From the NCBI RefSeq assembly GCF_013201825.1, contig NZ_CP053836.1, positions 2,852,001 to 2,916,000 of the forward strand: a stretch of 64,000 nucleotides of DNA, in the 5' to 3' direction. Position 1 is the stretch's first letter. Each line of letters starts with the position of its first letter. The translations under genes and the position numbers were made by a program. The stretch comes from Halarcobacter ebronensis. GTDB taxonomy: Bacteria > Campylobacterota > Campylobacteria > Campylobacterales > Arcobacteraceae. This document shows positions 1 to 64,000 of the stretch, in pieces. The notes beneath the pieces are model-generated. The model was not told where the DNA came from and made no database searches. It was given only the letters and a program-made list of their open reading frames with translations.

Positions 1-2035
1 CTCTATATACTTCAATATGATCATACTCTATAAAATCTGGTGCCCAAGCTGGAAGAATAACTTTTAATTTTCTATCTGTACTTTTATCTAAAAGAGCTAA
101 AACTATCAAAAGAAGTTTATAGTCATAGATTAACTCACCTTTATTATCTATAACTTGAAGTTTGTGTCCATTTGGATAGATAAGAAATCCACAATCAAGG
201 TTTAAACCTCTTACAATATGTTGCATATTCTCTTGGGTTTTTACAATATCGTTTGATTTACCCTTCTCTCTTCTATGGGCATTTAAAATTATATTATCAA
301 TTCCAAGTTCATTTATTATTCTTGGATAGATATCAGAGGTTGATCCATTCATAATATCAACTGCAACTTTCTGTTCGCAGTTTTTAAATAGGGTTTTATC
401 AAAAGAGTCTTCAATAGCTTTTATATATAACTCTCTTAGATTTTTATCCTCTGTAATTGAACCAATCTCATCATATTTCACTTTTCTAAAGTTTTCTCTA
501 AAGAAAATTCTCTCTATTGATTGGGCAAGTTTACTATCTAAAACTAAACCTTCATTTGTAAAAAAGATAATCTCAGTTTGAGTTGGATCAAAAACAGATT
601 GCCTTAAGTGTACTCCTGCTATTACATCTTCATTTTTACTTAAAGCTTGTCTCATAACATTTGAAGGAACATTGTATGGGTCAACAATATTAACACCCGT
701 TGATAAAATACCTGCTACAAAGGCTCTTTTTAACATAAATGTAGATTTGTGATAATCCCTTGATACATAGATATTGCAGCCTTGAGGCAAAATCGTCCCA
801 AAAGCTTCTGCAAGTTTTGTAGTCATCTCGCACGAAAGTTCAATATTTGTTCTACCAACTACCGCACCATCTTCAAAGATTGATGATTTATATTTATTCC
901 CCCAAATAATGTTTGCACTAACAACAGATGATGCTTCAATCTCTTTATCAGGCCACATAATAATATCTTTTTCAAAAGATACTTTTTTGTTTACAATACA
1001 CTTTTCAGCCATAATAACACCAAAAGGTATTTTGCTCTCATCTTTTATAATATTATCATTACAAATTACAGAGTTATTAACTTTAACTTTAACTCCAATT
1101 TTTACATCATCCCATAAAACTGAATCAATAATCTCTGAGTGTTTACCAATCTTTGAATTATCACCAATTATACAATTTTTTAAAGTTACACCCTCATCAA
1201 CAAATACATTTTTACCTAAAATAACTGTACCTTCAACTCTAACTTTTTTATTTAGCTTAACTCCTGATTCACTATAAACTATCCCATTATCAATCTCTTT
1301 TGCATAACCCTTATATGGAAGTGTAATCTCCCCATTAAAGATATCTTTATATACTTCTCTATAACTTTCAGGATTTCCAACATCTCTCCAATATCCACTT
1401 TCAGAACAACCCCAAAGAGGAATATCTTGTTTCATCATCAAAGGAAATAGATCCTTTGCAAAATCAAAATTGTGTTTATATGGTATTAAATCTAAAACTT
1501 CTGGTTCTATAATATAAATACCTGTATTAATAGTATCACTAAAAACTTCTCCCCAACTTGGCTTTTCTAAAAATCTCTCTATTCTATGGTCTTCATTTGC
1601 GATCACAACGCCAAACTGTAAAGGATTTTCAACAGAAGTTAGTGTAATAGTTAGTTTTGAGTTTTTCTTTTCGTGAAAATTTTGAATATTTTTAAAATCA
1701 AAATTTGTTACCAAATCTCCACTAACAATTATAAAAGTCTCATCTAAAAACTCTTTTGCAAATGCTACTGCTCCTGCTGTTCCATAATCATCATCTGGTA
1801 AAAAATAGGTTATTTTTACCCCTAAATCTTTTCCATCTTTAAAATGATTTTTTATAATCTCTGGCTTGAAATACAGTAAAACTCCAATTTCAGTAATACC
1901 AAGTTCATCTCTAAGTTTGATGATAATATGTTCCATCATAGGTCTATTCAATATTGGTAGCATTGGTTTAGGAACAGCATTTGTTAATGGCTGTATTCTT
2001 GTTCCGAAACCTCCAGCTAGTACTATTGCTTTCAT
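1..2035 (-). CDS. Sugar-phosphate nucleotidyltransferase / phosphohexomutase-like fusion (3' end off window)
   Basis: Reading the minus strand from the ATG at 2035 gives an open frame of about 678 codons that runs off the left edge, so the C-terminus is missing. The N-terminus has the nucleotidyltransferase signature LAGGFGTRIQPLT followed by PKPMLPI, then a left-handed beta-helix region of hexapeptide-like repeats (about residues 245-350). From about residue 385 there is an alpha-D-phosphohexomutase-like domain. Proteins of this architecture are usually annotated as mannose-1-phosphate guanylyltransferases. The mutase phosphoserine loop (TASHNP in active enzymes) is not visible; the equivalent stretch appears to be AGVHLRQSVFDPTQTEI, so the mutase half may be catalytically dead. 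It lies 30 bp downstream of pfkA on the same strand and is probably co-transcribed with gap and pfkA. The exact nucleotide and sugar specificity cannot be told from sequence. Confidence 0.8.
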   Translation of the reverse strand, partial: MKAIVLAGGFGTRIQPLTNAVPKPMLPILNRPMMEHIIIKLRDELGITEIGVLLYFKPEIIKNHFKDGKDLGVKITYFLPDDDYGTAGAVAFAKEFLDETFIIVSGDLVTNFDFKNIQNFHEKKNSKLTITLTSVENPLQFGVVIANEDHRIERFLEKPSWGEVFSDTINTGIYIIEPEVLDLIPYKHNFDFAKDLFPLMMKQDIPLWGCSESGYWRDVGNPESYREVYKDIFNGEITLPYKGYAKEIDNGIVYSESGVKLNKKVRVEGTVILGKNVFVDEGVTLKNCIIGDNSKIGKHSEIIDSVLWDDVKIGVKVKVNNSVICNDNIIKDESKIPFGVIMAEKCIVNKKVSFEKDIIMWPDKEIEASSVVSANIIWGNKYKSSIFEDGAVVGRTNIELSCEMTTKLAEAFGTILPQGCNIYVSRDYHKSTFMLKRAFVAGILSTGVNIVDPYNVPSNVMRQALSKNEDVIAGVHLRQSVFDPTQTEIIFFTNEGLVLDSKLAQSIERIFFRENFRKVKYDEIGSITEDKNLRELYIKAIEDSFDKTLFKNCEQKVAVDIMNGSTSDIYPRIINELGIDNIILNAHRREKGKSNDIVKTQENMQHIVRGLNLDCGFLIYPNGHKLQVIDNKGELIYDYKLLLIVLALLDKSTDRKLKVILPAWAPDFIEYDHIEVYR

Positions 2036-2065
2036 TTTTTACCTTTCGTTTTAGATTTTTTGTTT

Positions 2066-3043
2066 TTAGTTAACTAATCTTTTTGCAAGCTCTAATAAAT
2101 CTTCTCTTATTTTATATTTTTGTGAATTTACATGTTCAATTGAAACAAATTCAAACTCACTCTTTTTATAAACAATTACACTTCCCTCTTTATGATCTGA
2201 CAAAAGTTTATCTATTGAATAAGAGACAAATTCTGAAGCCATCAATCTATCAAATACAGTAGGATTTCCTCCCCTTTGTACATGTCCTAAAATTGTAGCT
2301 CTTGTCTCTATTCCAATATCCTCTTCTAGCCATCTTACAAGATTAGGTGTAGATATACATTTGTCTTTATTGCATCCTTCTGCAACTAAACAAACTATAT
2401 ATTTTCTTCCATTTGCAAGTTCCCCTTTAAGTCTCTTTCCAATTGAGTCTAAATCATACTCTAACTCAGGGATAATACAAATCTCAGCTCCACAAGTAAT
2501 AGCAGATACCAATGCCAAGTATCCACAATCTCTACCCATGGTTTCAATAACACAAGCTCTTCTAAATGAAGCAGAAGTATCTCTTACTGCATCTGTTGCT
2601 TGTCTTATTATATTTAGTGCAGTATCAACACCTAAGCAATATTCTGTTCCATAAATATCATTATCAATTGTTGCAGGAATTCCCACAAAATTTACACCAA
2701 AATCTTTATGAAACTGATTTAAAGCTCTAAAAGAGCCATCTCCACCTAAAATTACTATTTTATCAATGCCGTGTTTTTGTAAGTTTTCAAAAGCTTGCTT
2801 TCTATATTCATATTCAAAAAATCTTTTAGACCTAGATGATCTTATCTTTGTTCCACCTTCATGCATTATTCCTGCAACATCTTCATATGTTGCAGCCTTA
2901 ATTGCACCATCTATTAACCCTTCTAAACCATCATAAATCAGATAAGGTTGAACTTCATTAGTGTAGCAGTAATCTACAAATTGTTTAATTGCAGGGTTCA
3001 TCCCTGCGCAGTCTCCCCCAGAAGTCATTATTGCTATTGCCAT
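2066..3043 (-). CDS. pfkA: ATP-dependent 6-phosphofructokinase
   Basis: This enzyme phosphorylates fructose 6-phosphate to fructose 1,6-bisphosphate, the committed step of glycolysis. The 325-residue length is normal for the short bacterial family. Visible motifs are TSGGDCAGMN at the N-terminus (phosphate-binding loop), GGDGSFRAL, TIDNDIYGTEYCLGVDTALN with the catalytic Asp, and ETMGRDCGYLAL. Gly rather than Asp in GGDGS, and the lack of Lys before TIDND, point to ATP rather than pyrophosphate as donor. It is 15 bp downstream of gap and upstream of the nucleotidyltransferase fusion, so the three probably form one operon. Many characterised Campylobacterota, such as Campylobacter jejuni, lack this enzyme, which makes its presence notable. 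Confidence 0.95.
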   Translation of the reverse strand: MAIAIMTSGGDCAGMNPAIKQFVDYCYTNEVQPYLIYDGLEGLIDGAIKAATYEDVAGIMHEGGTKIRSSRSKRFFEYEYRKQAFENLQKHGIDKIVILGGDGSFRALNQFHKDFGVNFVGIPATIDNDIYGTEYCLGVDTALNIIRQATDAVRDTSASFRRACVIETMGRDCGYLALVSAITCGAEICIIPELEYDLDSIGKRLKGELANGRKYIVCLVAEGCNKDKCISTPNLVRWLEEDIGIETRATILGHVQRGGNPTVFDRLMASEFVSYSIDKLLSDHKEGSVIVYKKSEFEFVSIEHVNSQKYKIREDLLELAKRLVN

Positions 3044-3058
3044 TTTTTACCCTATATA

Positions 3059-4054
3059 TTAATATTGTCCAACAAATAGTGTCATATCTACTAATCTACT
3101 TGTATACCCCCATTCATTATCATACCAAGCTAATACTTTTACTGTTTTACCATCAACAACAGAAGTCATATCAGGAACAAAAGTTGAAGAGTATGCACTT
3201 CCTATAAAATCACTTGAAACTCTCATATCATTGTCAATCTCAATTAATCCCTCAAATTCAGCTTGACTAGCTAATACCATCGCTTTATTTATATCCTCTT
3301 TTGTAACCTCTTTTTTAAGATTTACAGTTAAATCAACAATTGATACATCAGCTGTTGGTACTCTCATTGCATAACCATTTAGTTTTCCCAATAGATGTGG
3401 CATAACTTTTCCAATAGCTTTAGCTGCACCTGTTGTAGTTGGAATCATATTAAGTGCTGCTGCTCTTGCTCTTCTTTTATCTTTATTATGTTTTACATCT
3501 AAAATATTTTGATCATTTGTATATGAGTGAATAGTTGTCATAAGTCCATTTTCAATACCAAATTTTTCATCTAATACTTTACAAATTGGTGCTAAACAGT
3601 TTGTTGTACAAGAGGCATTAGAGATAATAGCTTCACCTTTATACTCATCTGTATTTATATTTAAAACATATGTTGGTGTGTCATCTTTTGCTGGTGCACT
3701 CATTACAACTTTTTGAACTCCACCATGTAAATACGCTTCACACTTTTGTGTAGTTAAAAATGCTCCTGTACACTCAATAACAACAGTTGCTCCGCATCCA
3801 CCAAAATCTATATTTTTTGGATCTCTGTCTGAGAAAACTCTTACATCACAACCATTAATACTAATATGTTGTTCGTCAATAATCTCAGCTTCAACTCCCA
3901 TATGAACACTATCATACTTTAATAGATATATTAACATATCCAAATCAGTTGTAGTATTTATTGCCACTAACTCTATATCACTTCTTTGAGCTATAATTTT
4001 AGCTGCAATAAGACCTATTCTTCCTGTACCATTGATTGCTACTTTTAGTGCCAT
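3059..4054 (-). CDS. gap: Glyceraldehyde-3-phosphate dehydrogenase
   Basis: This is a phosphorylating GAPDH of 331 residues, the usual length. The catalytic cysteine is in SNASCTTNCLAP and the substrate loop RRARAAALNMIPTTTGAAKA is intact. The coenzyme pocket is unusual. The N-terminal glycine loop reads NGTGRIGL rather than NGFGRIGR. The position that normally carries the NAD-selecting Asp (AVND in the Bacillus enzyme) is Thr34 in AINTTTD. The LPHKD segment that packs on NAD is VKHNKD. These changes suggest NADP or dual coenzyme use, which is inference. It is the first gene of a probable gap-pfkA-nucleotidyltransferase operon, divergent from the GH57 gene across a spacer with a perfect inverted repeat. 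Confidence 0.95.
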   Translation of the reverse strand: MALKVAINGTGRIGLIAAKIIAQRSDIELVAINTTTDLDMLIYLLKYDSVHMGVEAEIIDEQHISINGCDVRVFSDRDPKNIDFGGCGATVVIECTGAFLTTQKCEAYLHGGVQKVVMSAPAKDDTPTYVLNINTDEYKGEAIISNASCTTNCLAPICKVLDEKFGIENGLMTTIHSYTNDQNILDVKHNKDKRRARAAALNMIPTTTGAAKAIGKVMPHLLGKLNGYAMRVPTADVSIVDLTVNLKKEVTKEDINKAMVLASQAEFEGLIEIDNDMRVSSDFIGSAYSSTFVPDMTSVVDGKTVKVLAWYDNEWGYTSRLVDMTLFVGQY

Positions 4055-4120
4055 ATTTTTTCCTTTTTATTTTTATTATAATAAATTTAATAAACAATTA
4101 TATTATAATACATAACAAAA

Positions 4121-4154
4121 ATTACATTATAATTGCAAATGTGTATAATGTAAT
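4121..4154. promoter_or_regulatory. Perfect 11-bp inverted repeat in the gap/GH57 divergent promoter
   Basis: ATTACATTATA (4121-4131) and its exact reverse complement TATAATGTAAT (4144-4154) are separated by 12 bp. Each arm contains a TATAAT hexamer pointing outwards, one towards the GH57 gene on the plus strand and one towards gap on the minus strand. The element could therefore be a pair of back-to-back -10 boxes, an operator, or both. The 190-bp spacer is otherwise very A/T-rich with no other motif I recognise. Confidence 0.55.
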
Positions 4155-4244
4155 CATTTTGTAAATGACTAATATTATTATATTTAAGTAAAATAAAATA
4201 TTAATATAAAATAATCATTTATTTTAAATTTTTTAAGGAATACG

Positions 4245-6254
4245 ATGCAAACAAATCTTCTTTTTGGGATACACTGCCATCAACCCGTTGATAATTTCGA
4301 TAAAGTTGTATACGAAATTATAGAGAAATCTTATAAACCTTTTTTTGAGATTTTAAAAGATTATCCCCAGTTTAGATGTTCAGTTCATTTTAGTGGTTGG
4401 CTTTTTGAATTTATAAAAAACAATGAAAAGGAGCTTTTTAATTTAATAAAAAAACTTAGCCCTCAAATTGAATTTTTTACAGGTGGTTATTATGAACCTA
4501 TTTTGGCCTCAATTCCAAGTCATGATAGGGTTGCACAAATAAATAAACTCTCAAATTTTATAGTTGAAAACTTTAATCAAAAACCAAGAGGATTGTGGCT
4601 TACTGAGAGAATTTGGGATGACTCAATTATCGATGATCTAAAAAAATGTGAAATTGATTATGTGATTGTTGACGATTATCATTTAATAGCTTCAGGTTTT
4701 AATAAATATGAACTAAACGGATATTTTTTAACTGAAAATAGTAATAACCAAATTGCACTATTTCCTATAAGTAAAGACTTAAGATACATTATCCCTTTTG
4801 CAACTGTAGAGAATAGTATAAACAAATTAAAAGAGTTTGCAAATTATGAGGGTAAAAATGCTGCAATAATCTTTGATGATGGTGAAAAATTTGGTGTTTG
4901 GCCAAAAACTTATGAAAAAGTTTATGAAAAAAAATGGCTTAAAAACTTTTTTGAAAAATGTATTGAAGATGAGACAATAAATGTCACAACTTATTCTGAA
5001 TTTTTTGATAAAAACAAAGCTATTTCATTGTCATATCTTCCAACTGTTTCATACCATGAAATGGGAGAGTGGTCAACTCTACCAAATATCTCTAAAGATT
5101 ATTTGGATTTAATCCATGAACACTCTGATAGAGAGTATCTAATAAGAGGTGGTATTTGGAAAAACTTCTTTATCAAATATAATGAGAGCAACTGGATTCA
5201 TAAAAGAGCATTAGAACTTTCAAAAGTTGAAAACCAAAATGAACAATTTAAAGATTTTCTTTATAGAACCCAATGCAACGATGTACTATGGCATGGTGTT
5301 TTTGGAGGAATTTATCTTCCAAATCTTAGAGATAATGCCTACAAATATATAATAAAATGTGAAAATCTACTTGATATTAAAAGTGGTTACACTAAAAGTG
5401 ATATAAATATGGACTCTTATGAAGAGTATAAGTTTTATACTCCTGAATTAATCACAATTATTGACCCAAAAATGGGTGGACAGATTGTTGAGTTTGATAT
5501 AAGAAAAAAAGAGTTCAATCTTCAAAATACCCTTACAAGATACCATGAAACTTATCATAATAAAATACAAAGAGTTGAAGAGAACAGTGATGAAGTTTTA
5601 GAAAAAAAAGAGAGTGATGAAGAGATTGCAACAATTCATAACGACAACATCCTTGCAACTACTGAAGATATTGAACTGTTTTCAGATTGGTATATCAAAA
5701 AATCTGCAATTGACCATATTACCGATAGAGGTTTTACAAGAGCAGAGTTTAAATCTTGTACTTTTCAAGAGTATGGAGATTTTGCAAATCAACCATTTGA
5801 GGTAGTTGAAACTACCCAAAATAGTATTAAACTTAAAAGAGATGGAGGCATTTATAGGATTTCAAAAAAAGATACAACTTTAACTAAAACTTTTACTTTT
5901 GAAAATCGAAAAATTCACTCTAATATTAATATCCAAACAGATGAAATCTCTGTAATGAGATATCTATTGGAGTTTAATTTTCATTTCCAAGATTATGAGA
6001 TTTTGACTGTTAATGGACACAATATAGGAGAGAGTTTGCACTTTGAAAATTCACAACTTACAATTTTAGACCAGTCTTTAAACAAAACAATAACATTTCA
6101 TTTTGATCAATGTATTGAGATGTATGTTTATCCGGTTAAAAGTGTAAGTCAGAGTGAATCGGGAGTTGATTATACTATTCAAGGTATTGCTTTTGGTTTT
6201 GCTAAAGATTTTAGCACTCAATTAGATTTGAAATATACTATTGAAGTTCAATAA
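4245..6254 (+). CDS. GH57 alpha-glucan enzyme (4-alpha-glucanotransferase / alpha-amylase type)
   Basis: This 669-residue cytoplasmic protein has no signal peptide. The N-terminal GH57 barrel shows the family regions HCHQP (10-14), GGYYEP (80-85), GLWLTERIW (116-124) with predicted nucleophile Glu121, and FDDGEKFGVWP (210-220) with the catalytic Asp. These match the Thermococcus litoralis 4-alpha-glucanotransferase spacing (Glu123, Asp214). The C-terminal half, from about residue 395, resembles the beta-rich domain (DUF1926) that follows the barrel in that subfamily. It probably rearranges or degrades glycogen or maltodextrins, feeding the glycolytic genes divergent from it. Whether it is a transferase or a hydrolase cannot be decided from motifs alone. 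A ribosome binding site (AAGGA) precedes the ATG. Confidence 0.88.
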   Translation: MQTNLLFGIHCHQPVDNFDKVVYEIIEKSYKPFFEILKDYPQFRCSVHFSGWLFEFIKNNEKELFNLIKKLSPQIEFFTGGYYEPILASIPSHDRVAQINKLSNFIVENFNQKPRGLWLTERIWDDSIIDDLKKCEIDYVIVDDYHLIASGFNKYELNGYFLTENSNNQIALFPISKDLRYIIPFATVENSINKLKEFANYEGKNAAIIFDDGEKFGVWPKTYEKVYEKKWLKNFFEKCIEDETINVTTYSEFFDKNKAISLSYLPTVSYHEMGEWSTLPNISKDYLDLIHEHSDREYLIRGGIWKNFFIKYNESNWIHKRALELSKVENQNEQFKDFLYRTQCNDVLWHGVFGGIYLPNLRDNAYKYIIKCENLLDIKSGYTKSDINMDSYEEYKFYTPELITIIDPKMGGQIVEFDIRKKEFNLQNTLTRYHETYHNKIQRVEENSDEVLEKKESDEEIATIHNDNILATTEDIELFSDWYIKKSAIDHITDRGFTRAEFKSCTFQEYGDFANQPFEVVETTQNSIKLKRDGGIYRISKKDTTLTKTFTFENRKIHSNINIQTDEISVMRYLLEFNFHFQDYEILTVNGHNIGESLHFENSQLTILDQSLNKTITFHFDQCIEMYVYPVKSVSQSESGVDYTIQGIAFGFAKDFSTQLDLKYTIEVQ

Positions 6255-6267
6255 AAAGGAGAATAGA

Positions 6268-6621
6268 ATGAGAGTTTACGGTATTAAAAGTTGCCCAAGT
6301 GTTAAAAAAGCTAAAGCTTTTTTCGATGAGAATAATATCTGCTATGAGTTTATAGACCTGACAAAAGAACCTGTTGATCTACCAAAAATTGAGAACTGGC
6401 AAAGATTTATACCTGCTACACAGATGTTAAATCCAAGAAGTAAAACCTATAAAGATTTAGGATTAAAAGATAAAAAAACTACAGAAAAAAAAGCTGTATC
6501 GATAATCTCTAAAGATAATGGAATTTTAAAAAGACCTATAATAGAACATGGACTAAATGGTGAAGAGAAGTTTACAATTGGCTTTGATGAAGAGGAGTAT
6601 AAAACAACTTTTCTATCTTAA
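6268..6621 (+). CDS. ArsC/Spx-family thioredoxin-fold protein (YffB-like)
   Basis: I place the start at the ATG at 6268, preceded by AAAAGGAG; an in-frame ATG 27 bp upstream lies inside the GH57 gene and has no ribosome binding site. The 117-residue product begins MRVYGIKSCPSVKKAKAFF, the standard ArsC/Spx-superfamily opening with a single redox Cys in the loop before helix 1. It continues with YEFIDLTKEP and IIEHG. It resembles YffB-type proteins more than true arsenate reductases, and the substrate is unknown. Only 13 bp separate it from the GH57 stop codon, so the two are probably co-transcribed. Confidence 0.82.
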   Translation: MRVYGIKSCPSVKKAKAFFDENNICYEFIDLTKEPVDLPKIENWQRFIPATQMLNPRSKTYKDLGLKDKKTTEKKAVSIISKDNGILKRPIIEHGLNGEEKFTIGFDEEEYKTTFLS

Positions 6622-6627
6622 AACTTA

Positions 6628-6654
6628 TTTGAAGTGGTATTTTGCCACTTCAAA
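6628..6654 (+). terminator. Terminator-like hairpin after the GH57/ArsC-like genes
   Basis: A perfect 10-bp stem, TTTGAAGTGG (6628-6637) with CCACTTCAAA (6645-6654), has a 7-nt loop and starts 6 bp after the stop codon. No U-tract follows, so it could be a weak terminator or a 3'-end stabiliser. Confidence 0.5.
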
Positions 6655-6751
6655 CCTCTACCTATCAAAAAAATACATTTCAGTGACAAATATTATATAA
6701 AGCTTAAAAAAATTAACTAAAAATTAACAAAATATTGATACTCTTTTTAAA

Positions 6752-6858
6752 GTAGGATTTCCTACCTAAAGTAAGTTTGGCGACTCATAGGTAGGAAATT
6801 TGGTACATAGATACCAATATTTATTATAGTTGATTATCTCTTTAAAATTAATATTGGT
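6752..6858 (+). promoter_or_regulatory. Structured leader / operator region of the TonB receptor operon
   Basis: The region holds a palindrome GTAGGA-TT-TCCTAC (6752-6765). It also has an alternative longer pairing, ATTTCCTACC (6757-6766) with GGTAGGAAAT (6790-6799). A hairpin TTGGTA (6800-6805)/TACCAA (6812-6817) follows. Finally ACCAATATT (6813-6821) can pair with AATATTGGT (6850-6858), just upstream of the ribosome binding site at 6871. The last two pairings compete for the same bases, which is the geometry of an attenuator or riboswitch-like leader. Alternatively the GTAGGA half-sites may be protein operators. I do not recognise a known riboswitch class or a clear Fur box. Confidence 0.45.
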
Positions 6859-6880
6859 GTCTTTATAACAAAGGAGAAAA

Positions 6881-8932
6881 ATGAAAAAAGCCATATTTTT
6901 ATCAATTGGTCTAGCTTCACTGCTATTTGCAACTGAAGATTTAGGAGTTATTAGTGTTGACTCCTCTACAATTGATGATAAATTTAAATCTACATTAAGT
7001 GATATCTCATCAACTGCAATTGTAGATTCAAATGAAATTGAGAAAATCAACCCACAAAATATTGTTGAAGTTTTAAACTCGGTGCCTGGAATTACAGCTA
7101 TGCAGACTGAAGGAGATATTGTTAAACTTCATATAAGAGGAGTTGATAACCAAGTATATATGGGAGAAAGACCTGGGGTTGCAGTTGTAATTGATGGAGT
7201 TCCTGTTCAAGAGACAACTGGAAAAATAAATATAGATTTAGAAAATATTGAAACAATCAAAGTTATTAAAGGTGGAGCTTCATATCTTTATGGAAATGAT
7301 GCCATTGCAGGAGCCATTGTAATTACTACAAAAAGACCAAAAGGAGAAAACTCTAGCAAGGTAGAAACAGAGTTTGGAAGTTTTGGTTATCAAAAATATC
7401 TTGCTTCAACAAATAGAAGTTTTGAAAACTCTGCTCTTCAAATTCAAGGAAGTTATAAAACTACAAATGGTTATTGGGACAGAGCTTTTAATGATAATAA
7501 ATCTTTTAGCAGTAAATATAACTACTATATAGATGATACAAGTGATATTATTTTTGGTTTAAGTTATAACAAAATAGATAGTGGTGATGGAAGTGGAGTT
7601 CATGGAGTTACAGCAGCAACAATTGACCCAAAAAGTGCAAGAGAGATTACTTACTCATCAGATTATGATACAACTCTTATTAAAACTTTTTTAACCTATT
7701 CAAAAGATTTTGAAGATAACTCAAACTTAATGGTTAGTACCTATAGATATCTTGATGATAAATCTTATCAATCTGGTTATGAAGATGCTAATGGTGATGG
7801 ACTAGATGAATCACATGATTATGCAAATGATGAGAAATGGACACAAAATGGTATAAAAAGTGAATACAGATTTAGTTTTGAGAAAAGTGCTTTTATGGCA
7901 GGAGCTGATATTCAAAGAAATAAACAAGAATCAAGCAGTACACCTTTACACGCTGGATTAACATACTCAGCAGTAGATACAAATGAAGATGTAAATGCTA
8001 TTTATGGAGAATTTAAATATAAAATAACAGATAATTTAACCTCAACATTAAATGCCAGATATGATAATATAAAGTATGATTTGAAAAATCTTACTAAACC
8101 AGCTAGTAGTATAAAATCAACTTACGATGAAGGTTCATATAGAGCTGGATTAAATTATAAAATCAACTCAAATACAAACTTATATACAAGTATCTCTACA
8201 GGATTTAGAGCTCCAACAGCTGATCAAATAAGCAGTAATAGCGCTGATGGTTATACAACTGATATTAAATCTGAATCAGTATACAACTATGAAATAGGAG
8301 TAAAGGGTAGTTTAGGATTTGTAAATTATGATGCTTCAATCTATCAGCTAAACAGAGATGACTATATTGGGAAAAGCGCAGGAAACTATGTAAGACGTTC
8401 TGATGAAGCAAACTATTATGATAATGTTGCAGATATGGTAAGTAGAGGTTTCGAACTTGCTTTAAGTGGTGATTTATCAAAAGATTTAGGATTTAATTTA
8501 GCCTATACTTATTTGGATGCATATTTTACAAGATATAGTTTTAAACAGTATGTTTCAGTTGGAAATTACAATACCCTTGATCTCTCAAATAATCAAGTTC
8601 CTAGAACTCCTAAACATACAATTAATCTAAGATTTGATTATAAAGTTGGAGCTAATTTAACTCTGTCACCTGAGATTATTGCTAAAAGTAGTTATTACGC
8701 AGATGAAACAAACTACTACAAACAAGGTGGTTATGCTTTAGTAAATTTAAGAACTTCATATAAAGTTAACAAAAATCTTGAACTTTTTGGAAGAGTAGAC
8801 AACCTTCTTGATAGAGACTATTATCAGTTTGTACAATTGACAAATAGTAGCGTAAGTTACACTATGGAAGATGCAACAATTATTGTCGGACCATCTAGGT
8901 CTTTTTATGTTGGGTTAAGATATAAATTTTAG
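6881..8932 (+). CDS. TonB-dependent outer-membrane receptor
   Basis: This 683-residue receptor has a signal peptide (MKKAIFLSIGLASLLFA) followed at once by a plausible TonB box, DLGVISVDSS. The plug domain is recognisable from ILNSVPGI-type sequence (VLNSVPGITAMQ), IRGVDNQ, VVIDGVPVQ and IKGGASYLYGNDAIAGAIVI. A long beta-barrel ends in FYVGLRYKF with the terminal Phe of outer-membrane barrels. It imports a scarce substrate such as a siderophore, haem or metal complex using TonB energy. The substrate cannot be assigned from sequence. It heads a five-gene operon that carries its own ExbB, ExbD and TonB, with AAGGAG 5 bp before the start. Confidence 0.92.
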   Translation: MKKAIFLSIGLASLLFATEDLGVISVDSSTIDDKFKSTLSDISSTAIVDSNEIEKINPQNIVEVLNSVPGITAMQTEGDIVKLHIRGVDNQVYMGERPGVAVVIDGVPVQETTGKINIDLENIETIKVIKGGASYLYGNDAIAGAIVITTKRPKGENSSKVETEFGSFGYQKYLASTNRSFENSALQIQGSYKTTNGYWDRAFNDNKSFSSKYNYYIDDTSDIIFGLSYNKIDSGDGSGVHGVTAATIDPKSAREITYSSDYDTTLIKTFLTYSKDFEDNSNLMVSTYRYLDDKSYQSGYEDANGDGLDESHDYANDEKWTQNGIKSEYRFSFEKSAFMAGADIQRNKQESSSTPLHAGLTYSAVDTNEDVNAIYGEFKYKITDNLTSTLNARYDNIKYDLKNLTKPASSIKSTYDEGSYRAGLNYKINSNTNLYTSISTGFRAPTADQISSNSADGYTTDIKSESVYNYEIGVKGSLGFVNYDASIYQLNRDDYIGKSAGNYVRRSDEANYYDNVADMVSRGFELALSGDLSKDLGFNLAYTYLDAYFTRYSFKQYVSVGNYNTLDLSNNQVPRTPKHTINLRFDYKVGANLTLSPEIIAKSSYYADETNYYKQGGYALVNLRTSYKVNKNLELFGRVDNLLDRDYYQFVQLTNSSVSYTMEDATIIVGPSRSFYVGLRYKF

Positions 8933-8940
8933 GATATAAA

Positions 8941-10410
8941 ATGATTACTTCAAAAAATAGAGATTTTAATGATATTTTTGCAATGCCAATATTAAAAGTA
9001 GTTTTCAAAAATAGAGTATTTATTAAAGTGATACAGCTGTTAACTCTTTCTCTTTTTGTATATGCAATTTTTTTAGGATTTAAGGAACCAACGTTAGAAA
9101 ATAGTTTTACAAGATATCTTTTCTGGGGACTTTTTTGGTCTTTATTTATGGTGGTTTCTCTTGTTACTTTTGGAAGAGTTTTCTGTGGGATTTGTCCCCA
9201 TGGCTTTTTAGGAAAATATATCACAAAATTAGGGCTAAAAAAAGAGATGCCTAAATTTTTGCAAAATAGATATATTGGTATTATGATTTTAGTTATTGGT
9301 TGGTGGTTTGTATACTACTCTTTCCCAAGTTTTTGGAAAACTCCTTTTAACACAGCTTTAATGTTTACAATATTAACTCTTCTTTCAGTTACACTATTTT
9401 ATTTGTATAAAGATATGTCTTACTGCAAATTTATCTGTCCTATTGGAACGCTAACAAGAGCTTTTAATAAAATCTCTTTTACAAGTTTAAAAACCTATAG
9501 TGAAGATTGCAAAGAGTGTAAAACTTTTGAGTGTGCAAAAGCCTGTAGTTACAATTTAAAACCCTTTACTTTTGAGAAAAAAAACTCTATGGAAGATTGC
9601 TCTTTATGTATGGATTGTAGTAGTGCATGTGAAGCAGTTAGTTTTAAAGTTGAAAAACCTTCAAACTCCCTATTTAGCAAATTTAAGATAAATAGTGCCG
9701 AAGTGTGGACTTATATACTTATTATTGCTTGTATTCCTATTACCATGTCTTTTCATCATGGATTAAATAGAACAAACCTTGCAAATGAGTTTATTTGGAG
9801 CAAAACAGCTGCACAGTTTGAGCAACTTTTTAATCTTCAAGGTTTAGATACAGTTGGAATGTTCTCATTTCTTTATGCCCTAATATTCTCTATTTTAACT
9901 GTTTTTATAGGTATGTTTCTTGCCTCAAAACTATTAAAAAGTAGTTTCAATACAACTTTATATACTTTAGGATATGCCTTTATTCCAATTTTTGTTATTG
10001 GTGGTTTAGCACACTTGCTTCATAGTTTTTTTACTCACACCTATGCAGATATAGCAAATGGATTTATTTATGGATTCAACCTTGATTTACAAAAAGTTGA
10101 AAACCTAGCCTCAAGGGATGCATCTTGGTTAAAAATATTTAGTTTTTTCCCTTATTTAGCTGTAGTTTGGGCTTATTTAATATTAGCAAAAAGATTGAAA
10201 TTTTTTGAAGCCTCAACTTTAAAAAAAGTATTTGCATTCTTTTTTGCTTCTGCACTTATATCTTTATATCTATTTCTTAATCTTTATAGAATCTATGTAT
10301 TTAATACTTATGGAGTAAAAGAGCAGAATCATAGACATCAAACCCATACAAAAACTGTTGAAAAACAACCAACAGTTTTAACAACATCAAAGGAGATAAA
10401 TGGACATTGA
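8941..10410 (+). CDS. Membrane polyferredoxin (NapH/CcoG-like) in a TonB operon
   Basis: This 489-residue polytopic membrane protein has two membrane-adjacent Cys motifs (C82xxC85P and C162xxxC166P, as in NapH/NosR/CcoG proteins). Two ferredoxin-type [4Fe-4S] motifs follow: C190xxC193xxxxC198xxxC202 and C220xxC223xxC226xxxC230. The C-terminal membrane half contains His-rich segments (FHHG, HLLHSFFTHT) that could bind haem, and the tail has HRHQTH. It begins 8 bp after the receptor gene and overlaps exbB by 11 bp. A role in moving electrons across the inner membrane to reduce an imported metal complex is a reasonable inference from context. No substrate is proven. Confidence 0.8.
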   Translation: MITSKNRDFNDIFAMPILKVVFKNRVFIKVIQLLTLSLFVYAIFLGFKEPTLENSFTRYLFWGLFWSLFMVVSLVTFGRVFCGICPHGFLGKYITKLGLKKEMPKFLQNRYIGIMILVIGWWFVYYSFPSFWKTPFNTALMFTILTLLSVTLFYLYKDMSYCKFICPIGTLTRAFNKISFTSLKTYSEDCKECKTFECAKACSYNLKPFTFEKKNSMEDCSLCMDCSSACEAVSFKVEKPSNSLFSKFKINSAEVWTYILIIACIPITMSFHHGLNRTNLANEFIWSKTAAQFEQLFNLQGLDTVGMFSFLYALIFSILTVFIGMFLASKLLKSSFNTTLYTLGYAFIPIFVIGGLAHLLHSFFTHTYADIANGFIYGFNLDLQKVENLASRDASWLKIFSFFPYLAVVWAYLILAKRLKFFEASTLKKVFAFFFASALISLYLFLNLYRIYVFNTYGVKEQNHRHQTHTKTVEKQPTVLTTSKEINGH

Positions 10411-10843
10411 ACTAATAAATAAGATAACCGATTATGGAATAATCGGTTTCTTGGGCTTTCTTAGTTTCTTAACACTAATGTTTTATATTGAAAGAATTTG
10501 GTTTTACAAAACTATCAAACTTGAAGAGTATAAAAACAAAGAGGAGTTAGAGATAGATTTGACAAATAATATTGGTATTATTACTACAACTGCATCAAAT
10601 GCACCATATATTGGTCTGCTTGGGACAGTATTTGGCATTATTGTTACCTTTTATATTATGGGTCAAAGTGGAAATATTGATGTAAAAAACATTATGACTT
10701 CTCTGGCTTTAGCCTTAAAAGCAACAGCGATGGGGCTTATTGTGGCTATTCCTGCAATTGTATTTAACAACCATTTAGTTAGAAAAAGTGAAGTTTTGAT
10801 TGCTAAATGGGAAGTTTTACAAAAGGCAAAGAGTGAAGCCTAA
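10400..10843 (+). CDS. exbB: ExbB, energy transducer of the TonB system
   Basis: A 147-residue MotA/TolQ/ExbB-family inner-membrane protein. It has an N-terminal membrane segment (GIIGFLGFLSFLTLMFYIERIW, interrupted here only by description) and the family core APYIGLLGTVFGIIVTF followed by SLALALKATAMGLIVAIPA. With ExbD it forms the proton channel that powers TonB. It overlaps the preceding polyferredoxin gene by 11 bp and the exbD start by 11 bp, so translation is probably coupled. Confidence 0.93.
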   Translation: MDIELINKITDYGIIGFLGFLSFLTLMFYIERIWFYKTIKLEEYKNKEELEIDLTNNIGIITTTASNAPYIGLLGTVFGIIVTFYIMGQSGNIDVKNIMTSLALALKATAMGLIVAIPAIVFNNHLVRKSEVLIAKWEVLQKAKSEA

Positions 10844-11222
10844 AAAATTTGATTCAATAAATGTAATTCCATTTATTGATATTATGTTGGTCCTTTTAGT
10901 AATCATTCTTACCACTGCCTCATTTGTAGCAAAAGGTATAATTCCTGTAAACTTGCCTAGTGCAAAAAGTGCCACAATAAAAAAAGATAAAAAAAGTCTA
11001 GTTGTTACAATAAAAGCAAATGATGAGATACTCTTTAACGAAAGTTCTATAGATGAAAAAGAGCTTGAAAATAGTTTGCTTAAATATGATAAAAAAACCA
11101 ATATTGAGATAAATTGCGATAAAGATGTTAGATTTGAACTCTTTATTAAACTCTTAGATACTCTAAAAGAGAATGAGTTTGAAAATATTGCAATAATTAC
11201 AAAAAAGGAATCCAAAAGTTGA
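10833..11222 (+). CDS. exbD: ExbD, energy transducer of the TonB system
   Basis: I choose the GTG at 10833 as start. It is preceded by AAAGG at 10823-10827 and yields KPKKFDSINVIPFIDIMLVLL, the standard ExbD opening; a longer frame from an ATG at 10800 would lie wholly inside exbB. The product is about 129 residues with one N-terminal membrane helix carrying the conserved proton-binding Asp (PFIDIMLVLLVII) and a periplasmic domain (SLVVTIKANDEILFN). It overlaps exbB by 11 bp, and its stop codon overlaps the tonB start codon. Confidence 0.92.
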   Translation: MKPKKFDSINVIPFIDIMLVLLVIILTTASFVAKGIIPVNLPSAKSATIKKDKKSLVVTIKANDEILFNESSIDEKELENSLLKYDKKTNIEINCDKDVRFELFIKLLDTLKENEFENIAIITKKESKS

Positions 11223-11899
11223 GATATTTAGGCTCTTTTTTAATCTCGCTATTTCTATATGGCTCATTAATTTTTGCAGTTGTTTATAACAACACTAAAC
11301 CCTCTTTTTCAAATAAAACTATAGAAGAGAAAAGAGTTGTAAAAATCTCACTTCTTTCTCCACCAATAAAAGAGGAAAAAAAGCAGTTAGATACTCCTAG
11401 AATAGAAGAAAAAAAGATTATAAAAAAAGAGAAAAAAATTGAAAAAAGAGGAGAAAAAAAGGTTTTAAAAAAGAGTTTGGTAAAAAAAGAGGAGACTCTT
11501 GTAAAAAAACTTCCAGAAGAAAAAAAGATTTGTGAAACTCCTATTAAAGACCCTTTAGAGCAAAAAGAACAAAAAAAAGTAGAACCTAAATCTCAAGTAG
11601 CATCAATTAGCATAGCATCAATAAAAAATGAGTTTTTAGCAAAAGTTAAAAGTAAAATTAATCAAAATAAAATCTACCCAGATAGTGCAAAAAGACGTGG
11701 AATCCAAGGAGATACAAAAGTAAGCTTTGAAATTTTCCAAAATGGAAGTGTTAATAATATTAAGTTATTGCAAGGGAATAAAATCTTTAAAAAAGCCGTA
11801 TTTAATGCAATAGAAGATAGTTTTCCAATAAAAACACCCACACAAAAAGATATTTTTCCTCTAATAGTTACCCTAAAAATAGAGTTTAAACTACATTAA
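11219..11899 (+). CDS. tonB: TonB-family energy transducer
   Basis: A 226-residue protein starting at TTG, which overlaps the exbD stop codon by 4 bp (TTGA). It has a single N-terminal membrane anchor (SFLISLFLYGSLIFAVV), a long Lys/Glu-rich periplasmic linker (about residues 45-135), and a C-terminal TonB domain (KIYPDSAKRRGIQGDTKVSF, then NGSVNNIKLLQ). It spans the periplasm and contacts the TonB box of the receptor. It is the last gene of the operon; no clear terminator follows. Confidence 0.9.
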   Translation: MRYLGSFLISLFLYGSLIFAVVYNNTKPSFSNKTIEEKRVVKISLLSPPIKEEKKQLDTPRIEEKKIIKKEKKIEKRGEKKVLKKSLVKKEETLVKKLPEEKKICETPIKDPLEQKEQKKVEPKSQVASISIASIKNEFLAKVKSKINQNKIYPDSAKRRGIQGDTKVSFEIFQNGSVNNIKLLQGNKIFKKAVFNAIEDSFPIKTPTQKDIFPLIVTLKIEFKLH

Positions 11900-11977
11900 A
11901 ATAATTAAAATAAATATTAAAAATACCTTTCAGTTTAAATAAGTAAAATTTTCTACTTTCTAAATAAAGAGAAAAAA

Positions 11978-14081
11978 ATGGACTTTTCAATATCAGCAAA
12001 AAAAGAATGCGTATATTTTTCTTATTACAGTTGCAATTTTAAATACTGCCATTGCTATTTTAATGTTTATCTATTTAAAAGATAGTCTAATTGAGTCTAC
12101 TTATGAAAACAATATTAAACTTGCTCAAAATGAGTTTAACAAAACAGAGATTCAGATAAAAAAAGAGATTGATCACTATAGACTAATTTTAAGAGTTATA
12201 AAAGAGAGTGGAAATTTCCAACAATATATTATGGATTATGATAAAAATATAGAAAACACTTTAATCCATGATTTTGAAAATTATGCAAAAACAAATGAAG
12301 ATATTTTTCAGGTAAGATATTTAGACAATGAAGGGATGGAGAGAATAAGAGTTGATAAAATAAGTGGCGAAACGTATGTTGCAAAAAACCTTCAAAACAA
12401 AGAGAATAGATACTATTTTTTAAGAACAAAAAATTTAAAAGAGAATCAATACTACATCTCTGATTTTGACTTAAATGTAGAAAATGGTGAAATTGAAATA
12501 CCATACAAACCTACAATAAGAGTCTCAACACCCATTTACGAAGGAGATAAATTTTTAGGAATTTTAATAATCAATTATAATGTAAAGAATTTAATAGATT
12601 ATATTTCAGCACAAAATATATTCAATGTGTACTATATGGATAATGTAGGTAATTTTTTACTTCATCCTGATAGAAAAAAATGTTGGAGTACCCAACTTAA
12701 AACTAATTATAAAGTAAAAGATGAAATAAAAAATATAGATGAATTAAAACTAAATAACTATAAAGACAAGAATCTACTCTACTACATAGATAGAGTTTCT
12801 ATTACTGATACCGACTTTTTTATAATCTATTCAGTAAAAAAAGAGATTTATGAAAAAGAAGAAAAAGAGTTAGAAAATGAAATTTTTATGATATTTATCA
12901 TCATCTTTGTTGTTACTTTTCCTATTGTTATTATTGGTTCATATCTACAAGCATTTCAAATGAAAATTTTAGAGACTTTAATTGATAGTTTGCCTTTTCC
13001 TATTGCACTAAAAAATAGAGTTGGCAAATTTGTTTTGGTAAATGAATCTTTAGTAAGTCTTTATAGTTTTAAGAATAAAGAGTCACTATTGGGGAAAATA
13101 TCTTATGATTTTAGCTCAAAAAATCTTCCATATACTAATAAAATAAAAGATTCCCAAGCTCTTAAAAAAAGCAAAATAAAATATGAAGATATTCTTCATC
13201 TTCCAAGTAATAGTAAAGAGTTATATTTTGATACAAGATTGATAAAAATAACTTTCTTGGGACTTTTTAAAAAAGATTTTATTTTAGGTATTGCCATAGA
13301 TATAACAGAGCTTAAAGAGCTTAATAATGAACTAGAAAAAAGGGTAAAAGAGGAGTTGGCAAAAAGATTAAAAAGTGAACAAAGACTTGCTCAAAAAACA
13401 AAACTTGCAGAGATTGGAAACTTAATTGATAATATTATTCTTCAATGGGAACACCCTTTAAATCTTATCTCATTAAATACTCAAGCTATAGAGTTGGAAT
13501 ATGAAACAATAAATAAACTTGATGAAGAGAATACTTTAAAAAGAGTGGAAACAATTAAAGAGAGTACCCAATTTATGTTTGATACAACTGCTGATTTAAA
13601 ACTGTTTTTATCCCTTGATAAAGGAATTGAACTCTTTAGTCTTTCAGATATTGTCAACACCGTTGAAAGAATTTTAATGGGAAGATTAAAAAAGTTACAT
13701 ATTGATATAAGAAAAGAGATTAATGAAGAGATTAAGATACAAGGTTTAAAAAATGAATTCTCTCAAGTGATATTAAACCTTATAAATAACTCATTAAACG
13801 AGTTTGAGTCATCAAATAAAAAATATACAAAAAAAGATATTTTTATTGGGGCTTCAATTACTGAAACTTTTATTGTAATAAAAGTTGAAGACAATGCAAA
13901 AGAGCTTCCATTAAAAGCTACAAAAAAAATCTTTAATGAAAATTTTGAAAGTGAAAATGAAGATATACAAAGAAAAGGATTACATATTTGTAAAGGGATT
14001 ATTAATAATATTTTTAAAGGAACAATAGAAGCAAACTCTAAAAATGGTTATACTGTTTTTGAGGTAAAAATTCCACTCTAA
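11978..14081 (+). pseudogene. Degenerate dCache-PAS sensor histidine kinase with a +1 frameshift near the start
   Basis: The best start (ATG 11978, after an A/G-rich ribosome binding site) opens MDFSISAKK and then meets a run of seven A (11998-12004). Removing one A joins it to the main frame as KKNAYIFLITVAILNTAIAI, a normal first membrane helix. As read, the main frame has its first ATG only at 12063, inside that helix, with no ribosome binding site. Downstream are a periplasmic Cache-like domain, a second membrane helix (about residues 274-298 from 12063), a PAS domain and a kinase core. The phosphoacceptor region reads IILQWEHPL where active relatives have IAHQWRQPL, so the His is Leu460. 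The ATP boxes are also degraded (EDNAKELP for EDNGGGIP; RKGLHICKG for GTGIGLYISK). It is a decaying kinase or a pseudokinase; a sequencing error in the A-run is possible. Confidence 0.72.
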
Positions 14082-14090
14082 TTTAGCTTA

Positions 14091-14110
14091 TGTCACAAAA
14101 ATTGTCACAA
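14091..14110 (+). promoter_or_regulatory. Tandem direct repeat TGTCACAA-N4-TGTCACAA (site 1)
   Basis: Two identical TGTCACAA octamers (14091-14098 and 14103-14110) sit at a 12-bp period, 94 bp upstream of the 7TMR-DISM kinase start. A TATAAT hexamer at 14171-14176 could be the promoter. Tandem direct half-sites are typical of OmpR/PhoB-family regulators, and such regulators are encoded immediately downstream. Related sites occur at 16744 and 17572. Confidence 0.6.
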
Positions 14111-14203
14111 TATTAGTGCTATATTTGCTTTCGAATATTTCTATTTATAAGAAACCCAATTCATCTTAAGTATAATTTACTAAAAATCTAAAGGTACCCT
14201 ACT

Positions 14204-16072
14204 TTGAAATTAAAAATTATAATTTTACTTCTTTTTTTATCATCACTATTGCATGCCCAAATAATTAAAATTGATGAAATGACAAAAAGTACAGATATTC
14301 TTTCTCACTCAGAAATATATATTGATAAAACAAAAAATTTGACTATAGATGATATTATTGGAAAAAATTTAAAATTTGAACCAAACAGTAAAAAAATATT
14401 ACCATATGGTTACTCTCCTGATTTTAATGTCTGGATTAAGTTTACTCTACAAAATAACTCAAATAGTATCCTAAATAGAATAATTGAGTATGATAACCCA
14501 CTTACAACTACAGTAAATTTCTATGATCCAGATAAGAATTATCAAGAACAAAAAAATGGACTCTTTTCAAAAGATTTCACAAGAAATAGTGTTAATCCAA
14601 CTTTTGAAGCCCATCTTAAAGCAAATGAAACAAAAACCTATTATTTAAATGTTTCTTCTTATATTACTACTTTGATTATAAAAGTTAAACTTTGGCAGGA
14701 GGAAGCCTTTTTTAATAAAGAGGTATTCCATCAGATTATTTTGGCTTTGTTTTTTGGATCAATGCTTATTCTAGGAGTATACAATCTCTTTATTTTCTTT
14801 TTCACAAAGGATTTAAGTTACTTATATTATGTACTTTATATTTTTGGCATTGTTTTTCATCAATTAGTTTATGTAGGTTTTATTAAGTTTTTTATTGAAT
14901 CTACTCAAACTATTCATAATCTTATTGAAGCAGCATCAATAATTGTTGCTTTCCCTGTTTTAGCTCTTGGAATGTTTACAAAAACTTTTTTACAAACAAA
15001 ACAGTACCCAAAACACAATCTTATATTAAATGCTTTTCTTATTTTAATTCCTATTGCCATACTCTTTTTCCTTTTTTCAAATGGATATGATAAATATAGA
15101 AATTTATTTACAATGTTACTTCTAATTTATCTAATGTATTTAACTTTATATGCAGCAATAAAAAGGAATAGACAAGCCTATTTTATACTCTTTGCCTGGA
15201 CAATTTTCTTAACCTCTGGGATGTTAATGTTTTTATCAAGTGCTGGGATATTTAATATCTATGAACATGTACCTTATTTTGTTGAAATCTCTTTTATTTT
15301 AGAGGCTATTTTATTCTCTATTGCTTTGGCAAATAGAATTAACTCTTTGCAAAAAGAGAAAGAAGAGGCAAATAAAAAACTTTTAGATCAACAAAAAAAT
15401 GAGACTAAAATTCTTGCTAAAAAAGTTGAAGAGAGAACAGTAGATTTAACAAAAGCATTAGAGGAAAAAAGTCTTCTTCTAAAAGAGCTAAATCATAGAG
15501 TTAAAAATAATATGCAAACAATTGTTTCTTTAATTAGACTACAAAATGATGAAGTTGAAGATGAGAGACTTCAAGATGTATTAATGACAATACAAAATAG
15601 AATTAATGCTATGAGTCACTTACACGAACTTCTTTATAGGAAAGATGATATATCATCTATAAATGCTTTTGAATATTTTGAAGTATTAGTTGAAGAGGTA
15701 AAATACAGTTACCAAAAAGATATAGAGATTATTTTGAATGTAAAAACTGAACTAAGAATTGAAGATGCTATTTATTGTGGTTTAATCCTAAATGAACTAC
15801 TTACAAACTCATTTAAATATGCTTTCCCAAAAAAGGAAGGAAATATATATATTAATTTAGAGAAAAATGACAACACTTTTCTCTTGGAAGTAAAAGACAA
15901 TGGAATTGGATATGATAAAAAATCAATAAAAGACAACTCATTAGGAACATTATTAATTCATACATTAGCAACCCAACAGTTAGATGGAGAAATAGTAACG
16001 GATTCTCAAGATGGAGTAAAGGTATCAATTACATGGATAGATTATGAAAAAGGCAAAGATTTTAATAGTTGA
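14204..16072 (+). CDS. 7TMR-DISM sensor histidine kinase (HisKA_2 type)
   Basis: A 622-residue kinase starting at TTG (AAAGG at 14191-14195 upstream). A signal peptide (LLFLSSLLHA) precedes a periplasmic 7TMR-DISM extracellular domain (about 25-175). Seven membrane helices follow (about 180-385), then a coiled coil, then a HisKA_2 dimerisation region with the phosphoacceptor His431 in LNHRVKNNMQTIVSLIRLQ, and an ATPase domain (NELLTNSFKYAF, VKDNGIGYD). 7TMR-DISM domains are small-molecule sensors of mostly unknown ligand. It overlaps the next response-regulator gene by 29 bp and almost certainly phosphorylates that protein. The neighbouring synthase homologue makes an acylated signal a candidate ligand, which is inference only. 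Confidence 0.9.
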   Translation: MKLKIIILLLFLSSLLHAQIIKIDEMTKSTDILSHSEIYIDKTKNLTIDDIIGKNLKFEPNSKKILPYGYSPDFNVWIKFTLQNNSNSILNRIIEYDNPLTTTVNFYDPDKNYQEQKNGLFSKDFTRNSVNPTFEAHLKANETKTYYLNVSSYITTLIIKVKLWQEEAFFNKEVFHQIILALFFGSMLILGVYNLFIFFFTKDLSYLYYVLYIFGIVFHQLVYVGFIKFFIESTQTIHNLIEAASIIVAFPVLALGMFTKTFLQTKQYPKHNLILNAFLILIPIAILFFLFSNGYDKYRNLFTMLLLIYLMYLTLYAAIKRNRQAYFILFAWTIFLTSGMLMFLSSAGIFNIYEHVPYFVEISFILEAILFSIALANRINSLQKEKEEANKKLLDQQKNETKILAKKVEERTVDLTKALEEKSLLLKELNHRVKNNMQTIVSLIRLQNDEVEDERLQDVLMTIQNRINAMSHLHELLYRKDDISSINAFEYFEVLVEEVKYSYQKDIEIILNVKTELRIEDAIYCGLILNELLTNSFKYAFPKKEGNIYINLEKNDNTFLLEVKDNGIGYDKKSIKDNSLGTLLIHTLATQQLDGEIVTDSQDGVKVSITWIDYEKGKDFNS

Positions 16073-16733
16073 AGATGAAACTATAGTTGCTTTAGATATA
16101 AAAAGTGCTCTTTTGCATTTGGGTTATGAAGTTACCCAATGTGTAAGAAGTTATAACAAAGCTCTTGAAAGTGTAATAAATAACAAACCAGATATTATTC
16201 TCATGGATATTCATCTATTTGGCGATAAAGATGGTATTGAAACAGCAATTGCTATCCAAAAAATAGAGAATATTCCCATCATATATTTAACTGCCTATTC
16301 CGATGAAAAAACAATAAGCAGAGCCATTGAAACCAATCCAATAAGTTATCTTATTAAACCTTTTAAAAGGGATGAACTAAACTCCACAATCCGTTTGGGT
16401 CTTTATAAATTAAATAAATCTAATAGATGTAATATAGAGATGAAATGTGTAAATTTAGGATTTAACTATTTTTTTGATTTAAATAATGAGATACTATATT
16501 ATGAAAATATACCTATAAAACTAAGTCAAAATGAGAAAAAACTCTTAACTCTTTTAGTTGAAGCAAAAGGTTCATTAATAAGTTTTAGTGAGATTGAGTA
16601 CTATATTTGGCCTGATTGTGCAGTTTCAAGTAGTGCGTTAAGAACACTGATTTATCGTTTAAGGGGAAAACTTGAGTATAAAATTATTGAAACTGTTCCC
16701 TCTTTAGGATGTAAACTAACTCCTCTTTTTTAG
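16044..16733 (+). CDS. Response regulator, receiver plus Trans_reg_C winged helix (paralogue 1)
   Basis: A 229-residue regulator. The receiver (1-120) has acidic pocket ED at 10-11, phosphoacceptor Asp55 in ILMDIHLF and the conserved Lys in LIKPFKRDEL. The C-terminal OmpR-type winged helix (about 150-229) contains IEYYIWPDCAVSSSALRTLI and YRLRGKLEYKIIETVPSLG. The gene starts inside the end of the upstream kinase gene (29-bp overlap), so the pair is translationally coupled. It is clearly paralogous to the regulator at 17622. It is the most likely protein to bind the 12-bp-period direct repeats in this locus. Confidence 0.92.
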   Translation: MKKAKILIVEDETIVALDIKSALLHLGYEVTQCVRSYNKALESVINNKPDIILMDIHLFGDKDGIETAIAIQKIENIPIIYLTAYSDEKTISRAIETNPISYLIKPFKRDELNSTIRLGLYKLNKSNRCNIEMKCVNLGFNYFFDLNNEILYYENIPIKLSQNEKKLLTLLVEAKGSLISFSEIEYYIWPDCAVSSSALRTLIYRLRGKLEYKIIETVPSLGCKLTPLF

Positions 16734-16743
16734 CTTAATTTGT

Positions 16744-16763
16744 TTGTGACAGAAAGCGTGACG
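16744..16763 (-). promoter_or_regulatory. Tandem direct repeat CGTCACGC-N4-TGTCACAA (site 2, minus orientation)
   Basis: On the minus strand the two half-sites read CGTCACGC and TGTCACAA with a 4-bp gap, again a 12-bp period. The site lies 40 bp upstream of the LuxI-like gene. It shares GTCAC-N7-GTCAC exactly with site 1 (14091) but in the opposite orientation. Confidence 0.55.
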
Positions 16764-16777
16764 CTGCTCTTGTAAAG

Positions 16778-16799
16778 TTGTCCTTAAAAAAAAGGACAA
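16778..16799 (+). promoter_or_regulatory. Hairpin sequestering the ribosome binding site of the LuxI-like gene
   Basis: TTGTCCTT (16778-16785) and AAGGACAA (16792-16799) form a perfect 8-bp stem around a 6-A loop. The only good Shine-Dalgarno sequence of the gene starting at 16803, AAGGA at 16792-16796, lies wholly in the stem. Translation should be reduced unless the stem is opened. This is a direct sequence observation; regulation is inferred. Confidence 0.55.
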
Positions 16800-16802
16800 A
16801 AA

Positions 16803-17564
16803 ATGGTAAATATAAACAAAAACATCTCGTTATTCCAGTTACAAGAGTTGCTTGAAGCAAATTTCCAACAAAAATCAACATATCTTCCTGAGGGGTTTTA
16901 CAAAGAGCAACAAAAAGCTATTGAAATCTTTAATAAAAGAATTTTTTTAGAAAAAGTAATTGATGAGACAATATCATTTAATAAAAAACTTGTCTGGACA
17001 TATGAAAAAAATAATCTAAAACTTACTAAAACAGCTGAAGAGTTGATTGAAGTATTCAAACTAAGAAGTGACGTTTACACAGATATTAACTACCAACATG
17101 AGTTTCCTGATACTATAGAGGGTCTCAATTTTGACAAATTTGATATGAACTCAGCAGTTATATATTATCAAAAAAACAAAGAAGTAACAGCTTCTATAAG
17201 ACTTATATTTGACTCTAAAGAGAATCTTCCAACAGAAGGAAAAGTTAAATTTGATGATATGAGAAAAAAATATAATACTATTGGAGAGATCTCTAGAAAT
17301 GTAGTTAAATATAGAAATGAGGGACTTCATCAAGAGTTCAAATATCTTATGTGTGGAATATATAATATCTTTATTAATAATGATATTGATATTGCTCTTT
17401 CAGGGATAAGAAAAGACCACTTAAAACTTTTTAAAAAATTAGGAGGAGTAGAGATTTACAAAGAGATGGAAGGGTATGGTTCCCTTGATGTACCTTTTTT
17501 AATTATCTCTTATAATCCAGAGTTTGCATCAAAATTTTTCAAAAAAGTTTTTTTGGAACAATAG
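16803..17564 (+). CDS. LuxI/FeeM-superfamily acyl-signal synthase homologue
   Basis: A 253-residue cytoplasmic protein. An N-terminal extension of about 75 residues precedes a core that reads like an autoinducer synthase. Candidate catalytic positions are Arg88 and Tyr92 (LRSDVYTD), Asp111 and Asp114 (NFDKFD), Arg133 (SIRLIF), and Glu162 and Arg165 (GEISRNVV). The known LuxI-family set in EsaI is Arg24, Phe28, Asp45, Asp48, Arg68, Glu97 and Arg100. The gaps D-3-D, R-29-E and E-3-R are identical. The conserved Trp34 has no obvious equivalent. LuxI and FeeM-type enzymes join an acyl group from acyl-ACP to an amino substrate, so the product here could be an acyl-homoserine lactone or an N-acyl amino acid. 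It stands alone between two paralogous response regulators, with repeat site 2 and a hairpin over its ribosome binding site. No LuxR homologue is seen. The product and substrate are unknown. Confidence 0.75.
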   Translation: MVNINKNISLFQLQELLEANFQQKSTYLPEGFYKEQQKAIEIFNKRIFLEKVIDETISFNKKLVWTYEKNNLKLTKTAEELIEVFKLRSDVYTDINYQHEFPDTIEGLNFDKFDMNSAVIYYQKNKEVTASIRLIFDSKENLPTEGKVKFDDMRKKYNTIGEISRNVVKYRNEGLHQEFKYLMCGIYNIFINNDIDIALSGIRKDHLKLFKKLGGVEIYKEMEGYGSLDVPFLIISYNPEFASKFFKKVFLEQ

Positions 17565-17571
17565 ATGAATT

Positions 17572-17591
17572 TGCAACAAAAACTGTAACAA
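17572..17591 (+). promoter_or_regulatory. Tandem direct repeat TGCAACAA-N4-TGTAACAA (site 3)
   Basis: Two half-sites, TGCAACAA (17572-17579) and TGTAACAA (17584-17591), again have a 12-bp period. They lie 31 bp upstream of the second response regulator and overlap where a -35 box would be, given a TATCAT hexamer at 17600-17605. The match is weaker than site 1 (TGtcACAA replaced by TGcaACAA and TGtaACAA), but spacing and spacer length are the same. Confidence 0.45.
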
Positions 17592-17621
17592 CTAAATGGT
17601 ATCATTAAACAAAGGAAAGAG

Positions 17622-18311
17622 ATGAATAGAGCGAAAATTTTAATTGTTGAAGATGAAACTATAGTTGCTTTGGACATAAAAAAGATACTTCAAAGTCTCA
17701 ACTTTGAAGTAACTGGAACTGCAACAAACTACAATGCGGCACTAAATAGCGTAAGAGTAAATAAACCAGATTTAATACTTATGGATATAAATCTAGGTAA
17801 AGGTTTAGATGGAATTGAAACCATAAAAAAAATTCACTTAAATGAAAAAATTCCTGTTATTTATATTACTGCTTTTACTGATGAAAAAACTATAAGTAGA
17901 GCTATTCAAACTGAACCAGTAAGTTATCTTATAAAACCTTTTAAAAGAGATGAATTAAAATCAAATATTCTTTTAGGAATTTATAAAAATAGTAAAAAAA
18001 GCCAGTTATACAAAAATCTTGTTGATTTGGATTTGGGTCTTGGATACTATTATAACTACAAAACAAACAAACTCTTTTTTAAAGAGATGCCTATAAACTT
18101 AAGTAAAAATGAGAATCTTTTACTTAGAATACTTATTGAAGCAAATAACAATGTTGTCTCTTTTAGCGAATTAGAACAGAGAATTTGGCCTAATAGTACC
18201 ATTTCAGATAGTACTTTAAGAACTTTAGTTTATAGGCTAAGAAGTAAATTAGAACATAAAATTATAGAGACAATTCAAAAAGTTGGATGTAGATTAAACA
18301 GAAATAATTAA
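17622..18311 (+). CDS. Response regulator, receiver plus Trans_reg_C winged helix (paralogue 2)
   Basis: A 229-residue protein with the same length and layout as the regulator at 16044. It has IVEDETIVALDIK at the N-terminus, Asp55 in LILMDINLGK, LIKPFKRDELKSNI, and a winged helix with LEQRIWPNSTISDSTLRTLV and YRLRSKLEHKIIETIQKVG. The first 20 codons are nearly identical at DNA level to those of the 16044 gene, consistent with a local duplication. AAGGAAAGAG precedes the ATG. No kinase is directly paired with it, so it may share the 7TMR-DISM kinase, or it may have belonged to the degenerate kinase at 11978. Confidence 0.92.
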   Translation: MNRAKILIVEDETIVALDIKKILQSLNFEVTGTATNYNAALNSVRVNKPDLILMDINLGKGLDGIETIKKIHLNEKIPVIYITAFTDEKTISRAIQTEPVSYLIKPFKRDELKSNILLGIYKNSKKSQLYKNLVDLDLGLGYYYNYKTNKLFFKEMPINLSKNENLLLRILIEANNNVVSFSELEQRIWPNSTISDSTLRTLVYRLRSKLEHKIIETIQKVGCRLNRNN

Positions 18312-18595
18312 ACAATAGAACTGGCTTTACTTTTTAAAAACTATTACAAAAAAAGCTCATATTAATCTCTTATAAGCCTATTTTTCTTTTATACTTCTAT
18401 TCCAATTGATTATTTAGTTTTTTAAATTTTCTCATCTTTTTATTTGTTATTTATATGATAATACTAATCAACTTAAAAGATAAGTTCCCAATATTTCATT
18501 ACATATAATTGATTATATTATATATTATTTATAAGTTCGCTTTAACAATTATTTATTTATCATTTAAAATATTATTTGTTTGAAGGAGAATAGAT
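18312..18595. other. Intergenic region upstream of the chemoreceptor
   Basis: 284 bp of very A/T-rich sequence between the second response regulator and the chemoreceptor. I see no open frame, tRNA or strong hairpin. A good Shine-Dalgarno (AAGGAGA) ends it. A flagellar-type or sigma70 promoter may be present, but I cannot place one with confidence. Confidence 0.4.
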
Positions 18596-20917
18596 ATGCT
18601 AAAAAATATGTCCATTAAAATGAAACTAATCCTCTCATTTGTTACCATTTCAATACTTGTAGCAATTCTTGCAATATATAATATTATAGGATTGAATAAA
18701 GCAACTGACGGATTTTCAACATATAGGGAGTTAGCAAAAGATAGTTTGTTAGCAAATACAGTGCAAGGCAATATGCTTATGATGAGAATGCAAGGAGCAA
18801 CTTATCTAAGAACACAATCTAAAGATAGTATTGATGAATTTGACAAATACTATAAACTAACAACAGAATTTTTGGAAGTAGCCAAAAAAGAAATCAAGAA
18901 TTCTAAACGGGCAGAAATGGTAACAAAAATTGATAATCAATTGCAAACTTATAATAGTGATTTTTATAAGATAATTGCATTAATTAATGAAAGAAATAAC
19001 ATTGTCAATAATAACTTAAACATAAATGGTAAAAAGATTGAAGAGGTCCTAACATTAGTAACTAAAAAAGCTCAAGAGAATAACAGACAAGATGAAGCTT
19101 TAGCTACTTCATACTCAATTAAACTTCTTCTACTTGCTAGACTTTATGTGGTTAAATTTTTAAATACAAACACAAAAGAGGATATACAAAAAGCACTTGA
19201 AGAGTTCTCATTATTTAAAGAAGATTTAGTAAAATTAAAAAATTCACTTAGCTCAACAAATAGAAAAGAGTTAATAGAAGAAGCAAATAAACTCTTAACT
19301 ACTTATATTTCTGGTTTAAATAAACTTGTCACAATTGTTGAAACTAGGAATCAGCTTATTCAAGACTCTTTGGGACCTATAGGTGTTAATATAGCTGCTT
19401 TAGCAGAAGATATGAAACAATCAATAAAAAGTGAACAAGAGATTATTGGTCCAATGGTAGCCAAGCTAAATAAAAATTTATCTAACACCTCATTGATAGT
19501 CTCTATTCTAATCATAATAGCAGTTATTCTATTCTCTATTACAATACCTGTAAGTATTGCAAAATCTCTTAATAGATTAAATAAAGGTGTGCTTCAACTA
19601 TTAAATAGTGGAGATGTTAAATCAAGGGTTAGTGTTGAATCAAAAGATGAGATTGGTATTGTAAGTGAAAACTTTAATAAATACTTACAAACTATTGAAG
19701 ATGGACTACACAAAGATTTACTTGTAATAGATGATGTAAAAAGAATTGTAAATGAAGCAAAACACGGTATTTTATACAAAAAAGTTGAGCTTGATACAAA
19801 AAATGAATCTCTGCATGAATTAAGAAATATATTTAATGAGATGCTTGAAATTATGGCAGATAGAGTTTGTGGAGATATGAATAAAGTACAAACAGGTCTT
19901 GAAAATTTTCAAGATCTTGATTTTACTCATAGAATACCAAACCCAACAGGAAAAACCTCTCAAGGTCTTAATAGATTAGCTGAAATCATAAACGAGATGC
20001 TAGTAGAGAATAAATCAATAGGATTAACACTGCAAGAGAGTGCAGATATACTATTGGAGAATGTAGAATCATTAAGTAACTCAACAAATGAAGCAGCAGC
20101 ATCTTTAGAAGAGACAGCAGCAGCCTTAGAACAAATTACAGGGAATATTACACAAAATACAGAAAATGTTGTAAGGATGTCAAAATATGCAGAAGAGTTA
20201 AATAGATCAGCAAATAGTGGAGAGAAACTAGCTTCTGAAACAACAACAGCAATGGATGAGATTAATAATCAAGTTGAAGCAATAAATGAAGCAATTACTA
20301 TTATTGATCAAATAGCTTTCCAAACAAATATTCTTTCACTTAATGCAGCAGTTGAAGCAGCAACAGCAGGAGAAGCAGGGAAAGGATTTGCAGTTGTTGC
20401 CCAAGAGGTAAGAAACCTAGCTTCAAGATCTGCAGAAGCAGCAAATGAGATTAAAGCCTTAGTTGAAAATGCTACTACTAAAGCAAATGATGGTAAAAGT
20501 ATTGCAGATAAGATGATACATGGATATCAAGATCTAAATGAGAATATTATAAAAACAATTCAAATTATAAAAGATATAGAGATGTCATCAAAAGAGCAAC
20601 AAGCAGGAATTGAACAGATAAATGATGCAGTAACTGAGCTTGACCAACAAACCCAAGAGAATGCTAGTGTTGCAACCCATACCCAAGAGGTTGCTGTTCA
20701 AACCCAACACATTGCTTTAGCTATTGTTAGAAATGCAGATGAAAAAAGGTTTATAGGTAAAGATGATGTTAAAGCTAAACATATTCACATCAATCCTAAT
20801 GATAATAAAAAAGCCTCTTCTAAGGCTCTTCCTAACAAATCTAAAAAGGATTCAAAGGAAAAACAAATTACTCCTTCAATAGAGAATAAAGATGACGCAG
20901 AATGGGAAAGTTTTTAA
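18596..20917 (+). CDS. Methyl-accepting chemotaxis protein with C-terminal xWxxF tether
   Basis: A 773-residue membrane chemoreceptor. It has TM1 at about 11-33, an all-helical periplasmic sensor of about 265 residues (HBM or long four-helix type), TM2 at about 300-323, a HAMP domain (about 324-377) and a linker. The cytoplasmic signalling domain has the conserved hairpin tip [20 protein letters not shown] then [15 protein letters not shown] near residues 572-610. The last five residues are EWESF, matching the xWxxF pentapeptide (NWETF in E. coli Tar) that docks CheR/CheB. The ligand is unknown. The gene converges with, and overlaps by 4 bp, the response regulator on the opposite strand. Confidence 0.93.
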
Positions 20918-21567
20918 CTTCCCATTTGATTGGTAATTAACTTATATCCATAATTTTCTGTTTGGATAAACTCTTTACAAATCTTTAATCTAACCCTTTT
21001 TATCAAAGAACGAATACCTGAAATTCCTACAATTTCACCTTCCCATACATATTGTTCAATAACCTCTAATGAGACAGTAATATTTGGAGTTTTACACAAT
21101 AGTGTTAATAATCTCTTCTCTTTGTGAGTAAGTTTAACACTATTATTCTCTTTGTCATATAAGATTTCAGCTTTTAAATTATAAGAAAATCCTTCACAAA
21201 GATTAATATTCTTTTCATTTTTACATAAAAGATCAACCTTACACTCTAACTCATAAATATAAAAAGGCTTTTTTAAAAAATCATTACAACCATTGACATA
21301 AGCCTTTTGTATAGTCTCTAGTTCTATATTTGAACTTATTATAATTGCAGGAGTCGTTTTATCTCTATCTCTTATCTCTTTTAAAAGATTTAGTCCACTT
21401 AATGAGGGTACATTTATATCTAATACGAAACAATCATATCCATTTATAATTGCATATAAAGCCTCTTCTCCATCTTTAAACCAATCAACAATAAGCCCTT
21501 TCTCTTCGAACATCTCTTTTATTATCTCTGATAAACTTACATTATCTTCTAAAAGCAAAATCTTCAT
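20914..21567 (-). CDS. Response regulator with winged-helix output
   Basis: A 217-residue OmpR-family regulator. The receiver has acidic residues ED at 7-8, Asp50 in [12 protein letters not shown] and Lys in [11 protein letters not shown]. The output domain has [14 protein letters not shown] and the recognition region [17 protein letters not shown]. Its ATG overlaps the stop codon of the upstream kinase (TAATG), so it is that kinase's partner. The pair is divergent from the dmsABC genes and may control them. Confidence 0.92.
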
Positions 21568-23747
21568 TAAGTTATACTCTCTGATATTGGTATAGAAATA
21601 CTTACTCTTGTACCTTTTTCTAAGGACGAGATTTTTATTCTACCTTCCATTTTATTCTCTATAATTAACTTTGCCATATATAAACCAAAACCATCACCTC
21701 TGCTTTTTGTTGTAAAGAATGGATTAAATATTTGATCCATAACTTTTTCTTTTATTCCACATCCATTGTCATCAACAAAGAGGTCTATACCTTCTGTATT
21801 TTTTTTCAAAGTTAGTGTGATTTTTCCTTTTAGAGTACTATTTAGATTTTTTTCTTCCACTATAGCATCTCTTGCATTATTAATTATACTAACAACAACT
21901 TGTTTAAACTCATTTGGATAGCCATACGCAAAACAAAACTCTTTTGAACTATTTATATAATCAAGTTCAATATGATCATATTTTAAGGAGTGTGATAAAA
22001 GCATTAAAACCTCTTTTAAGCCCGTATCTACATTAAAGGCTTTTGGAGTATTAGATGGTCTAATAAAATCTCTAAAGCCATCTATTGTTTCACTCATATA
22101 TATGGTTTGTGTCATAATATTATCATAAAATATTTTTATATCTTTACTTGTAAGTTTTTCTTTTTTGTCATAATAGAGCATTTTATGGGCAACTGCTGAT
22201 AATTCCACAAGAGGATTTTTCCATTGATGAACAATTGCAGAAAGCATCTCTCCAACTTCTGAAAGTTTTGATTGTTGAACAATAAACTGGGTATTAACTT
22301 CAAGTTGTTTTTTCTCTGTAATATCTGTAATAATAGAAACTATACCACCATTTTCACCTTTGTTGTTCATAAATATCTGACTTGTAAGTCTATATATTCT
22401 TTCATCTATTGTAAACTCAATCTCTTTTAACTCTTTTAAGCTCTCTTTTATTGACATATCACAAAATTTAAAAAAGATTTCACAAATCTCTTTTCCAATA
22501 ATTTCATCTTGGGGCATATTTAGCATTCTACAAAAAGAGTTGTTACACCCTTTAACTCTACTTTGATTATCAATCCAAAAAATAGAACTATGTATATTAT
22601 TAAGCAAAACTGCCTGTAACTCACTTTGGGCTTTTAGTTTTTGACTTAATTTATATTTTTGATAGTTGTTTATTATTGCAAAAATCAAAGAGATTATTAA
22701 AAAAGGAAGAAGAATAAAAGAGTATTCAACCAGCTTTTTATTTTTTTCAAAAAAAGTTTTAGGAAGATTTATAATAATTGATTCTTTAGGTATTTTTGAC
22801 ATATTTATATTATATTTTTCAAGAATTCTATAATCAAATGTCCATTGAGAAGGGATTACTATTGGCTCTTTTAGAGGTTTTTCCCCTTTTTCTAAAATAT
22901 CTATTGCCTCTTTTGCAGCAGCCTTTCCTAAATCATAACCTCTTAAAAGATAGCCTCCTATCACGCCTTTTCCAAAGTGTGAATCAGACATGGCAAAAAG
23001 AGGAACTTTTGAAGTATTTAAAACTCTATTTACATCATAATAGGGAACATAATTACCATTTTTATCTCTAAATAAACTACCAAATAATACTGCACTATTT
23101 TTTGGAAGATTTTTTATATCTTCCTCAATCTCTTCTAAATTCCCATCGAAATTAAGAACTACTCTAATACCCTTTTCCTCTAAGGCTTCTGCCTCTCGTC
23201 TATATGTATTATTTACTAAAACCGAAGCTCCTGTATAATCATTTATAACATACAGCTCTTTCAAATTTGGCAAAATTTTAGTTATAAACTGCATATTGAT
23301 TTTTATCTCTTTACTCTCTAAAATCAAAGTGATACCTTTTTTTAGTACCATATCTATATTTAAACCAGGATCTCGTTTATCAATTCCACAAAATATCAGA
23401 GGGACATTTTCAAAAAGCTCCTCTTTATATTCTAAAATAAACTCAGCAGCTTCATTATCTCCAGCAATTACAGCATCAAACTTTTGTATCTTCATTTTCA
23501 TAAGAAAAAGTTTATACATCTGCTCCATATATTCTTTATTATTTATCTTTTTTGTATCCATATACTCTGTTGTAATCTCATAAGGATTTTTTTGAGACAG
23601 AAGAACATCTTCAACACCTTTTGAAATATTATCTGTCCAAACCAAACCTTTATTATATGATTGTAAGACCAGAATATGCTTGCTTTTCCCATATAAAGCT
23701 GACATAAAAAGACTTATTATAAAAATTGAAACTAATAAATTTTTCAT
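21567..23747 (-). CDS. Sensor histidine kinase with periplasmic ABC-substrate-binding-like domain
   Basis: A 726-residue kinase with a signal peptide (1-20). A large periplasmic domain of the ABC_sub_bind type (about 22-310) starts HILVLQSYNKGLVWTD. A membrane helix (about 332-355), a PAS domain, then the kinase core follow. The core has the phosphoacceptor His near residue 507 in AIVHQWKNPL, VSIINNARDAI, DDNGCGIKEKV and GDGFGLYMAKLIIE. All catalytic boxes look intact. Its start is 140 bp from the divergent dmsA start, so regulation of the reductase operon by this pair is likely but not proven. Confidence 0.9.
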   Translation of the reverse strand: MKNLLVSIFIISLFMSALYGKSKHILVLQSYNKGLVWTDNISKGVEDVLLSQKNPYEITTEYMDTKKINNKEYMEQMYKLFLMKMKIQKFDAVIAGDNEAAEFILEYKEELFENVPLIFCGIDKRDPGLNIDMVLKKGITLILESKEIKINMQFITKILPNLKELYVINDYTGASVLVNNTYRREAEALEEKGIRVVLNFDGNLEEIEEDIKNLPKNSAVLFGSLFRDKNGNYVPYYDVNRVLNTSKVPLFAMSDSHFGKGVIGGYLLRGYDLGKAAAKEAIDILEKGEKPLKEPIVIPSQWTFDYRILEKYNINMSKIPKESIIINLPKTFFEKNKKLVEYSFILLPFLIISLIFAIINNYQKYKLSQKLKAQSELQAVLLNNIHSSIFWIDNQSRVKGCNNSFCRMLNMPQDEIIGKEICEIFFKFCDMSIKESLKELKEIEFTIDERIYRLTSQIFMNNKGENGGIVSIITDITEKKQLEVNTQFIVQQSKLSEVGEMLSAIVHQWKNPLVELSAVAHKMLYYDKKEKLTSKDIKIFYDNIMTQTIYMSETIDGFRDFIRPSNTPKAFNVDTGLKEVLMLLSHSLKYDHIELDYINSSKEFCFAYGYPNEFKQVVVSIINNARDAIVEEKNLNSTLKGKITLTLKKNTEGIDLFVDDNGCGIKEKVMDQIFNPFFTTKSRGDGFGLYMAKLIIENKMEGRIKISSLEKGTRVSISIPISESIT

Positions 23748-23887
23748 TGAGAATCCAATACTTTTTGTTTAATTATATCAATATCTCCTTAGTAAACATT
23801 TTTTACTACTTATTGAAAACTGACATCTTTTTGCTAACTTTATTTTATAAGATTTTATTTATAAATGATATTAATTAAGGAGACATC
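23748..23887. promoter_or_regulatory. Divergent intergenic region, kinase / dmsA
   Basis: 140 bp separate the two divergent start codons and must hold both promoters. The sequence is A/T-rich. I see no clear palindrome or tandem repeat, and I cannot assign -10 or -35 boxes firmly. AAGGAGA precedes the dmsA ATG. Confidence 0.4.
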
Positions 23888-26293
23888 ATGCAAGTTAGTC
23901 GACGACAATTTTTGCAATGGAGTGGAGCAGTAGGAGGAAGTGTTGCAGCAAGTACAGTTCTACCTATTCCCTCTTTAGCAGAAAAAACAAAAGTTACAAA
24001 AAAAGAGTATGACGCTATAAAATGGGCTGGATGTACTATCAATTGTGGTAGTAAATGTGCCATAAGAGTATTTGTAAATGACAATAAAATTGATCATATA
24101 GAGACAGATAACACAGGTGGTGATGAATTTGGTTCTCACCAAGTTAGAGCCTGTTTAAGAGGTAGATCAAATAGATTTAGAGTATATAATCCAAATAGAT
24201 TAAAATATCCTCTAAAAAGAGTTGGGAAAAGAGGAGAAGGAAAATTTGTAAGAATCTCTTGGGATGAAGCAATTGACACAATTGCAAACAAACTTAAAGA
24301 GGTAAAAGAGAAATATGGAAATGAAGCAATTTTAATCCCATATAATACAGGAACAACTGGTGGATTAATGAATAGAGGGACAAAAGGACCTTTTATGAGA
24401 TTATTGTCAATGTATGGAGGATATATTAACTATCATAACTCTTATTCAACTGGACAAATTTCAAATGCTTTAACTTACTTCTATGGTACTCACAGAGGTA
24501 GTGATATTATGCAAATTGAAAATACAAAACTTGTTGTAATGTTTGGAAATAATCCAGTTGAAACAAGAATGAGTGGTGGGGGAACGGGATATGCTTATAA
24601 AACTGCTTTAGAAAAAAGTGGCGCAAAAGTGATCCATATAGATCCAAGATATTCAGACAGTTTAGTTGGTGCTTGTGACCAATGGATTCCAATTGAACCA
24701 GGAACAGATGCCGCTTTAGTTGCAGGATTAGCTCATGTTATGATTAGTGAAAATCTACATGACAAAGCATTCTTAGACAAATATTGTGTTGGGTTTTCAA
24801 GCAATACACTTCCTGAAGGTGCACCACAAAATGGTTCATATGAAGATTACATTATGGGAAGAGGAGATGATAAAACAGAAAAAACTCCTTTATGGGCTGA
24901 GAAAATCACAAAAATTCCAGCTGAAACTATTGTAAAACTTGCTAGAGAGATTGCAAGTGTAAAACCATGTTATATCGCTCAAGGTTGGGGTGCACAAAGA
25001 CACTCAAATGGTGAACAATCTGCAAGAGCAATTGCAACATTAAATGTAATGACAGGAAATTTAGGAGTTCCAGGAACAAACTGTGGAGGGAGAGAGCATA
25101 CAACAGGATGGATTGAACCTGCAAGTTTACCTTTTAAAAACCCAATAAAAGACTCTATTCCATGTTTTTTATGGACAGATGCAATTGTAAGAGGTAAAGA
25201 GATGACAGATTTAACTGATGGTATTAAACATACTAAACAGTTAAAACAAAATATCAAATTTATCTTAAATAGTGGTGGTAACTGTCTTATAAATCAACAC
25301 AGTGATACAAATAGAACTGCAAAAATCTTAGAAGATGACACACTTTGTGAGTTTATTGTTGATATAAATGTAACAAGAACATCAAGTAATAAATTTGCAG
25401 ATATTATCTTACCTGATGCAACTCCACTTGAACAAGAGGATTTTGTAAGATCAAGTGCTGGTTACTCAAATGACAGACCATATATTATCTATTCACAAAA
25501 AGCAATAGAACCACTTGGTGAGGCAATGACAAACTATGATATGTGTATTAAACTTGCTGAAAAACTAGGTGGTCAAGAGTTAGTTGATAAATTCACTGAA
25601 GGAAGAACTCAAGTTCAATGGTTAGAGCATTTGTGGAATATGAAATTTGAAAATAAACCAGATATGCCAACTTTTGAAGAGATGAGAAAAATGGGTATTT
25701 TAAAATTCCCAAGATATGAAAAACCATTTATTATTCATGAAGAGTTTGTAAAAGATCCTGTTGCGAACCCTTTAAAAACACCAACAGGGAAAATAGAGAT
25801 TTACAGTACAAAACTAGACCAAATGGCAAAAACTTGGATTTTAAAAAAGGGGCAAAAAATAAATCCTTTACCAGAGTTTGTTGAGGCAAAAAATGGTCCA
25901 TTGGATCCAATTAGAAAAAAATACCCTTTACAAATTTTTGGTTATCACTATAAAGGAAGAACTCACTCAAGTTTTTGGGAAAGTGCTCCAATTAGAGAGA
26001 TAAACCCAAATGAATTATGGATGAACCCACTTGATGCGAAAATAAGAGCTCTTAAAACAGGAGACAAAGCGTTGGTATACAATGATCATGGGAAAATTTT
26101 ATTAACAGTAAAAGTTACTTCAAAAATTTTACCTGGTGTTACAACTTGCCCACAAGGTGGATGGTATAAAAATGAAAATGGAATTGATGTGGGAGGTTGT
26201 ATTAATACATTAACTGACTTAGAACCTACTGCAATTTCAAAAGCTAATCCTCAACACTCTGCATTAGTTGAGATTGAAAAATATAGAGCTTAA
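23888..26293 (+). CDS. dmsA: DmsA-type molybdopterin oxidoreductase catalytic subunit
   Basis: An 801-residue molybdo-bis-MGD enzyme with a twin-arginine signal (SRRQFLQWSG) and a cleavage-like region ending PSLAE. The N-terminal [4Fe-4S] motif is C49xxxC53xxxC57 with C89. Ser187 in YHNSYSTGQI is the expected Mo ligand, equivalent to Ser176 of E. coli DmsA. GWGAQRHSNGEQSARAI and the C-terminal MopB-binding domain (GYHYKGRTHSSFW) match DmsA/YnfE proteins. It reduces DMSO or a related N- or S-oxide (or selenate) in the periplasm as a terminal electron acceptor; the substrate is not decided by the sequence. It is the first gene of dmsABC plus chaperone. Confidence 0.92.
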   Translation: MQVSRRQFLQWSGAVGGSVAASTVLPIPSLAEKTKVTKKEYDAIKWAGCTINCGSKCAIRVFVNDNKIDHIETDNTGGDEFGSHQVRACLRGRSNRFRVYNPNRLKYPLKRVGKRGEGKFVRISWDEAIDTIANKLKEVKEKYGNEAILIPYNTGTTGGLMNRGTKGPFMRLLSMYGGYINYHNSYSTGQISNALTYFYGTHRGSDIMQIENTKLVVMFGNNPVETRMSGGGTGYAYKTALEKSGAKVIHIDPRYSDSLVGACDQWIPIEPGTDAALVAGLAHVMISENLHDKAFLDKYCVGFSSNTLPEGAPQNGSYEDYIMGRGDDKTEKTPLWAEKITKIPAETIVKLAREIASVKPCYIAQGWGAQRHSNGEQSARAIATLNVMTGNLGVPGTNCGGREHTTGWIEPASLPFKNPIKDSIPCFLWTDAIVRGKEMTDLTDGIKHTKQLKQNIKFILNSGGNCLINQHSDTNRTAKILEDDTLCEFIVDINVTRTSSNKFADIILPDATPLEQEDFVRSSAGYSNDRPYIIYSQKAIEPLGEAMTNYDMCIKLAEKLGGQELVDKFTEGRTQVQWLEHLWNMKFENKPDMPTFEEMRKMGILKFPRYEKPFIIHEEFVKDPVANPLKTPTGKIEIYSTKLDQMAKTWILKKGQKINPLPEFVEAKNGPLDPIRKKYPLQIFGYHYKGRTHSSFWESAPIREINPNELWMNPLDAKIRALKTGDKALVYNDHGKILLTVKVTSKILPGVTTCPQGGWYKNENGIDVGGCINTLTDLEPTAISKANPQHSALVEIEKYRA

Positions 26294-26304
26294 AAGGAAA
26301 TATT

Positions 26305-26958
26305 ATGGAAAAAAATAGACAATTTGGTTTCTATCTCGACCAAACAAGATGTGTAGGATGCAGAACTTGCCAACTTGCTTGTAAAGATTATAAACAATCT
26401 TCAATTGGTATAAGTTTTAGAAGAGTTGTTGAGTATGAAGGTGGGAAATGGTTCCAAAAACAAAGTGGTGCATTTGAGCAAACAAATGTATTTACATATT
26501 ACACCTCATTATCTTGTAATCACTGTGATGATCCAGCTTGTACAAAAGCATGTCCAACAGGAGCAATGCATAAAGACAGCTATGGGATTGTAAGCGTTGA
26601 TGCAGATAAATGTATTGGTTGTAAATCATGTGCAATGGCATGTCCATATGGTGCTCCACAATTTGATGAAGAGTCAGGACATATGACAAAATGTAACGGA
26701 TGTAGCGAAAGACTTGATGAAGGGTTAGATCCAATTTGTGTGGAAGCTTGTCCTTTTAGAGCTTTAGAAGCTGGTCCTATTAAAGAGTTAAGAGAGAAAC
26801 ATGGGCACATAGCAGGAGTTGCTCCGCTACCAGAATATGAAAAAACTAGACCTAATTTATGTATTAAACCAGAGAAAAATGCGCAACCTTCTGAAAATGG
26901 TTCAGGGAAAGCACATCTTCCTCAAAATTATCAGGAGGTGACTTATGACATTATATAA
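26305..26958 (+). CDS. dmsB: DmsB-type iron-sulfur subunit
   Basis: A 217-residue electron-transfer subunit with four ferredoxin-type Cys clusters: CVGCRTCQLACK, CNHCDDPACTKACP, CIGCKSCAMACP, and CNGC with CVEACP. That is the 16-Cys pattern of DmsB. It has no signal sequence and is expected to travel with DmsA through the Tat system. It starts 11 bp after dmsA and overlaps dmsC by 14 bp. Confidence 0.94.
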   Translation: MEKNRQFGFYLDQTRCVGCRTCQLACKDYKQSSIGISFRRVVEYEGGKWFQKQSGAFEQTNVFTYYTSLSCNHCDDPACTKACPTGAMHKDSYGIVSVDADKCIGCKSCAMACPYGAPQFDEESGHMTKCNGCSERLDEGLDPICVEACPFRALEAGPIKELREKHGHIAGVAPLPEYEKTRPNLCIKPEKNAQPSENGSGKAHLPQNYQEVTYDII

Positions 26959-27787
26959 CTCATTTATAGAGGAATTACCTCTAATACTTTTTACAGTAAT
27001 TGCACAAAGTGCAGTTGGTTTCTCACTTCTGTATGCCTTTAACAATGGTGCTACAGCAAGTGAAGATAGAAGTTATAAAAAATTTGGGATGATTTTTATT
27101 GTTCTTGTAGCGTTGGGAATGATTACCTCAACTTTTCACTTAGGTGATCCTTTCCATGCACCATATATGATTACAAGAGTTTTTGGATTTACACAAAATG
27201 ATAGTTTTGTAATCTCTTGGTTGCCTTTAGAGATTGTTGGTATTGCTCTAATGCTTTTATTGGGTGTTGCTATTTTATTAAAAGGGAATAAAAACCTAAT
27301 TTATATCTTACCTGTAGTTGGTTTGGCAATGTTATATGCAATGGGTAATATCTATGGTTCAATGGCAAATACAATTCCTACTTGGAATCTAAATTTAACT
27401 TTATTACTATTTTTCTCTTCAGCCTTGTTGTTAGGTTCAATTGCCTATACAGCCTTTATTGCTAGTGAGAGTAAAGAGTATAAATATTCAGTTATTGCAG
27501 CAGTAATTGGATTTGTCCTTTTTGTTTTAGCATCAGTTCTTTATACATTCCATTTAGGAAATCTAAATTTGGATATTGTTGGAAATGCTTTTGAGTTAGC
27601 AGATGGAAAATATGAGCTTCTAATTGGTTGGGGAATTATACTTTGTGGACTTAGTTTGGTTTTACTTTTAATTGAAGAAGATAATACAAAATTTGCGAAA
27701 ATTGCCTTTGTTGTATCTTTCATAGGTGTATTTTTAACAAGAATTGTATTTTATGGATTAATTACATCTCATATATTTATAGGATAA
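26945..27787 (+). CDS. dmsC: DmsC-type membrane anchor subunit
   Basis: A 280-residue hydrophobic protein with about eight membrane helices. It opens with ELPLILFTVIAQSAVGF, typical of the DmsC family. It anchors the reductase and passes electrons from menaquinol to DmsB. GGAGGTG, a strong ribosome binding site, lies within the end of dmsB just before this start codon. Confidence 0.9.
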   Translation: MTLYNSFIEELPLILFTVIAQSAVGFSLLYAFNNGATASEDRSYKKFGMIFIVLVALGMITSTFHLGDPFHAPYMITRVFGFTQNDSFVISWLPLEIVGIALMLLLGVAILLKGNKNLIYILPVVGLAMLYAMGNIYGSMANTIPTWNLNLTLLLFFSSALLLGSIAYTAFIASESKEYKYSVIAAVIGFVLFVLASVLYTFHLGNLNLDIVGNAFELADGKYELLIGWGIILCGLSLVLLLIEEDNTKFAKIAFVVSFIGVFLTRIVFYGLITSHIFIG

Positions 27788-27797
27788 GGAGATTGTT

Positions 27798-28436
27798 ATG
27801 AAAGATTGTAATGTATTAGCCTATATGGCATCTATATTTTCACAGTTTTTATATAATCCTCCAAAAGAGGAGATGTGGGAAGATATAAAAGAGAAAAAAA
27901 TTCTATTAGAGTGGTTTATTCACTCTAATAGCACAAGTAACGTTCAAGCAAATCTTTTATGGAAAGAATCTCATTTCAAAGAGGATTATTTAGAGTTAGC
28001 AGTGGATTATACAGATCTTTTTATATGTGATGAGATCTCTTTAAAAGCTCCTCCTTATGGTTCATATTATCTTGATATTTCAGGGGAACTTTATTCAAGA
28101 GAGTCTGATAATGTAAAATCACTATATAATCAATGTTCTTTCTTCACAGATGCACTCTTTGGGCAACCTGCTGATTTTATTGCTATTGAATTAGAGTTTT
28201 TAAGTACTCTTCTTTTTAATCTTGAAAAAGATGCTACTTATAAAGAAGCCCTTAAAATATTTTTAGAAGAGAACTTTTTACCTTGGGTTGGAGTATGGGC
28301 AAAAGATTTACAATCAAATGCAAAAAGCTCATTTTATAAAGGTTTGGGATTCCATATACAAAATTTTTGTGAGATTCTTATTGAAGAGTTTTGTATTAAT
28401 AATTATGAGAAAAAAATACTAAGAAGAGCTTCTTAA
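27798..28436 (+). CDS. TorD/DmsD-family reductase maturation chaperone
   Basis: A 212-residue, mostly helical cytoplasmic protein. It contains ELAVDYTDLFICDEISLKAP, PPYGSYYL and FLEENFLPWVGVWAKDL, which match the conserved Y-x-x-L-F, P-Y-x-S and L-x-x-H/N-x-x-P-W positions of TorD/DmsD chaperones. It probably binds the DmsA twin-arginine leader and helps cofactor insertion. It is the last gene of the reductase operon, with AAGGAG before the start and a strong terminator after the stop. Confidence 0.85.
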   Translation: MKDCNVLAYMASIFSQFLYNPPKEEMWEDIKEKKILLEWFIHSNSTSNVQANLLWKESHFKEDYLELAVDYTDLFICDEISLKAPPYGSYYLDISGELYSRESDNVKSLYNQCSFFTDALFGQPADFIAIELEFLSTLLFNLEKDATYKEALKIFLEENFLPWVGVWAKDLQSNAKSSFYKGLGFHIQNFCEILIEEFCINNYEKKILRRAS

Positions 28437-28440
28437 TAAA

Positions 28441-28473
28441 AAAAGGGACAAAATAAAAAATTTTGTCCCTTTT
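28441..28473 (+). terminator. Rho-independent terminator of the dms operon
   Basis: A perfect 13-bp stem, AAAAGGGACAAAA (28441-28453) with TTTTGTCCCTTTT (28461-28473), has a 7-nt loop and ends in a T-run. The A-rich 5' side makes it work in both directions, so it also separates the operon from the minus-strand tRNAs. Confidence 0.88.
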
Positions 28474-28555
28474 AAATCTAACAATGCTAACAATAAAAAA
28501 ATTGATAAAAAGTAATTACACTGTCAGTATTTATTAGTCTGGAGAACTACTACTG

Positions 28556-28631
28556 TGGAGGAGGTAACCGGACTCGAACCGATGAATATCTGATTTGCAA
28601 TCAGGTGCATTACCAACTTTGCTATACCTCC
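28556..28631 (-). tRNA. tRNA-Cys (GCA), CCA encoded
   Basis: On the minus strand the acceptor stem is GGAGGTA/TACCTCC with a U discriminator and a genomic CCA. The anticodon loop TTGCAAA within CTGAT...ATCAG gives anticodon GCA. The T-arm contains GGTTCGAGTCC. Length is 76 nt including CCA. Confidence 0.96.
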
Positions 28632-28678
28632 GACAAACATCATTTTAACAGTAAAAAGGCAAAATGATTATTTGTAAA

Positions 28679-28767
28679 TGGCAGAGAGCAAGGGATTCGA
28701 ACCCTCGGAGGCGTGAACCTCGCCGGTTTTCAAAACCGGTGCTTTCGACCAACTCAGCCAACTCTCT
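28679..28767 (-). tRNA. tRNA-Ser (TGA), CCA encoded
   Basis: On the minus strand the acceptor is AGAGAGT/GCTCTCT with a G discriminator and genomic CCA. The anticodon arm CCGGT-TTTGAAA-ACCGG gives anticodon TGA. A long variable arm (GCGAGGTTCACGCCTCC region) and T-arm GGGTTCGAATCCC are typical of serine tRNA. Length is 89 nt including CCA. Confidence 0.96.
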
Positions 28768-28786
28768 ACAACATTAAGATTAATAG

Positions 28787-28873
28787 TGGTGCGAATGGTG
28801 AGAATCGAACTCACACTCCGAAACCGGAATGGGATTTTAAGTCCCACGCGTCTACCTATTCCGCCACACTCGC
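28787..28873 (-). tRNA. tRNA-Leu (TAA), CCA encoded
   Basis: On the minus strand the acceptor is GCGAGTG/CATTCGC with an A discriminator and genomic CCA. The D-arm contains TGGCGGAATAGGTAGACG. The anticodon arm GGGAC-TTAAAA-TCCC gives anticodon TAA. A class II variable arm and T-arm GAGTTCGATTCTC are present. Length is 87 nt. Confidence 0.96.
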
Positions 28874-29018
28874 ACATTTTATAGTAGTATTTGAAAATCG
28901 TTCTTTTCAAATTGGAGTGGAATTATATTCTAAATATTTATATTTGTCAAGAGTTTCAACAAGATTTTTTAAAATTTCTGCTATAATCCAAGCAATTTAA
29001 TTATTTTAAGGGGTTTCC

Positions 29019-30707
29019 ATGAGAAGTGATGAAGTAAAAAAAGGTTTTGATAGAACTCCGCATAGATCACTATTTAGAGCTACAGGATTAAAAGATGAAG
29101 ATTTTGATAAACCATTTATTGGAGTTGCAAACTCTTTTATAGAGGTAATTCCAGGTCATTTTTTCCTTGATAAAGTTTCAAAAATTATAAAAGATGAGAT
29201 AAGAGCAAATGGATGTGTGCCATTTGAGTTTAATACAATTGGTGTTGATGATGGTATTGCAATGGGACATGATGGAATGTTATTTTCACTTCCAAGTAGA
29301 GAGTTAATTGCAAACTCAATTGAAACTGTAATGAATGCACATAAACTTGATGCAATGATTGCTATTCCAAACTGTGATAAAATAGTTCCAGGTATGATTA
29401 TGGGTGCATTAAGGGTAAATGTTCCAACAGTATTTGTAAGTGGTGGACCAATGGCAAAAGGTCATACAAAAGATGGTAAACCTATTGACTTAGCAACAGC
29501 ATTTGAAGCAGTTGGAAAACATGAAGCTGGACAGATGAGTGATGAAGAGTTAAAAGATATTGAGTGTAATGCCTGTCCAAGTGGTGGTTCATGCTCTGGT
29601 ATGTTTACAGCAAACTCTATGAACACACTTATGGAAGCTATGGGGATTGCACTTCCAGGAAATGGAACAATCTTAGCTTTAACCCCTGAGAGAGAAGAGT
29701 TATACAAAAAAGCAGCTAAAAGAGTTTGTGAAATTGCAAAAGATGCAGCTTCAAGAGAAAAATTCAAATTAAGAAATATCTTAAATGAAAATGCTGTTAG
29801 AAATGCTTTTGCAGTTGATATGGCAATGGGTGGAAGTTCAAATACTGTTTTACATATGCTTGCAATTGCAAAAGAGGCAGAAGTTAACTTTAACCTTGAA
29901 GATATTAACTCTATTTCAAAAAAAGTTTCACATATTGCAAAAATCTCTCCATCACTTTCAACAGTTCATATGGAAGATATAAATAGAGCTGGTGGTGTAA
30001 ATGCAGTTATGAAAGAGATGACCAAAAGAGGTAATGATATCTTAATAGATAACTTAACAATCACTGGTGAAACTCTTTATGAAAAAATAGCAGATGCTTT
30101 TATAAAAGATACTTCTATTATCCACACTATTGATAATCCATATTCAAAAGTTGGCGGCTTGGCAATACTTTATGGAAATCTTGCAGAGCAAGGGGCAGTT
30201 ATAAAAACTGCTGGTATTACAGGAGATAGAGTATTTACAGGAAAAGCTGTATGTTTTGATGGACAACCTGAAGCAATCTCTGGAATCATTGGCGGAAAAG
30301 TAAAAGCTGGTGATGTGGTTGTTATTAGATACGAAGGTCCAAAAGGTGGTCCAGGTATGCAAGAGATGTTAGCGCCAACTTCACTTATCATGGGTATGGG
30401 ACTTGGAAGTTCAGTTGCACTAATTACTGATGGAAGATTTTCAGGAGCTACAAGAGGTGCTTCAATTGGTCACGTAAGTCCAGAAGCAGCAGAAGGTGGA
30501 ATGATTGGTTTACTAAAAGATGGTGATGAGATTCATATTGATGTTGACCAATATATTTTAAGTGTAAATCTAAGCGATGAAGAGATTGCAAAAAGAAAAG
30601 CAGAATTTAAACCACTTAAAAAAACACTTAAATCAAAATGGCTTGGACAATATAGAGCACTTGTAACAAATGCAAGTAGCGGAGCAGTTTTAAAAACTGA
30701 TCTATAA
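29019..30707 (+). CDS. ilvD: Dihydroxy-acid dehydratase
   Basis: A 562-residue enzyme of valine, isoleucine and pantothenate synthesis that dehydrates 2,3-dihydroxy-acids. The family motifs are present: [12 protein letters not shown] with a cluster Cys, [20 protein letters not shown], and the C-terminal [19 protein letters not shown]. Length is normal for the IlvD family. AAGGGG precedes the ATG. It is a single-gene unit, separated from the tRNAs by a promoter region and followed by a hairpin. Confidence 0.96.
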
Positions 30708-30710
30708 AAA

Positions 30711-30735
30711 ATAGTATAGCTTTAGGCTATACTAT
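30711..30735 (+). terminator. Terminator-like hairpin after ilvD
   Basis: ATAGTATAGC (30711-30720) pairs perfectly with GCTATACTAT (30726-30735) around a 5-nt loop, 4 bp after the ilvD stop. There is no T-run on the 3' side, so intrinsic termination is uncertain. Confidence 0.45.
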
Positions 30736-30858
30736 AACTACAAACCCCACAAAAACTCCACGTTGTATTAATTATTTATTTACGCTTTATTCAAATATAG
30801 TTTACATTTGGGTATTATAATTCTTTCTATATACATAGAAAATTACAAAGGAACTAAT

Positions 30859-32277
30859 ATGAAAAGAAAAATACTTTTTATAGCTATATTTATAGCAAGT
30901 AGTGTTTTTGCCAACAGTATAGATTTTCAAATGGCAGAACAAAACCCACAAAGAGTAGCACCTAATACTCCAAATCAGATTTTATCATTTAATAATAGTA
31001 TAAAAGATGCAATGAATTCAGTTGTAAATATTGCAGCCAAAAGAAGAGTTGCTTCAAATGCAGGGAGCATTCCATTTCAAATGTTCAATGACCCTTTCTT
31101 AAGAAGATTTTTTGGAGATCAATTTGGTGAGCAGTTTCAAGAGAATAGAATTCAAAGATCACTTGGGTCTGGTGTTATCATCTCAAAAGATGGATATATT
31201 GTAACAAACAACCATGTTATTGAAAATGCAGATGAGATCTCTGTAACTATTGGAGATAATCCAAAAGAGTACAATGCAGTTGTAATTGGTAAAGATTCAG
31301 ATAGTGACTTAGCAGTTATTAAAATTGATGGGAACAATCTTCAAGCAATCAGTTTTGCATATTCTGATGAACTAAAAGTTGGAGATTTGATTTTTGCAAT
31401 TGGTAACCCATTTGGTATTGGAACAACTGTAACTCAAGGTATAATTTCAGCACTTAACAAAGACCATGTTGGTATTAATAGATATGAAAACTTTATTCAA
31501 ACAGATGCCTCAATCAATCCTGGAAACTCAGGTGGAGCTTTAGTTGACAGTAGAGGTGCATTAATTGGTATTAATAGTGCAATTATTACAAAATCTGGTG
31601 GGAACAATGGTGTTGGTTTTGCAATTCCAGTTTCAATGGTAAAAGATGTTGTTAAAAAACTAATTACAGATGGTAAAGTAACCAGAGGTTATTTAGGTGT
31701 AGTAATTGATGATTTAAAAGCTAGTATAAATAAAATGTATACTCACAAACAAGGGGCACTTATTTTAGATGTAGCAAATGATACTCCTGCTTCAAAAGCT
31801 GGTCTAAAAAGAGGTGACTTAATCTATATGGTAAATAATGTTCCTATTAGAGATAGAAAAACTCTACAAAATACAATTGCTTCATTTAAACCAAATGAGA
31901 CAATAAAAGTAAAACTTGAAAGAGATAAAAAAGATGTTGAATTAGCTATCACTTTAGGAAATAGAGCTGGACTTGTAACCTCTGAAGCAAATAATGGAAA
32001 CTTCTTAGGTGGTCTTCAATTATCTGAGATAAATGCAGATATGCTAAAAAGATTTAGACTTAGTTCAAACTCTCAAGGGGTACTAATCACTTATGTTGAA
32101 CCAAATTCAAAAGCTGAAAAAGTAGGTTTTCAACCAGGGGATGTTATTATACAAATAGAAGATATCGAAGTAAAAAATTTCGGTGATATGCAACAAGCAA
32201 TTAGAAAATATAATAAAAAAGACAAAAGAGTGTATGTGGACAGATATGGTCAAACACTGCTTTTAGTTATAGATTAA
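30859..32277 (+). CDS. htrA: HtrA/DegP-family periplasmic serine protease
   Basis: I choose the ATG at 30859 (AAAGGA 7 bp upstream), which gives a clean signal peptide MKRKILFIAIFIASSVFA; an earlier in-frame ATG at 30808 lacks a ribosome binding site. The 472-residue product has the catalytic triad His119 (TNNHVIENA), Asp150 (DSDLAVIKI) and Ser224 (GNSGGALV). Two PDZ domains follow (about 265-360 and 375-470). It degrades or refolds damaged periplasmic proteins. It is followed directly by a two-component pair in the htrA-cprR-cprS order known from Campylobacter jejuni. Confidence 0.94.
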   Translation: MKRKILFIAIFIASSVFANSIDFQMAEQNPQRVAPNTPNQILSFNNSIKDAMNSVVNIAAKRRVASNAGSIPFQMFNDPFLRRFFGDQFGEQFQENRIQRSLGSGVIISKDGYIVTNNHVIENADEISVTIGDNPKEYNAVVIGKDSDSDLAVIKIDGNNLQAISFAYSDELKVGDLIFAIGNPFGIGTTVTQGIISALNKDHVGINRYENFIQTDASINPGNSGGALVDSRGALIGINSAIITKSGGNNGVGFAIPVSMVKDVVKKLITDGKVTRGYLGVVIDDLKASINKMYTHKQGALILDVANDTPASKAGLKRGDLIYMVNNVPIRDRKTLQNTIASFKPNETIKVKLERDKKDVELAITLGNRAGLVTSEANNGNFLGGLQLSEINADMLKRFRLSSNSQGVLITYVEPNSKAEKVGFQPGDVIIQIEDIEVKNFGDMQQAIRKYNKKDKRVYVDRYGQTLLLVID

Positions 32278-32287
32278 AGGATTTCCC

Positions 32288-32965
32288 ATCGTTCAAGTAC
32301 TAATGATAGAGGATGATTTAGAGCTTGCTCAAATCATAACTGACTACTTAGCCTCTTATGATATTGAAGTAACAAATACAGATAGTCCATACAATGGACT
32401 ATCTATGTTGAGTATAAAAGAGTACAAACTTTTAATTTTAGATTTAACTCTTCCAGAGATTGATGGACTTGAACTGATTCCAAAAATAAGAGAGAAATCA
32501 GACATTCCTATTATTATTTCAAGTGCAAGGGATGATATTCTAGACAAAGTTATGGGACTTGAAAGGGGAGCTGATGATTATCTTCCTAAACCATATAATC
32601 CAAGAGAACTTCAAGCAAGAATAAAAGCTATATTAAAAAGAATGTCTCCTGTAGAAAAAATAGATGAAACAGTAAAAAAATCTGATTTTATATTAAAAGA
32701 GGATGATATTCAAGTATATTTCAAAGGGGAACTTCTAAATCTTACTTTGGCAGAGTTTGATATTTTAAAACTTCTTATTCAAAGAAATGGTGCAGTTATA
32801 GCAAGGGAAGATTTTATCTATGCAAGTGACCATATAGAAGATGATAGTAGTTTAAAAAATATTGATGTTATGGTTTCAAGAATTAGATCAAAAATCTCTA
32901 AAATAGATGATAGTAAAACCTATATTAAATCAGTAAGAGGAATTGGTTATCAACTAATATGCTAA
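32288..32965 (+). CDS. cprR: CprR-like OmpR-family response regulator (probable non-AUG start)
   Basis: The first ATG in frame (32303) would remove the first beta strand of the receiver and has no ribosome binding site. An AAAGGA overlapping the htrA stop codon is correctly placed (6-nt gap) for an AUC codon at 32288. That start gives (M)VQVLMIEDD, a normal receiver opening. The phosphoacceptor is Asp52 in LILDLTLPEIDG by that numbering. PKPYNPREL supplies the conserved Lys, and the winged helix ends SVRGIGYQLIC. The gene order htrA-regulator-kinase and similarity point to CprR of Campylobacter, which controls envelope and biofilm functions. It overlaps the kinase gene by 7 bp. Confidence 0.85.
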   Translation: MVQVLMIEDDLELAQIITDYLASYDIEVTNTDSPYNGLSMLSIKEYKLLILDLTLPEIDGLELIPKIREKSDIPIIISSARDDILDKVMGLERGADDYLPKPYNPRELQARIKAILKRMSPVEKIDETVKKSDFILKEDDIQVYFKGELLNLTLAEFDILKLLIQRNGAVIAREDFIYASDHIEDDSSLKNIDVMVSRIRSKISKIDDSKTYIKSVRGIGYQLIC

Positions 32966-34179
32966 GAAATATCTCTATCTCTGCTTTTATCAATACAATC
33001 TTTATTTTGGCACTTATTGCAATCTCACTTACATTTGCCATTTTTATAAAACTTGATAAACAGAGGTTTAATATCTCTATGCAAAAAAAGTATGAACTTG
33101 TTGCAGAAAATTTACTTAAAACCCTTGATACAAACCCTTCAAAAAATGGTATTAAGATTATTCTAAAACAGTTCAAAATGCAACAAGTAGAGGATAATAT
33201 ATTATCTCTTACCGTTTTAAATGATGCAAAAGTTGTTGTTGTTAGACAAACGATAAATGGAATGTATAGAATCTTTAGTTTAGAAGACAATCTTTACACT
33301 TATGTACAAAAAGATGGTTATAACTTGATGATTCAAGATACCCAAAACTACTCATATAATCTTTTGATTATCTCTTTAGCTATTGCCTTATCTATTGGTG
33401 TTTTATTCTCCCTTTATTATATTTTGAAAAAGAAATTAAAACCTCTTAGAAACCTAAATAGAGAGATTAAAAAATTCTCAGAAGGTGATTTAAACGTTAA
33501 AATAGTCTCAAATAGCAAAGATGAAATAGGAACTATTGCAAAAACTTTTGATGAAGCAATAACACATATAAATAATCAAACAAAATCAAAAGAGCTTTTT
33601 ATGCGTAATATGATGCATGAGCTTAAAACTCCTATTACAAAAGCAATGTTTATAGCTGAAACTTTAGATGATGAGAAAAAAAGAGAGACTTTGCAAAGAG
33701 CTTTTCAAAGAATGGATGATATTATCAAAGAGTTAGCTATGGTTGAAAGGCTTACTTCAAATAGTACTTTAGTTTATAAAGAGGCAACAAGTTTCTTTAA
33801 AATCTATAAAAAAACAGTTGAAATTGCCATGTTAAACCCTAATAAAATTGATGCAAAAATAAATGACTTTAGACTAAATGCAGATACCGCTATGCTTTCA
33901 GTGGCACTAAAAAACCTAATAGACAACGCTATTAAATTCTCTCCAGATAGACACGCTTGTATAAGTGCAAATAAATATAAAATAGATATTATCTCAAAAG
34001 GGGAAAAACTAAAAAACAATTTAGAGTATTACACAGAACCTTTCTCACAGGAAGAGAAAAGAAGTGATGGTTTTGGACTTGGTCTTTATATTGTTAAAAC
34101 AATTGCCCATTTACACGGATATAGACTTGTTTACCAACACAATGCAGGGAAAAATATCTTCTCTATTTTGATAAAATAA
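32959..34179 (+). CDS. cprS: CprS-like sensor histidine kinase
   Basis: A 406-residue kinase with TM1 (about 9-28), a short periplasmic loop, TM2 (about 133-156) and a HAMP domain. The DHp helix has His220 in MMHELKTPITKAMF. The ATPase domain has LKNLIDNAIKFSPD and DGFGLGLYIVKTIAH. The G1 box reads ISKGEKL rather than DNGxG, a variant that also seems to occur in Campylobacterota ArsS-type kinases. It overlaps the regulator gene by 7 bp and the convergent Cys-rich gene by 17 bp. Confidence 0.88.
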   Translation: MLRNISISAFINTIFILALIAISLTFAIFIKLDKQRFNISMQKKYELVAENLLKTLDTNPSKNGIKIILKQFKMQQVEDNILSLTVLNDAKVVVVRQTINGMYRIFSLEDNLYTYVQKDGYNLMIQDTQNYSYNLLIISLAIALSIGVLFSLYYILKKKLKPLRNLNREIKKFSEGDLNVKIVSNSKDEIGTIAKTFDEAITHINNQTKSKELFMRNMMHELKTPITKAMFIAETLDDEKKRETLQRAFQRMDDIIKELAMVERLTSNSTLVYKEATSFFKIYKKTVEIAMLNPNKIDAKINDFRLNADTAMLSVALKNLIDNAIKFSPDRHACISANKYKIDIISKGEKLKNNLEYYTEPFSQEEKRSDGFGLGLYIVKTIAHLHGYRLVYQHNAGKNIFSILIK

Positions 34180-34588
34180 CATCTTTCATAATCAAAAACC
34201 AATCCCTTGAAAAGTGTTTTTTAATATATTTCTCTTTATGTGGAACTATACAACCTGAACAGTTTTGATGTATATAATCTTCACCTTTATATTGACTTCC
34301 ATCTTTTGAATCAATACTACAATAGGAATAAAGAGTTTTTTCCTCTTGTTTTCTAACTCCATTATCATCAAATCTAAAGTTTGGACAGGCACATAAGTAG
34401 CAGTTTAACTCTTCATAATCATGGCACTTCTTATTATCTTTATACAGTGGACAAAAATCTGGCTCCTCTTTTACCATATTTTCAAATCTAAAATATTTTA
34501 TAACCTCATCATCGCTTAGATTTTTTAGTTTTCCCATAATTTTTGCATGTTTTTTTCCATGGTTTTCAAACCACTCTATATATTTCAC
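34163..34588 (-). CDS. Cysteine-rich protein of unknown function
   Basis: A 141-residue soluble protein I do not recognise. It has about nine cysteines, in FCPLYKDNKKCHDYEELNC, YLCACPNF, SYCSIDS and HQNCSGCIVPHKEKY. The CxC, CxxC and CxxxxxH-like spacings suggest a bound Zn or Fe-S centre. It begins with the A shared with the dtd stop codon (TAATG), so it is translationally coupled to dtd. Confidence 0.7.
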   Translation of the reverse strand: MKYIEWFENHGKKHAKIMGKLKNLSDDEVIKYFRFENMVKEEPDFCPLYKDNKKCHDYEELNCYLCACPNFRFDDNGVRKQEEKTLYSYCSIDSKDGSQYKGEDYIHQNCSGCIVPHKEKYIKKHFSRDWFLIMKDVILSK

Positions 34589-35037
34589 TAATTTAACTCC
34601 TTAGAATCCACAATAAAAGTAACTGGGCCATCATTTTGAATATTTACATCCATCTTTGCACCAAAAATTCCCGTTTGTACTTTTACATCCTCTTTTATCA
34701 TTTCTTCTATAAACTCTTCATAAAGCTTTTTTGCAAGCTCAGGATTTTCACTTGAATCAAAGCTTGGACGTCTGCCTTTTTTTATATTTGCTGCTAGTGT
34801 AAATTGAGAGATAATTAAAACTTCACCTTTTGTATCAAGAAGTGAAAGATTCATCTTGTCATTTTTATCTTGAAAAATACGAAGATTTACTATTTTAGAG
34901 ATTAGTTTTTTTATATCCTCTTTTGTATCACCTTTTTTAACTCCAAGCAAAATATTTAATCCACATCCAATCTCACCTACAATCTTTCCCTCAACTTTTA
35001 CATTAGAACTACTTACTCTTTGTATTACTGCTATCAT
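34588..35037 (-). CDS. dtd: D-aminoacyl-tRNA deacylase
   Basis: A 149-residue DTD that removes D-amino acids (and glycine from tRNA-Ala) to protect translation. The active-site motifs SQFTLAA and GPVTF (as NDGPVTFIVDS) are intact, and MIAVIQRVSSSNVKV is a typical start. It overlaps the upstream transglutaminase-like gene by 4 bp. Confidence 0.95.
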   Translation of the reverse strand: MIAVIQRVSSSNVKVEGKIVGEIGCGLNILLGVKKGDTKEDIKKLISKIVNLRIFQDKNDKMNLSLLDTKGEVLIISQFTLAANIKKGRRPSFDSSENPELAKKLYEEFIEEMIKEDVKVQTGIFGAKMDVNIQNDGPVTFIVDSKELN

Positions 35038-35636
35038 TTATACTCTAAACTCTCAATCACTAATTTCTTATTCTTAAAAGGATCAATAAATGCCTTTATA
35101 TCTTCGAAACTATACTTTAAAGGAAACCCTATTTTAGAACCCTTTGCAGTACTTTCTAAAATATAAAAAGGTTTACCATTTATATAAAGTGCTTTTTTAT
35201 TTGGAAAAATTAGATTCATATTTACAACCACAAAAATATGTTTAGGTACTAATACAAAATATGCCTCATACCCTTTTGCTTTTAGTAAAGAGATAAGAAG
35301 ATTACTCTTATCATCACAATCTCCATAGTTTTGCTCTAATACATTTTTTCCACTTCTTGCAACTGACTTATTTATTTTATATGGAATATTTGTAACTAAA
35401 TCAAGCAGACTCTGAACTTCACAAAGTTTTGTATCACACCCTTTTGTAAGTCTATTTGCCAAATCTTTTGTATATTTATCCTCTTTTACTTGATTTACAT
35501 AGGTTAAGCCATCAATATCTATAAACTGATTTTTTACAATAAAAAAAGATTTGTATATCATCCAAACCATAAAAAGCAGAACAAAAAGGATTACTATAAT
35601 TGAAAGATTTTTTATCATTTTATTTTCAAATAGCAT
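35034..35636 (-). CDS. Membrane-anchored transglutaminase-like cysteine protease domain protein
   Basis: A 200-residue protein with one N-terminal membrane helix (about 10-28) and a periplasmic domain. A transglutaminase-like triad is visible: Cys in YGDCDDKSNLL, His in VPKHIFVVV and an acidic residue in ILESTAKGSKIG. Such domains act as peptidases or peptidoglycan/lipoprotein modifiers; the target here is unknown. A second possible start lies 18 bp downstream. It overlaps the aminotransferase gene by 11 bp. Confidence 0.7.
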   Translation of the reverse strand: MLFENKMIKNLSIIVILFVLLFMVWMIYKSFFIVKNQFIDIDGLTYVNQVKEDKYTKDLANRLTKGCDTKLCEVQSLLDLVTNIPYKINKSVARSGKNVLEQNYGDCDDKSNLLISLLKAKGYEAYFVLVPKHIFVVVNMNLIFPNKKALYINGKPFYILESTAKGSKIGFPLKYSFEDIKAFIDPFKNKKLVIESLEYK

Positions 35637-36567
35637 AAACTGCCTCTTTCAGACTTGCTATATTATCCTTTGAATTTACATAAATATTTAAAAACTTCTC
35701 ATCTATAAAATCATAACTCATGCAATCAAAGATTTTAAAATCTCTGTTTTTTAGTCTATTTATAAACTCTTTTGAATCTATCTCTTTTAGTTTTATTAAA
35801 AGAGAGTTTGAACTACTGTGAAAAATAGATTCTACATATTTGCAAGAGTGAAAAATCTTCTCCAACTCTATTCTATTTTTAATATTTACACTATTTGAAA
35901 TAGCTCTAAACTCAACATCTTTTAAAGAGTTTTCCAAATACTTCACATCAAAAATTGAGAGTTTGTTCTCTGGCTCATATTTTCGTAAAAAAGAGATATT
36001 CTCTTGGTTTGAAAATATTGCTGAAATACTTAAGTTTACATTTGAATAATATTTTGAAAAATCTTTTAAAATATACAAAAATTTATACTCTTTTAGATAC
36101 TTTACCGCAGCTTCCTCTCCACAAAAATCTAAAAAAGTCTCATCAACTATTACAATTGCCTCTTTTTCTATCCAATATTTAAAAAGATTTTCTAACTCAT
36201 AATAAGTTCCATCAAGATAAGAAGGGTTTGCAAAGATTACTACACTTTGTTCTTTTATTGGTAAAAAGAGATTTTCAAACCTATTTATAACCCTTACTTC
36301 ATATTGTAAATTATAAGCCGCTTTTTTATACTCTAGTGAGCAAGGAGAGTAGATAAAACAAAACTTTTTATCCAAAAATTTTAGTATAGAATAGATAGCT
36401 GAACTAAAACCATTAAAGAGTTCTATTTGCTCTTTTTTAACTTTGTATCTATTTTCTAAAAGTTCTAAAAGAGTGTTATAGCTGTTTGATTTAGCCTCTG
36501 AAATTAACCCATAATTTAGATTTACATTTGGTTTTAAAAAGTTAATTTCACTGCTAAAATCAATCAT
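35626..36567 (-). CDS. PLP-dependent class I/II aminotransferase (HisC/CobD-like)
   Basis: A 313-residue fold-type I protein, short for the class. It has FANPSYLDGTYY (the NP-x-x-x-G-T motif of HisC/CobD relatives), VDETFLDF with the pyridine-binding Asp, and ILKDFSKYYSN with the probable PLP Lys. The usual Arg-rich C-terminal substrate region is not obvious. It could be a threonine-phosphate decarboxylase-like or histidinol-phosphate aminotransferase-like enzyme. No cobalamin or histidine genes are nearby. Confidence 0.72.
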   Translation of the reverse strand: MIDFSSEINFLKPNVNLNYGLISEAKSNSYNTLLELLENRYKVKKEQIELFNGFSSAIYSILKFLDKKFCFIYSPCSLEYKKAAYNLQYEVRVINRFENLFLPIKEQSVVIFANPSYLDGTYYELENLFKYWIEKEAIVIVDETFLDFCGEEAAVKYLKEYKFLYILKDFSKYYSNVNLSISAIFSNQENISFLRKYEPENKLSIFDVKYLENSLKDVEFRAISNSVNIKNRIELEKIFHSCKYVESIFHSSSNSLLIKLKEIDSKEFINRLKNRDFKIFDCMSYDFIDEKFLNIYVNSKDNIASLKEAVYAI

Positions 36568-36568
36568 G

Positions 36569-37168
36569 TTAAAGGCTTAAAAAGTTTTTTATCCCAGTAA
36601 AAATAGTTTGCGCTGAAAGAGCTGCCAAAAATAGTCCAGTGATTTTTGAAACCACTAAAAGTCCCTGTTTACCAATAACTTTTTTTATAATATGTGAAAA
36701 ATATAACATAATACCAATTAGTACAACTGCCGCAATAAGAGCACCACTTCCTAAAAAAAGTTCCGAGGCAGTTTTAAATCCTGCACCCATTACAAGTAAA
36801 ATACCTATTGTTCCAGGTCCAACTGTAATAGGAATTGCCAAAGGAACAACTGCTAGTTCTTGAATATTTGTAGCATCAACTTTTTGCCCATCTTTGCTAC
36901 CTCTTATCAAATCAACTGCCGTTAAAAATAGTAAAGCTCCAGCACCTATTCTAAAAGCGTCTAAAGTTATACCAAAAATAGAGAAAATATGTTTTCCAAA
37001 AAAGAGAAGAACTAAACATAAAATAATAACTGACAGGGTAACTTTAACAGCTAGTGTTTTTTTCTCCCTTGTTGTTGCGTCATTTGTTACAGTTAAAAAT
37101 ACTGACAAAACAAAGAAAGGGGTCATTATAAAGAACATTTTTAAAAATGTTGCTAGAAATATCTCCAT
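36569..37168 (-). CDS. MarC-family integral membrane protein
   Basis: A 199-residue protein with six predicted membrane helices and the MarC-family segments GAGALLFLTAVDLIRG, PLAIPITVGPGTIG and SKITGLFLAALSAQ. Family members were once linked to antibiotic resistance, but their function is not established. It lies upstream of the aminotransferase gene with 1 bp between them. Confidence 0.88.
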   Translation of the reverse strand: MEIFLATFLKMFFIMTPFFVLSVFLTVTNDATTREKKTLAVKVTLSVIILCLVLLFFGKHIFSIFGITLDAFRIGAGALLFLTAVDLIRGSKDGQKVDATNIQELAVVPLAIPITVGPGTIGILLVMGAGFKTASELFLGSGALIAAVVLIGIMLYFSHIIKKVIGKQGLLVVSKITGLFLAALSAQTIFTGIKNFLSL

Positions 37169-37173
37169 TATTC

Positions 37174-37207
37174 TATACTTCCTAAAATTATATTTTTAGG
37201 AAGTATA
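37174..37207 (-). terminator. Terminator-like 14-bp hairpin after dsbD
   Basis: TATACTTCCTAAAA (37174-37187) pairs with TTTTAGGAAGTATA (37194-37207) around a 6-nt loop, between the dsbD stop and the marC-like start. The stem is perfect but no strong T-run follows on the minus strand. It may end dsbD transcripts or mask the next gene's leader. Confidence 0.5.
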
Positions 37208-37223
37208 TCAAAATTAAGATAAG

Positions 37224-38960
37224 TTATTTAAAGTGCTTGTTTACTATCTCTAAAAATTGATCTGGATTTTTATATCCAACAATTTGCGCAGCTTTTATCT
37301 CATTGTTATCTTTATCCCAGAAGATTAGTGCAGGGGGTCCAACAACACCAAATCTTTTTTGCATTGCTTTATCATCTTGATTGTTTTCTGTAACATCTGC
37401 TTTTATTAGAGTAAACTCTTTTAGTTTTTCTATTACTCTATTATCTTTAAAAGTGATCTCTTCAAGCTCTTTACAAGAGACACACCATGAAGCATAGAAA
37501 TCAAGCATTACTGGTTTATTTGATGCTTTGACTGCCATATCAATCTCTTCATTGCTTTTTACATAAACAATATTTAGTTTTTGTGTTTCCTCAAATGCAA
37601 CTTTTGAAGTAAATTTATCAAGGGGTTTTAATGGATTTGTTGCACCACTTACAGCACCAACAAAAAGTAAAATACCATAAATTAAAACTACAGTTGTTAA
37701 AATTTTCACTAAAATATGTCCAAATACTTTTAGATATAAAGCAGTTCCTATTAATAAAATTGCCCATAAATACATTATTAAAGTTGCATCTAAAACCCTA
37801 TCTAACATCCAAATAGCAACACCAAGCATCACTATACCAAAGATTTTAGTAACATCTTCCATCCAGCCACCTGGTTTTGGCATATATTTACCAGCTCCTA
37901 GACCAATTAGAAGAAGAGGCGCTCCCATTCCAAGACTCATTACAAATAGAGCTGCTCCACCTAAAAAAGCATCACCTGTTTGACCAATATATACTAAAGC
38001 TCCAGCTAATGGCGGTGCAACACAAGGACCAACAATAAGCGCTGATAAGAATCCCATAATTGCAATACCAACAACACCTTGTTTCTCTTTCCCATCTGTT
38101 GTTTTATTAACTTTGTTTTGCAAACTTTGTGGAAGTTCAAGTTTAAAATAGCCAAACATTGATAGTGCTAAAGCCACAAAAATAGCAGCAAAAGCCACAA
38201 GCACATAAGGATTTTGAAGGGCTACTTGTAGATTTGCTCCAAAAACTCCTGCTAAAACTCCTGCTATTGTATAAGCTACTGCCATAGATAGGACATAAAC
38301 AAGTGAAAGGAAAAATCCTTTTGAAGCTGTTAAATTTCCACTATCCCCTGCTTTTACAATAATAGAAGACAAAATTGGAATCATAGGAAACACACAAGGA
38401 GTTAAAGACAGAAGAAGTCCAAAACCAAAAAAAGTTGCTAAAACTAAAAGAATATTTCCATCTTTTAATGTTCCAGCAATAATATCTGTCTCATTTTGTG
38501 CAACTTCTGTTTGAACATCTTTATTTTCATTTGCTAAGGCTGAACTTGTAGCAAAATCAACTGTAACTGTCTCACTCATAGGAGCATAACAAAGACCTTT
38601 TTTTGAGCATCCTTGAAAATCAACTTGCACTTCAATATTTGAAGCATTAACTTTTGATTTTAGTAAGGAATAAGGTATCTCTATGTTTAAATCATCTGTA
38701 TGAATCTGCCAAATTTCATATGGATGAGCTTCTGGAACATTTAAATCATCTCTAATATCTATTTTTTTGGGTTTACTAATAAAAAATTTTAGTTTATCAT
38801 CATATAAATAGATATCTTTCCCCAAAGCAAGTCTAAAGACTAATTTGTCATCTTTCTTTTCAAAACTTGTCTTAAAAGCCTCATTAGGCTCTAAAAAATT
38901 CTGTTCTATTGCAAAAGCATAAATGCTTATAAATAGTAGTAAAAGGAGTTTTTTTATCAT
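37224..38960 (-). CDS. dsbD: Thiol:disulfide interchange protein DsbD
   Basis: A 578-residue inner-membrane reductant transporter in three parts. A signal peptide leads to a periplasmic alpha domain with the Cys pair in QGCSKKGLCYAP. Eight membrane helices (about 165-425) follow with TPCVFPMIPI and GPCVAPPLAG. A C-terminal thioredoxin domain has SWCVSCKELE. It carries electrons from cytoplasmic thioredoxin to periplasmic partners. The thioredoxin-like gene 13 bp upstream is probably co-transcribed and may be such a partner. Confidence 0.95.
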   Translation of the reverse strand: MIKKLLLLLFISIYAFAIEQNFLEPNEAFKTSFEKKDDKLVFRLALGKDIYLYDDKLKFFISKPKKIDIRDDLNVPEAHPYEIWQIHTDDLNIEIPYSLLKSKVNASNIEVQVDFQGCSKKGLCYAPMSETVTVDFATSSALANENKDVQTEVAQNETDIIAGTLKDGNILLVLATFFGFGLLLSLTPCVFPMIPILSSIIVKAGDSGNLTASKGFFLSLVYVLSMAVAYTIAGVLAGVFGANLQVALQNPYVLVAFAAIFVALALSMFGYFKLELPQSLQNKVNKTTDGKEKQGVVGIAIMGFLSALIVGPCVAPPLAGALVYIGQTGDAFLGGAALFVMSLGMGAPLLLIGLGAGKYMPKPGGWMEDVTKIFGIVMLGVAIWMLDRVLDATLIMYLWAILLIGTALYLKVFGHILVKILTTVVLIYGILLFVGAVSGATNPLKPLDKFTSKVAFEETQKLNIVYVKSNEEIDMAVKASNKPVMLDFYASWCVSCKELEEITFKDNRVIEKLKEFTLIKADVTENNQDDKAMQKRFGVVGPPALIFWDKDNNEIKAAQIVGYKNPDQFLEIVNKHFK

Positions 38961-38973
38961 AGAATATAAATCC

Positions 38974-39336
38974 TTATTTAAAATAGTTATAACTACTTAG
39001 TTTTAAATCTGTTACACTTTTAATTCCAACTTCCAAAGTGATAAGTTTACCATCTTGAAAATAAGCCAAAGTAGGAAGAGCTTTAACTCCATTTTTAATT
39101 GCCAAATCTCTATATTGATCAATATCTACTTTATAGACTTCCACATTTTCAGGTTTCTCTTTTTCAAACTCATTTAATATTCCTGTCATTATTTTACAAG
39201 GAGGACACCAAGTAGCATAGAAATCAACTATAACATTTTTACCTTTTAACTTCTCCTCAAAATTTGAATCATTTAAATGTTCAATAGCAAAAAGAGTTGA
39301 GAAGCCAAATAGCAATACCAATAAAATCTTCTTCAT
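38974..39336 (-). CDS. Periplasmic thioredoxin-like protein
   Basis: A 120-residue thioredoxin with a signal peptide (KKILLVLLFGFSTLFA). The active site is FYATWCPPCKIM, and the conserved cis-Pro is in ALPTLAYF. Export plus linkage to dsbD suggests it reduces periplasmic disulfides, for example during cytochrome c assembly; the exact client is unknown. Confidence 0.87.
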   Translation of the reverse strand: MKKILLVLLFGFSTLFAIEHLNDSNFEEKLKGKNVIVDFYATWCPPCKIMTGILNEFEKEKPENVEVYKVDIDQYRDLAIKNGVKALPTLAYFQDGKLITLEVGIKSVTDLKLSSYNYFK

Positions 39337-39484
39337 ATTTTTCCTTCATTTTTTTTAATTATATAGAAATATTGTAAAGCCTTTGTTTATAATATAAGTA
39401 AACTTATAGATTTTATTATAATAAAAAATTATAAAATAATTAAATTTTTTATGTTAGAATTATTTTTTTTGCAAAAGGTTATAG

Positions 39485-39841
39485 ATGAATAGATTAACTG
39501 ATTTACCGCCAAAGAGTGTAGAGTTTATGATAAAAGATGGCGTTGCAATGATTGATATTAGACGTCCTGATGAATGGGAAAATACAGGAGTTATAAAAAA
39601 TGCCCATAAACTAACTTTTTTTGACTCTTTTGGAAACCATGATATTCCCACTTGGCTTAGAAATTTTGAGAAGATTGTAACGTCAAAAGAAGAACCCTTT
39701 GTCCTTATTTGTGCCCATGCAAATAGAACACGAGTGGTTGGAGAATTTCTAATACAACAACATGGATATAAAAATGTGGCTCATCTAGCAGGTGGGATGG
39801 CCTTATGGTTAGAGGAGAGAAAGGAAGTGGTTTTTGAATAA
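39485..39841 (+). CDS. Rhodanese-like domain protein
   Basis: A 118-residue single-domain rhodanese without a signal peptide. It has AMIDIRRPDEWENTG at the N-terminal rhodanese strand and an active-site Cys in LICAHANRTRVV, followed by LAGGMALWLEE. It would transfer sulfane sulfur to an unknown acceptor. A/T-rich promoter DNA lies upstream; the 3' end meets a bidirectional terminator. Confidence 0.88.
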   Translation: MNRLTDLPPKSVEFMIKDGVAMIDIRRPDEWENTGVIKNAHKLTFFDSFGNHDIPTWLRNFEKIVTSKEEPFVLICAHANRTRVVGEFLIQQHGYKNVAHLAGGMALWLEERKEVVFE

Positions 39842-39870
39842 AAAAGAGGAGTTTTACTCTTCCTCTTTTT
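39841..39870. terminator. Bidirectional terminator between convergent genes
   Basis: AAAAAGAGGA (39841-39850) pairs with TCCTCTTTTT (39861-39870) around a 10-nt loop. The stem ends in a T-run on the plus strand and begins with an A-run that becomes a T-run on the minus strand. It overlaps the 3' end of the small minus-strand gene. Confidence 0.7.
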
Positions 39871-40084
39871 TCTTATTGCTTGCTTCTTGTAATATTGCTA
39901 TCACATCATCAAGATTTTCATAAGGGATGTGAGATTTCCACTCAATATCTTTTCCATTTAATGAGATACCAATACTAATAATATCAGGTGTTCCTTTTCC
40001 ATAAGGCTCAGATACATTTGAGATTGAGATTACACCTTTTTTTGTTCCAGCTAGTTGAAGTTTTCCTAATTCTGTTGTTGCCAT
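39854..40084 (-). CDS. Small conserved-looking protein of unknown function
   Basis: A 76-residue soluble protein I do not recognise. It starts MATTELGKLQLAGTKKG after a good AAAAGGA ribosome binding site and ends in a Lys/Glu-rich tail that overlaps the terminator. Codon use is like that of its neighbours, so it is likely real. Confidence 0.65.
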   Translation of the reverse strand: MATTELGKLQLAGTKKGVISISNVSEPYGKGTPDIISIGISLNGKDIEWKSHIPYENLDDVIAILQEASNKKKEEE

Positions 40085-40152
40085 ATAATATCCTTTTATT
40101 AAATTAGATTTCTTCTATTTTACAAAAAGAAACTTTTTTTATCTTAAATTCA

Positions 40153-42213
40153 TCAATTTAATGCACAAGGTTCACCCAAATAGTAACCTTGGAACTCATC
40201 TATATCAAGTCTTTTTAAAGTTTCATAAACCTCTTTTGAGTGGACAAACTCTGCAATTACTTTTATTCCTAAAGATTTTGAGAAGGTTGTTATTGATTTA
40301 ACTATCTCATAAGAATTTTCATCACTATTTATATCTTTAATCAAGGAACCATCAATTTTTATAAAATCAGGTTTGATTTTTAAAATATAAGAGAAGTTTG
40401 AAAAACCTGTTCCAAAATCATCAATTGCTATTTTGATACCTTTTCCCCTATATTCACTAATAAACTGACTAAGAACTTCACTATCCGTAATGTCATCACT
40501 CTCTAAAATTTCAAATACTATTTTTTCTCTCTGTTCTTTATTCAAAAGTTCAATTTGACTCTTTAAAAATTTCATATACTCAACATTCATAATATCGCTA
40601 AAACTAAGGTTTATTGATATCTCTTCTTTAATTGTATCAAGCATTGAAAAGGCTTTACTTATAATGATTCTATTTAGAGAGTAGTATTGTTTTATTTTAA
40701 AAGCAATATCTAAAAATTTTGTAGGAGATATATAAAAATGTTCGTTCTCTATTGTCTCTTTTATTCTCATTAAAACTTCATATTTAATAAGTTTGCCCTC
40801 TTTGTTAAAAATTGGTTGAAAAAAAGGGATCACCCTATCATCTTTTAAAGCACTATTTATTTTTTCTCTCCAAAATGTAGTATTTTTTATATTCTCTTGG
40901 GTATCAATTGTTTGATTATATATTGTAAATCTACTTCCTCTTTTTTTTGCATTTTTTAAAGCAATATTTGCACAAGCTAATTGATTGTTTTGAGAGATTG
41001 CTGTTCCAACTGTTATTTCAAAAATAATCTCTATTTTTAGAGAATTTATTCTGACAGGTTTTTTAAACTCTTTTAATATTTTTTGAATAACTAAGTCATA
41101 AGAGATAAAATTTTTTAGCTGTAAATCCAATATTGCAAAAGTTGCAGAACCTATTTTATAAAATAAGAAATCCTCTTTTTTAGCAAATTCATCTATTCTT
41201 GTTGTCAGTTCAATTAAAACTTCATCCCCTACTTCATAGCCATACAACTCGTTTATATCATCAAAATCATCTATACTAATAAGATTTAGGGCTGAAAATT
41301 CATATTTTTTCAAATCATTTAAAAGGGCAAGTCTGTTTTTTGCTCCTGTAACACTTTCATGATATAGTTTATACTCAATCTCTTTTGTTCTTTGTGAAAT
41401 CTTTTTTTCAAGATTTTTTGTATTATCTTCTATAAAATCAAGCATATCATTAAATTGACTAGATAACACTCCTAATTCATCATTTGTGTCAACACTACAT
41501 CTAATATCAAACCTTCCCTCTTTTACTAATCTTGCTTTTTCTGAAAGTTTTAAAATTGGATTTAAAAGTCTTTTTATAAAAAGAGATGATAACAAAGAGA
41601 TAAGAATTAAAACAATAAGTGAGATATTAATTATCATAAAACTAATCTCATTTGATTTTTTTATTAAGTCCTCTTTATATAAAGATGAGACTATATACCA
41701 ATCAAAATAATCATTATATTTTATCCAAGCAATTTTCTCATAACTAAAATTACTTGAATCCTCTTTTTTATGCCATTTATACTCGTATGGCATATTCTTT
41801 TTATATGCTAACTCCAGTTTTTGAAACATAGATTTAATATTTGGCATATTATTAATACTTGAATTTGAATCTTTTGTTATTTCTGGATGTAGAACAATCT
41901 TTGCTTCACTATTTATTAAAAATATATATCCCAAATCTTCTATAGTTATGGATTGAATCAAAGATCTCAGCTCTTCTAAAATACTCTTTTTCGCTTCTTC
42001 AAAATCTATATCTTTCTCTTGGCTTTTAAGATATAGCTCCTTTGATTTAATTATAGAGTCAACTCTTTTTAATTGTATTTGCGCTTGTTTTATCTCTAAA
42101 TCAATAATATAGTCAGATATTTTAGGGGTAATAATGAAGATAATAAAAAGAGAATAGATAAGAACAATAGCAACTATAATTGCATATATTTTATAGAAGA
42201 TTTTATTCTTCAT
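40153..42213 (-). CDS. Cache-HAMP-GGDEF(degenerate)-EAL c-di-GMP phosphodiesterase
   Basis: A 686-residue membrane protein. It has TM1 (about 8-30), a periplasmic single-Cache sensor, TM2 (about 193-215), HAMP, a GGDEF domain and an EAL domain. The GGDEF signature is replaced by GSATF (KIGSATFAIL), so cyclase activity is unlikely. The EAL side keeps YEVLMRI (EAL variant EVL), INLSFSD, FEILESDD, IDDFGTGFSN, KIDGSLI and FQGYYLGEP. It should hydrolyse c-di-GMP in response to a periplasmic ligand. Confidence 0.9.
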   Translation of the reverse strand: MKNKIFYKIYAIIVAIVLIYSLFIIFIITPKISDYIIDLEIKQAQIQLKRVDSIIKSKELYLKSQEKDIDFEEAKKSILEELRSLIQSITIEDLGYIFLINSEAKIVLHPEITKDSNSSINNMPNIKSMFQKLELAYKKNMPYEYKWHKKEDSSNFSYEKIAWIKYNDYFDWYIVSSLYKEDLIKKSNEISFMIINISLIVLILISLLSSLFIKRLLNPILKLSEKARLVKEGRFDIRCSVDTNDELGVLSSQFNDMLDFIEDNTKNLEKKISQRTKEIEYKLYHESVTGAKNRLALLNDLKKYEFSALNLISIDDFDDINELYGYEVGDEVLIELTTRIDEFAKKEDFLFYKIGSATFAILDLQLKNFISYDLVIQKILKEFKKPVRINSLKIEIIFEITVGTAISQNNQLACANIALKNAKKRGSRFTIYNQTIDTQENIKNTTFWREKINSALKDDRVIPFFQPIFNKEGKLIKYEVLMRIKETIENEHFYISPTKFLDIAFKIKQYYSLNRIIISKAFSMLDTIKEEISINLSFSDIMNVEYMKFLKSQIELLNKEQREKIVFEILESDDITDSEVLSQFISEYRGKGIKIAIDDFGTGFSNFSYILKIKPDFIKIDGSLIKDINSDENSYEIVKSITTFSKSLGIKVIAEFVHSKEVYETLKRLDIDEFQGYYLGEPCALN

Positions 42214-42238
42214 ATCTATTTACCCTTCTTACATAAAA

Positions 42239-43042
42239 TTACATTTTGGCTATAAGCTCTCCAAATTTAACATTAGTTCCTAAAAGATTTTCAAGCTTAA
42301 CAAAATCTTTTTCCCATAGCATTACTACAGTTGAACCCATTTTAAAATAACCTAAACAATCCCCTTGTTCAACTTTTAAATCTTCATACTCATAGATTTT
42401 AATCTCATTAGTATCACAATTAGTCTCAACTTTTGGCTCAAATTCAAATACCATTTGTCCAACATTTAAAGCACCTACAAAAACCATATAAAAAAGTTTC
42501 TCTTTGTAAATACACTCTAAAATAACTCTCTCGTTTTCTATAAACAGATCAATCTGTTTATTTAGATATTTTAAATTTACAGGATAGAGTTTTCCTGGAA
42601 CATGTAACAATCTTTTTACCTCAAAATCTATTGGCGCATGATATCTATGATAATCTTTTGGAGAGAGATAAAAATTCATATAATCTCCATCATGCATTTT
42701 ATGAAAATTTTCTGCACAATTATATGTCAAAAGCTCTTCAATAGAGTATTCCATACCTTTTATTTGCAAAGCCAACTCTTTTTCAATCTTTCCACATTGG
42801 GTAATTAAACTATCTGTCGGAGAGATAAAAAGATTATCTGCTTTTTCAATCTCCCTTGGAATTGCTAACTCTCTTGTAAAAAGATCATTTAAAGATTTAT
42901 AAAATTTAGGATTTCTAAACTCACTCATATTTAATCCCAAGAATTTCACATAGGCACTATTTATTATTGTTTGTATAAATGCTGGAAATTCAAATCTTGC
43001 AAATTTTCCAAAATATTGGGAAATAACATTTGTTATATGCAT
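42239..43042 (-). CDS. psd: Phosphatidylserine decarboxylase
   Basis: A 267-residue enzyme that makes phosphatidylethanolamine. The self-cleavage/pyruvoyl site is in FKMGSTVVMLW (GST), and the family motifs YLSPKDYHRYHAP and VFVGALNVG are present. It has no membrane helix, which fits peripheral association of this shorter class. AAGGA lies before the ATG. It follows the EAL gene's promoter region and is divergent from a small Cys-rich gene. Confidence 0.95.
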   Translation of the reverse strand: MHITNVISQYFGKFARFEFPAFIQTIINSAYVKFLGLNMSEFRNPKFYKSLNDLFTRELAIPREIEKADNLFISPTDSLITQCGKIEKELALQIKGMEYSIEELLTYNCAENFHKMHDGDYMNFYLSPKDYHRYHAPIDFEVKRLLHVPGKLYPVNLKYLNKQIDLFIENERVILECIYKEKLFYMVFVGALNVGQMVFEFEPKVETNCDTNEIKIYEYEDLKVEQGDCLGYFKMGSTVVMLWEKDFVKLENLLGTNVKFGELIAKM

Positions 43043-43198
43043 AATTGTCCTTATTATAAATTGATATGTTTGCCTAAATTTTACCTAAAAATATCTTCAA
43101 TTTTAAAATGTGTATTTAAAAGAAAATTATAAGAATTTATAAAATCTATTTTGATAATCTTCCAAAACTTTATATTACAAATTTTTAAAGGATATACA

Positions 43199-43435
43199 AT
43201 GCATAAGATTATAGTTGAAAATGAGTGTGGTTGTTTTAAAAGAAGCGATTTAGAAAACAATTTATCAATCAGCTCAAAAGATGAAGCTTTAAGTAAAGCA
43301 ATTGAGATGAAAGATAGAATGAATAGCGAGTTCTGTGGGAAACATGATTTCCAACTTCAAGAGGATTCAAACAATTTTGTGATTGCTTTTAAAGCACAAA
43401 AATCTACCTGTTGTGGGGGAGGACACTGCGGTTAA
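43199..43435 (+). CDS. Small protein with C-terminal CCGGGHCG motif
   Basis: I choose the ATG at 43199, preceded by AAAGGA; an earlier ATG at 43151 has no ribosome binding site. The 78-residue product has Cys pairs near the N-terminus (NECGCFKRSD), a central Cys, and ends STCCGGGHCG, a likely metal-binding tail. The function is unknown. Confidence 0.7.
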   Translation: MHKIIVENECGCFKRSDLENNLSISSKDEALSKAIEMKDRMNSEFCGKHDFQLQEDSNNFVIAFKAQKSTCCGGGHCG

Positions 43436-43443
43436 TTTCGCAG

Positions 43444-44181
43444 TTACTCCCTTTTTTCAAGCTCTTTTCTTTTTTCTAAAAACTCTTCTATTGCTTTTTT
43501 TACAGCCTCATAATTTTGCCCATCACCTTGTATTCTTTGAAAACATTTTTCATAATCAGCAACAGGATCTATTTTCATAATCTCTAAAATAACATCCAAA
43601 AACGAGTGAAAAGGCACATCATCACCACTTTTACAAAAATGGATTGCCCTTTGTAATGAGACAAAAGGATTTTGATTTATTCTTGTTACATGGTTATATC
43701 TCTTTTTCATATAAAGAACAAACTCTTTCCTAACCTCAGATTCAACTACTTCAAGTTTGAAATTCTTGGTATTTACTCTACATTTAAAACCAATTTTTGT
43801 TGAATAGAAATCAAAAATATCAATTACAAATTTTAAATTTTTATTTAAAAATCTCTCCCTATATACACACTGGAAAATATCATTTTCAAATTTAAAAGTG
43901 TGAGAGTTGTTTTTATAAAGGAAATATTTTTTATCTATACAATCAAGTACTTCATGTAATGCTTCATTTGTAAGAAAAAATAGATCTATATCTCTAAAAG
44001 TATCTCTTTTGAGACAAGACCCTGCCAGATAAAACTCTATATACTCCTCTTTTAGAGGTGTTGAGACTACATTTTTAAAAAAATTTTCTATTCTATCACT
44101 AACTATCTTCAGTCTTTTGTCTAAAACAATTGCTAAATCACTGTCTAAAAATTCATATTGGTTCCAAAATGGAAAGTTCAA
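43444..44181 (-). CDS. Nucleotidyltransferase-fold protein
   Basis: A 245-residue protein with the polymerase-beta-type nucleotidyltransferase signature AGSCLKRDTFRDIDLFF (GS, then DxD) and a later acidic residue in FVIDIFDFYS. The start is TTG at 44181 with AAGGA 8 bp upstream; no in-frame ATG lies nearby. The substrate is unknown. It is convergent with the CCGGGHCG protein, with a 6-bp weak hairpin (ACTGCG/CGCAGT) at their junction. Confidence 0.75.
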   Translation of the reverse strand: MNFPFWNQYEFLDSDLAIVLDKRLKIVSDRIENFFKNVVSTPLKEEYIEFYLAGSCLKRDTFRDIDLFFLTNEALHEVLDCIDKKYFLYKNNSHTFKFENDIFQCVYRERFLNKNLKFVIDIFDFYSTKIGFKCRVNTKNFKLEVVESEVRKEFVLYMKKRYNHVTRINQNPFVSLQRAIHFCKSGDDVPFHSFLDVILEIMKIDPVADYEKCFQRIQGDGQNYEAVKKAIEEFLEKRKELEKRE

Positions 44182-44225
44182 AGGAGTCCTTCAAAAAATA
44201 TTTTTAATATTTTATAATATAAATG

Positions 44226-45323
44226 CTAATTATTAGGTACTAAGATTGTAAGTCTTCCTTGCTCTTTCATTCCACCTGCATATATTGCTGCATTTTTACC
44301 ATCACCAAAGAAAAAGTCAGCTCTAATCTCCCCTTTGATTGCTCCACCTGTATCTGCTGCAACCATTAATCTATCAATTTTCTCTTGGGTAACAGAGTTT
44401 TTTGTATTGATAAAAACAGGAATTCCCAAAGGGATATAAGTTCTATCAACTGCTAAGTTTCTACCTGCAACAAGTTCAATTCCTAAAGCACCCGTTGCTC
44501 CTTGTTTTCTCTCAGAAAAGAAAATATAACTTCTATTTTTATATAAAATCTCATCTAATCTTTGTGGATTATCATCAAAATAGGCTTTAATACCTTGCAT
44601 TGAAGCACCATACTCTTTTAGAACACCTTCATCTAAAAGAATTTTTCCTATTCCACTATATTGATGTCCATTTTGGTTTGCATACCCAATATTTATAATC
44701 TCTCCTGTATCTAGTTTAACTTCCCCTGAACCTTGGACTTGAAGAAAAAAGAGCTCTAATCTATCATCCACATAACAAATAGGTGTTAAATCATCTCTTT
44801 TGTTAATTGCTTTTCTATCATCATAAGAGACAATTTTACCATTAACCATTTTTCCTCTTAATCTATACTTTTTTAATTCAGGATAAGAGTCACTTAAATC
44901 AATTATTATCATATCATCAGGTGTTTTATATATTGGATATTTATAAATATCACTTTTAGTTCTACTTCCATTTAAAAGAGGCTCATAATAACCAGTAATA
45001 ACACCTTTGTCTAAACCATTGCTATTATATAAAACATAAGGGGTAAAATTGTTTGTAAAAAATTCTGAGGCATTTGTATACTCTTTGGCTTTCTCACATA
45101 CATTTTTAAATAAATCATATTTTACAGCTTTTTGGCAATCTTTTTTAAAAACTTCAAAAGCTAAAGGTAAATCATCTTCATAAAATCCCTCTATTTCATT
45201 AAAAGAGACTTTTTTTACATTTGCTTGTGAGACTGGAAGTTTTTCAAACTTCATTAACTCTTTTTGAGAACATCCTGTAAATAGTAATATAAAAATTATT
45301 GTGATTGTTGATAAAAATTTCAT
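44226..45323 (-). CDS. mltA: Membrane-bound lytic murein transglycosylase A
   Basis: A 365-residue lipoprotein with a lipobox LLFTGC (Cys17). It has the MltA catalytic domain (TGYYEPLLNGSR, FFLQVQGSGEV) and a C-terminal 3D domain with the Asp triad in VAADTGGAIKG, RADFFFG and NAAIYAGG. It cleaves peptidoglycan to 1,6-anhydro products at the outer membrane. It stands as its own unit downstream of a small zinc-ribbon protein. Confidence 0.93.
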   Translation of the reverse strand: MKFLSTITIIFILLFTGCSQKELMKFEKLPVSQANVKKVSFNEIEGFYEDDLPLAFEVFKKDCQKAVKYDLFKNVCEKAKEYTNASEFFTNNFTPYVLYNSNGLDKGVITGYYEPLLNGSRTKSDIYKYPIYKTPDDMIIIDLSDSYPELKKYRLRGKMVNGKIVSYDDRKAINKRDDLTPICYVDDRLELFFLQVQGSGEVKLDTGEIINIGYANQNGHQYSGIGKILLDEGVLKEYGASMQGIKAYFDDNPQRLDEILYKNRSYIFFSERKQGATGALGIELVAGRNLAVDRTYIPLGIPVFINTKNSVTQEKIDRLMVAADTGGAIKGEIRADFFFGDGKNAAIYAGGMKEQGRLTILVPNN

Positions 45324-45372
45324 CTTTTTCCTTTATAGCTTGAAATTTTATCATCTAAAAGTTAATCTACAA

Positions 45373-45675
45373 TTACATAGAGCAATTAGAGTTTGAAGAT
45401 TGGGGATAGACCTCTTTTAGTCCACATATTTTACAAGTATATTCTATTTCATTTAGACCTGAACAACCATGGTTTTTCAAAACTTTTGCACTAATAACTT
45501 CATCTTTGAAAGTTGTTCTTGTATTTTCATCAAAAAAGACTCTTCTTTTTGCTTTGCAAGTAGGACATTCACCTTGATTTAATTTATCAACTCTTGAGTG
45601 TTTGTTTTTATAAAAAAGAAGTACAGAAAAAATTACGATTAAAAAAAGTAGCAGTAAAAAAAGAATAGTTTGCAT
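45373..45675 (-). CDS. Membrane-anchored zinc-ribbon-like small protein
   Basis: A 100-residue protein with one N-terminal membrane helix (1-23) and a soluble part holding two CxxC knuckles (ECPTCKAK and YTCKICGLKE), with a further Cys in NHGCSG. The pattern fits a zinc ribbon. The function is unknown. Confidence 0.65.
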   Translation of the reverse strand: MQTILFLLLLFLIVIFSVLLFYKNKHSRVDKLNQGECPTCKAKRRVFFDENTRTTFKDEVISAKVLKNHGCSGLNEIEYTCKICGLKEVYPQSSNSNCSM

Positions 45676-45702
45676 AAGCAGAGTTACCCCTGCTTTATGC
45701 TA

Positions 45703-45744
45703 AAAACTCTCTCTTGTTCCTCTTTTAGAACATTTAAGAGTTTT
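45703..45744 (-). terminator. Imperfect terminator stem downstream of dnaK
   Basis: The outer arms AAAACTCT (45703-45710) and AGAGTTTT (45737-45744), and the inner arms TGTTC (45715-45719) and GAACA (45728-45732), form a long interrupted stem. On the minus strand it is followed by T's. It lies about 70 bp after the dnaK stop and probably ends the hrcA-grpE-dnaK transcript. Confidence 0.5.
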
Positions 45745-45813
45745 GTTATATTTTCTCTTTCAAAATGATTTAGACATCTTTTTGGTGTAGAGGTTTTTTT
45801 TATTTTTATCAAA

Positions 45814-47700
45814 TTACTCAACTTCTGCATCAATTACGTCGTCATCATCTTTTTTAGCTTTTTGGTTTGGTTGAGCTTCACCTTGAGCACCTTGCTCTTT
45901 TTTATACATAGCTTCTGCTAATTTATGAGATTTTTCAGTTAAAGATTTAACTTTTTCATCAATTTGCTCTTTTGTTGCATTTTCATCTTTTAAAAGTTGT
46001 TCTAAATCTGCTGCTGCATCAATAATAGCTTTTTTCTCATCTTCAGAAACTGCACCTTCGTTCTCTTCTAAAGTTTTTCTTGTACTATGTAATAGTGCAT
46101 CTGCTTGGTTTCTTACTTCAATTAGTTCTTTTTTCTTAGCATCTATCTCTTTATTTGCTTCTGCTTCTTGAACCATTTTTTCAATCTCTTCATCACTTAA
46201 TCCAGATGAACCTGAAATTGTAATTTTATTCTCTTTTCCAGTTCCCTTATCTTTAGCACTTACATTTAAAACACCATTTGCATCAATATCAAATGTTACT
46301 TCAATTTGAGGAACACCTCTTGGAGCTGCTGGAATATCTGAAAGTTCAAACATACCTAAAGATTTATTATCTTTAGCAAACTCTCTCTCCCCTTGAACAA
46401 CATGAATAGAAACAGCTGGTTGATTATCTTCTGCTGTACTAAATACTTGAGATTTTTTAACAGGAATAGTTGTACCTTTTTCAATTAGTTTAGTTGCAAC
46501 TCCACCTAAAGTCTCAATTCCAAGAGATAGTGGTGTAACATCTAGTAAAAGAACATCTTTAACATCCCCTCTTAAAACTCCAGCTTGAACAGCAGCACCA
46601 GCAGCAACAACTTCATCTGGGTTTACACCTTTATTTAAATCTTTTCCAAAAAATTCTTTAACTACTTTATTTGCTTTTGGAAGTCTTGTTGAACCACCAA
46701 CCATAATAACTTCATCAATTTCACTTTTATCTAATCCAGCATCTTTTAATGCAGTTTTGATATGTCCTAAAGTCTCATTAATATAGTGCTCAGTCATTGA
46801 CTCAAATTTTGCTCTTGTTAAAGATTTTACTAAGTGAACAGGTCCTGCACTTCCCATTGAAATAAATGGTAAATTAATCTCTGTTGATTCTGCACTACTT
46901 AACTCTTTTTTAGCATTTTCAGCTGCATCTTTAAGTCTTTGAAGAGCCATTTTGTCATTTTTAATATCAAAGCCATTTTCATCTTTGAACTCTTTTGCTA
47001 ACCAATCAATAATTGCATTATCAAAGTCATCTCCTCCTAAGAATGCATTACCATCAGTTGAAAGTACTTCAAATGTTCCATCACCAATCTCTAAAACAGT
47101 AACGTCAAATGTACCTCCACCTAAATCGTAAACAAGAACTTTTTCTTCACCTTTTTTATCTAAACCATAAGCAAGTGATGCAGCTGTTGGTTCATTAATA
47201 ATTCTTAGTACATTTAGTCCTGCAATTGTTCCTGCTTCTTGAGTAGCTTTTCTTTGTGCATCATTGAAATAAGCTGGAACTGTAATAACTGCATCAGTTA
47301 CAGGAGCACCTAAATACTCCTCTGCATCTGCTTTTAATTTTCCTAAAATTTTAGCTGAAATTTCTTGTGGAGTATAAATTTTTCCTGCAATATCAACAGC
47401 TGCTGCACCATTTCTATTTACAATCTTATATCCAACTTTTGTTTGTGCCTCTTGTGCATTTTTTTCATCCATCATAAGACCCATAATTCTTTTTACAGAA
47501 TATATAGTTTTTTCTGGATTTGTAATTGCTTGTCTTTTTGCTGGATCACCAACTAAAACTTCACCCTTGTCTGTAAAAGCTACAATAGATGGAGTAGTGT
47601 TTTTCCCTTCTTTATTAGGAATAACTTTTGCTTCACCACCTTCATAAACTGCCATACAAGAGTTTGTTGTACCTAAATCTATACCAATAACTTTACTCAT
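45814..47700 (-). CDS. dnaK: Chaperone protein DnaK (Hsp70)
   Basis: I place the start at the ATG at 47700 ([15 protein letters not shown]), which has AAGGAAG upstream; an in-frame ATG 42 bp earlier adds an unlikely 14-residue extension. The 628-residue product has the ATPase motifs [22 protein letters not shown] and [11 protein letters not shown], the substrate domain, and a C-terminal EEVD-like acidic tail [11 protein letters not shown]. It is the third gene of hrcA-grpE-dnaK, separated from grpE by a hairpin-rich 250-bp spacer. Confidence 0.97.
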
Positions 47701-47739
47701 TTTATTCTTCCTTAATTTTATTTTATAAAATGAAGGGAC

Positions 47740-47885
47740 CATCTTTTTTGATGTTCTTTAGCGGTTGAAATAAATTCAACCTAAGAACCAATCCTAAAGC
47801 ACATGCTTTCGCATGTGTGATTCCCTCATGTTGTTTAACTTAATTGATAGTTTAAAGACATTGCGGTCAGTGATGCTTTGCATCA
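47740..47885 (-). ncRNA. Hairpin-rich spacer between grpE and dnaK, candidate structured RNA or 5' UTR element
   Basis: On the minus strand a row of perfect small hairpins lies in the 252-bp spacer. TGATGC-AAA-GCATCA is at 47885-47871. CACATGC-GAAA-GCATGTG, with a GNRA-type loop, is at 47817-47800. GGTTGAA-TTTAT-TTCAACC is at 47781-47763. CATC-A6-GATG is at 47753-47740. There is no open frame of note. It could be a processing site, an RNA thermosensor for dnaK, or a small RNA. I do not recognise a family. Confidence 0.4.
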
Positions 47886-47952
47886 AATGAATAATTTCTA
47901 AAAATCACTCTTCATTGTTCATTATTATCTATTCATTTATTTGTAAAAAGTT

Positions 47953-48519
47953 TTACTTTTTACAAATAGAAACCATTGCTGGTCTTAGTAATCTATCTTT
48001 AAATTTATAACCTTTTTGTAAAACTTGAACAATCTCTCCATCTTCATGCTCTGCACTATTTACTTGCATAACTGCATTATGGAAATTTGGATCAAACTCA
48101 CCATCAACTTCAACAATTGTAATATTGTGTTTATCAAAAGCACTATAGAAGTTTTTAATTGTAAGTTCAACTCCCTCTTTTAGTTTTGCCAATAGTTCAT
48201 CAGAAGGCATCTCTTTTGCTGCTTCTTCTGCGGCTAAAGCCATCTCTAAAGTATCTATTGGAGCCAAAAGATCTTTTGCAAATTTTTCAGAGGCATAATC
48301 AATAGCTTGATACTTCTCTTTCTCTAATCTTTTTTTAATATTTTCAAAATCAGCGTGAACTCTAAAATATTTATCTTCACTCTCTTTTAGTTTTGCCTCA
48401 AGTTCTGCAATTTTATCTTCAGCAGAAAGTTCTGTAGGCTGAGTATCTTTTGCCTCTTCTTTGCTCTCTTGATTCTCAACTTGTTCTTCTTTGTTTAATT
48501 CTTCTTGTTTTTCACTCAA
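47953..48519 (-). CDS. grpE: Nucleotide exchange factor GrpE
   Basis: A 188-residue co-chaperone of DnaK. A charged Glu-rich coiled-coil N-terminus precedes the GrpE core ([17 protein letters not shown]; then [12 protein letters not shown] and [16 protein letters not shown]). It lies 13 bp after hrcA in the heat-shock operon. Confidence 0.95.
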
Positions 48520-48532
48520 AGTAACTCTCCTA

Positions 48533-49321
48533 TCATATACTTATCTTTTTGTAGAAATATTCATAATCCCTTGACAATTCACCAACTACTAACATTTTTA
48601 CATCCTTGTCCTCAATTTTACAATTGTGACAAATCCCAATATATCCTTCTGGCACTATCTTGTCAAAGTATAAACCCTCTTCAATTGAGTCTAAAATTTT
48701 ACCCTTTAAAAAAGAGTTAATACTCTTTTCATCAAAGTTAAAATGAAGTGCTAACGAAAAAAACTCTTTTGTATTATAGATGTGGAAATTCTTATTTTGT
48801 AGATGTTGACTTACCTTTTCATAAATCTCAAAAGCACCTACTTGTTTAGAGATACTTACAATATGAACTAACTCTAAACCAACCATTTCACTTAAAAATC
48901 TATATAGAGCATCTGTAAATTTAACAGTGATTGAAAAAGTTGAAAACTCTAAAATCATATATCTATTTTCAACATTTAATATATCTTTTAAAACATCTGA
49001 CTTTTGTTCTTGCAAAAAAACAGATAATCCAATATCTTTTGAAAGATATTCAACTGCTTTTTCATCAACAAAATTGAGTTTGAAATTTAATTTTCCACTC
49101 CAATACATTTTCAAGGCTTCAGTTGTAGGAGTTCTTCCTGAACTTACATGCTCTTGAGCAAGAAATCCTTCATCTCCCAACTTTTTAAAGTAACCTCTAA
49201 TAGTTGCGGGTGAATATGTGATATCATACATACTTTTAAGCTGTGAAGAACCAATTGGCTCTAAATGCTCAATATAAGCCTTAATAATAGAATGTAATAG
49301 AAACTCTTTTTTGTCTAACAT
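48533..49321 (-). CDS. hrcA: Heat-shock repressor HrcA
   Basis: About 262 residues from the ATG at 49321; a GTG 9 bp upstream (49330) is a less likely alternative because the AGAGAG ribosome binding site would abut it. The N-terminal winged helix ([25 protein letters not shown], shown in part: [18 protein letters not shown]) and [10 protein letters not shown] are typical. The protein is short compared with Bacillus HrcA (about 340), as is usual in Campylobacterota. It represses its own operon through the CIRCE-like site upstream. Confidence 0.93.
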
Positions 49322-49340
49322 CTTTATCACTCTCTTTAAA

Positions 49341-49367
49341 TTAGCACTTAAAATCTTAAACTGCTAA
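49341..49367 (-). promoter_or_regulatory. CIRCE-like operator upstream of hrcA
   Basis: TTAGCACTT (49341-49349), a 9-bp spacer, then AACTGCTAA (49359-49367). This matches the CIRCE layout TTAGCACTC-N9-GAGTGCTAA with three outer or inner mismatches. It lies 20 bp upstream of the hrcA start, the expected place for autoregulation by HrcA. Confidence 0.82.
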
Positions 49368-49518
49368 AATTATTATACTATATGAGTGACTAAATGTCAA
49401 GTTCTTTTTAGCAAAAGATTTATAAAAGTGCTAAATTTATATTTAATGCCATTTTTTAGGTAGAAAATTAGTCATTATTTCAATTTTTTTATATATAATT
49501 AAAATAAAAAGTTTTGCC

Positions 49519-50460
49519 ATGAAAAAAATTCTTATCTTTATCTTCACTTTTAATTTGTCAATTTTTGGAACTGAGTTTATTACAATTGGAACAGGAAGTG
49601 TTACAGGAACATACTATCCTACTGGTGGTGCAATTTGTAAACTTGTTAATAAATATAAAAAAGAGACTAAGATTAGATGTTCAGTTGAAGCAACTGATGC
49701 TTCTGTATACAATATTATGGCAATAAATGAAGGTGAGCTAGATTTTGGAATTGTACAATCAGATGCAGTTTACCAAGCAATAAATGGAATAGGAAAATTT
49801 AAAAATGCTCCTGTTGAAAAGCTACGATCTGTATTCTCTATTTATACAGAACTTTTTACTTTAGTTACTAGAAAAGACGCAAATATTCACTCAATTGATG
49901 ATATAAAAGGGAAAAGAATAAATATAGGAAATACTGGTTCTGGAAATGAAGCAACTTCTATGACTTTATTAAATGAACTAAATATAAAAACCAGTGATTT
50001 CTCATATGTTGGAAGACTCAAAGCAGGTGAGGCACCAAATGCACTAAGAGATAATTTAATTGATGGATATTTTTATATGGTTGGTCATCCAACTGCAAAT
50101 ATTAAAGATGCAGCAAACTCAACAGATATTGATATAACTCCATTAACTGGCAAAAAGATTGATGCTTTTATAAATAAAAATCCCTACTATATTAAAGGTG
50201 TAATTCCCTCTGGATTATATAAAGGCTTAAATAAAGATGTGCCTACATTTGGAGTAAAAGCAGTATTAGTTACAAGTTCAGATGTAAGTACAAAAGCTGT
50301 TTATACTTTAGTAAAAGCAATTTTAGAGGATTTTGAACATTTTAAAGCGCTTCATCCAGTATATAAATATATTACTAAAGAGTCATTGTTAGAAGGGTTG
50401 AATGCACCACTTCATGATGGTGCATTAAAATATTTTAAAGAGAATAACTTTATAAAATAA
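49519..50460 (+). CDS. TAXI-family periplasmic substrate-binding protein
   Basis: A 313-residue secreted protein. A signal peptide (ILIFIFTFNLSIFG) is followed by FITIGTGSVTGTYYPTGGA, the hallmark of TAXI solute-binding proteins of TRAP transporters, with later GDIDFGIVQSD-like (GELDFGIVQSDAVYQA) and NIGNTGSGNEATS motifs. No TRAP permease is next to it. It is convergent with, and 1 bp from, a two-component pair, so it may feed a sensor rather than a transporter. A start codon at 49519 follows a weak ribosome binding site. Confidence 0.9.
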   Translation: MKKILIFIFTFNLSIFGTEFITIGTGSVTGTYYPTGGAICKLVNKYKKETKIRCSVEATDASVYNIMAINEGELDFGIVQSDAVYQAINGIGKFKNAPVEKLRSVFSIYTELFTLVTRKDANIHSIDDIKGKRINIGNTGSGNEATSMTLLNELNIKTSDFSYVGRLKAGEAPNALRDNLIDGYFYMVGHPTANIKDAANSTDIDITPLTGKKIDAFINKNPYYIKGVIPSGLYKGLNKDVPTFGVKAVLVTSSDVSTKAVYTLVKAILEDFEHFKALHPVYKYITKESLLEGLNAPLHDGALKYFKENNFIK

Positions 50461-51180
50461 CTACTTTTTTAAAGGTTTCTCTATAATATATCCATACCCC
50501 TTGTGAGAGATAACAAAGTCATCATCTTTTACTTTGTCTTTTAATCTTTTCATAACTGTTCTAAAAGCAGAATCATTTGTGTTTATATCATTCCAAACAA
50601 GCTCTTTAAACTTTGTAACAGGAACAACATCTCCAAGATTATCAATTAAAACTTTTAAAATATCTAACTCTTTTTTTGATAGTTTAACGATATTTTCTTC
50701 ATTATAAAGTTTGTCACTATTTTTATTGTAGGTATATCTTTTATTTAAAATAATAAGTTCATTATTATCCTCTTGATTTGAGTTATCAGCTAAAACTTCC
50801 TCTTTAGCTTTTTTTAACATCTCCATCATATTGTCAATATTTAAAGGTTTTACAAAATATCCTAAAACTCTTAAATTAATAAGCTTTAATAGATCATCTT
50901 CATTTTTATGGGCACTAACTATTATAAATCTTTGGTTTGGAACAACTTCTCTTATTTCATCAATCATTGAGATACCATCTTTATTTGGCATTTTTAAATC
51001 AGTTAAAACTAAATCAAAGACTCTTTTTTCTTCGAAATTCTTTTTAAAAGTAGAAGCGCCTTCTTGTCCATCTTTTGCTACGACGACCTCATCAAAAATA
51101 GTATTTAGATAAAATGATAATGTTTTTCTTGCAACATCTTCATCTTCTACTAATAGAACTCTTGTAGAGTAACTCTTCAT
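50461..51180 (-). CDS. Response regulator with winged-helix output
   Basis: A 239-residue regulator. The receiver has acidic pocket EDED near 12-15, Asp61 in LVLTDLKMPNKDG, and Lys in YFVKPLNIDNM. The output is an OmpR-type winged helix (LSKKELDILKVLIDNLGD; DSAFRTVMKRLKDKVKDD). It lies 45 bp downstream of the sensor kinase at 51226 and is its likely partner. Confidence 0.92.
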   Translation of the reverse strand: MKSYSTRVLLVEDEDVARKTLSFYLNTIFDEVVVAKDGQEGASTFKKNFEEKRVFDLVLTDLKMPNKDGISMIDEIREVVPNQRFIIVSAHKNEDDLLKLINLRVLGYFVKPLNIDNMMEMLKKAKEEVLADNSNQEDNNELIILNKRYTYNKNSDKLYNEENIVKLSKKELDILKVLIDNLGDVVPVTKFKELVWNDINTNDSAFRTVMKRLKDKVKDDDFVISHKGYGYIIEKPLKK

Positions 51181-51225
51181 CTGCTTTCCTATTCATAATT
51201 TGCTTTATTATAGCAAAAAATTATT

Positions 51226-53799
51226 TTAAAGTGGTAAAACGATAATAAACATAACTCCGCCATTTATATTTTTTACCAAAATCTCTCCTAACATATTTTT
51301 TTCAATAATTGTTTTTGCCATATAAAGCCCTATTCCAGTTCCTTGAGTTTCAAACTTTGTTGTAAAATATGGTTCAAAAATTCTATCTATTATATTTTCT
51401 GGTATTTCACCACAATTATTTGAAATTTTAATCTCTACACTATCTCTGTTTTTTTCTATATCAACATTTATCCAAGGAGAAAACTCTTTTGTTTTTTTCT
51501 TAATAATTGCTGCATCATTAGCATTATTTAAAATATTCAAAATAACTTGTTGAAACTCATTTTTATAGTTAAATAAAGAGACTTTGTCCCCTTTTATTTT
51601 TAATGATAATTTACTTTTTTCAAGCTGTGTCTCTATTATTTTTGCACAATCTTCAATTGACTCTTTCAAATAGAACCTGATTTTGTCTTTATTTGGCTGA
51701 TAGAAATTTCTAAAGTCATCAATTGTTTGCGACATATACTCAATTTGCAGTTTTGCATCTTTTACTACTTCATCAATATGCTCTTTAGAGAGTGTTCCAT
51801 AACTATCCCTAATAAAATGTACTAAAAGATTGATATTATTTAGAGGTTGTCTCCATTGGTGTGCAATATTTCCAAGCATCTCTCCCATTGCTGCAAGTTT
51901 ACTTTGATGCACTAAAATTCTATCTTTTTGGGTATTTTTCTCCACCTCTTCATTTATTTTCTCTTTTAGTTGCTCTTCTGTTAATTTCATCTGGGTAATA
52001 TCACTTATATAACCATAAAGATGTGTTACATTTCCAAAATCATCTTTTAGAAATATTGTTCTATTAAAAACCCATCTTATCTCACCATTTTTATCTTTTA
52101 CCCTATGGATTTTTGTAAAAGATTTATCATCATTTTTCATAGCCGATTTTAAATCTTCTAATAAAACCTTTGTATCTTCTTCATAAACAAAATCAAAATA
52201 CTTAACTCTTCTTCTTTCAAAATCATCAGGAATATATCCATATGAGTTGATTGATTTAGAGATATATTCAATGGTTAACTCTTCATCATTTTTACATTTA
52301 AAGATTACTATTCTTCCATATTCCACAAGCAAATCTACATATTGTAACTCTTTTGTAAGTTTTTTTCTCTGTTCAATATCCATAGACATCATAAGCATTC
52401 GTTTGTGATTGGCATCATAAAAGGCTTTCCCTCTTACTAATATCCATTTATATTTGTTTGCTTTATTTCTTATTCTATATTCACAAATAAAGTGTTCAGT
52501 TATACCATTTAGATGATTTTCAAACTTTCTTCTAACTTCTAAAACATCATCTTTGTGTATTAAATCAAACCACTCATCTAATTTATTTATATCTCCATCT
52601 TTATAACCAAACATATCTAACCATTTTTTTGAAAAATATATGTGATTACTCTTTAAATCTATATCCCAAAGTCCATCATTAGAGGCAATAATTGCTAATT
52701 CATATCTCTCTTTCCACTTTTTATACATTATATTTTTAGTCTCTAATCTTTTATTGTATCTATAGATGATTTTATTAATAAATTTTGCGAAAAGAGAAGA
52801 TGCAACAACTAAAAACAGCGCAATTAAGGAGATTATGGCAATTGATATTGAGAGTTTTGAATTATATTCATGTTCAATATCAACACTTTTTGAAGCTAAA
52901 AAATTACTTTTTATAGATACTAAAAAGTTATATTTTATAAAATTATAGGTGTTTACACTCTCCTCTTGAATCTCTTTTTGTCTATATTTTTTTAAAATTA
53001 CATTTGAACTATTTAATCTATCTTTTTCCAAAATATATTTTGCATCGAGCTTCTGCCCTTTGTTATAGTAGTTAAAAACATACCCTAAATCATAATCATA
53101 AAACCAAAAATAGCTGTCATTATAATATTTACTTTTTTGTACAATTGAGTTTTGTATAACTCTTCTTGTAGTATCTTTCATATCATCAATTTTAGAAAAA
53201 GCCCCTAAATATAAACCTTGTTTATCCAAAAGTTTAAAGTAACTAAGTCTAATCTTTCTTTTTTGTTTATCAATCCAATAAATAAGATTGTCAACTCCAA
53301 TATAAGAGATATTTCTTAACATATGGTGTCTAAAATTTTTTATCTCCAAGCTTGTATCAGTAATTGATTTTAGATAATCAATAATTTGTATACCATGCAA
53401 AATCTCATCAGAGTCTTTTTTAAAAAGAACAAAATCAAAGCCACTAATCTCTTCAAGTTCTGTTATTTTTTTATTAATTTGTGATTCATCTATTTGTTTA
53501 TCCATATAACTAATAAAACCATACAAAGAGATTACAGCTTCTCTTAAAGAGGTCTCCTCATTGTCAAAAGAGGAACTTGCATTAAATTTTATATCATCAA
53601 TAAATTGATTTAAAATCTTCTCTTTTTGAAAACTATCCTCTTGAATCAAAAGTGAGATTTCATTACTTTTTTTAAATTCTAATGAGAGTATTGTGATTAT
53701 TATTGACAAAACAGCAATTATAAAAACAAAGATTAAGGGTGTAAAGATTAGATGTTTTTTTATATCTGAAAGAGTATAAAATTTTCTATCTTTAAACAT
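51226..53799 (-). CDS. Cache-PAS-PAS sensor histidine kinase
   Basis: An 857-residue kinase with TM1 (about 16-40), a large periplasmic Cache-type region (FWFYDYDLGYVFNYYN), TM2 (about 320-345) and two PAS/PAC units (about 365-490 and 500-610). The core has the phosphoacceptor His near 647 in GNIAHQWRQPLNNINLL. The ATPase boxes are VILNILNNANDAA, IKISNNCGEIPENI and GTGIGLYMAKTIIE. All catalytic elements look functional. Its stop codon abuts the truA start region on the same strand in the downstream direction of a longer operon. Confidence 0.92.
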   Translation of the reverse strand: MFKDRKFYTLSDIKKHLIFTPLIFVFIIAVLSIIITILSLEFKKSNEISLLIQEDSFQKEKILNQFIDDIKFNASSSFDNEETSLREAVISLYGFISYMDKQIDESQINKKITELEEISGFDFVLFKKDSDEILHGIQIIDYLKSITDTSLEIKNFRHHMLRNISYIGVDNLIYWIDKQKRKIRLSYFKLLDKQGLYLGAFSKIDDMKDTTRRVIQNSIVQKSKYYNDSYFWFYDYDLGYVFNYYNKGQKLDAKYILEKDRLNSSNVILKKYRQKEIQEESVNTYNFIKYNFLVSIKSNFLASKSVDIEHEYNSKLSISIAIISLIALFLVVASSLFAKFINKIIYRYNKRLETKNIMYKKWKERYELAIIASNDGLWDIDLKSNHIYFSKKWLDMFGYKDGDINKLDEWFDLIHKDDVLEVRRKFENHLNGITEHFICEYRIRNKANKYKWILVRGKAFYDANHKRMLMMSMDIEQRKKLTKELQYVDLLVEYGRIVIFKCKNDEELTIEYISKSINSYGYIPDDFERRRVKYFDFVYEEDTKVLLEDLKSAMKNDDKSFTKIHRVKDKNGEIRWVFNRTIFLKDDFGNVTHLYGYISDITQMKLTEEQLKEKINEEVEKNTQKDRILVHQSKLAAMGEMLGNIAHQWRQPLNNINLLVHFIRDSYGTLSKEHIDEVVKDAKLQIEYMSQTIDDFRNFYQPNKDKIRFYLKESIEDCAKIIETQLEKSKLSLKIKGDKVSLFNYKNEFQQVILNILNNANDAAIIKKKTKEFSPWINVDIEKNRDSVEIKISNNCGEIPENIIDRIFEPYFTTKFETQGTGIGLYMAKTIIEKNMLGEILVKNINGGVMFIIVLPL

Positions 53800-54521
53800 T
53801 AATAATAAACCTTTGCTAAATATAATCCATATGGTGATGCGGGGGTTTTAAAAACTCTTCTTTTTTTATTTAATTGGTCTTTTAAATCCTCAATTGAAAG
53901 TTTTCCTTCTCCAATTTTTAGTAAAAAACCTACCATCAATCTTATTTGAGAACGAAGATATGAGTTTGCACAAAATCTAAATACATAGATATCTTTATAT
54001 CTATAAAATCTTGCATCGAAAATTTCTCTTACTGTATTCTCTTTATCACTTCCTGTTTTATGAAAATATTCGAAATCATAAATACCTACAAACTCTTTTA
54101 TTGCCTTTTTTATCTCTTCTTCATCAAACTCTTTTTGGCTACATAAATATTTTGAATTAAATGCAGTTAACTCTTTTTTTGTAACTAAATATCTATAAAC
54201 TCTCTTTTTTGCACTAAATCTCGCATGGAAAGTTTCATCAATTTTTACAATATCTTTGATTTTTATGCTTAGAGGAAGTTGTCTATTTAGAGCCTCTTTT
54301 AGTTTTAATAACTCTTCCCAATAAGAAGGAAGATTACAATTGAAAACCTGCCCTGTTGCATGAACATCTCTATCTGTTCTTCCACTTAAAACTATTTTTG
54401 TATCTATATTTAAAGATTTAAATACCTTTTGTAGAGCATCCTCAACACTCAATTTATTTGGCTGTGTTTGACTACCTTGAAAACTAGTTCCATCATAAGA
54501 AATAGTAAACTTGGCATTCAT
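53799..54521 (-). CDS. truA: tRNA pseudouridine(38-40) synthase TruA
   Basis: A 240-residue TruA. The catalytic Asp is in GRTDRDVHATGQVFN, and the family segments KRVYRYLV and RSQIRLMVGFLLKIGEG are present. It modifies the anticodon stem-loop of many tRNAs. Its start is adjacent to the stop of the LptF/G-like gene, and its end overlaps the kinase start by one base. Confidence 0.95.
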   Translation of the reverse strand: MNAKFTISYDGTSFQGSQTQPNKLSVEDALQKVFKSLNIDTKIVLSGRTDRDVHATGQVFNCNLPSYWEELLKLKEALNRQLPLSIKIKDIVKIDETFHARFSAKKRVYRYLVTKKELTAFNSKYLCSQKEFDEEEIKKAIKEFVGIYDFEYFHKTGSDKENTVREIFDARFYRYKDIYVFRFCANSYLRSQIRLMVGFLLKIGEGKLSIEDLKDQLNKKRRVFKTPASPYGLYLAKVYY

Positions 54522-55544
54522 TTAGTACTGCTTTTTTACAAAGTGTTTATATAAAAAGTAAGTAAGAATTAACCATACAAAAGGAACTATATATAGGGCA
54601 TGATAATAAATTGATTTTGATAAGAAATTAATTGTAGTGTAATAAATTACTATAAAAAAAACAGACCATGGAATAGTTTTACTCTTCTCATATCTTGGAT
54701 TATAGTATCCAAAGGCAGCAGTTAAAAAAATTGAAACTAGAGGAAAAATTGATAATAAAATATTAAAGGTAAACTTATCCACATACATGGTTGTTTCAGT
54801 TAAATAAAACATCCAATACTCATAAGCCGTAGTAAAATCAAACCATACATCACTATTTTTTACTCTATTATAAAGAATCATATTTGTATAATCTATTTGG
54901 TTTAACTCATTCTCTTTTATACTAAAAGATTTACCATCAGTTAGTTTAAAACTCAAATCCCCATTATTATTATCCATTACTGCTTTTTTTGCAATTACAA
55001 ATTGATCTTGTTTATCTTCTACTTTTAAAAGTTTTACATCGTGATAATCTTTATCATCTTTCCTATCAATAAAAATAAGCCATGAGCCAAAATTTTGTCC
55101 AAATTCTGAAGCTTTGATATTAAAATTTGCTTCTGCCTTTTTTTTCTCTATAAAATTTTGATTTTCATAGTTTGCTTTGGGCATTAAACCTAAAGAGATA
55201 ATAAGCAATGAAAGAGAGATTAAAAATGTCATAGGGAAAAAAATCTTCAGAATTTTTGTTGGATTTAAACCAAAAGAGGTGATAACTATAAGCTCATATT
55301 CACTTGAAAGTTTTGAAAAAGTAATAGCCATTGAAATAAAAAAAGTTACAGGAAGAGTATAGAAAAGAATAGATGGCACAACATACATATAAAGTATAGA
55401 TAATTCATAAAAATCTATTGTTATTACTGATGTTAATGCTGCTATTTTTACTAAAAATACAATTGATGTGATAAAGTACAAACCAAAAAATATTGGAAAA
55501 AATGTGTTTGAAAATTGTGTATATAAATATTTTTTTAATTTCAA
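54522..55544 (-). CDS. LptF/LptG-family lipopolysaccharide export permease
   Basis: A 340-residue membrane protein with six helices split three and three around a periplasmic beta-jellyroll domain (about 120-255). LPVTFFISMAITFSKLSSEYEL and VITSFGL (here in part) are typical of LptF-like proteins. It is a permease subunit of the LptB2FG exporter that extracts LPS from the inner membrane. LptF or LptG cannot be told apart with certainty. It overlaps the prepilin peptidase gene by 4 bp. Confidence 0.88.
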   Translation of the reverse strand: MKLKKYLYTQFSNTFFPIFFGLYFITSIVFLVKIAALTSVITIDFYELSILYMYVVPSILFYTLPVTFFISMAITFSKLSSEYELIVITSFGLNPTKILKIFFPMTFLISLSLLIISLGLMPKANYENQNFIEKKKAEANFNIKASEFGQNFGSWLIFIDRKDDKDYHDVKLLKVEDKQDQFVIAKKAVMDNNNGDLSFKLTDGKSFSIKENELNQIDYTNMILYNRVKNSDVWFDFTTAYEYWMFYLTETTMYVDKFTFNILLSIFPLVSIFLTAAFGYYNPRYEKSKTIPWSVFFIVIYYTTINFLSKSIYYHALYIVPFVWLILTYFLYKHFVKKQY

Positions 55545-56302
55545 TTAAAAACCCTTGATATATTGAAAAAATATTCAACAATAAACCCTAAAACTAAATA
55601 TGGAATATATGGTGTTTGAATATCTTTTTTTTTGATATTAAAATAGATTGAAGGTATTATAGCAAAAATAGATGATAAAAATATAGCTACAAAAGCCCCT
55701 TTTAATCCTAAAACTACCCCAATTGCCGCTAAGATTGGAAAATCCCCCTCACCTAAAGCTTGTTGTGTTTTTAAACTCTCATCTTTTAATATTTTTGCTT
55801 TTATATTTTGAATATAAAAAGTTATTAAAAAGTTTAAAATAACAAAGGCACCAAGAAGGATACATGAAGCTTTTAGAGCATCTATTAAACTAAATTCCGT
55901 AATAAAAAAAGATAAAAGAAATACTATTAAAAGAAGATAATCTGGAACGGCTTTATATTTAAAATCTATAAAAGACAATACTATCAATGTATAAAAGAAT
56001 ACTAAAGATAAGAATAGATTCAACTCTAAACCTATTTTTAAAAAAAGTGCCAAAGTTAGAAATGCGGATAAAAGTTCAACTACTAAATAGTTTATTGAAA
56101 TACTCTTTTGACAATAAGCACATTTCCCTTTTAAAAAAATATATGAAAATATTGGTATATTATGGTACCAAAATATTTTATGATTACATTTTGGGCAGTA
56201 GCTTCTTGGGAAAACAGCAGACTCTTTTAGGGGTAATCTATTTATTACTACATTTAAAAAAGAGCCTATAAGTGCTCCAAATATAAAACTAAAGAGCGCC
56301 AA
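55541..56302 (-). CDS. Prepilin peptidase (type IV leader peptidase, A24)
   Basis: A 253-residue membrane aspartyl protease. The N-terminal methyltransferase-like domain has two CxxC knuckles (YCPKCNHK and CAYCQKS). The catalytic Asp residues are in SFIDFKYKAVPD and GEGDFPILAAIG. About seven membrane helices are predicted. It cleaves type IV pilin or type II pseudopilin leaders. No pilin genes are in this window. It overlaps uppS by 14 bp. Confidence 0.92.
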   Translation of the reverse strand: MALFSFIFGALIGSFLNVVINRLPLKESAVFPRSYCPKCNHKIFWYHNIPIFSYIFLKGKCAYCQKSISINYLVVELLSAFLTLALFLKIGLELNLFLSLVFFYTLIVLSFIDFKYKAVPDYLLLIVFLLSFFITEFSLIDALKASCILLGAFVILNFLITFYIQNIKAKILKDESLKTQQALGEGDFPILAAIGVVLGLKGAFVAIFLSSIFAIIPSIYFNIKKKDIQTPYIPYLVLGFIVEYFFNISRVFN

Positions 56303-56972
56303 ATCTTCTCTCTCTTAGATTAAAGTCACTAATCAAATCATCCAAATCTCTTGGAGAAAACTCAGGCCAAAATGTATTTACAAAGAAAAGCTCGGCATAG
56401 GCATTTTGCCATAAAAGGTAGTTTGATAATCTAATCTCACCACTTGTTCTAATTAGCATATCAACATCTGGAACTCCTGCTGTATCTAAGCAGTTTTCAA
56501 AATTCTCTTTTGTTATTTCAAGTTTCTCTTCATTTAACTTTTTTATTGCCCTTAATATCTCATCTTGCGAACCATAATTTAAAGCTAATATTTGTGTAAG
56601 ATTTTTCCCTTGAGAAGTTTGTTCTTGGGTTGTTTTAATTATATTTTGAAGGGATTTAGAAAATTTAGATATATCTCCAATTGCTTTAAATTTTATTCCA
56701 TTATCCAAATATACTTGAAGCTCATTTTTTAAATATTTTTCAAGAAGCTTCATTAGATACTCAACTTCTAATTTAGGTCTATTCCAATTTTCAGTTGAAA
56801 AAGCATATAAAGTTAGATATTCAACTCCAATTTTTGCACAGTGTGTTGTTATATCTCTAACTCTTTTTGCTCCCTCTTCATGTCCTGCTGTTCTTTTTAA
56901 GTTTCTCTCTTTTGCCCATCTTCCATTACCATCCATTATAATGGCAATATGTTTTGGTATTTTATTACTCAT
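56289..56972 (-). CDS. uppS: Undecaprenyl diphosphate synthase
   Basis: A 227-residue cis-prenyltransferase that makes the C55 carrier lipid for peptidoglycan. IIMDGNGRWAKERN with the Mg-binding Asp, LYAFSTENWNRP, and DMLIRTSGEIRLSNYLLWQ are intact. It overlaps coaBC by 8 bp and the prepilin peptidase gene by 14 bp. Confidence 0.96.
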   Translation of the reverse strand: MSNKIPKHIAIIMDGNGRWAKERNLKRTAGHEEGAKRVRDITTHCAKIGVEYLTLYAFSTENWNRPKLEVEYLMKLLEKYLKNELQVYLDNGIKFKAIGDISKFSKSLQNIIKTTQEQTSQGKNLTQILALNYGSQDEILRAIKKLNEEKLEITKENFENCLDTAGVPDVDMLIRTSGEIRLSNYLLWQNAYAELFFVNTFWPEFSPRDLDDLISDFNLRERRFGAL

Positions 56973-58236
56973 CAGATGAAAACTCTTGTTTTAAACTTTC
57001 AATTATCTCTAAAGATATCTCTAATTTTTCACCTTGAAAACTATAAGAACTATCTTCAAATATAAGTTCAATACTATTTGTCTCACTTCCAAAAGAACCG
57101 CTGTTTTTAAGACTATTTAGACAAACTGCATCAACTTTTTTCTTCATTAGCATAGATTTCGCATTATCAAAAGCCACAGTGTCATCCATCTCAGCTTTAA
57201 ATCCAATACTATATATTCCTTCTTTGTCAAGTGAAGATAAAATATCCATATTTTGACTTAATTCAAGATTCCACTTTGTTCCAAGAAGCTCTTTTTTTAG
57301 TTTACCTTCTTGGGGAAATTTAGGCACATAATCACTAACTGCTGCTACCATAAAAAGGTATGGTTTTTTCTTTATTAAACTATTTTTTGAGTCATCCATA
57401 AGTGTTGTTTTACTCATTTTACCTTTTTTTGCAACCCTTATTGAGTCAACCAAATACTCATACATTTCATTACTTGAACTAACAGCTATTGTGTGAATTG
57501 CTTTTGGTAAATTCTCATGACCTCTAGTTGTAACTAAACAGACATCTGCACCCTTTAGATAAAGAGCTAAAGCCATTGATGATGCCATTTTGCCTGATGA
57601 GAAGTTTGAAATATATCTAACCTCATCAATCTTTTCTATGGTTCCGCCACCGCTTAAAACAACTCTTCTATCAAGCCAATAGTTCTCTTTTAAAAGTTCT
57701 CTTGCTGTTTCATAAAAGATATCTATTGGTTCAGCCATAGCTCCATCACCAACATCTTTACATGCAAGCTCTTTTACTTGAGAAGAGATTATTTCAAAAT
57801 TGCAAAGTTTTAACATCTTTAAACTTGCTTGAGTTATTGGATTCTTTATCATATTTGTATTAGCTGCTGGTGCAATAAGTTTTACTTTTGGATATGCTAA
57901 AGCTGCTTGGGTTAAAAGATTGTCTGCAATTCCATTTGCTAGTTTGTTTATAGTGTTTGCAGTTGCAGGAGCAATTACAAAAATATCCGCCCATTTTCCT
58001 ATATCAATATGATTATAGACATCACTTTTATCCCACGACTCTGTCTTTTCACTTAAAACTCTGTTTCCTGAAATTGCCTCAAAAGTAAGTGGAGCAATAA
58101 ATTTTTTTGCAGCTTCACTCATAATCACTTTTACATTTGCTCCAGCTTTTACATATAGTCTTATTAATTCCAAACTTTTATATATTGCAATTGAACTTGT
58201 GACTGCTAAAAGTATATTTTTCTCTTTTAAAAGCAT
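56965..58236 (-). CDS. coaBC: Bifunctional phosphopantothenoylcysteine decarboxylase/synthetase
   Basis: A 423-residue fusion. The N-terminal CoaC flavoprotein has VTSSIAIYKSLELI, the active-site His in YNHIDIGKWAD and the Cys in ELACKDVGDGAMAEP. The usual PAMN segment reads PAANTNM. The C-terminal CoaB domain has ISNFSSGKMASSMA and VSDYVPKF. It makes 4'-phosphopantetheine from phosphopantothenate and cysteine for CoA synthesis. It overlaps glmU by 1 bp. Confidence 0.95.
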   Translation of the reverse strand: MLLKEKNILLAVTSSIAIYKSLELIRLYVKAGANVKVIMSEAAKKFIAPLTFEAISGNRVLSEKTESWDKSDVYNHIDIGKWADIFVIAPATANTINKLANGIADNLLTQAALAYPKVKLIAPAANTNMIKNPITQASLKMLKLCNFEIISSQVKELACKDVGDGAMAEPIDIFYETARELLKENYWLDRRVVLSGGGTIEKIDEVRYISNFSSGKMASSMALALYLKGADVCLVTTRGHENLPKAIHTIAVSSSNEMYEYLVDSIRVAKKGKMSKTTLMDDSKNSLIKKKPYLFMVAAVSDYVPKFPQEGKLKKELLGTKWNLELSQNMDILSSLDKEGIYSIGFKAEMDDTVAFDNAKSMLMKKKVDAVCLNSLKNSGSFGSETNSIELIFEDSSYSFQGEKLEISLEIIESLKQEFSSDE

Positions 58237-59531
58237 TACTCTTTCCCAAAAAATTTATAATAAAAGTTTTTAACAAGTTTCATTGGTGCTCTATTTATTG
58301 CCAAATTTCCACTTGAAATATCTTTCGTTACACAAGTTCCTGCTGCAAGCATTACCTCATCTTCTATTGTTACAGGAGCAACCAACTGACAATCTGAACC
58401 TATAAACACATTTTTTCCTATAATGGTTTTGTGTTTATTTACTCCATCATAGTTACAAGTAATACAACCTGCTCCTACATTTGTTCCTTCATCTATTTCA
58501 CAGTCACCAAGATATGATAAATGCCCTGCTTTTACCCCATTTAATTTTGCTTTTTTTGCTTCAACAAAATTTCCTAAATGGGTATTTTTTAGATATGAAC
58601 CAGGTCTTACTCTAGCCATTGGTCCAATATCTGAATCTTCTAATGTTGAGTCCTCCACAATAGAGTTTGTTTTAACATGTGAGTTAATAATAACTGCATT
58701 AGAAAGAAGAGAAACTCCATTTTCTATTATAGATTCTCCCTCTATTTTTACACCCTCTTCTATATAGATAGTCTCAGGTAGTCTCATAATAACACCGTTA
58801 CTCATAAACTCATTTTTGATTCTATTTTGATGGATTACTTCAGCCAAGGCTAAATCAACTTTTGAATTAACACCTTTAAAATTCTCTTCACTAACAAAAA
58901 TAGGTTTTAAATCTCTTTTTTGAGAGATTGCAAACTCTATTAAATCGGTTATGTAATACTCTTTTTGAGCATTATGATTAGTTAGTTTAGGCAAATTCTC
59001 AAGTAAAAATTTTGTGTCAAACTGATAAATACCAGCATTTGCCGTTGTTATTTTAAGTTCATTCTCTTTTGCATCTTTTTGTTCAACAATTCTCTTTACA
59101 TTCCCGTTTTCAATAACTACTCTTCCATATCCAGATGCATCTTCTAACTTTAAAACTGACATAACAATAGTTGCTTCCAAATCAAACTTTTCAAGTTCAT
59201 TTGCTTGAATAAGTGGCATATCTGCATTTAAAACTAAAGTCTTTTCATATTTAGGTTTTATTCCCATAACAGCACCACCTGTCCCTGGATAATTTTCATG
59301 ATCTTGGATTACAAAATTTATATTATCTTTTGAAAAATATTTTTTTATACTCTCTTCAACTAATTTTGCTTGATGATAAAGTACAACTGTAATATCATCA
59401 CTAATTTTTAAAGCCTCTTTAATTGAGTAATAAAGCATTGGTTTACCTGAAATCTTGTGCAATACCTTTGGTAAAGTAGATTTCATTCTTGTTCCAGCAC
59501 CTGCTGCTAAAATAATAATTGATTTATTCAT
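58236..59531 (-). CDS. glmU: Bifunctional GlmU (N-acetylglucosamine-1-P uridyltransferase / acetyltransferase)
   Basis: A 431-residue enzyme making UDP-GlcNAc. The N-terminal uridyltransferase has [20 protein letters not shown]. The C-terminal left-handed beta helix has [32 protein letters not shown] and [16 protein letters not shown] with the acetyltransferase His and Lys positions. It lies 2 bp from the ankyrin gene and overlaps coaBC by one base. Confidence 0.96.
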
Positions 59532-59532
59532 C

Positions 59533-61473
59533 TCACCCTTTCAGTGTCTCTTCTATCTCTTTTTTAAGGTTTTGAGTAACCTCTTCTATAGCTTTTCTCA
59601 TCTTTTCATCTGTAATATTTGCATTTAAAAGCTTATCTAGATTTTTTTCTCTCTCTTTAAAAAACTTGGCAACTGGTTTGCTCTTTTTATTGTGATTGTA
59701 CATCAATACACCAGACATAATCAGAACAATAACTAACTTTGTATGCCCTAAAATAGCTGCATAATTTAAAAGTGTAAAACCAGCGTAGTCAGGTTCATTA
59801 ATATCTGCTCCTGCTGAGATAAGAAGTCTGGCAATTTTATAGTTACCCTTCCATTGAGTATGCATTAATGCCGTACGCCCTTGTTTGTCTTTTATATTTA
59901 GATTAACTTTTTTTGTCAGTAGTTTTTCAACAACTTCCATATTATCTGCTAGTACTGCTTTATGAATTACTGTTCTTCCATCATTGTCTATAATATTTAC
60001 ATCAACTCTATATTTAAGAACAAAAACTAATCTCTCCAAAAAGTTCTCTTTCTCTTTTTGGTTTACTATTTTTAATCCTCTATCTACCAAATAAGATAGC
60101 GGAGTATTATTATCATTGTCAATTAAATTTAAATCTGCTCCTGCATTAACTAAAACTCTTATAAGCTCAAGATTGTTTTCAATTAGTGCATCAAAAATAA
60201 CTGTTTTTCCATCTGATCTTTGGTCATTTATTCTTGGTTTAAAAAGAAGCATTTTTTTAAGCATAGGAATATAGTTTTCAGTATCATCAATCTCAAAAAA
60301 TCTTCTTGAACTTGGTTTTTTATGGTTCATAGTGATTAAAACTGCTTCTGCAAGTTCATCTATAACTGTTTTTTCATTGAAGTCTCTATGATCAACATCT
60401 GAACCAAGCGAGATTAGATGGTCAATCATCTGCATATTTTTTGATCCTTTTAATACAGCATCAAAAAGTACCGTTCTTCCTTCATTATCTTGAGCATTAA
60501 TATCAGCACCAGATGCAACTAAAAAATTAATTGTATCTAAGTTTCCTCTATCAACTTCTTTGTAAAGTACTGTTTTACCATACTCATCAACCCTATCAAT
60601 AGCCAAACCTAAATCAATAAGAATTCCTGTAAGCTTTAGATAATTTCTCTCTTTTGTTACAAGCTTATATTTTCCCTCAGTTTTTGTATCTTCATCTTTC
60701 AAAATAGAGAGAATTTTTAAAATTTCATCAAGTATAGTCTTCCCTGAAAAATCTTTTATATTTAAATTTGCACCTCTTTTTAGAAGAAGTTCAATGGTAT
60801 CAATATTTTGAGAACCTAAAATAACAGCATTAAACAGAGCATTTTGTCTTTTTTTGTCTAATGCATTTACATCTATTCCATTTGAAATTAAAAATTTGGT
60901 AATTTCTGGATTCTCTTTTAGTACAGCTGTAAAAAGTACTGTTTGCCCATTGTTATCAACAATATTAATATCGTCTATATTATTTACAATCTCTTTGATA
61001 ATCTCTAAGTTTCCACATTCAACTGCATCAAAAAGTGCGGTTTTCCCATAATGGTCAGTAATTAATAAATCAGGATTTTTAGTCATTAAAATTTTAAAGG
61101 CTTTTTCATTATCTTCCAAAGCCACATCATGCATTATTGTTCTACCAGATGAATTGATATGATTAATTGAAGCACCTTGATCAAGGAGGAATCTTATCAT
61201 CATTCCATCCATTTTATCTACAGCTTCACTTAAAACAGTTTTCCCATAATTATCTTCTGCATTGATATCAATACCATTTTGAATCAATATCTTAATAGAC
61301 TCTATTCTTCTTTTTGCCGCTAAATCAAAAAGAATTGTTCTACCTTTTGCATCTCTTCTGTTTAAGTTTACTCCGCTGTCAATAATTGATTGTACTTTTT
61401 TCTCATCAATATAATCTTTTAAAAGTTCTCTTTGAAGTAACTCTGCACTATCACTTTTAAATATGCCCAGCAT
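59533..61473 (-). CDS. Large ankyrin-repeat protein
   Basis: A 646-residue soluble protein made almost wholly of ankyrin repeats (about 16 by eye, from residue 35 to 600). Recurrent signatures are GRTILFDAA-like, D-N-x-G-K-T-V and L-L-x-x-G-A-D-I-N. A charged coiled-coil-like C-terminus follows. A short hydrophobic stretch near 585-600 ([16 protein letters not shown]) lies within the last repeat. No signal peptide is seen. It presumably scaffolds a protein complex. It heads a packed operon with glmU, coaBC and uppS. Confidence 0.87.
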
Positions 61474-61525
61474 ATAAAAACCCCTAACTTATATAAGTCA
61501 TAGATTATACCAAAATAATTTTTAA

Positions 61526-63058
61526 TTAATCTCTTCTTCCTCTAAAAGCCCTTGGTTTAAACTCTCTGCTTATAGGCTTCTTTTCTATATCTGCTCTTAA
61601 ATTTGCTTTTAAGGATTTTTCAATAAATGAGTTAAAACTATCCCTTAAAATGACAGCCTTTTCATAATCTGGGAAAATATCTGGAAATTTATATGATAAC
61701 CACAGATATAAAGAGATTTTTTTTACTTCATCTTCAACTAATAACAAATCTTTTTGTGTGATTGCTTTTTTAGGAAGAGTAATTGAAGGCTTATATCTAC
61801 ACACTCTTTTTTTAACTACAGCTGCAACATAAGCATCAAACGCTTGAATAATAATTGTAGATTTTGCTGTAATTGGAGCTTGTGATAAAAGATACTTCTC
61901 TTCTAATGTTAACTTTTCTTTATTATCAACTATTGTTGAAGCCTCAATCATTGAACTTATGTTAGCAGCTTTAAAAGGACCATCAAACTTCATATTTTTA
62001 TTAAAAAATTTTAAAATTTTTGTTAAAGAGTTTGTTTTTATATGTGAAGATAAGTCTAAAAGCTGGTCACTGCTCATTTTTACATTAAAAGGAGGTTTTA
62101 TTGTTTTTATTGGTTGTTCAAACTCCTCTTTTATATAAGCTAAAACATCCCTTCTTGTTGCTCCTAAAAATCCCACTTGATGATGACCATATCTTCCTGC
62201 ACGACCTGCAATTTGAACAATCTCGTTTACAGTTAATTTTCTTCTACTTTTACCATCAAACTTTGTATCAGTTGTAAAAAGAAGATTTTTTATTGGAAGA
62301 TTAAGTCCCATTGCAATGGCATCTGTTGCTATTAAAATATCACTTCTTTTTTCCCTAAATCTTCTTGCTTCATCACGTCTTACTTCAGGTGATAAATTCC
62401 CATAAATTACAGATACTCTATATTTTTTTTGAAGTCTTTGTTTTAGCTTTAAAACATCACTTCTTGAAAAAGCTATTAGGGCAGTCCCCTCTTCTAAATG
62501 TTCAAATGAGGTAAATCTAGCCAATACCTTTAGTGGAGTTTTTCTTTGGAATTTTACTATTTCAAGCTCTTCGCCTAAATATTGAGCAATTTTTTTAACC
62601 GCATCAAGGGCATTTACACTTCCTGTCATAATAACAGTTTTTGCTGGAGCTCCAATAATTGCATTTACCCAAGCCCAACCTCTATCTTCATCCTCTAACA
62701 TCTGAACTTCATCAATTATTGCCAAATCAACATCTAAATTAAAATCCAACATCTCAATTGTTGAACAAACGTGAGATGCATCTTCATCAATTAGTTGTTC
62801 TTCTCCTGTTATTAAAGAAGCTTCAATATTATTCTCTTTTAAATCTTCATACCCTTCAAGTGCTAAAAGTCTAAGTGGGGCTAAATATACTCCACTATTT
62901 AAACTTTTTAATTCACTCATTGCACTATAGGTCTTTCCTGAGTTAGTAGGACCAACAAAAAATTTTAGTTTTCTATTCATACTTCTTGCTAGTGGGAATA
63001 GGGATTTTAAATCACAGTTTAGCAGTGATTGTAGCTGTTCTTGGAAAGTCTCTTTCAT
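61526..63058 (-). CDS. SUV3-like superfamily 2 RNA helicase
   Basis: A 510-residue helicase with Walker A FFVGPTNSGKTYSAMSELK (shown in part), LAPLRLLALEGYE, DEAD-box equivalent IIDEVQMLEDEDRGWAW, motif III-like MTGSV, and motif VI VQIAGRAGRYGHHQVG. The GPTNSGKTY, DEVQM and RGWAW set is diagnostic for the SUV3 family known from mitochondria, where it works with RNA-degrading complexes. A basic C-terminus (KKPISREFKPRAFRGRRD) may bind RNA. It is divergent from trmA. Confidence 0.9.
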   Translation of the reverse strand: MKETFQEQLQSLLNCDLKSLFPLARSMNRKLKFFVGPTNSGKTYSAMSELKSLNSGVYLAPLRLLALEGYEDLKENNIEASLITGEEQLIDEDASHVCSTIEMLDFNLDVDLAIIDEVQMLEDEDRGWAWVNAIIGAPAKTVIMTGSVNALDAVKKIAQYLGEELEIVKFQRKTPLKVLARFTSFEHLEEGTALIAFSRSDVLKLKQRLQKKYRVSVIYGNLSPEVRRDEARRFREKRSDILIATDAIAMGLNLPIKNLLFTTDTKFDGKSRRKLTVNEIVQIAGRAGRYGHHQVGFLGATRRDVLAYIKEEFEQPIKTIKPPFNVKMSSDQLLDLSSHIKTNSLTKILKFFNKNMKFDGPFKAANISSMIEASTIVDNKEKLTLEEKYLLSQAPITAKSTIIIQAFDAYVAAVVKKRVCRYKPSITLPKKAITQKDLLLVEDEVKKISLYLWLSYKFPDIFPDYEKAVILRDSFNSFIEKSLKANLRADIEKKPISREFKPRAFRGRRD

Positions 63059-63122
63059 GTGAGTATTATAGTAAATAGAATATAATATTAGATTAAATCA
63101 AATTATTACATTAGGGAAATTA

Positions 63123-64000
63123 ATGCATTGTGAATATTTTGGCAAATGTGGAAGCTGTACACTTTATGACAAATCTTATGAAGAACAACTAAATTTCAAG
63201 ATTCAAAGGGAGAAAAATAGGTTTAGCAATCTAACAAACTTAGAGTTTGAAATCATAAAAAGTGATGAAAAAAACTTTAGAAACAGAGCAGAATTTAGAA
63301 TCTGGAAAAGCTTTGATGAAAATAACAATCCAACAATCTCTTATGCCATGACGGGTTTTGATAAAAAGCCAGTTGAAATTAATAGTTGTGAAATAGTAAC
63401 TTTGCATATAAAAGAGATTATGCACAAACTTTTAAAAGAGATTAAAAAAGATGAAATTTTAAAACATAAACTCTATGCAGTTGAATTTTTAAACTCAACA
63501 ATAGATGATATGTTAGTAACACTAATCTATCATAAAAAACTTGATCTATTATGGGAAACAAAAGCAAAAGAGATTGAAAAATTATTAAATATTAAAATAA
63601 TTGGTAGAAGTAGAGGTCAAAAAGTTATTTTATCAAAAGAACATATTAATGAAGAGCTTAATATTGATAATAAAAAATATAAATTCTTATATCAAGAGGG
63701 TGGCTTTACTCAACCAAACAGCAAAGTAAATGAAAAAATGATTACCTGGGTATTAAGCAACCTTGAACAATCAAATAAAGATTTGTGTGAACTATATTGT
63801 GGAGGGGGGAATTTCACAATTGCATTAAGTCAAAAATTCAATAAAGTTCTTGCAACTGAGATATCTAAAACTTCAATCAAATCTGCCCTTAAAAATTGTC
63901 AATTAAATGAAGTTACAAATATAGATTTTATAAGAATGAGTGCCGAAGAGTTTGTTGAAGCCTTAGAAGAGAAGAGAGAATTTAACAGACTAAAAGACAT
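63123..64000 (+). CDS. trmA: TrmA-like tRNA (uracil-5-)-methyltransferase (3' end off window)
   Basis: Open from the ATG at 63123 to the right edge (292 codons plus 2 bases), so the catalytic C-terminus is missing. RNRAEFRIW, FTQPNSKVNEKMITWVLSNL and LYCGGGNFTIAL match TrmA, which makes 5-methyluridine at tRNA position 54. The N-terminus has a C3xxxxxC9xxC12 cluster with a further Cys89. This resembles the [4Fe-4S] site of RlmD/RlmC rather than E. coli TrmA. It is divergent from the SUV3-like gene across a 64-bp promoter region. Confidence 0.9.
   Translation, partial: MHCEYFGKCGSCTLYDKSYEEQLNFKIQREKNRFSNLTNLEFEIIKSDEKNFRNRAEFRIWKSFDENNNPTISYAMTGFDKKPVEINSCEIVTLHIKEIMHKLLKEIKKDEILKHKLYAVEFLNSTIDDMLVTLIYHKKLDLLWETKAKEIEKLLNIKIIGRSRGQKVILSKEHINEELNIDNKKYKFLYQEGGFTQPNSKVNEKMITWVLSNLEQSNKDLCELYCGGGNFTIALSQKFNKVLATEISKTSIKSALKNCQLNEVTNIDFIRMSAEEFVEALEEKREFNRLKD

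Follow-up and report, generated by a model that had tools for sequence, protein, structure and literature searches.

The 64,000-nucleotide stretch of the Halarcobacter ebronensis genome analysed here (the window; contig NZ_CP053836.1, positions 2,852,001 to 2,916,000) carries a gene that raises the question of whether relatives of Arcobacter make an acyl signal of their own and, if so, what would sense it. A first-pass annotation of this DNA had described the product as a LuxI/FeeM-like synthase of a diffusible signal that works with two-component regulators and no LuxR; we know of no acyl-signal circuit described in the Campylobacterota beyond LuxS. We now consider it probable, at roughly two chances in three, that the gene belongs to a self-contained autoinducing acyl-signal circuit with a membrane kinase as receptor and no LuxR.

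A FeeM-family enzyme with a LuxI-like set of charged residues

16803..17564, plus strand: FeeM/LuxI-fold acyltransferase, proposed signal synthase; 253 aa, ATG start, N-terminal helices at residues 1-62, catalytic domain at about 68-253

The open reading frame has exactly the boundaries first assigned to it and is a real gene, present as a single copy in a genome that consists of one contig of 3.17 Mb and is 99.99% complete. Profile searches, as proposed in the first-pass annotation, placed its product in the Pfam FeeM family (PF21926; 67.4 bits against a cut-off of 27, residues 83-236), whose cut-off is likewise exceeded by its relatives, and at 1.6e-18 the family match is not a matter of chance. 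The LuxI profile (PF00765, Autoind_synth) gave no match to the protein at E ≤ 1 and none in the complete H. ebronensis genome. The LuxR-type Autoind_bind domain (PF03472) was also absent from that genome by profile search, in agreement with the expected lack of a LuxR, and one LuxS, anticipated as typical of the phylum, is present. By profile the protein is FeeM and not LuxI, and the original LuxI/FeeM-like call holds for its FeeM/LuxI-type fold and its conserved charged residues.

With the single protein as query, a PDB sequence search gave no match and a scan of named genomes found nothing; the same scan with an alignment-based query found 34 loci. An apparent 613-aa synthase fusion in one of the loci examined (L104) proved to be no fusion: the frame reads through from an open frame upstream, which overlaps a gene on the opposite strand. 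A weak partial NCBIfam match (29.5 bits) might suggest an exosortase/PEP-CTERM-associated acyltransferase (TIGR03694), a reading we regard as extremely improbable, as the score falls far under the cut-off of 111.95 and the absence of exosortase (PF09721) from the complete genome already contradicts it.

An AlphaFold2 model of the protein, built from an alignment of 38 sequences (mean pLDDT 89), was superposed on solved structures along the lines suggested by the first-pass annotation, and the FeeM/LuxI fold was found. The best structural match is FeeM (2G0B; Z 18.7, rmsd 3.0, 175 aligned residues, 13% identity), followed by the LuxI enzymes RpaI (Z 17.1), BjaI (16.9) and LasI (16.9), which together with TofI span 16.6-17.1. 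Generic GNATs come next in the ranking (VIA-align), from Z 16.4 downwards, and the fold alone is therefore no proof of chemistry. One of them, SACOL1063 (Z 16.4), superposes nearly as well, as would be expected if the protein were a GNAT acetyltransferase of the common small-molecule or protein type and modified the neighbouring kinase or regulator, with nothing secreted. We think this very unlikely, since the FeeM and LuxI alignments cover residues 68-253, including the C-terminal part, whereas those of generic GNATs mostly stop near residue 240, and since the Pfam match is to FeeM and the conserved charged residues are those found in LuxI enzymes.

The residues of this set (R88, Y92, D111, D114, R133, E162 and R165) lie at the positions previously listed for them. 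Across 38 Arcobacteraceae relatives of 41-81% identity, R88, D111, D114 and E162 never vary, R133 and R165 keep their identity in at least 90% (with Lys in place of R165 in two and of R133 in one), and position 92 is Tyr or Phe. The R-F, D-D, R and E-R residues of LuxI are present in the family, with the proviso that Phe can be Tyr. Read onto LuxI structures by way of a more LuxI-like relative (L135), the motif RSDVY corresponds to RAQVF of LasI and RHQIY of RpaI, FDKFD to IDGYD of LasI, SIRL to CWRI of LasI, and GEISR to WEWSR of BjaI. FeeM carries Ser and Gln in place of R133 and R165, which brings the charged set of this family closer to LuxI despite the FeeM profile.

The protein thus resembles FeeM in its profile score and closest structural match, and differs from it in overall identity, in the two arginines, in its extra N-terminal helices, in its linkage to a kinase-regulator pair, and in that no acyl carrier protein was found among the eight proteins scanned (the synthase and seven neighbours). 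With LuxI enzymes such as LasI, RpaI, BjaI and EsaI it has in common the fold (Z about 16-17) and the charged positions, the two arginines among them; unlike them, it lacks an Autoind_synth match, and its genome lacks a LuxR partner.

The L135 relative (L135:6420-8247, genome G303) is a different FeeM-type protein with a C-terminal cyclic-nucleotide-binding domain, and it also exceeds the Autoind_synth cut-off. It adjoins a leucine-carboxyl-methyltransferase-like gene and is a possible maker of methylated N-acyl compounds.

Linkage to a sensor kinase and a response regulator

14204..16072, plus strand: histidine kinase with 7TMR-DISMED2, 7TMR-DISM_7TM, HisKA_2 and HATPase domains (Pfam); proposed cognate receptor
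16044..16733, plus strand: response regulator, Receiver plus Trans_reg_C (OmpR-type), overlapping the kinase gene by 29 bp; proposed GTGAC-box binder
17622..18311, plus strand: second response regulator, a paralogue of the 16044 product, found in many but not all modules and with its own box in relatives

One 7TMR-DISM kinase adjoins the synthase in 39 of 40 Arcobacteraceae loci, where one OmpR-type regulator (16044) usually lies between or beside the two. Gene orders vary, from kinase-regulator-synthase to regulator-synthase-kinase to a synthase divergent from the kinase-regulator pair. The kinase link recurs in 13 of another 17 loci, most of which come from Campylobacterota families other than this one; among the four exceptions, L089 and L091 are on contigs that are short or that end at the locus, and in L097 the regulator is present. 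A synthase with an upstream box (described below) and no adjacent kinase was seen in L088, L089, L091 and L061, two of these contigs being short. Across 104 genomes of the family, the synthase occurs in 41, and a kinase detected at E ≤ 1e-100 occurs in all 41 of those and in 6 of the 63 others (Fisher 7e-23, uncorrected for the relatedness of the genomes and, like the distance test described below, overstating independence because linked genes share history).

Adjacency and co-occurrence make the link to two-component regulators far tighter than could be seen from the window. The signalling island proposed in the first-pass annotation contracts to the kinase-regulator-synthase module, as the nearby signalling genes at 12063, 18596, 20914 and 21567 are not generally conserved with it.

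A direct repeat upstream of the synthase, the kinase and accessory genes

16746..16762, plus strand: box GTGACAGAAAGCGTGAC, a GTGAC-N7-GTGAC direct repeat with a 12-bp period, lying 40 bp ahead of the ATG of the synthase
14092..14108, minus strand: box GTGACAATTTTTGTGAC upstream of the kinase, in the opposite orientation; at the same position in L034 and L035
16772..16779, plus strand: putative -10-like element TGTAAAGT after the synthase box, picked by eye; TATAAA in several relatives
17573..17589, plus strand: putative degenerate copy of the box, GCAACAAAAACTGTAAC, ahead of the second regulator; L036 has it intact (GTGACAAAAACTGTGAC)

A direct repeat about 40 bp before the start codon is common to the upstream regions of the synthases. 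In the module loci, 107 repeats have the N7 spacing and 18 have N6; each remaining spacing between 3 and 15 yielded 0-2, and so did two control motifs. An 11-bp spacing (N6), considered as the main form, was rejected in favour of N7, N6 being the minority. The whole H. ebronensis genome holds three exact boxes, one in the synthase promoter, one in the kinase promoter and one elsewhere, and none of the reversed pattern; the chance of two of the three falling inside the 3.5-kb module is near 4e-6. On its own strand, the third box (L200:1971, genome position 943470) is followed by no gene for 200 bp. The closest gene start belongs to a divergent 107-aa ORF, a relative of which sits at a box in another genome (G054).

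Counted over the 104 genomes with a slightly stricter form of the box, synthase carriers have 203 boxes (median 4, at least one in 40 of 41) and the other genomes 32 (median 0), a difference whose P value is indicative only because the genomes are related. From this association and the position of the boxes, we infer that the 16044 regulator is the box binder. One genome, G051 (L188, L211-L213, L232 and L233), has eleven boxes, but no synthase and no close kinase was detected in it; these genes were missed in an assembly that is 86% complete, or else another regulator reads the boxes.

Box-controlled genes outside the module are accessory and mostly lack a Pfam match. They include apparent lipoproteins (called from their N-termini), SbcD-like nucleases, SPFH proteins, a diguanylate cyclase and some defence-like genes picked by eye (Tmn, Old/GajA-like, SIR2 and TIR). 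A regulon of defence genes was considered and rejected: when 64 distinct box targets were compared with 64 length-matched neighbours, PADLOC matches were few on both sides and showed no excess among the targets, so that we claim no enrichment. One recurrent box-controlled family begins M-E-I/R-x-S-T-N-S-S-x-Y (L242:1931-4488 and L243:2035-4520, with similar starts in L174 and L063), and its members are possibly secreted.

The boxes bring into play an alternative in which the enzyme is an output: the two-component system would sense an envelope or environmental cue and switch on surface lipoproteins and an N-acyltransferase whose product is a membrane aminolipid or surfactant. The synthase box is placed as at other genes, several of which resemble lipoprotein genes; the N-acyl amino acids made by enzymes of the FeeM family include surfactants (PMC4897644); and an enzyme regulated solely as an output would yield part of the pattern observed. 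The synthase is, however, the one box target retained with the kinase across the phylum despite shuffled gene orders, and we judge the output explanation unlikely, though it deserves to be taken seriously. An autoinducing circuit remains our preferred reading.

A predicted hairpin over the ribosome-binding site

16778..16799, plus strand: hairpin TTGTCCTT-AAAAAA-AAGGACAA, burying the Shine-Dalgarno sequence just before the ATG; predicted MFE -9.3, z -5.2

A predicted MFE of -5 kcal/mol or lower was found in 36 of 44 alignable synthase leaders (mean z -3.5), compared with 23% of 224 control genes, and in most of the 44 the stem is predicted to pair with the Shine-Dalgarno sequence. The stem sequences themselves vary, for example CTCCTGAT/ATCAGGAG in L092 and GCCCTTTAT/ATAAAGGGC in L098, and four of the six consensus pairs show double-sided changes. 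The hairpin is lost in a clade with the divergent arrangement (L068, L069 and L071) and in L088. Rfam holds no family for it.

Relatives without the synthase

Two genomes, G013 and G014, lack the synthase and share the locus with a carrier, G003, at 93% and 84% DNA identity, respectively. In comparisons of L147 and L148 with L043, similarity to G003 breaks off at the box of the synthase (at 8009 and 8026 in L043, where the box spans 8010-8026), and in G014 it resumes at the next box-controlled gene (10312). Both genomes keep the kinase, regulator and boxes, and no synthase remnant was found; it is as if recombination from box to box had removed the synthase cassette. This pattern fits the loss of signal production with retained perception, and it also fits the loss of a dispensable output gene, as the output explanation would have it. 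If the module is a signalling circuit, such receiver-only species are natural experiments on signal loss. Elsewhere, the synthase frames of L060 and L070 are broken by in-frame stops in G086 and G030, where the kinase is intact or nearly so, apparently further cases of synthase loss.

The kinase as candidate receptor

Pairwise distances were compared among 48 modules, all with the kinase in the locus, so that the test is silent on linkage. Synthase distances correlate with those of the 7-TM segment of the kinase at r 0.83, at 0.52 with all other segments fixed, and at 0.39 in divergent pairs only, against partial r values of -0.09 for the kinase domain, 0.15 for the outer DISMED2 and 0.14 for the receiver. 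The coupling is suggestive of an acyl ligand in the membrane part of the kinase, with the caution that the 7-TM segment may be just the least noisy clock, because it correlates best with every other part. That synthase distances track the sensor part and not the kinase domain also argues against the enzyme being a mere output of the two-component system. LadS, a 7TMR-DISM kinase, is reported to respond to calcium; to our knowledge, no 7TMR-DISM kinase is established as an acyl-signal receptor.

Proposed circuit and its relation to known systems

In the circuit that we propose, the fold and residues of the synthase suggest that it would acylate an amine substrate, perhaps an amino acid or S-adenosylmethionine, with acyl-ACP or acyl-CoA as the donor, to give an N-acyl compound. 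Linkage and co-variation suggest that this product would leave the cell and be sensed by the 7-TM kinase (14204), with the 7-TM part as the likeliest ligand-binding site, and adjacency that the kinase would phosphorylate the 16044 regulator. The regulator would in turn bind the GTGAC-N7-GTGAC boxes observed ahead of the synthase and kinase genes, so that the circuit would feed back on itself; in other species it may also act at the boxes before many accessory genes. The predicted hairpin over the synthase ribosome-binding site could add a translational gate, triggered perhaps by temperature or an RNA-binding protein.

More tentatively, and at somewhat short of even odds, the Campylobacterota may possess an acyl-signal language of their own, in which an enzyme of the FeeM branch, its charged pocket resembling that of LuxI, makes an as yet undescribed signal that a 7TMR-DISM kinase perceives with its 7-TM part and that controls species-specific, box-marked accessory genes, with a hairpin gate and with receiver-only species arising by box-to-box deletion of the synthase.

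In the LuxM/LuxN, CqsA/CqsS, LqsA/LqsS and RpfF/RpfC systems, a signal synthase gene has as neighbours the genes of a response regulator and of a histidine kinase that serves as membrane receptor. The module resembles these in linking a synthase to a sensor kinase and regulator, and differs in its FeeM-type synthase, its proposed 7TMR-DISM and HisKA_2 receptor and an output that would run directly through an OmpR-type regulator on GTGAC-N7-GTGAC boxes. Among known systems, LuxM/LuxN and RpfF/RpfC come closest to it in logic, though their parts differ. The DISMED2, 7TM and kinase architecture is that of 7TMR-DISM kinases such as LadS, for which we know of no signal synthase partner. Such kinases are mostly orphan receptors, and the circuit, if true, would offer a candidate ligand class for them. 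Our search of open-access papers for Arcobacter with AHL synthases, and for 7TMR-DISM with N-acyl amino acid synthases, found nothing.

What emerges looks like a complete and undescribed communication circuit in Arcobacter and its relatives, which are marine and animal-associated bacteria. Because the likely receptor, regulator, binding site and regulon map come with the synthase, the circuit is directly testable in culturable Aliarcobacter and Malaciobacter.

The module is also found on plasmids of food-borne Aliarcobacter. The synthase is annotated "hypothetical protein" in the plasmid records examined, and the relevant passage on an A. cryaerophilus plasmid lists the kinase, annotated as carbohydrate binding, and the regulator, leaving the synthase unnamed there (PMC6690266). 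Two such modules, on Aliarcobacter/Arcobacter plasmids of 100-160 kb (pACRY43158, L154; p133_LEO_107, L255), adjoin genes for a dGTPase, a DUF2779 protein and AAA-type proteins.
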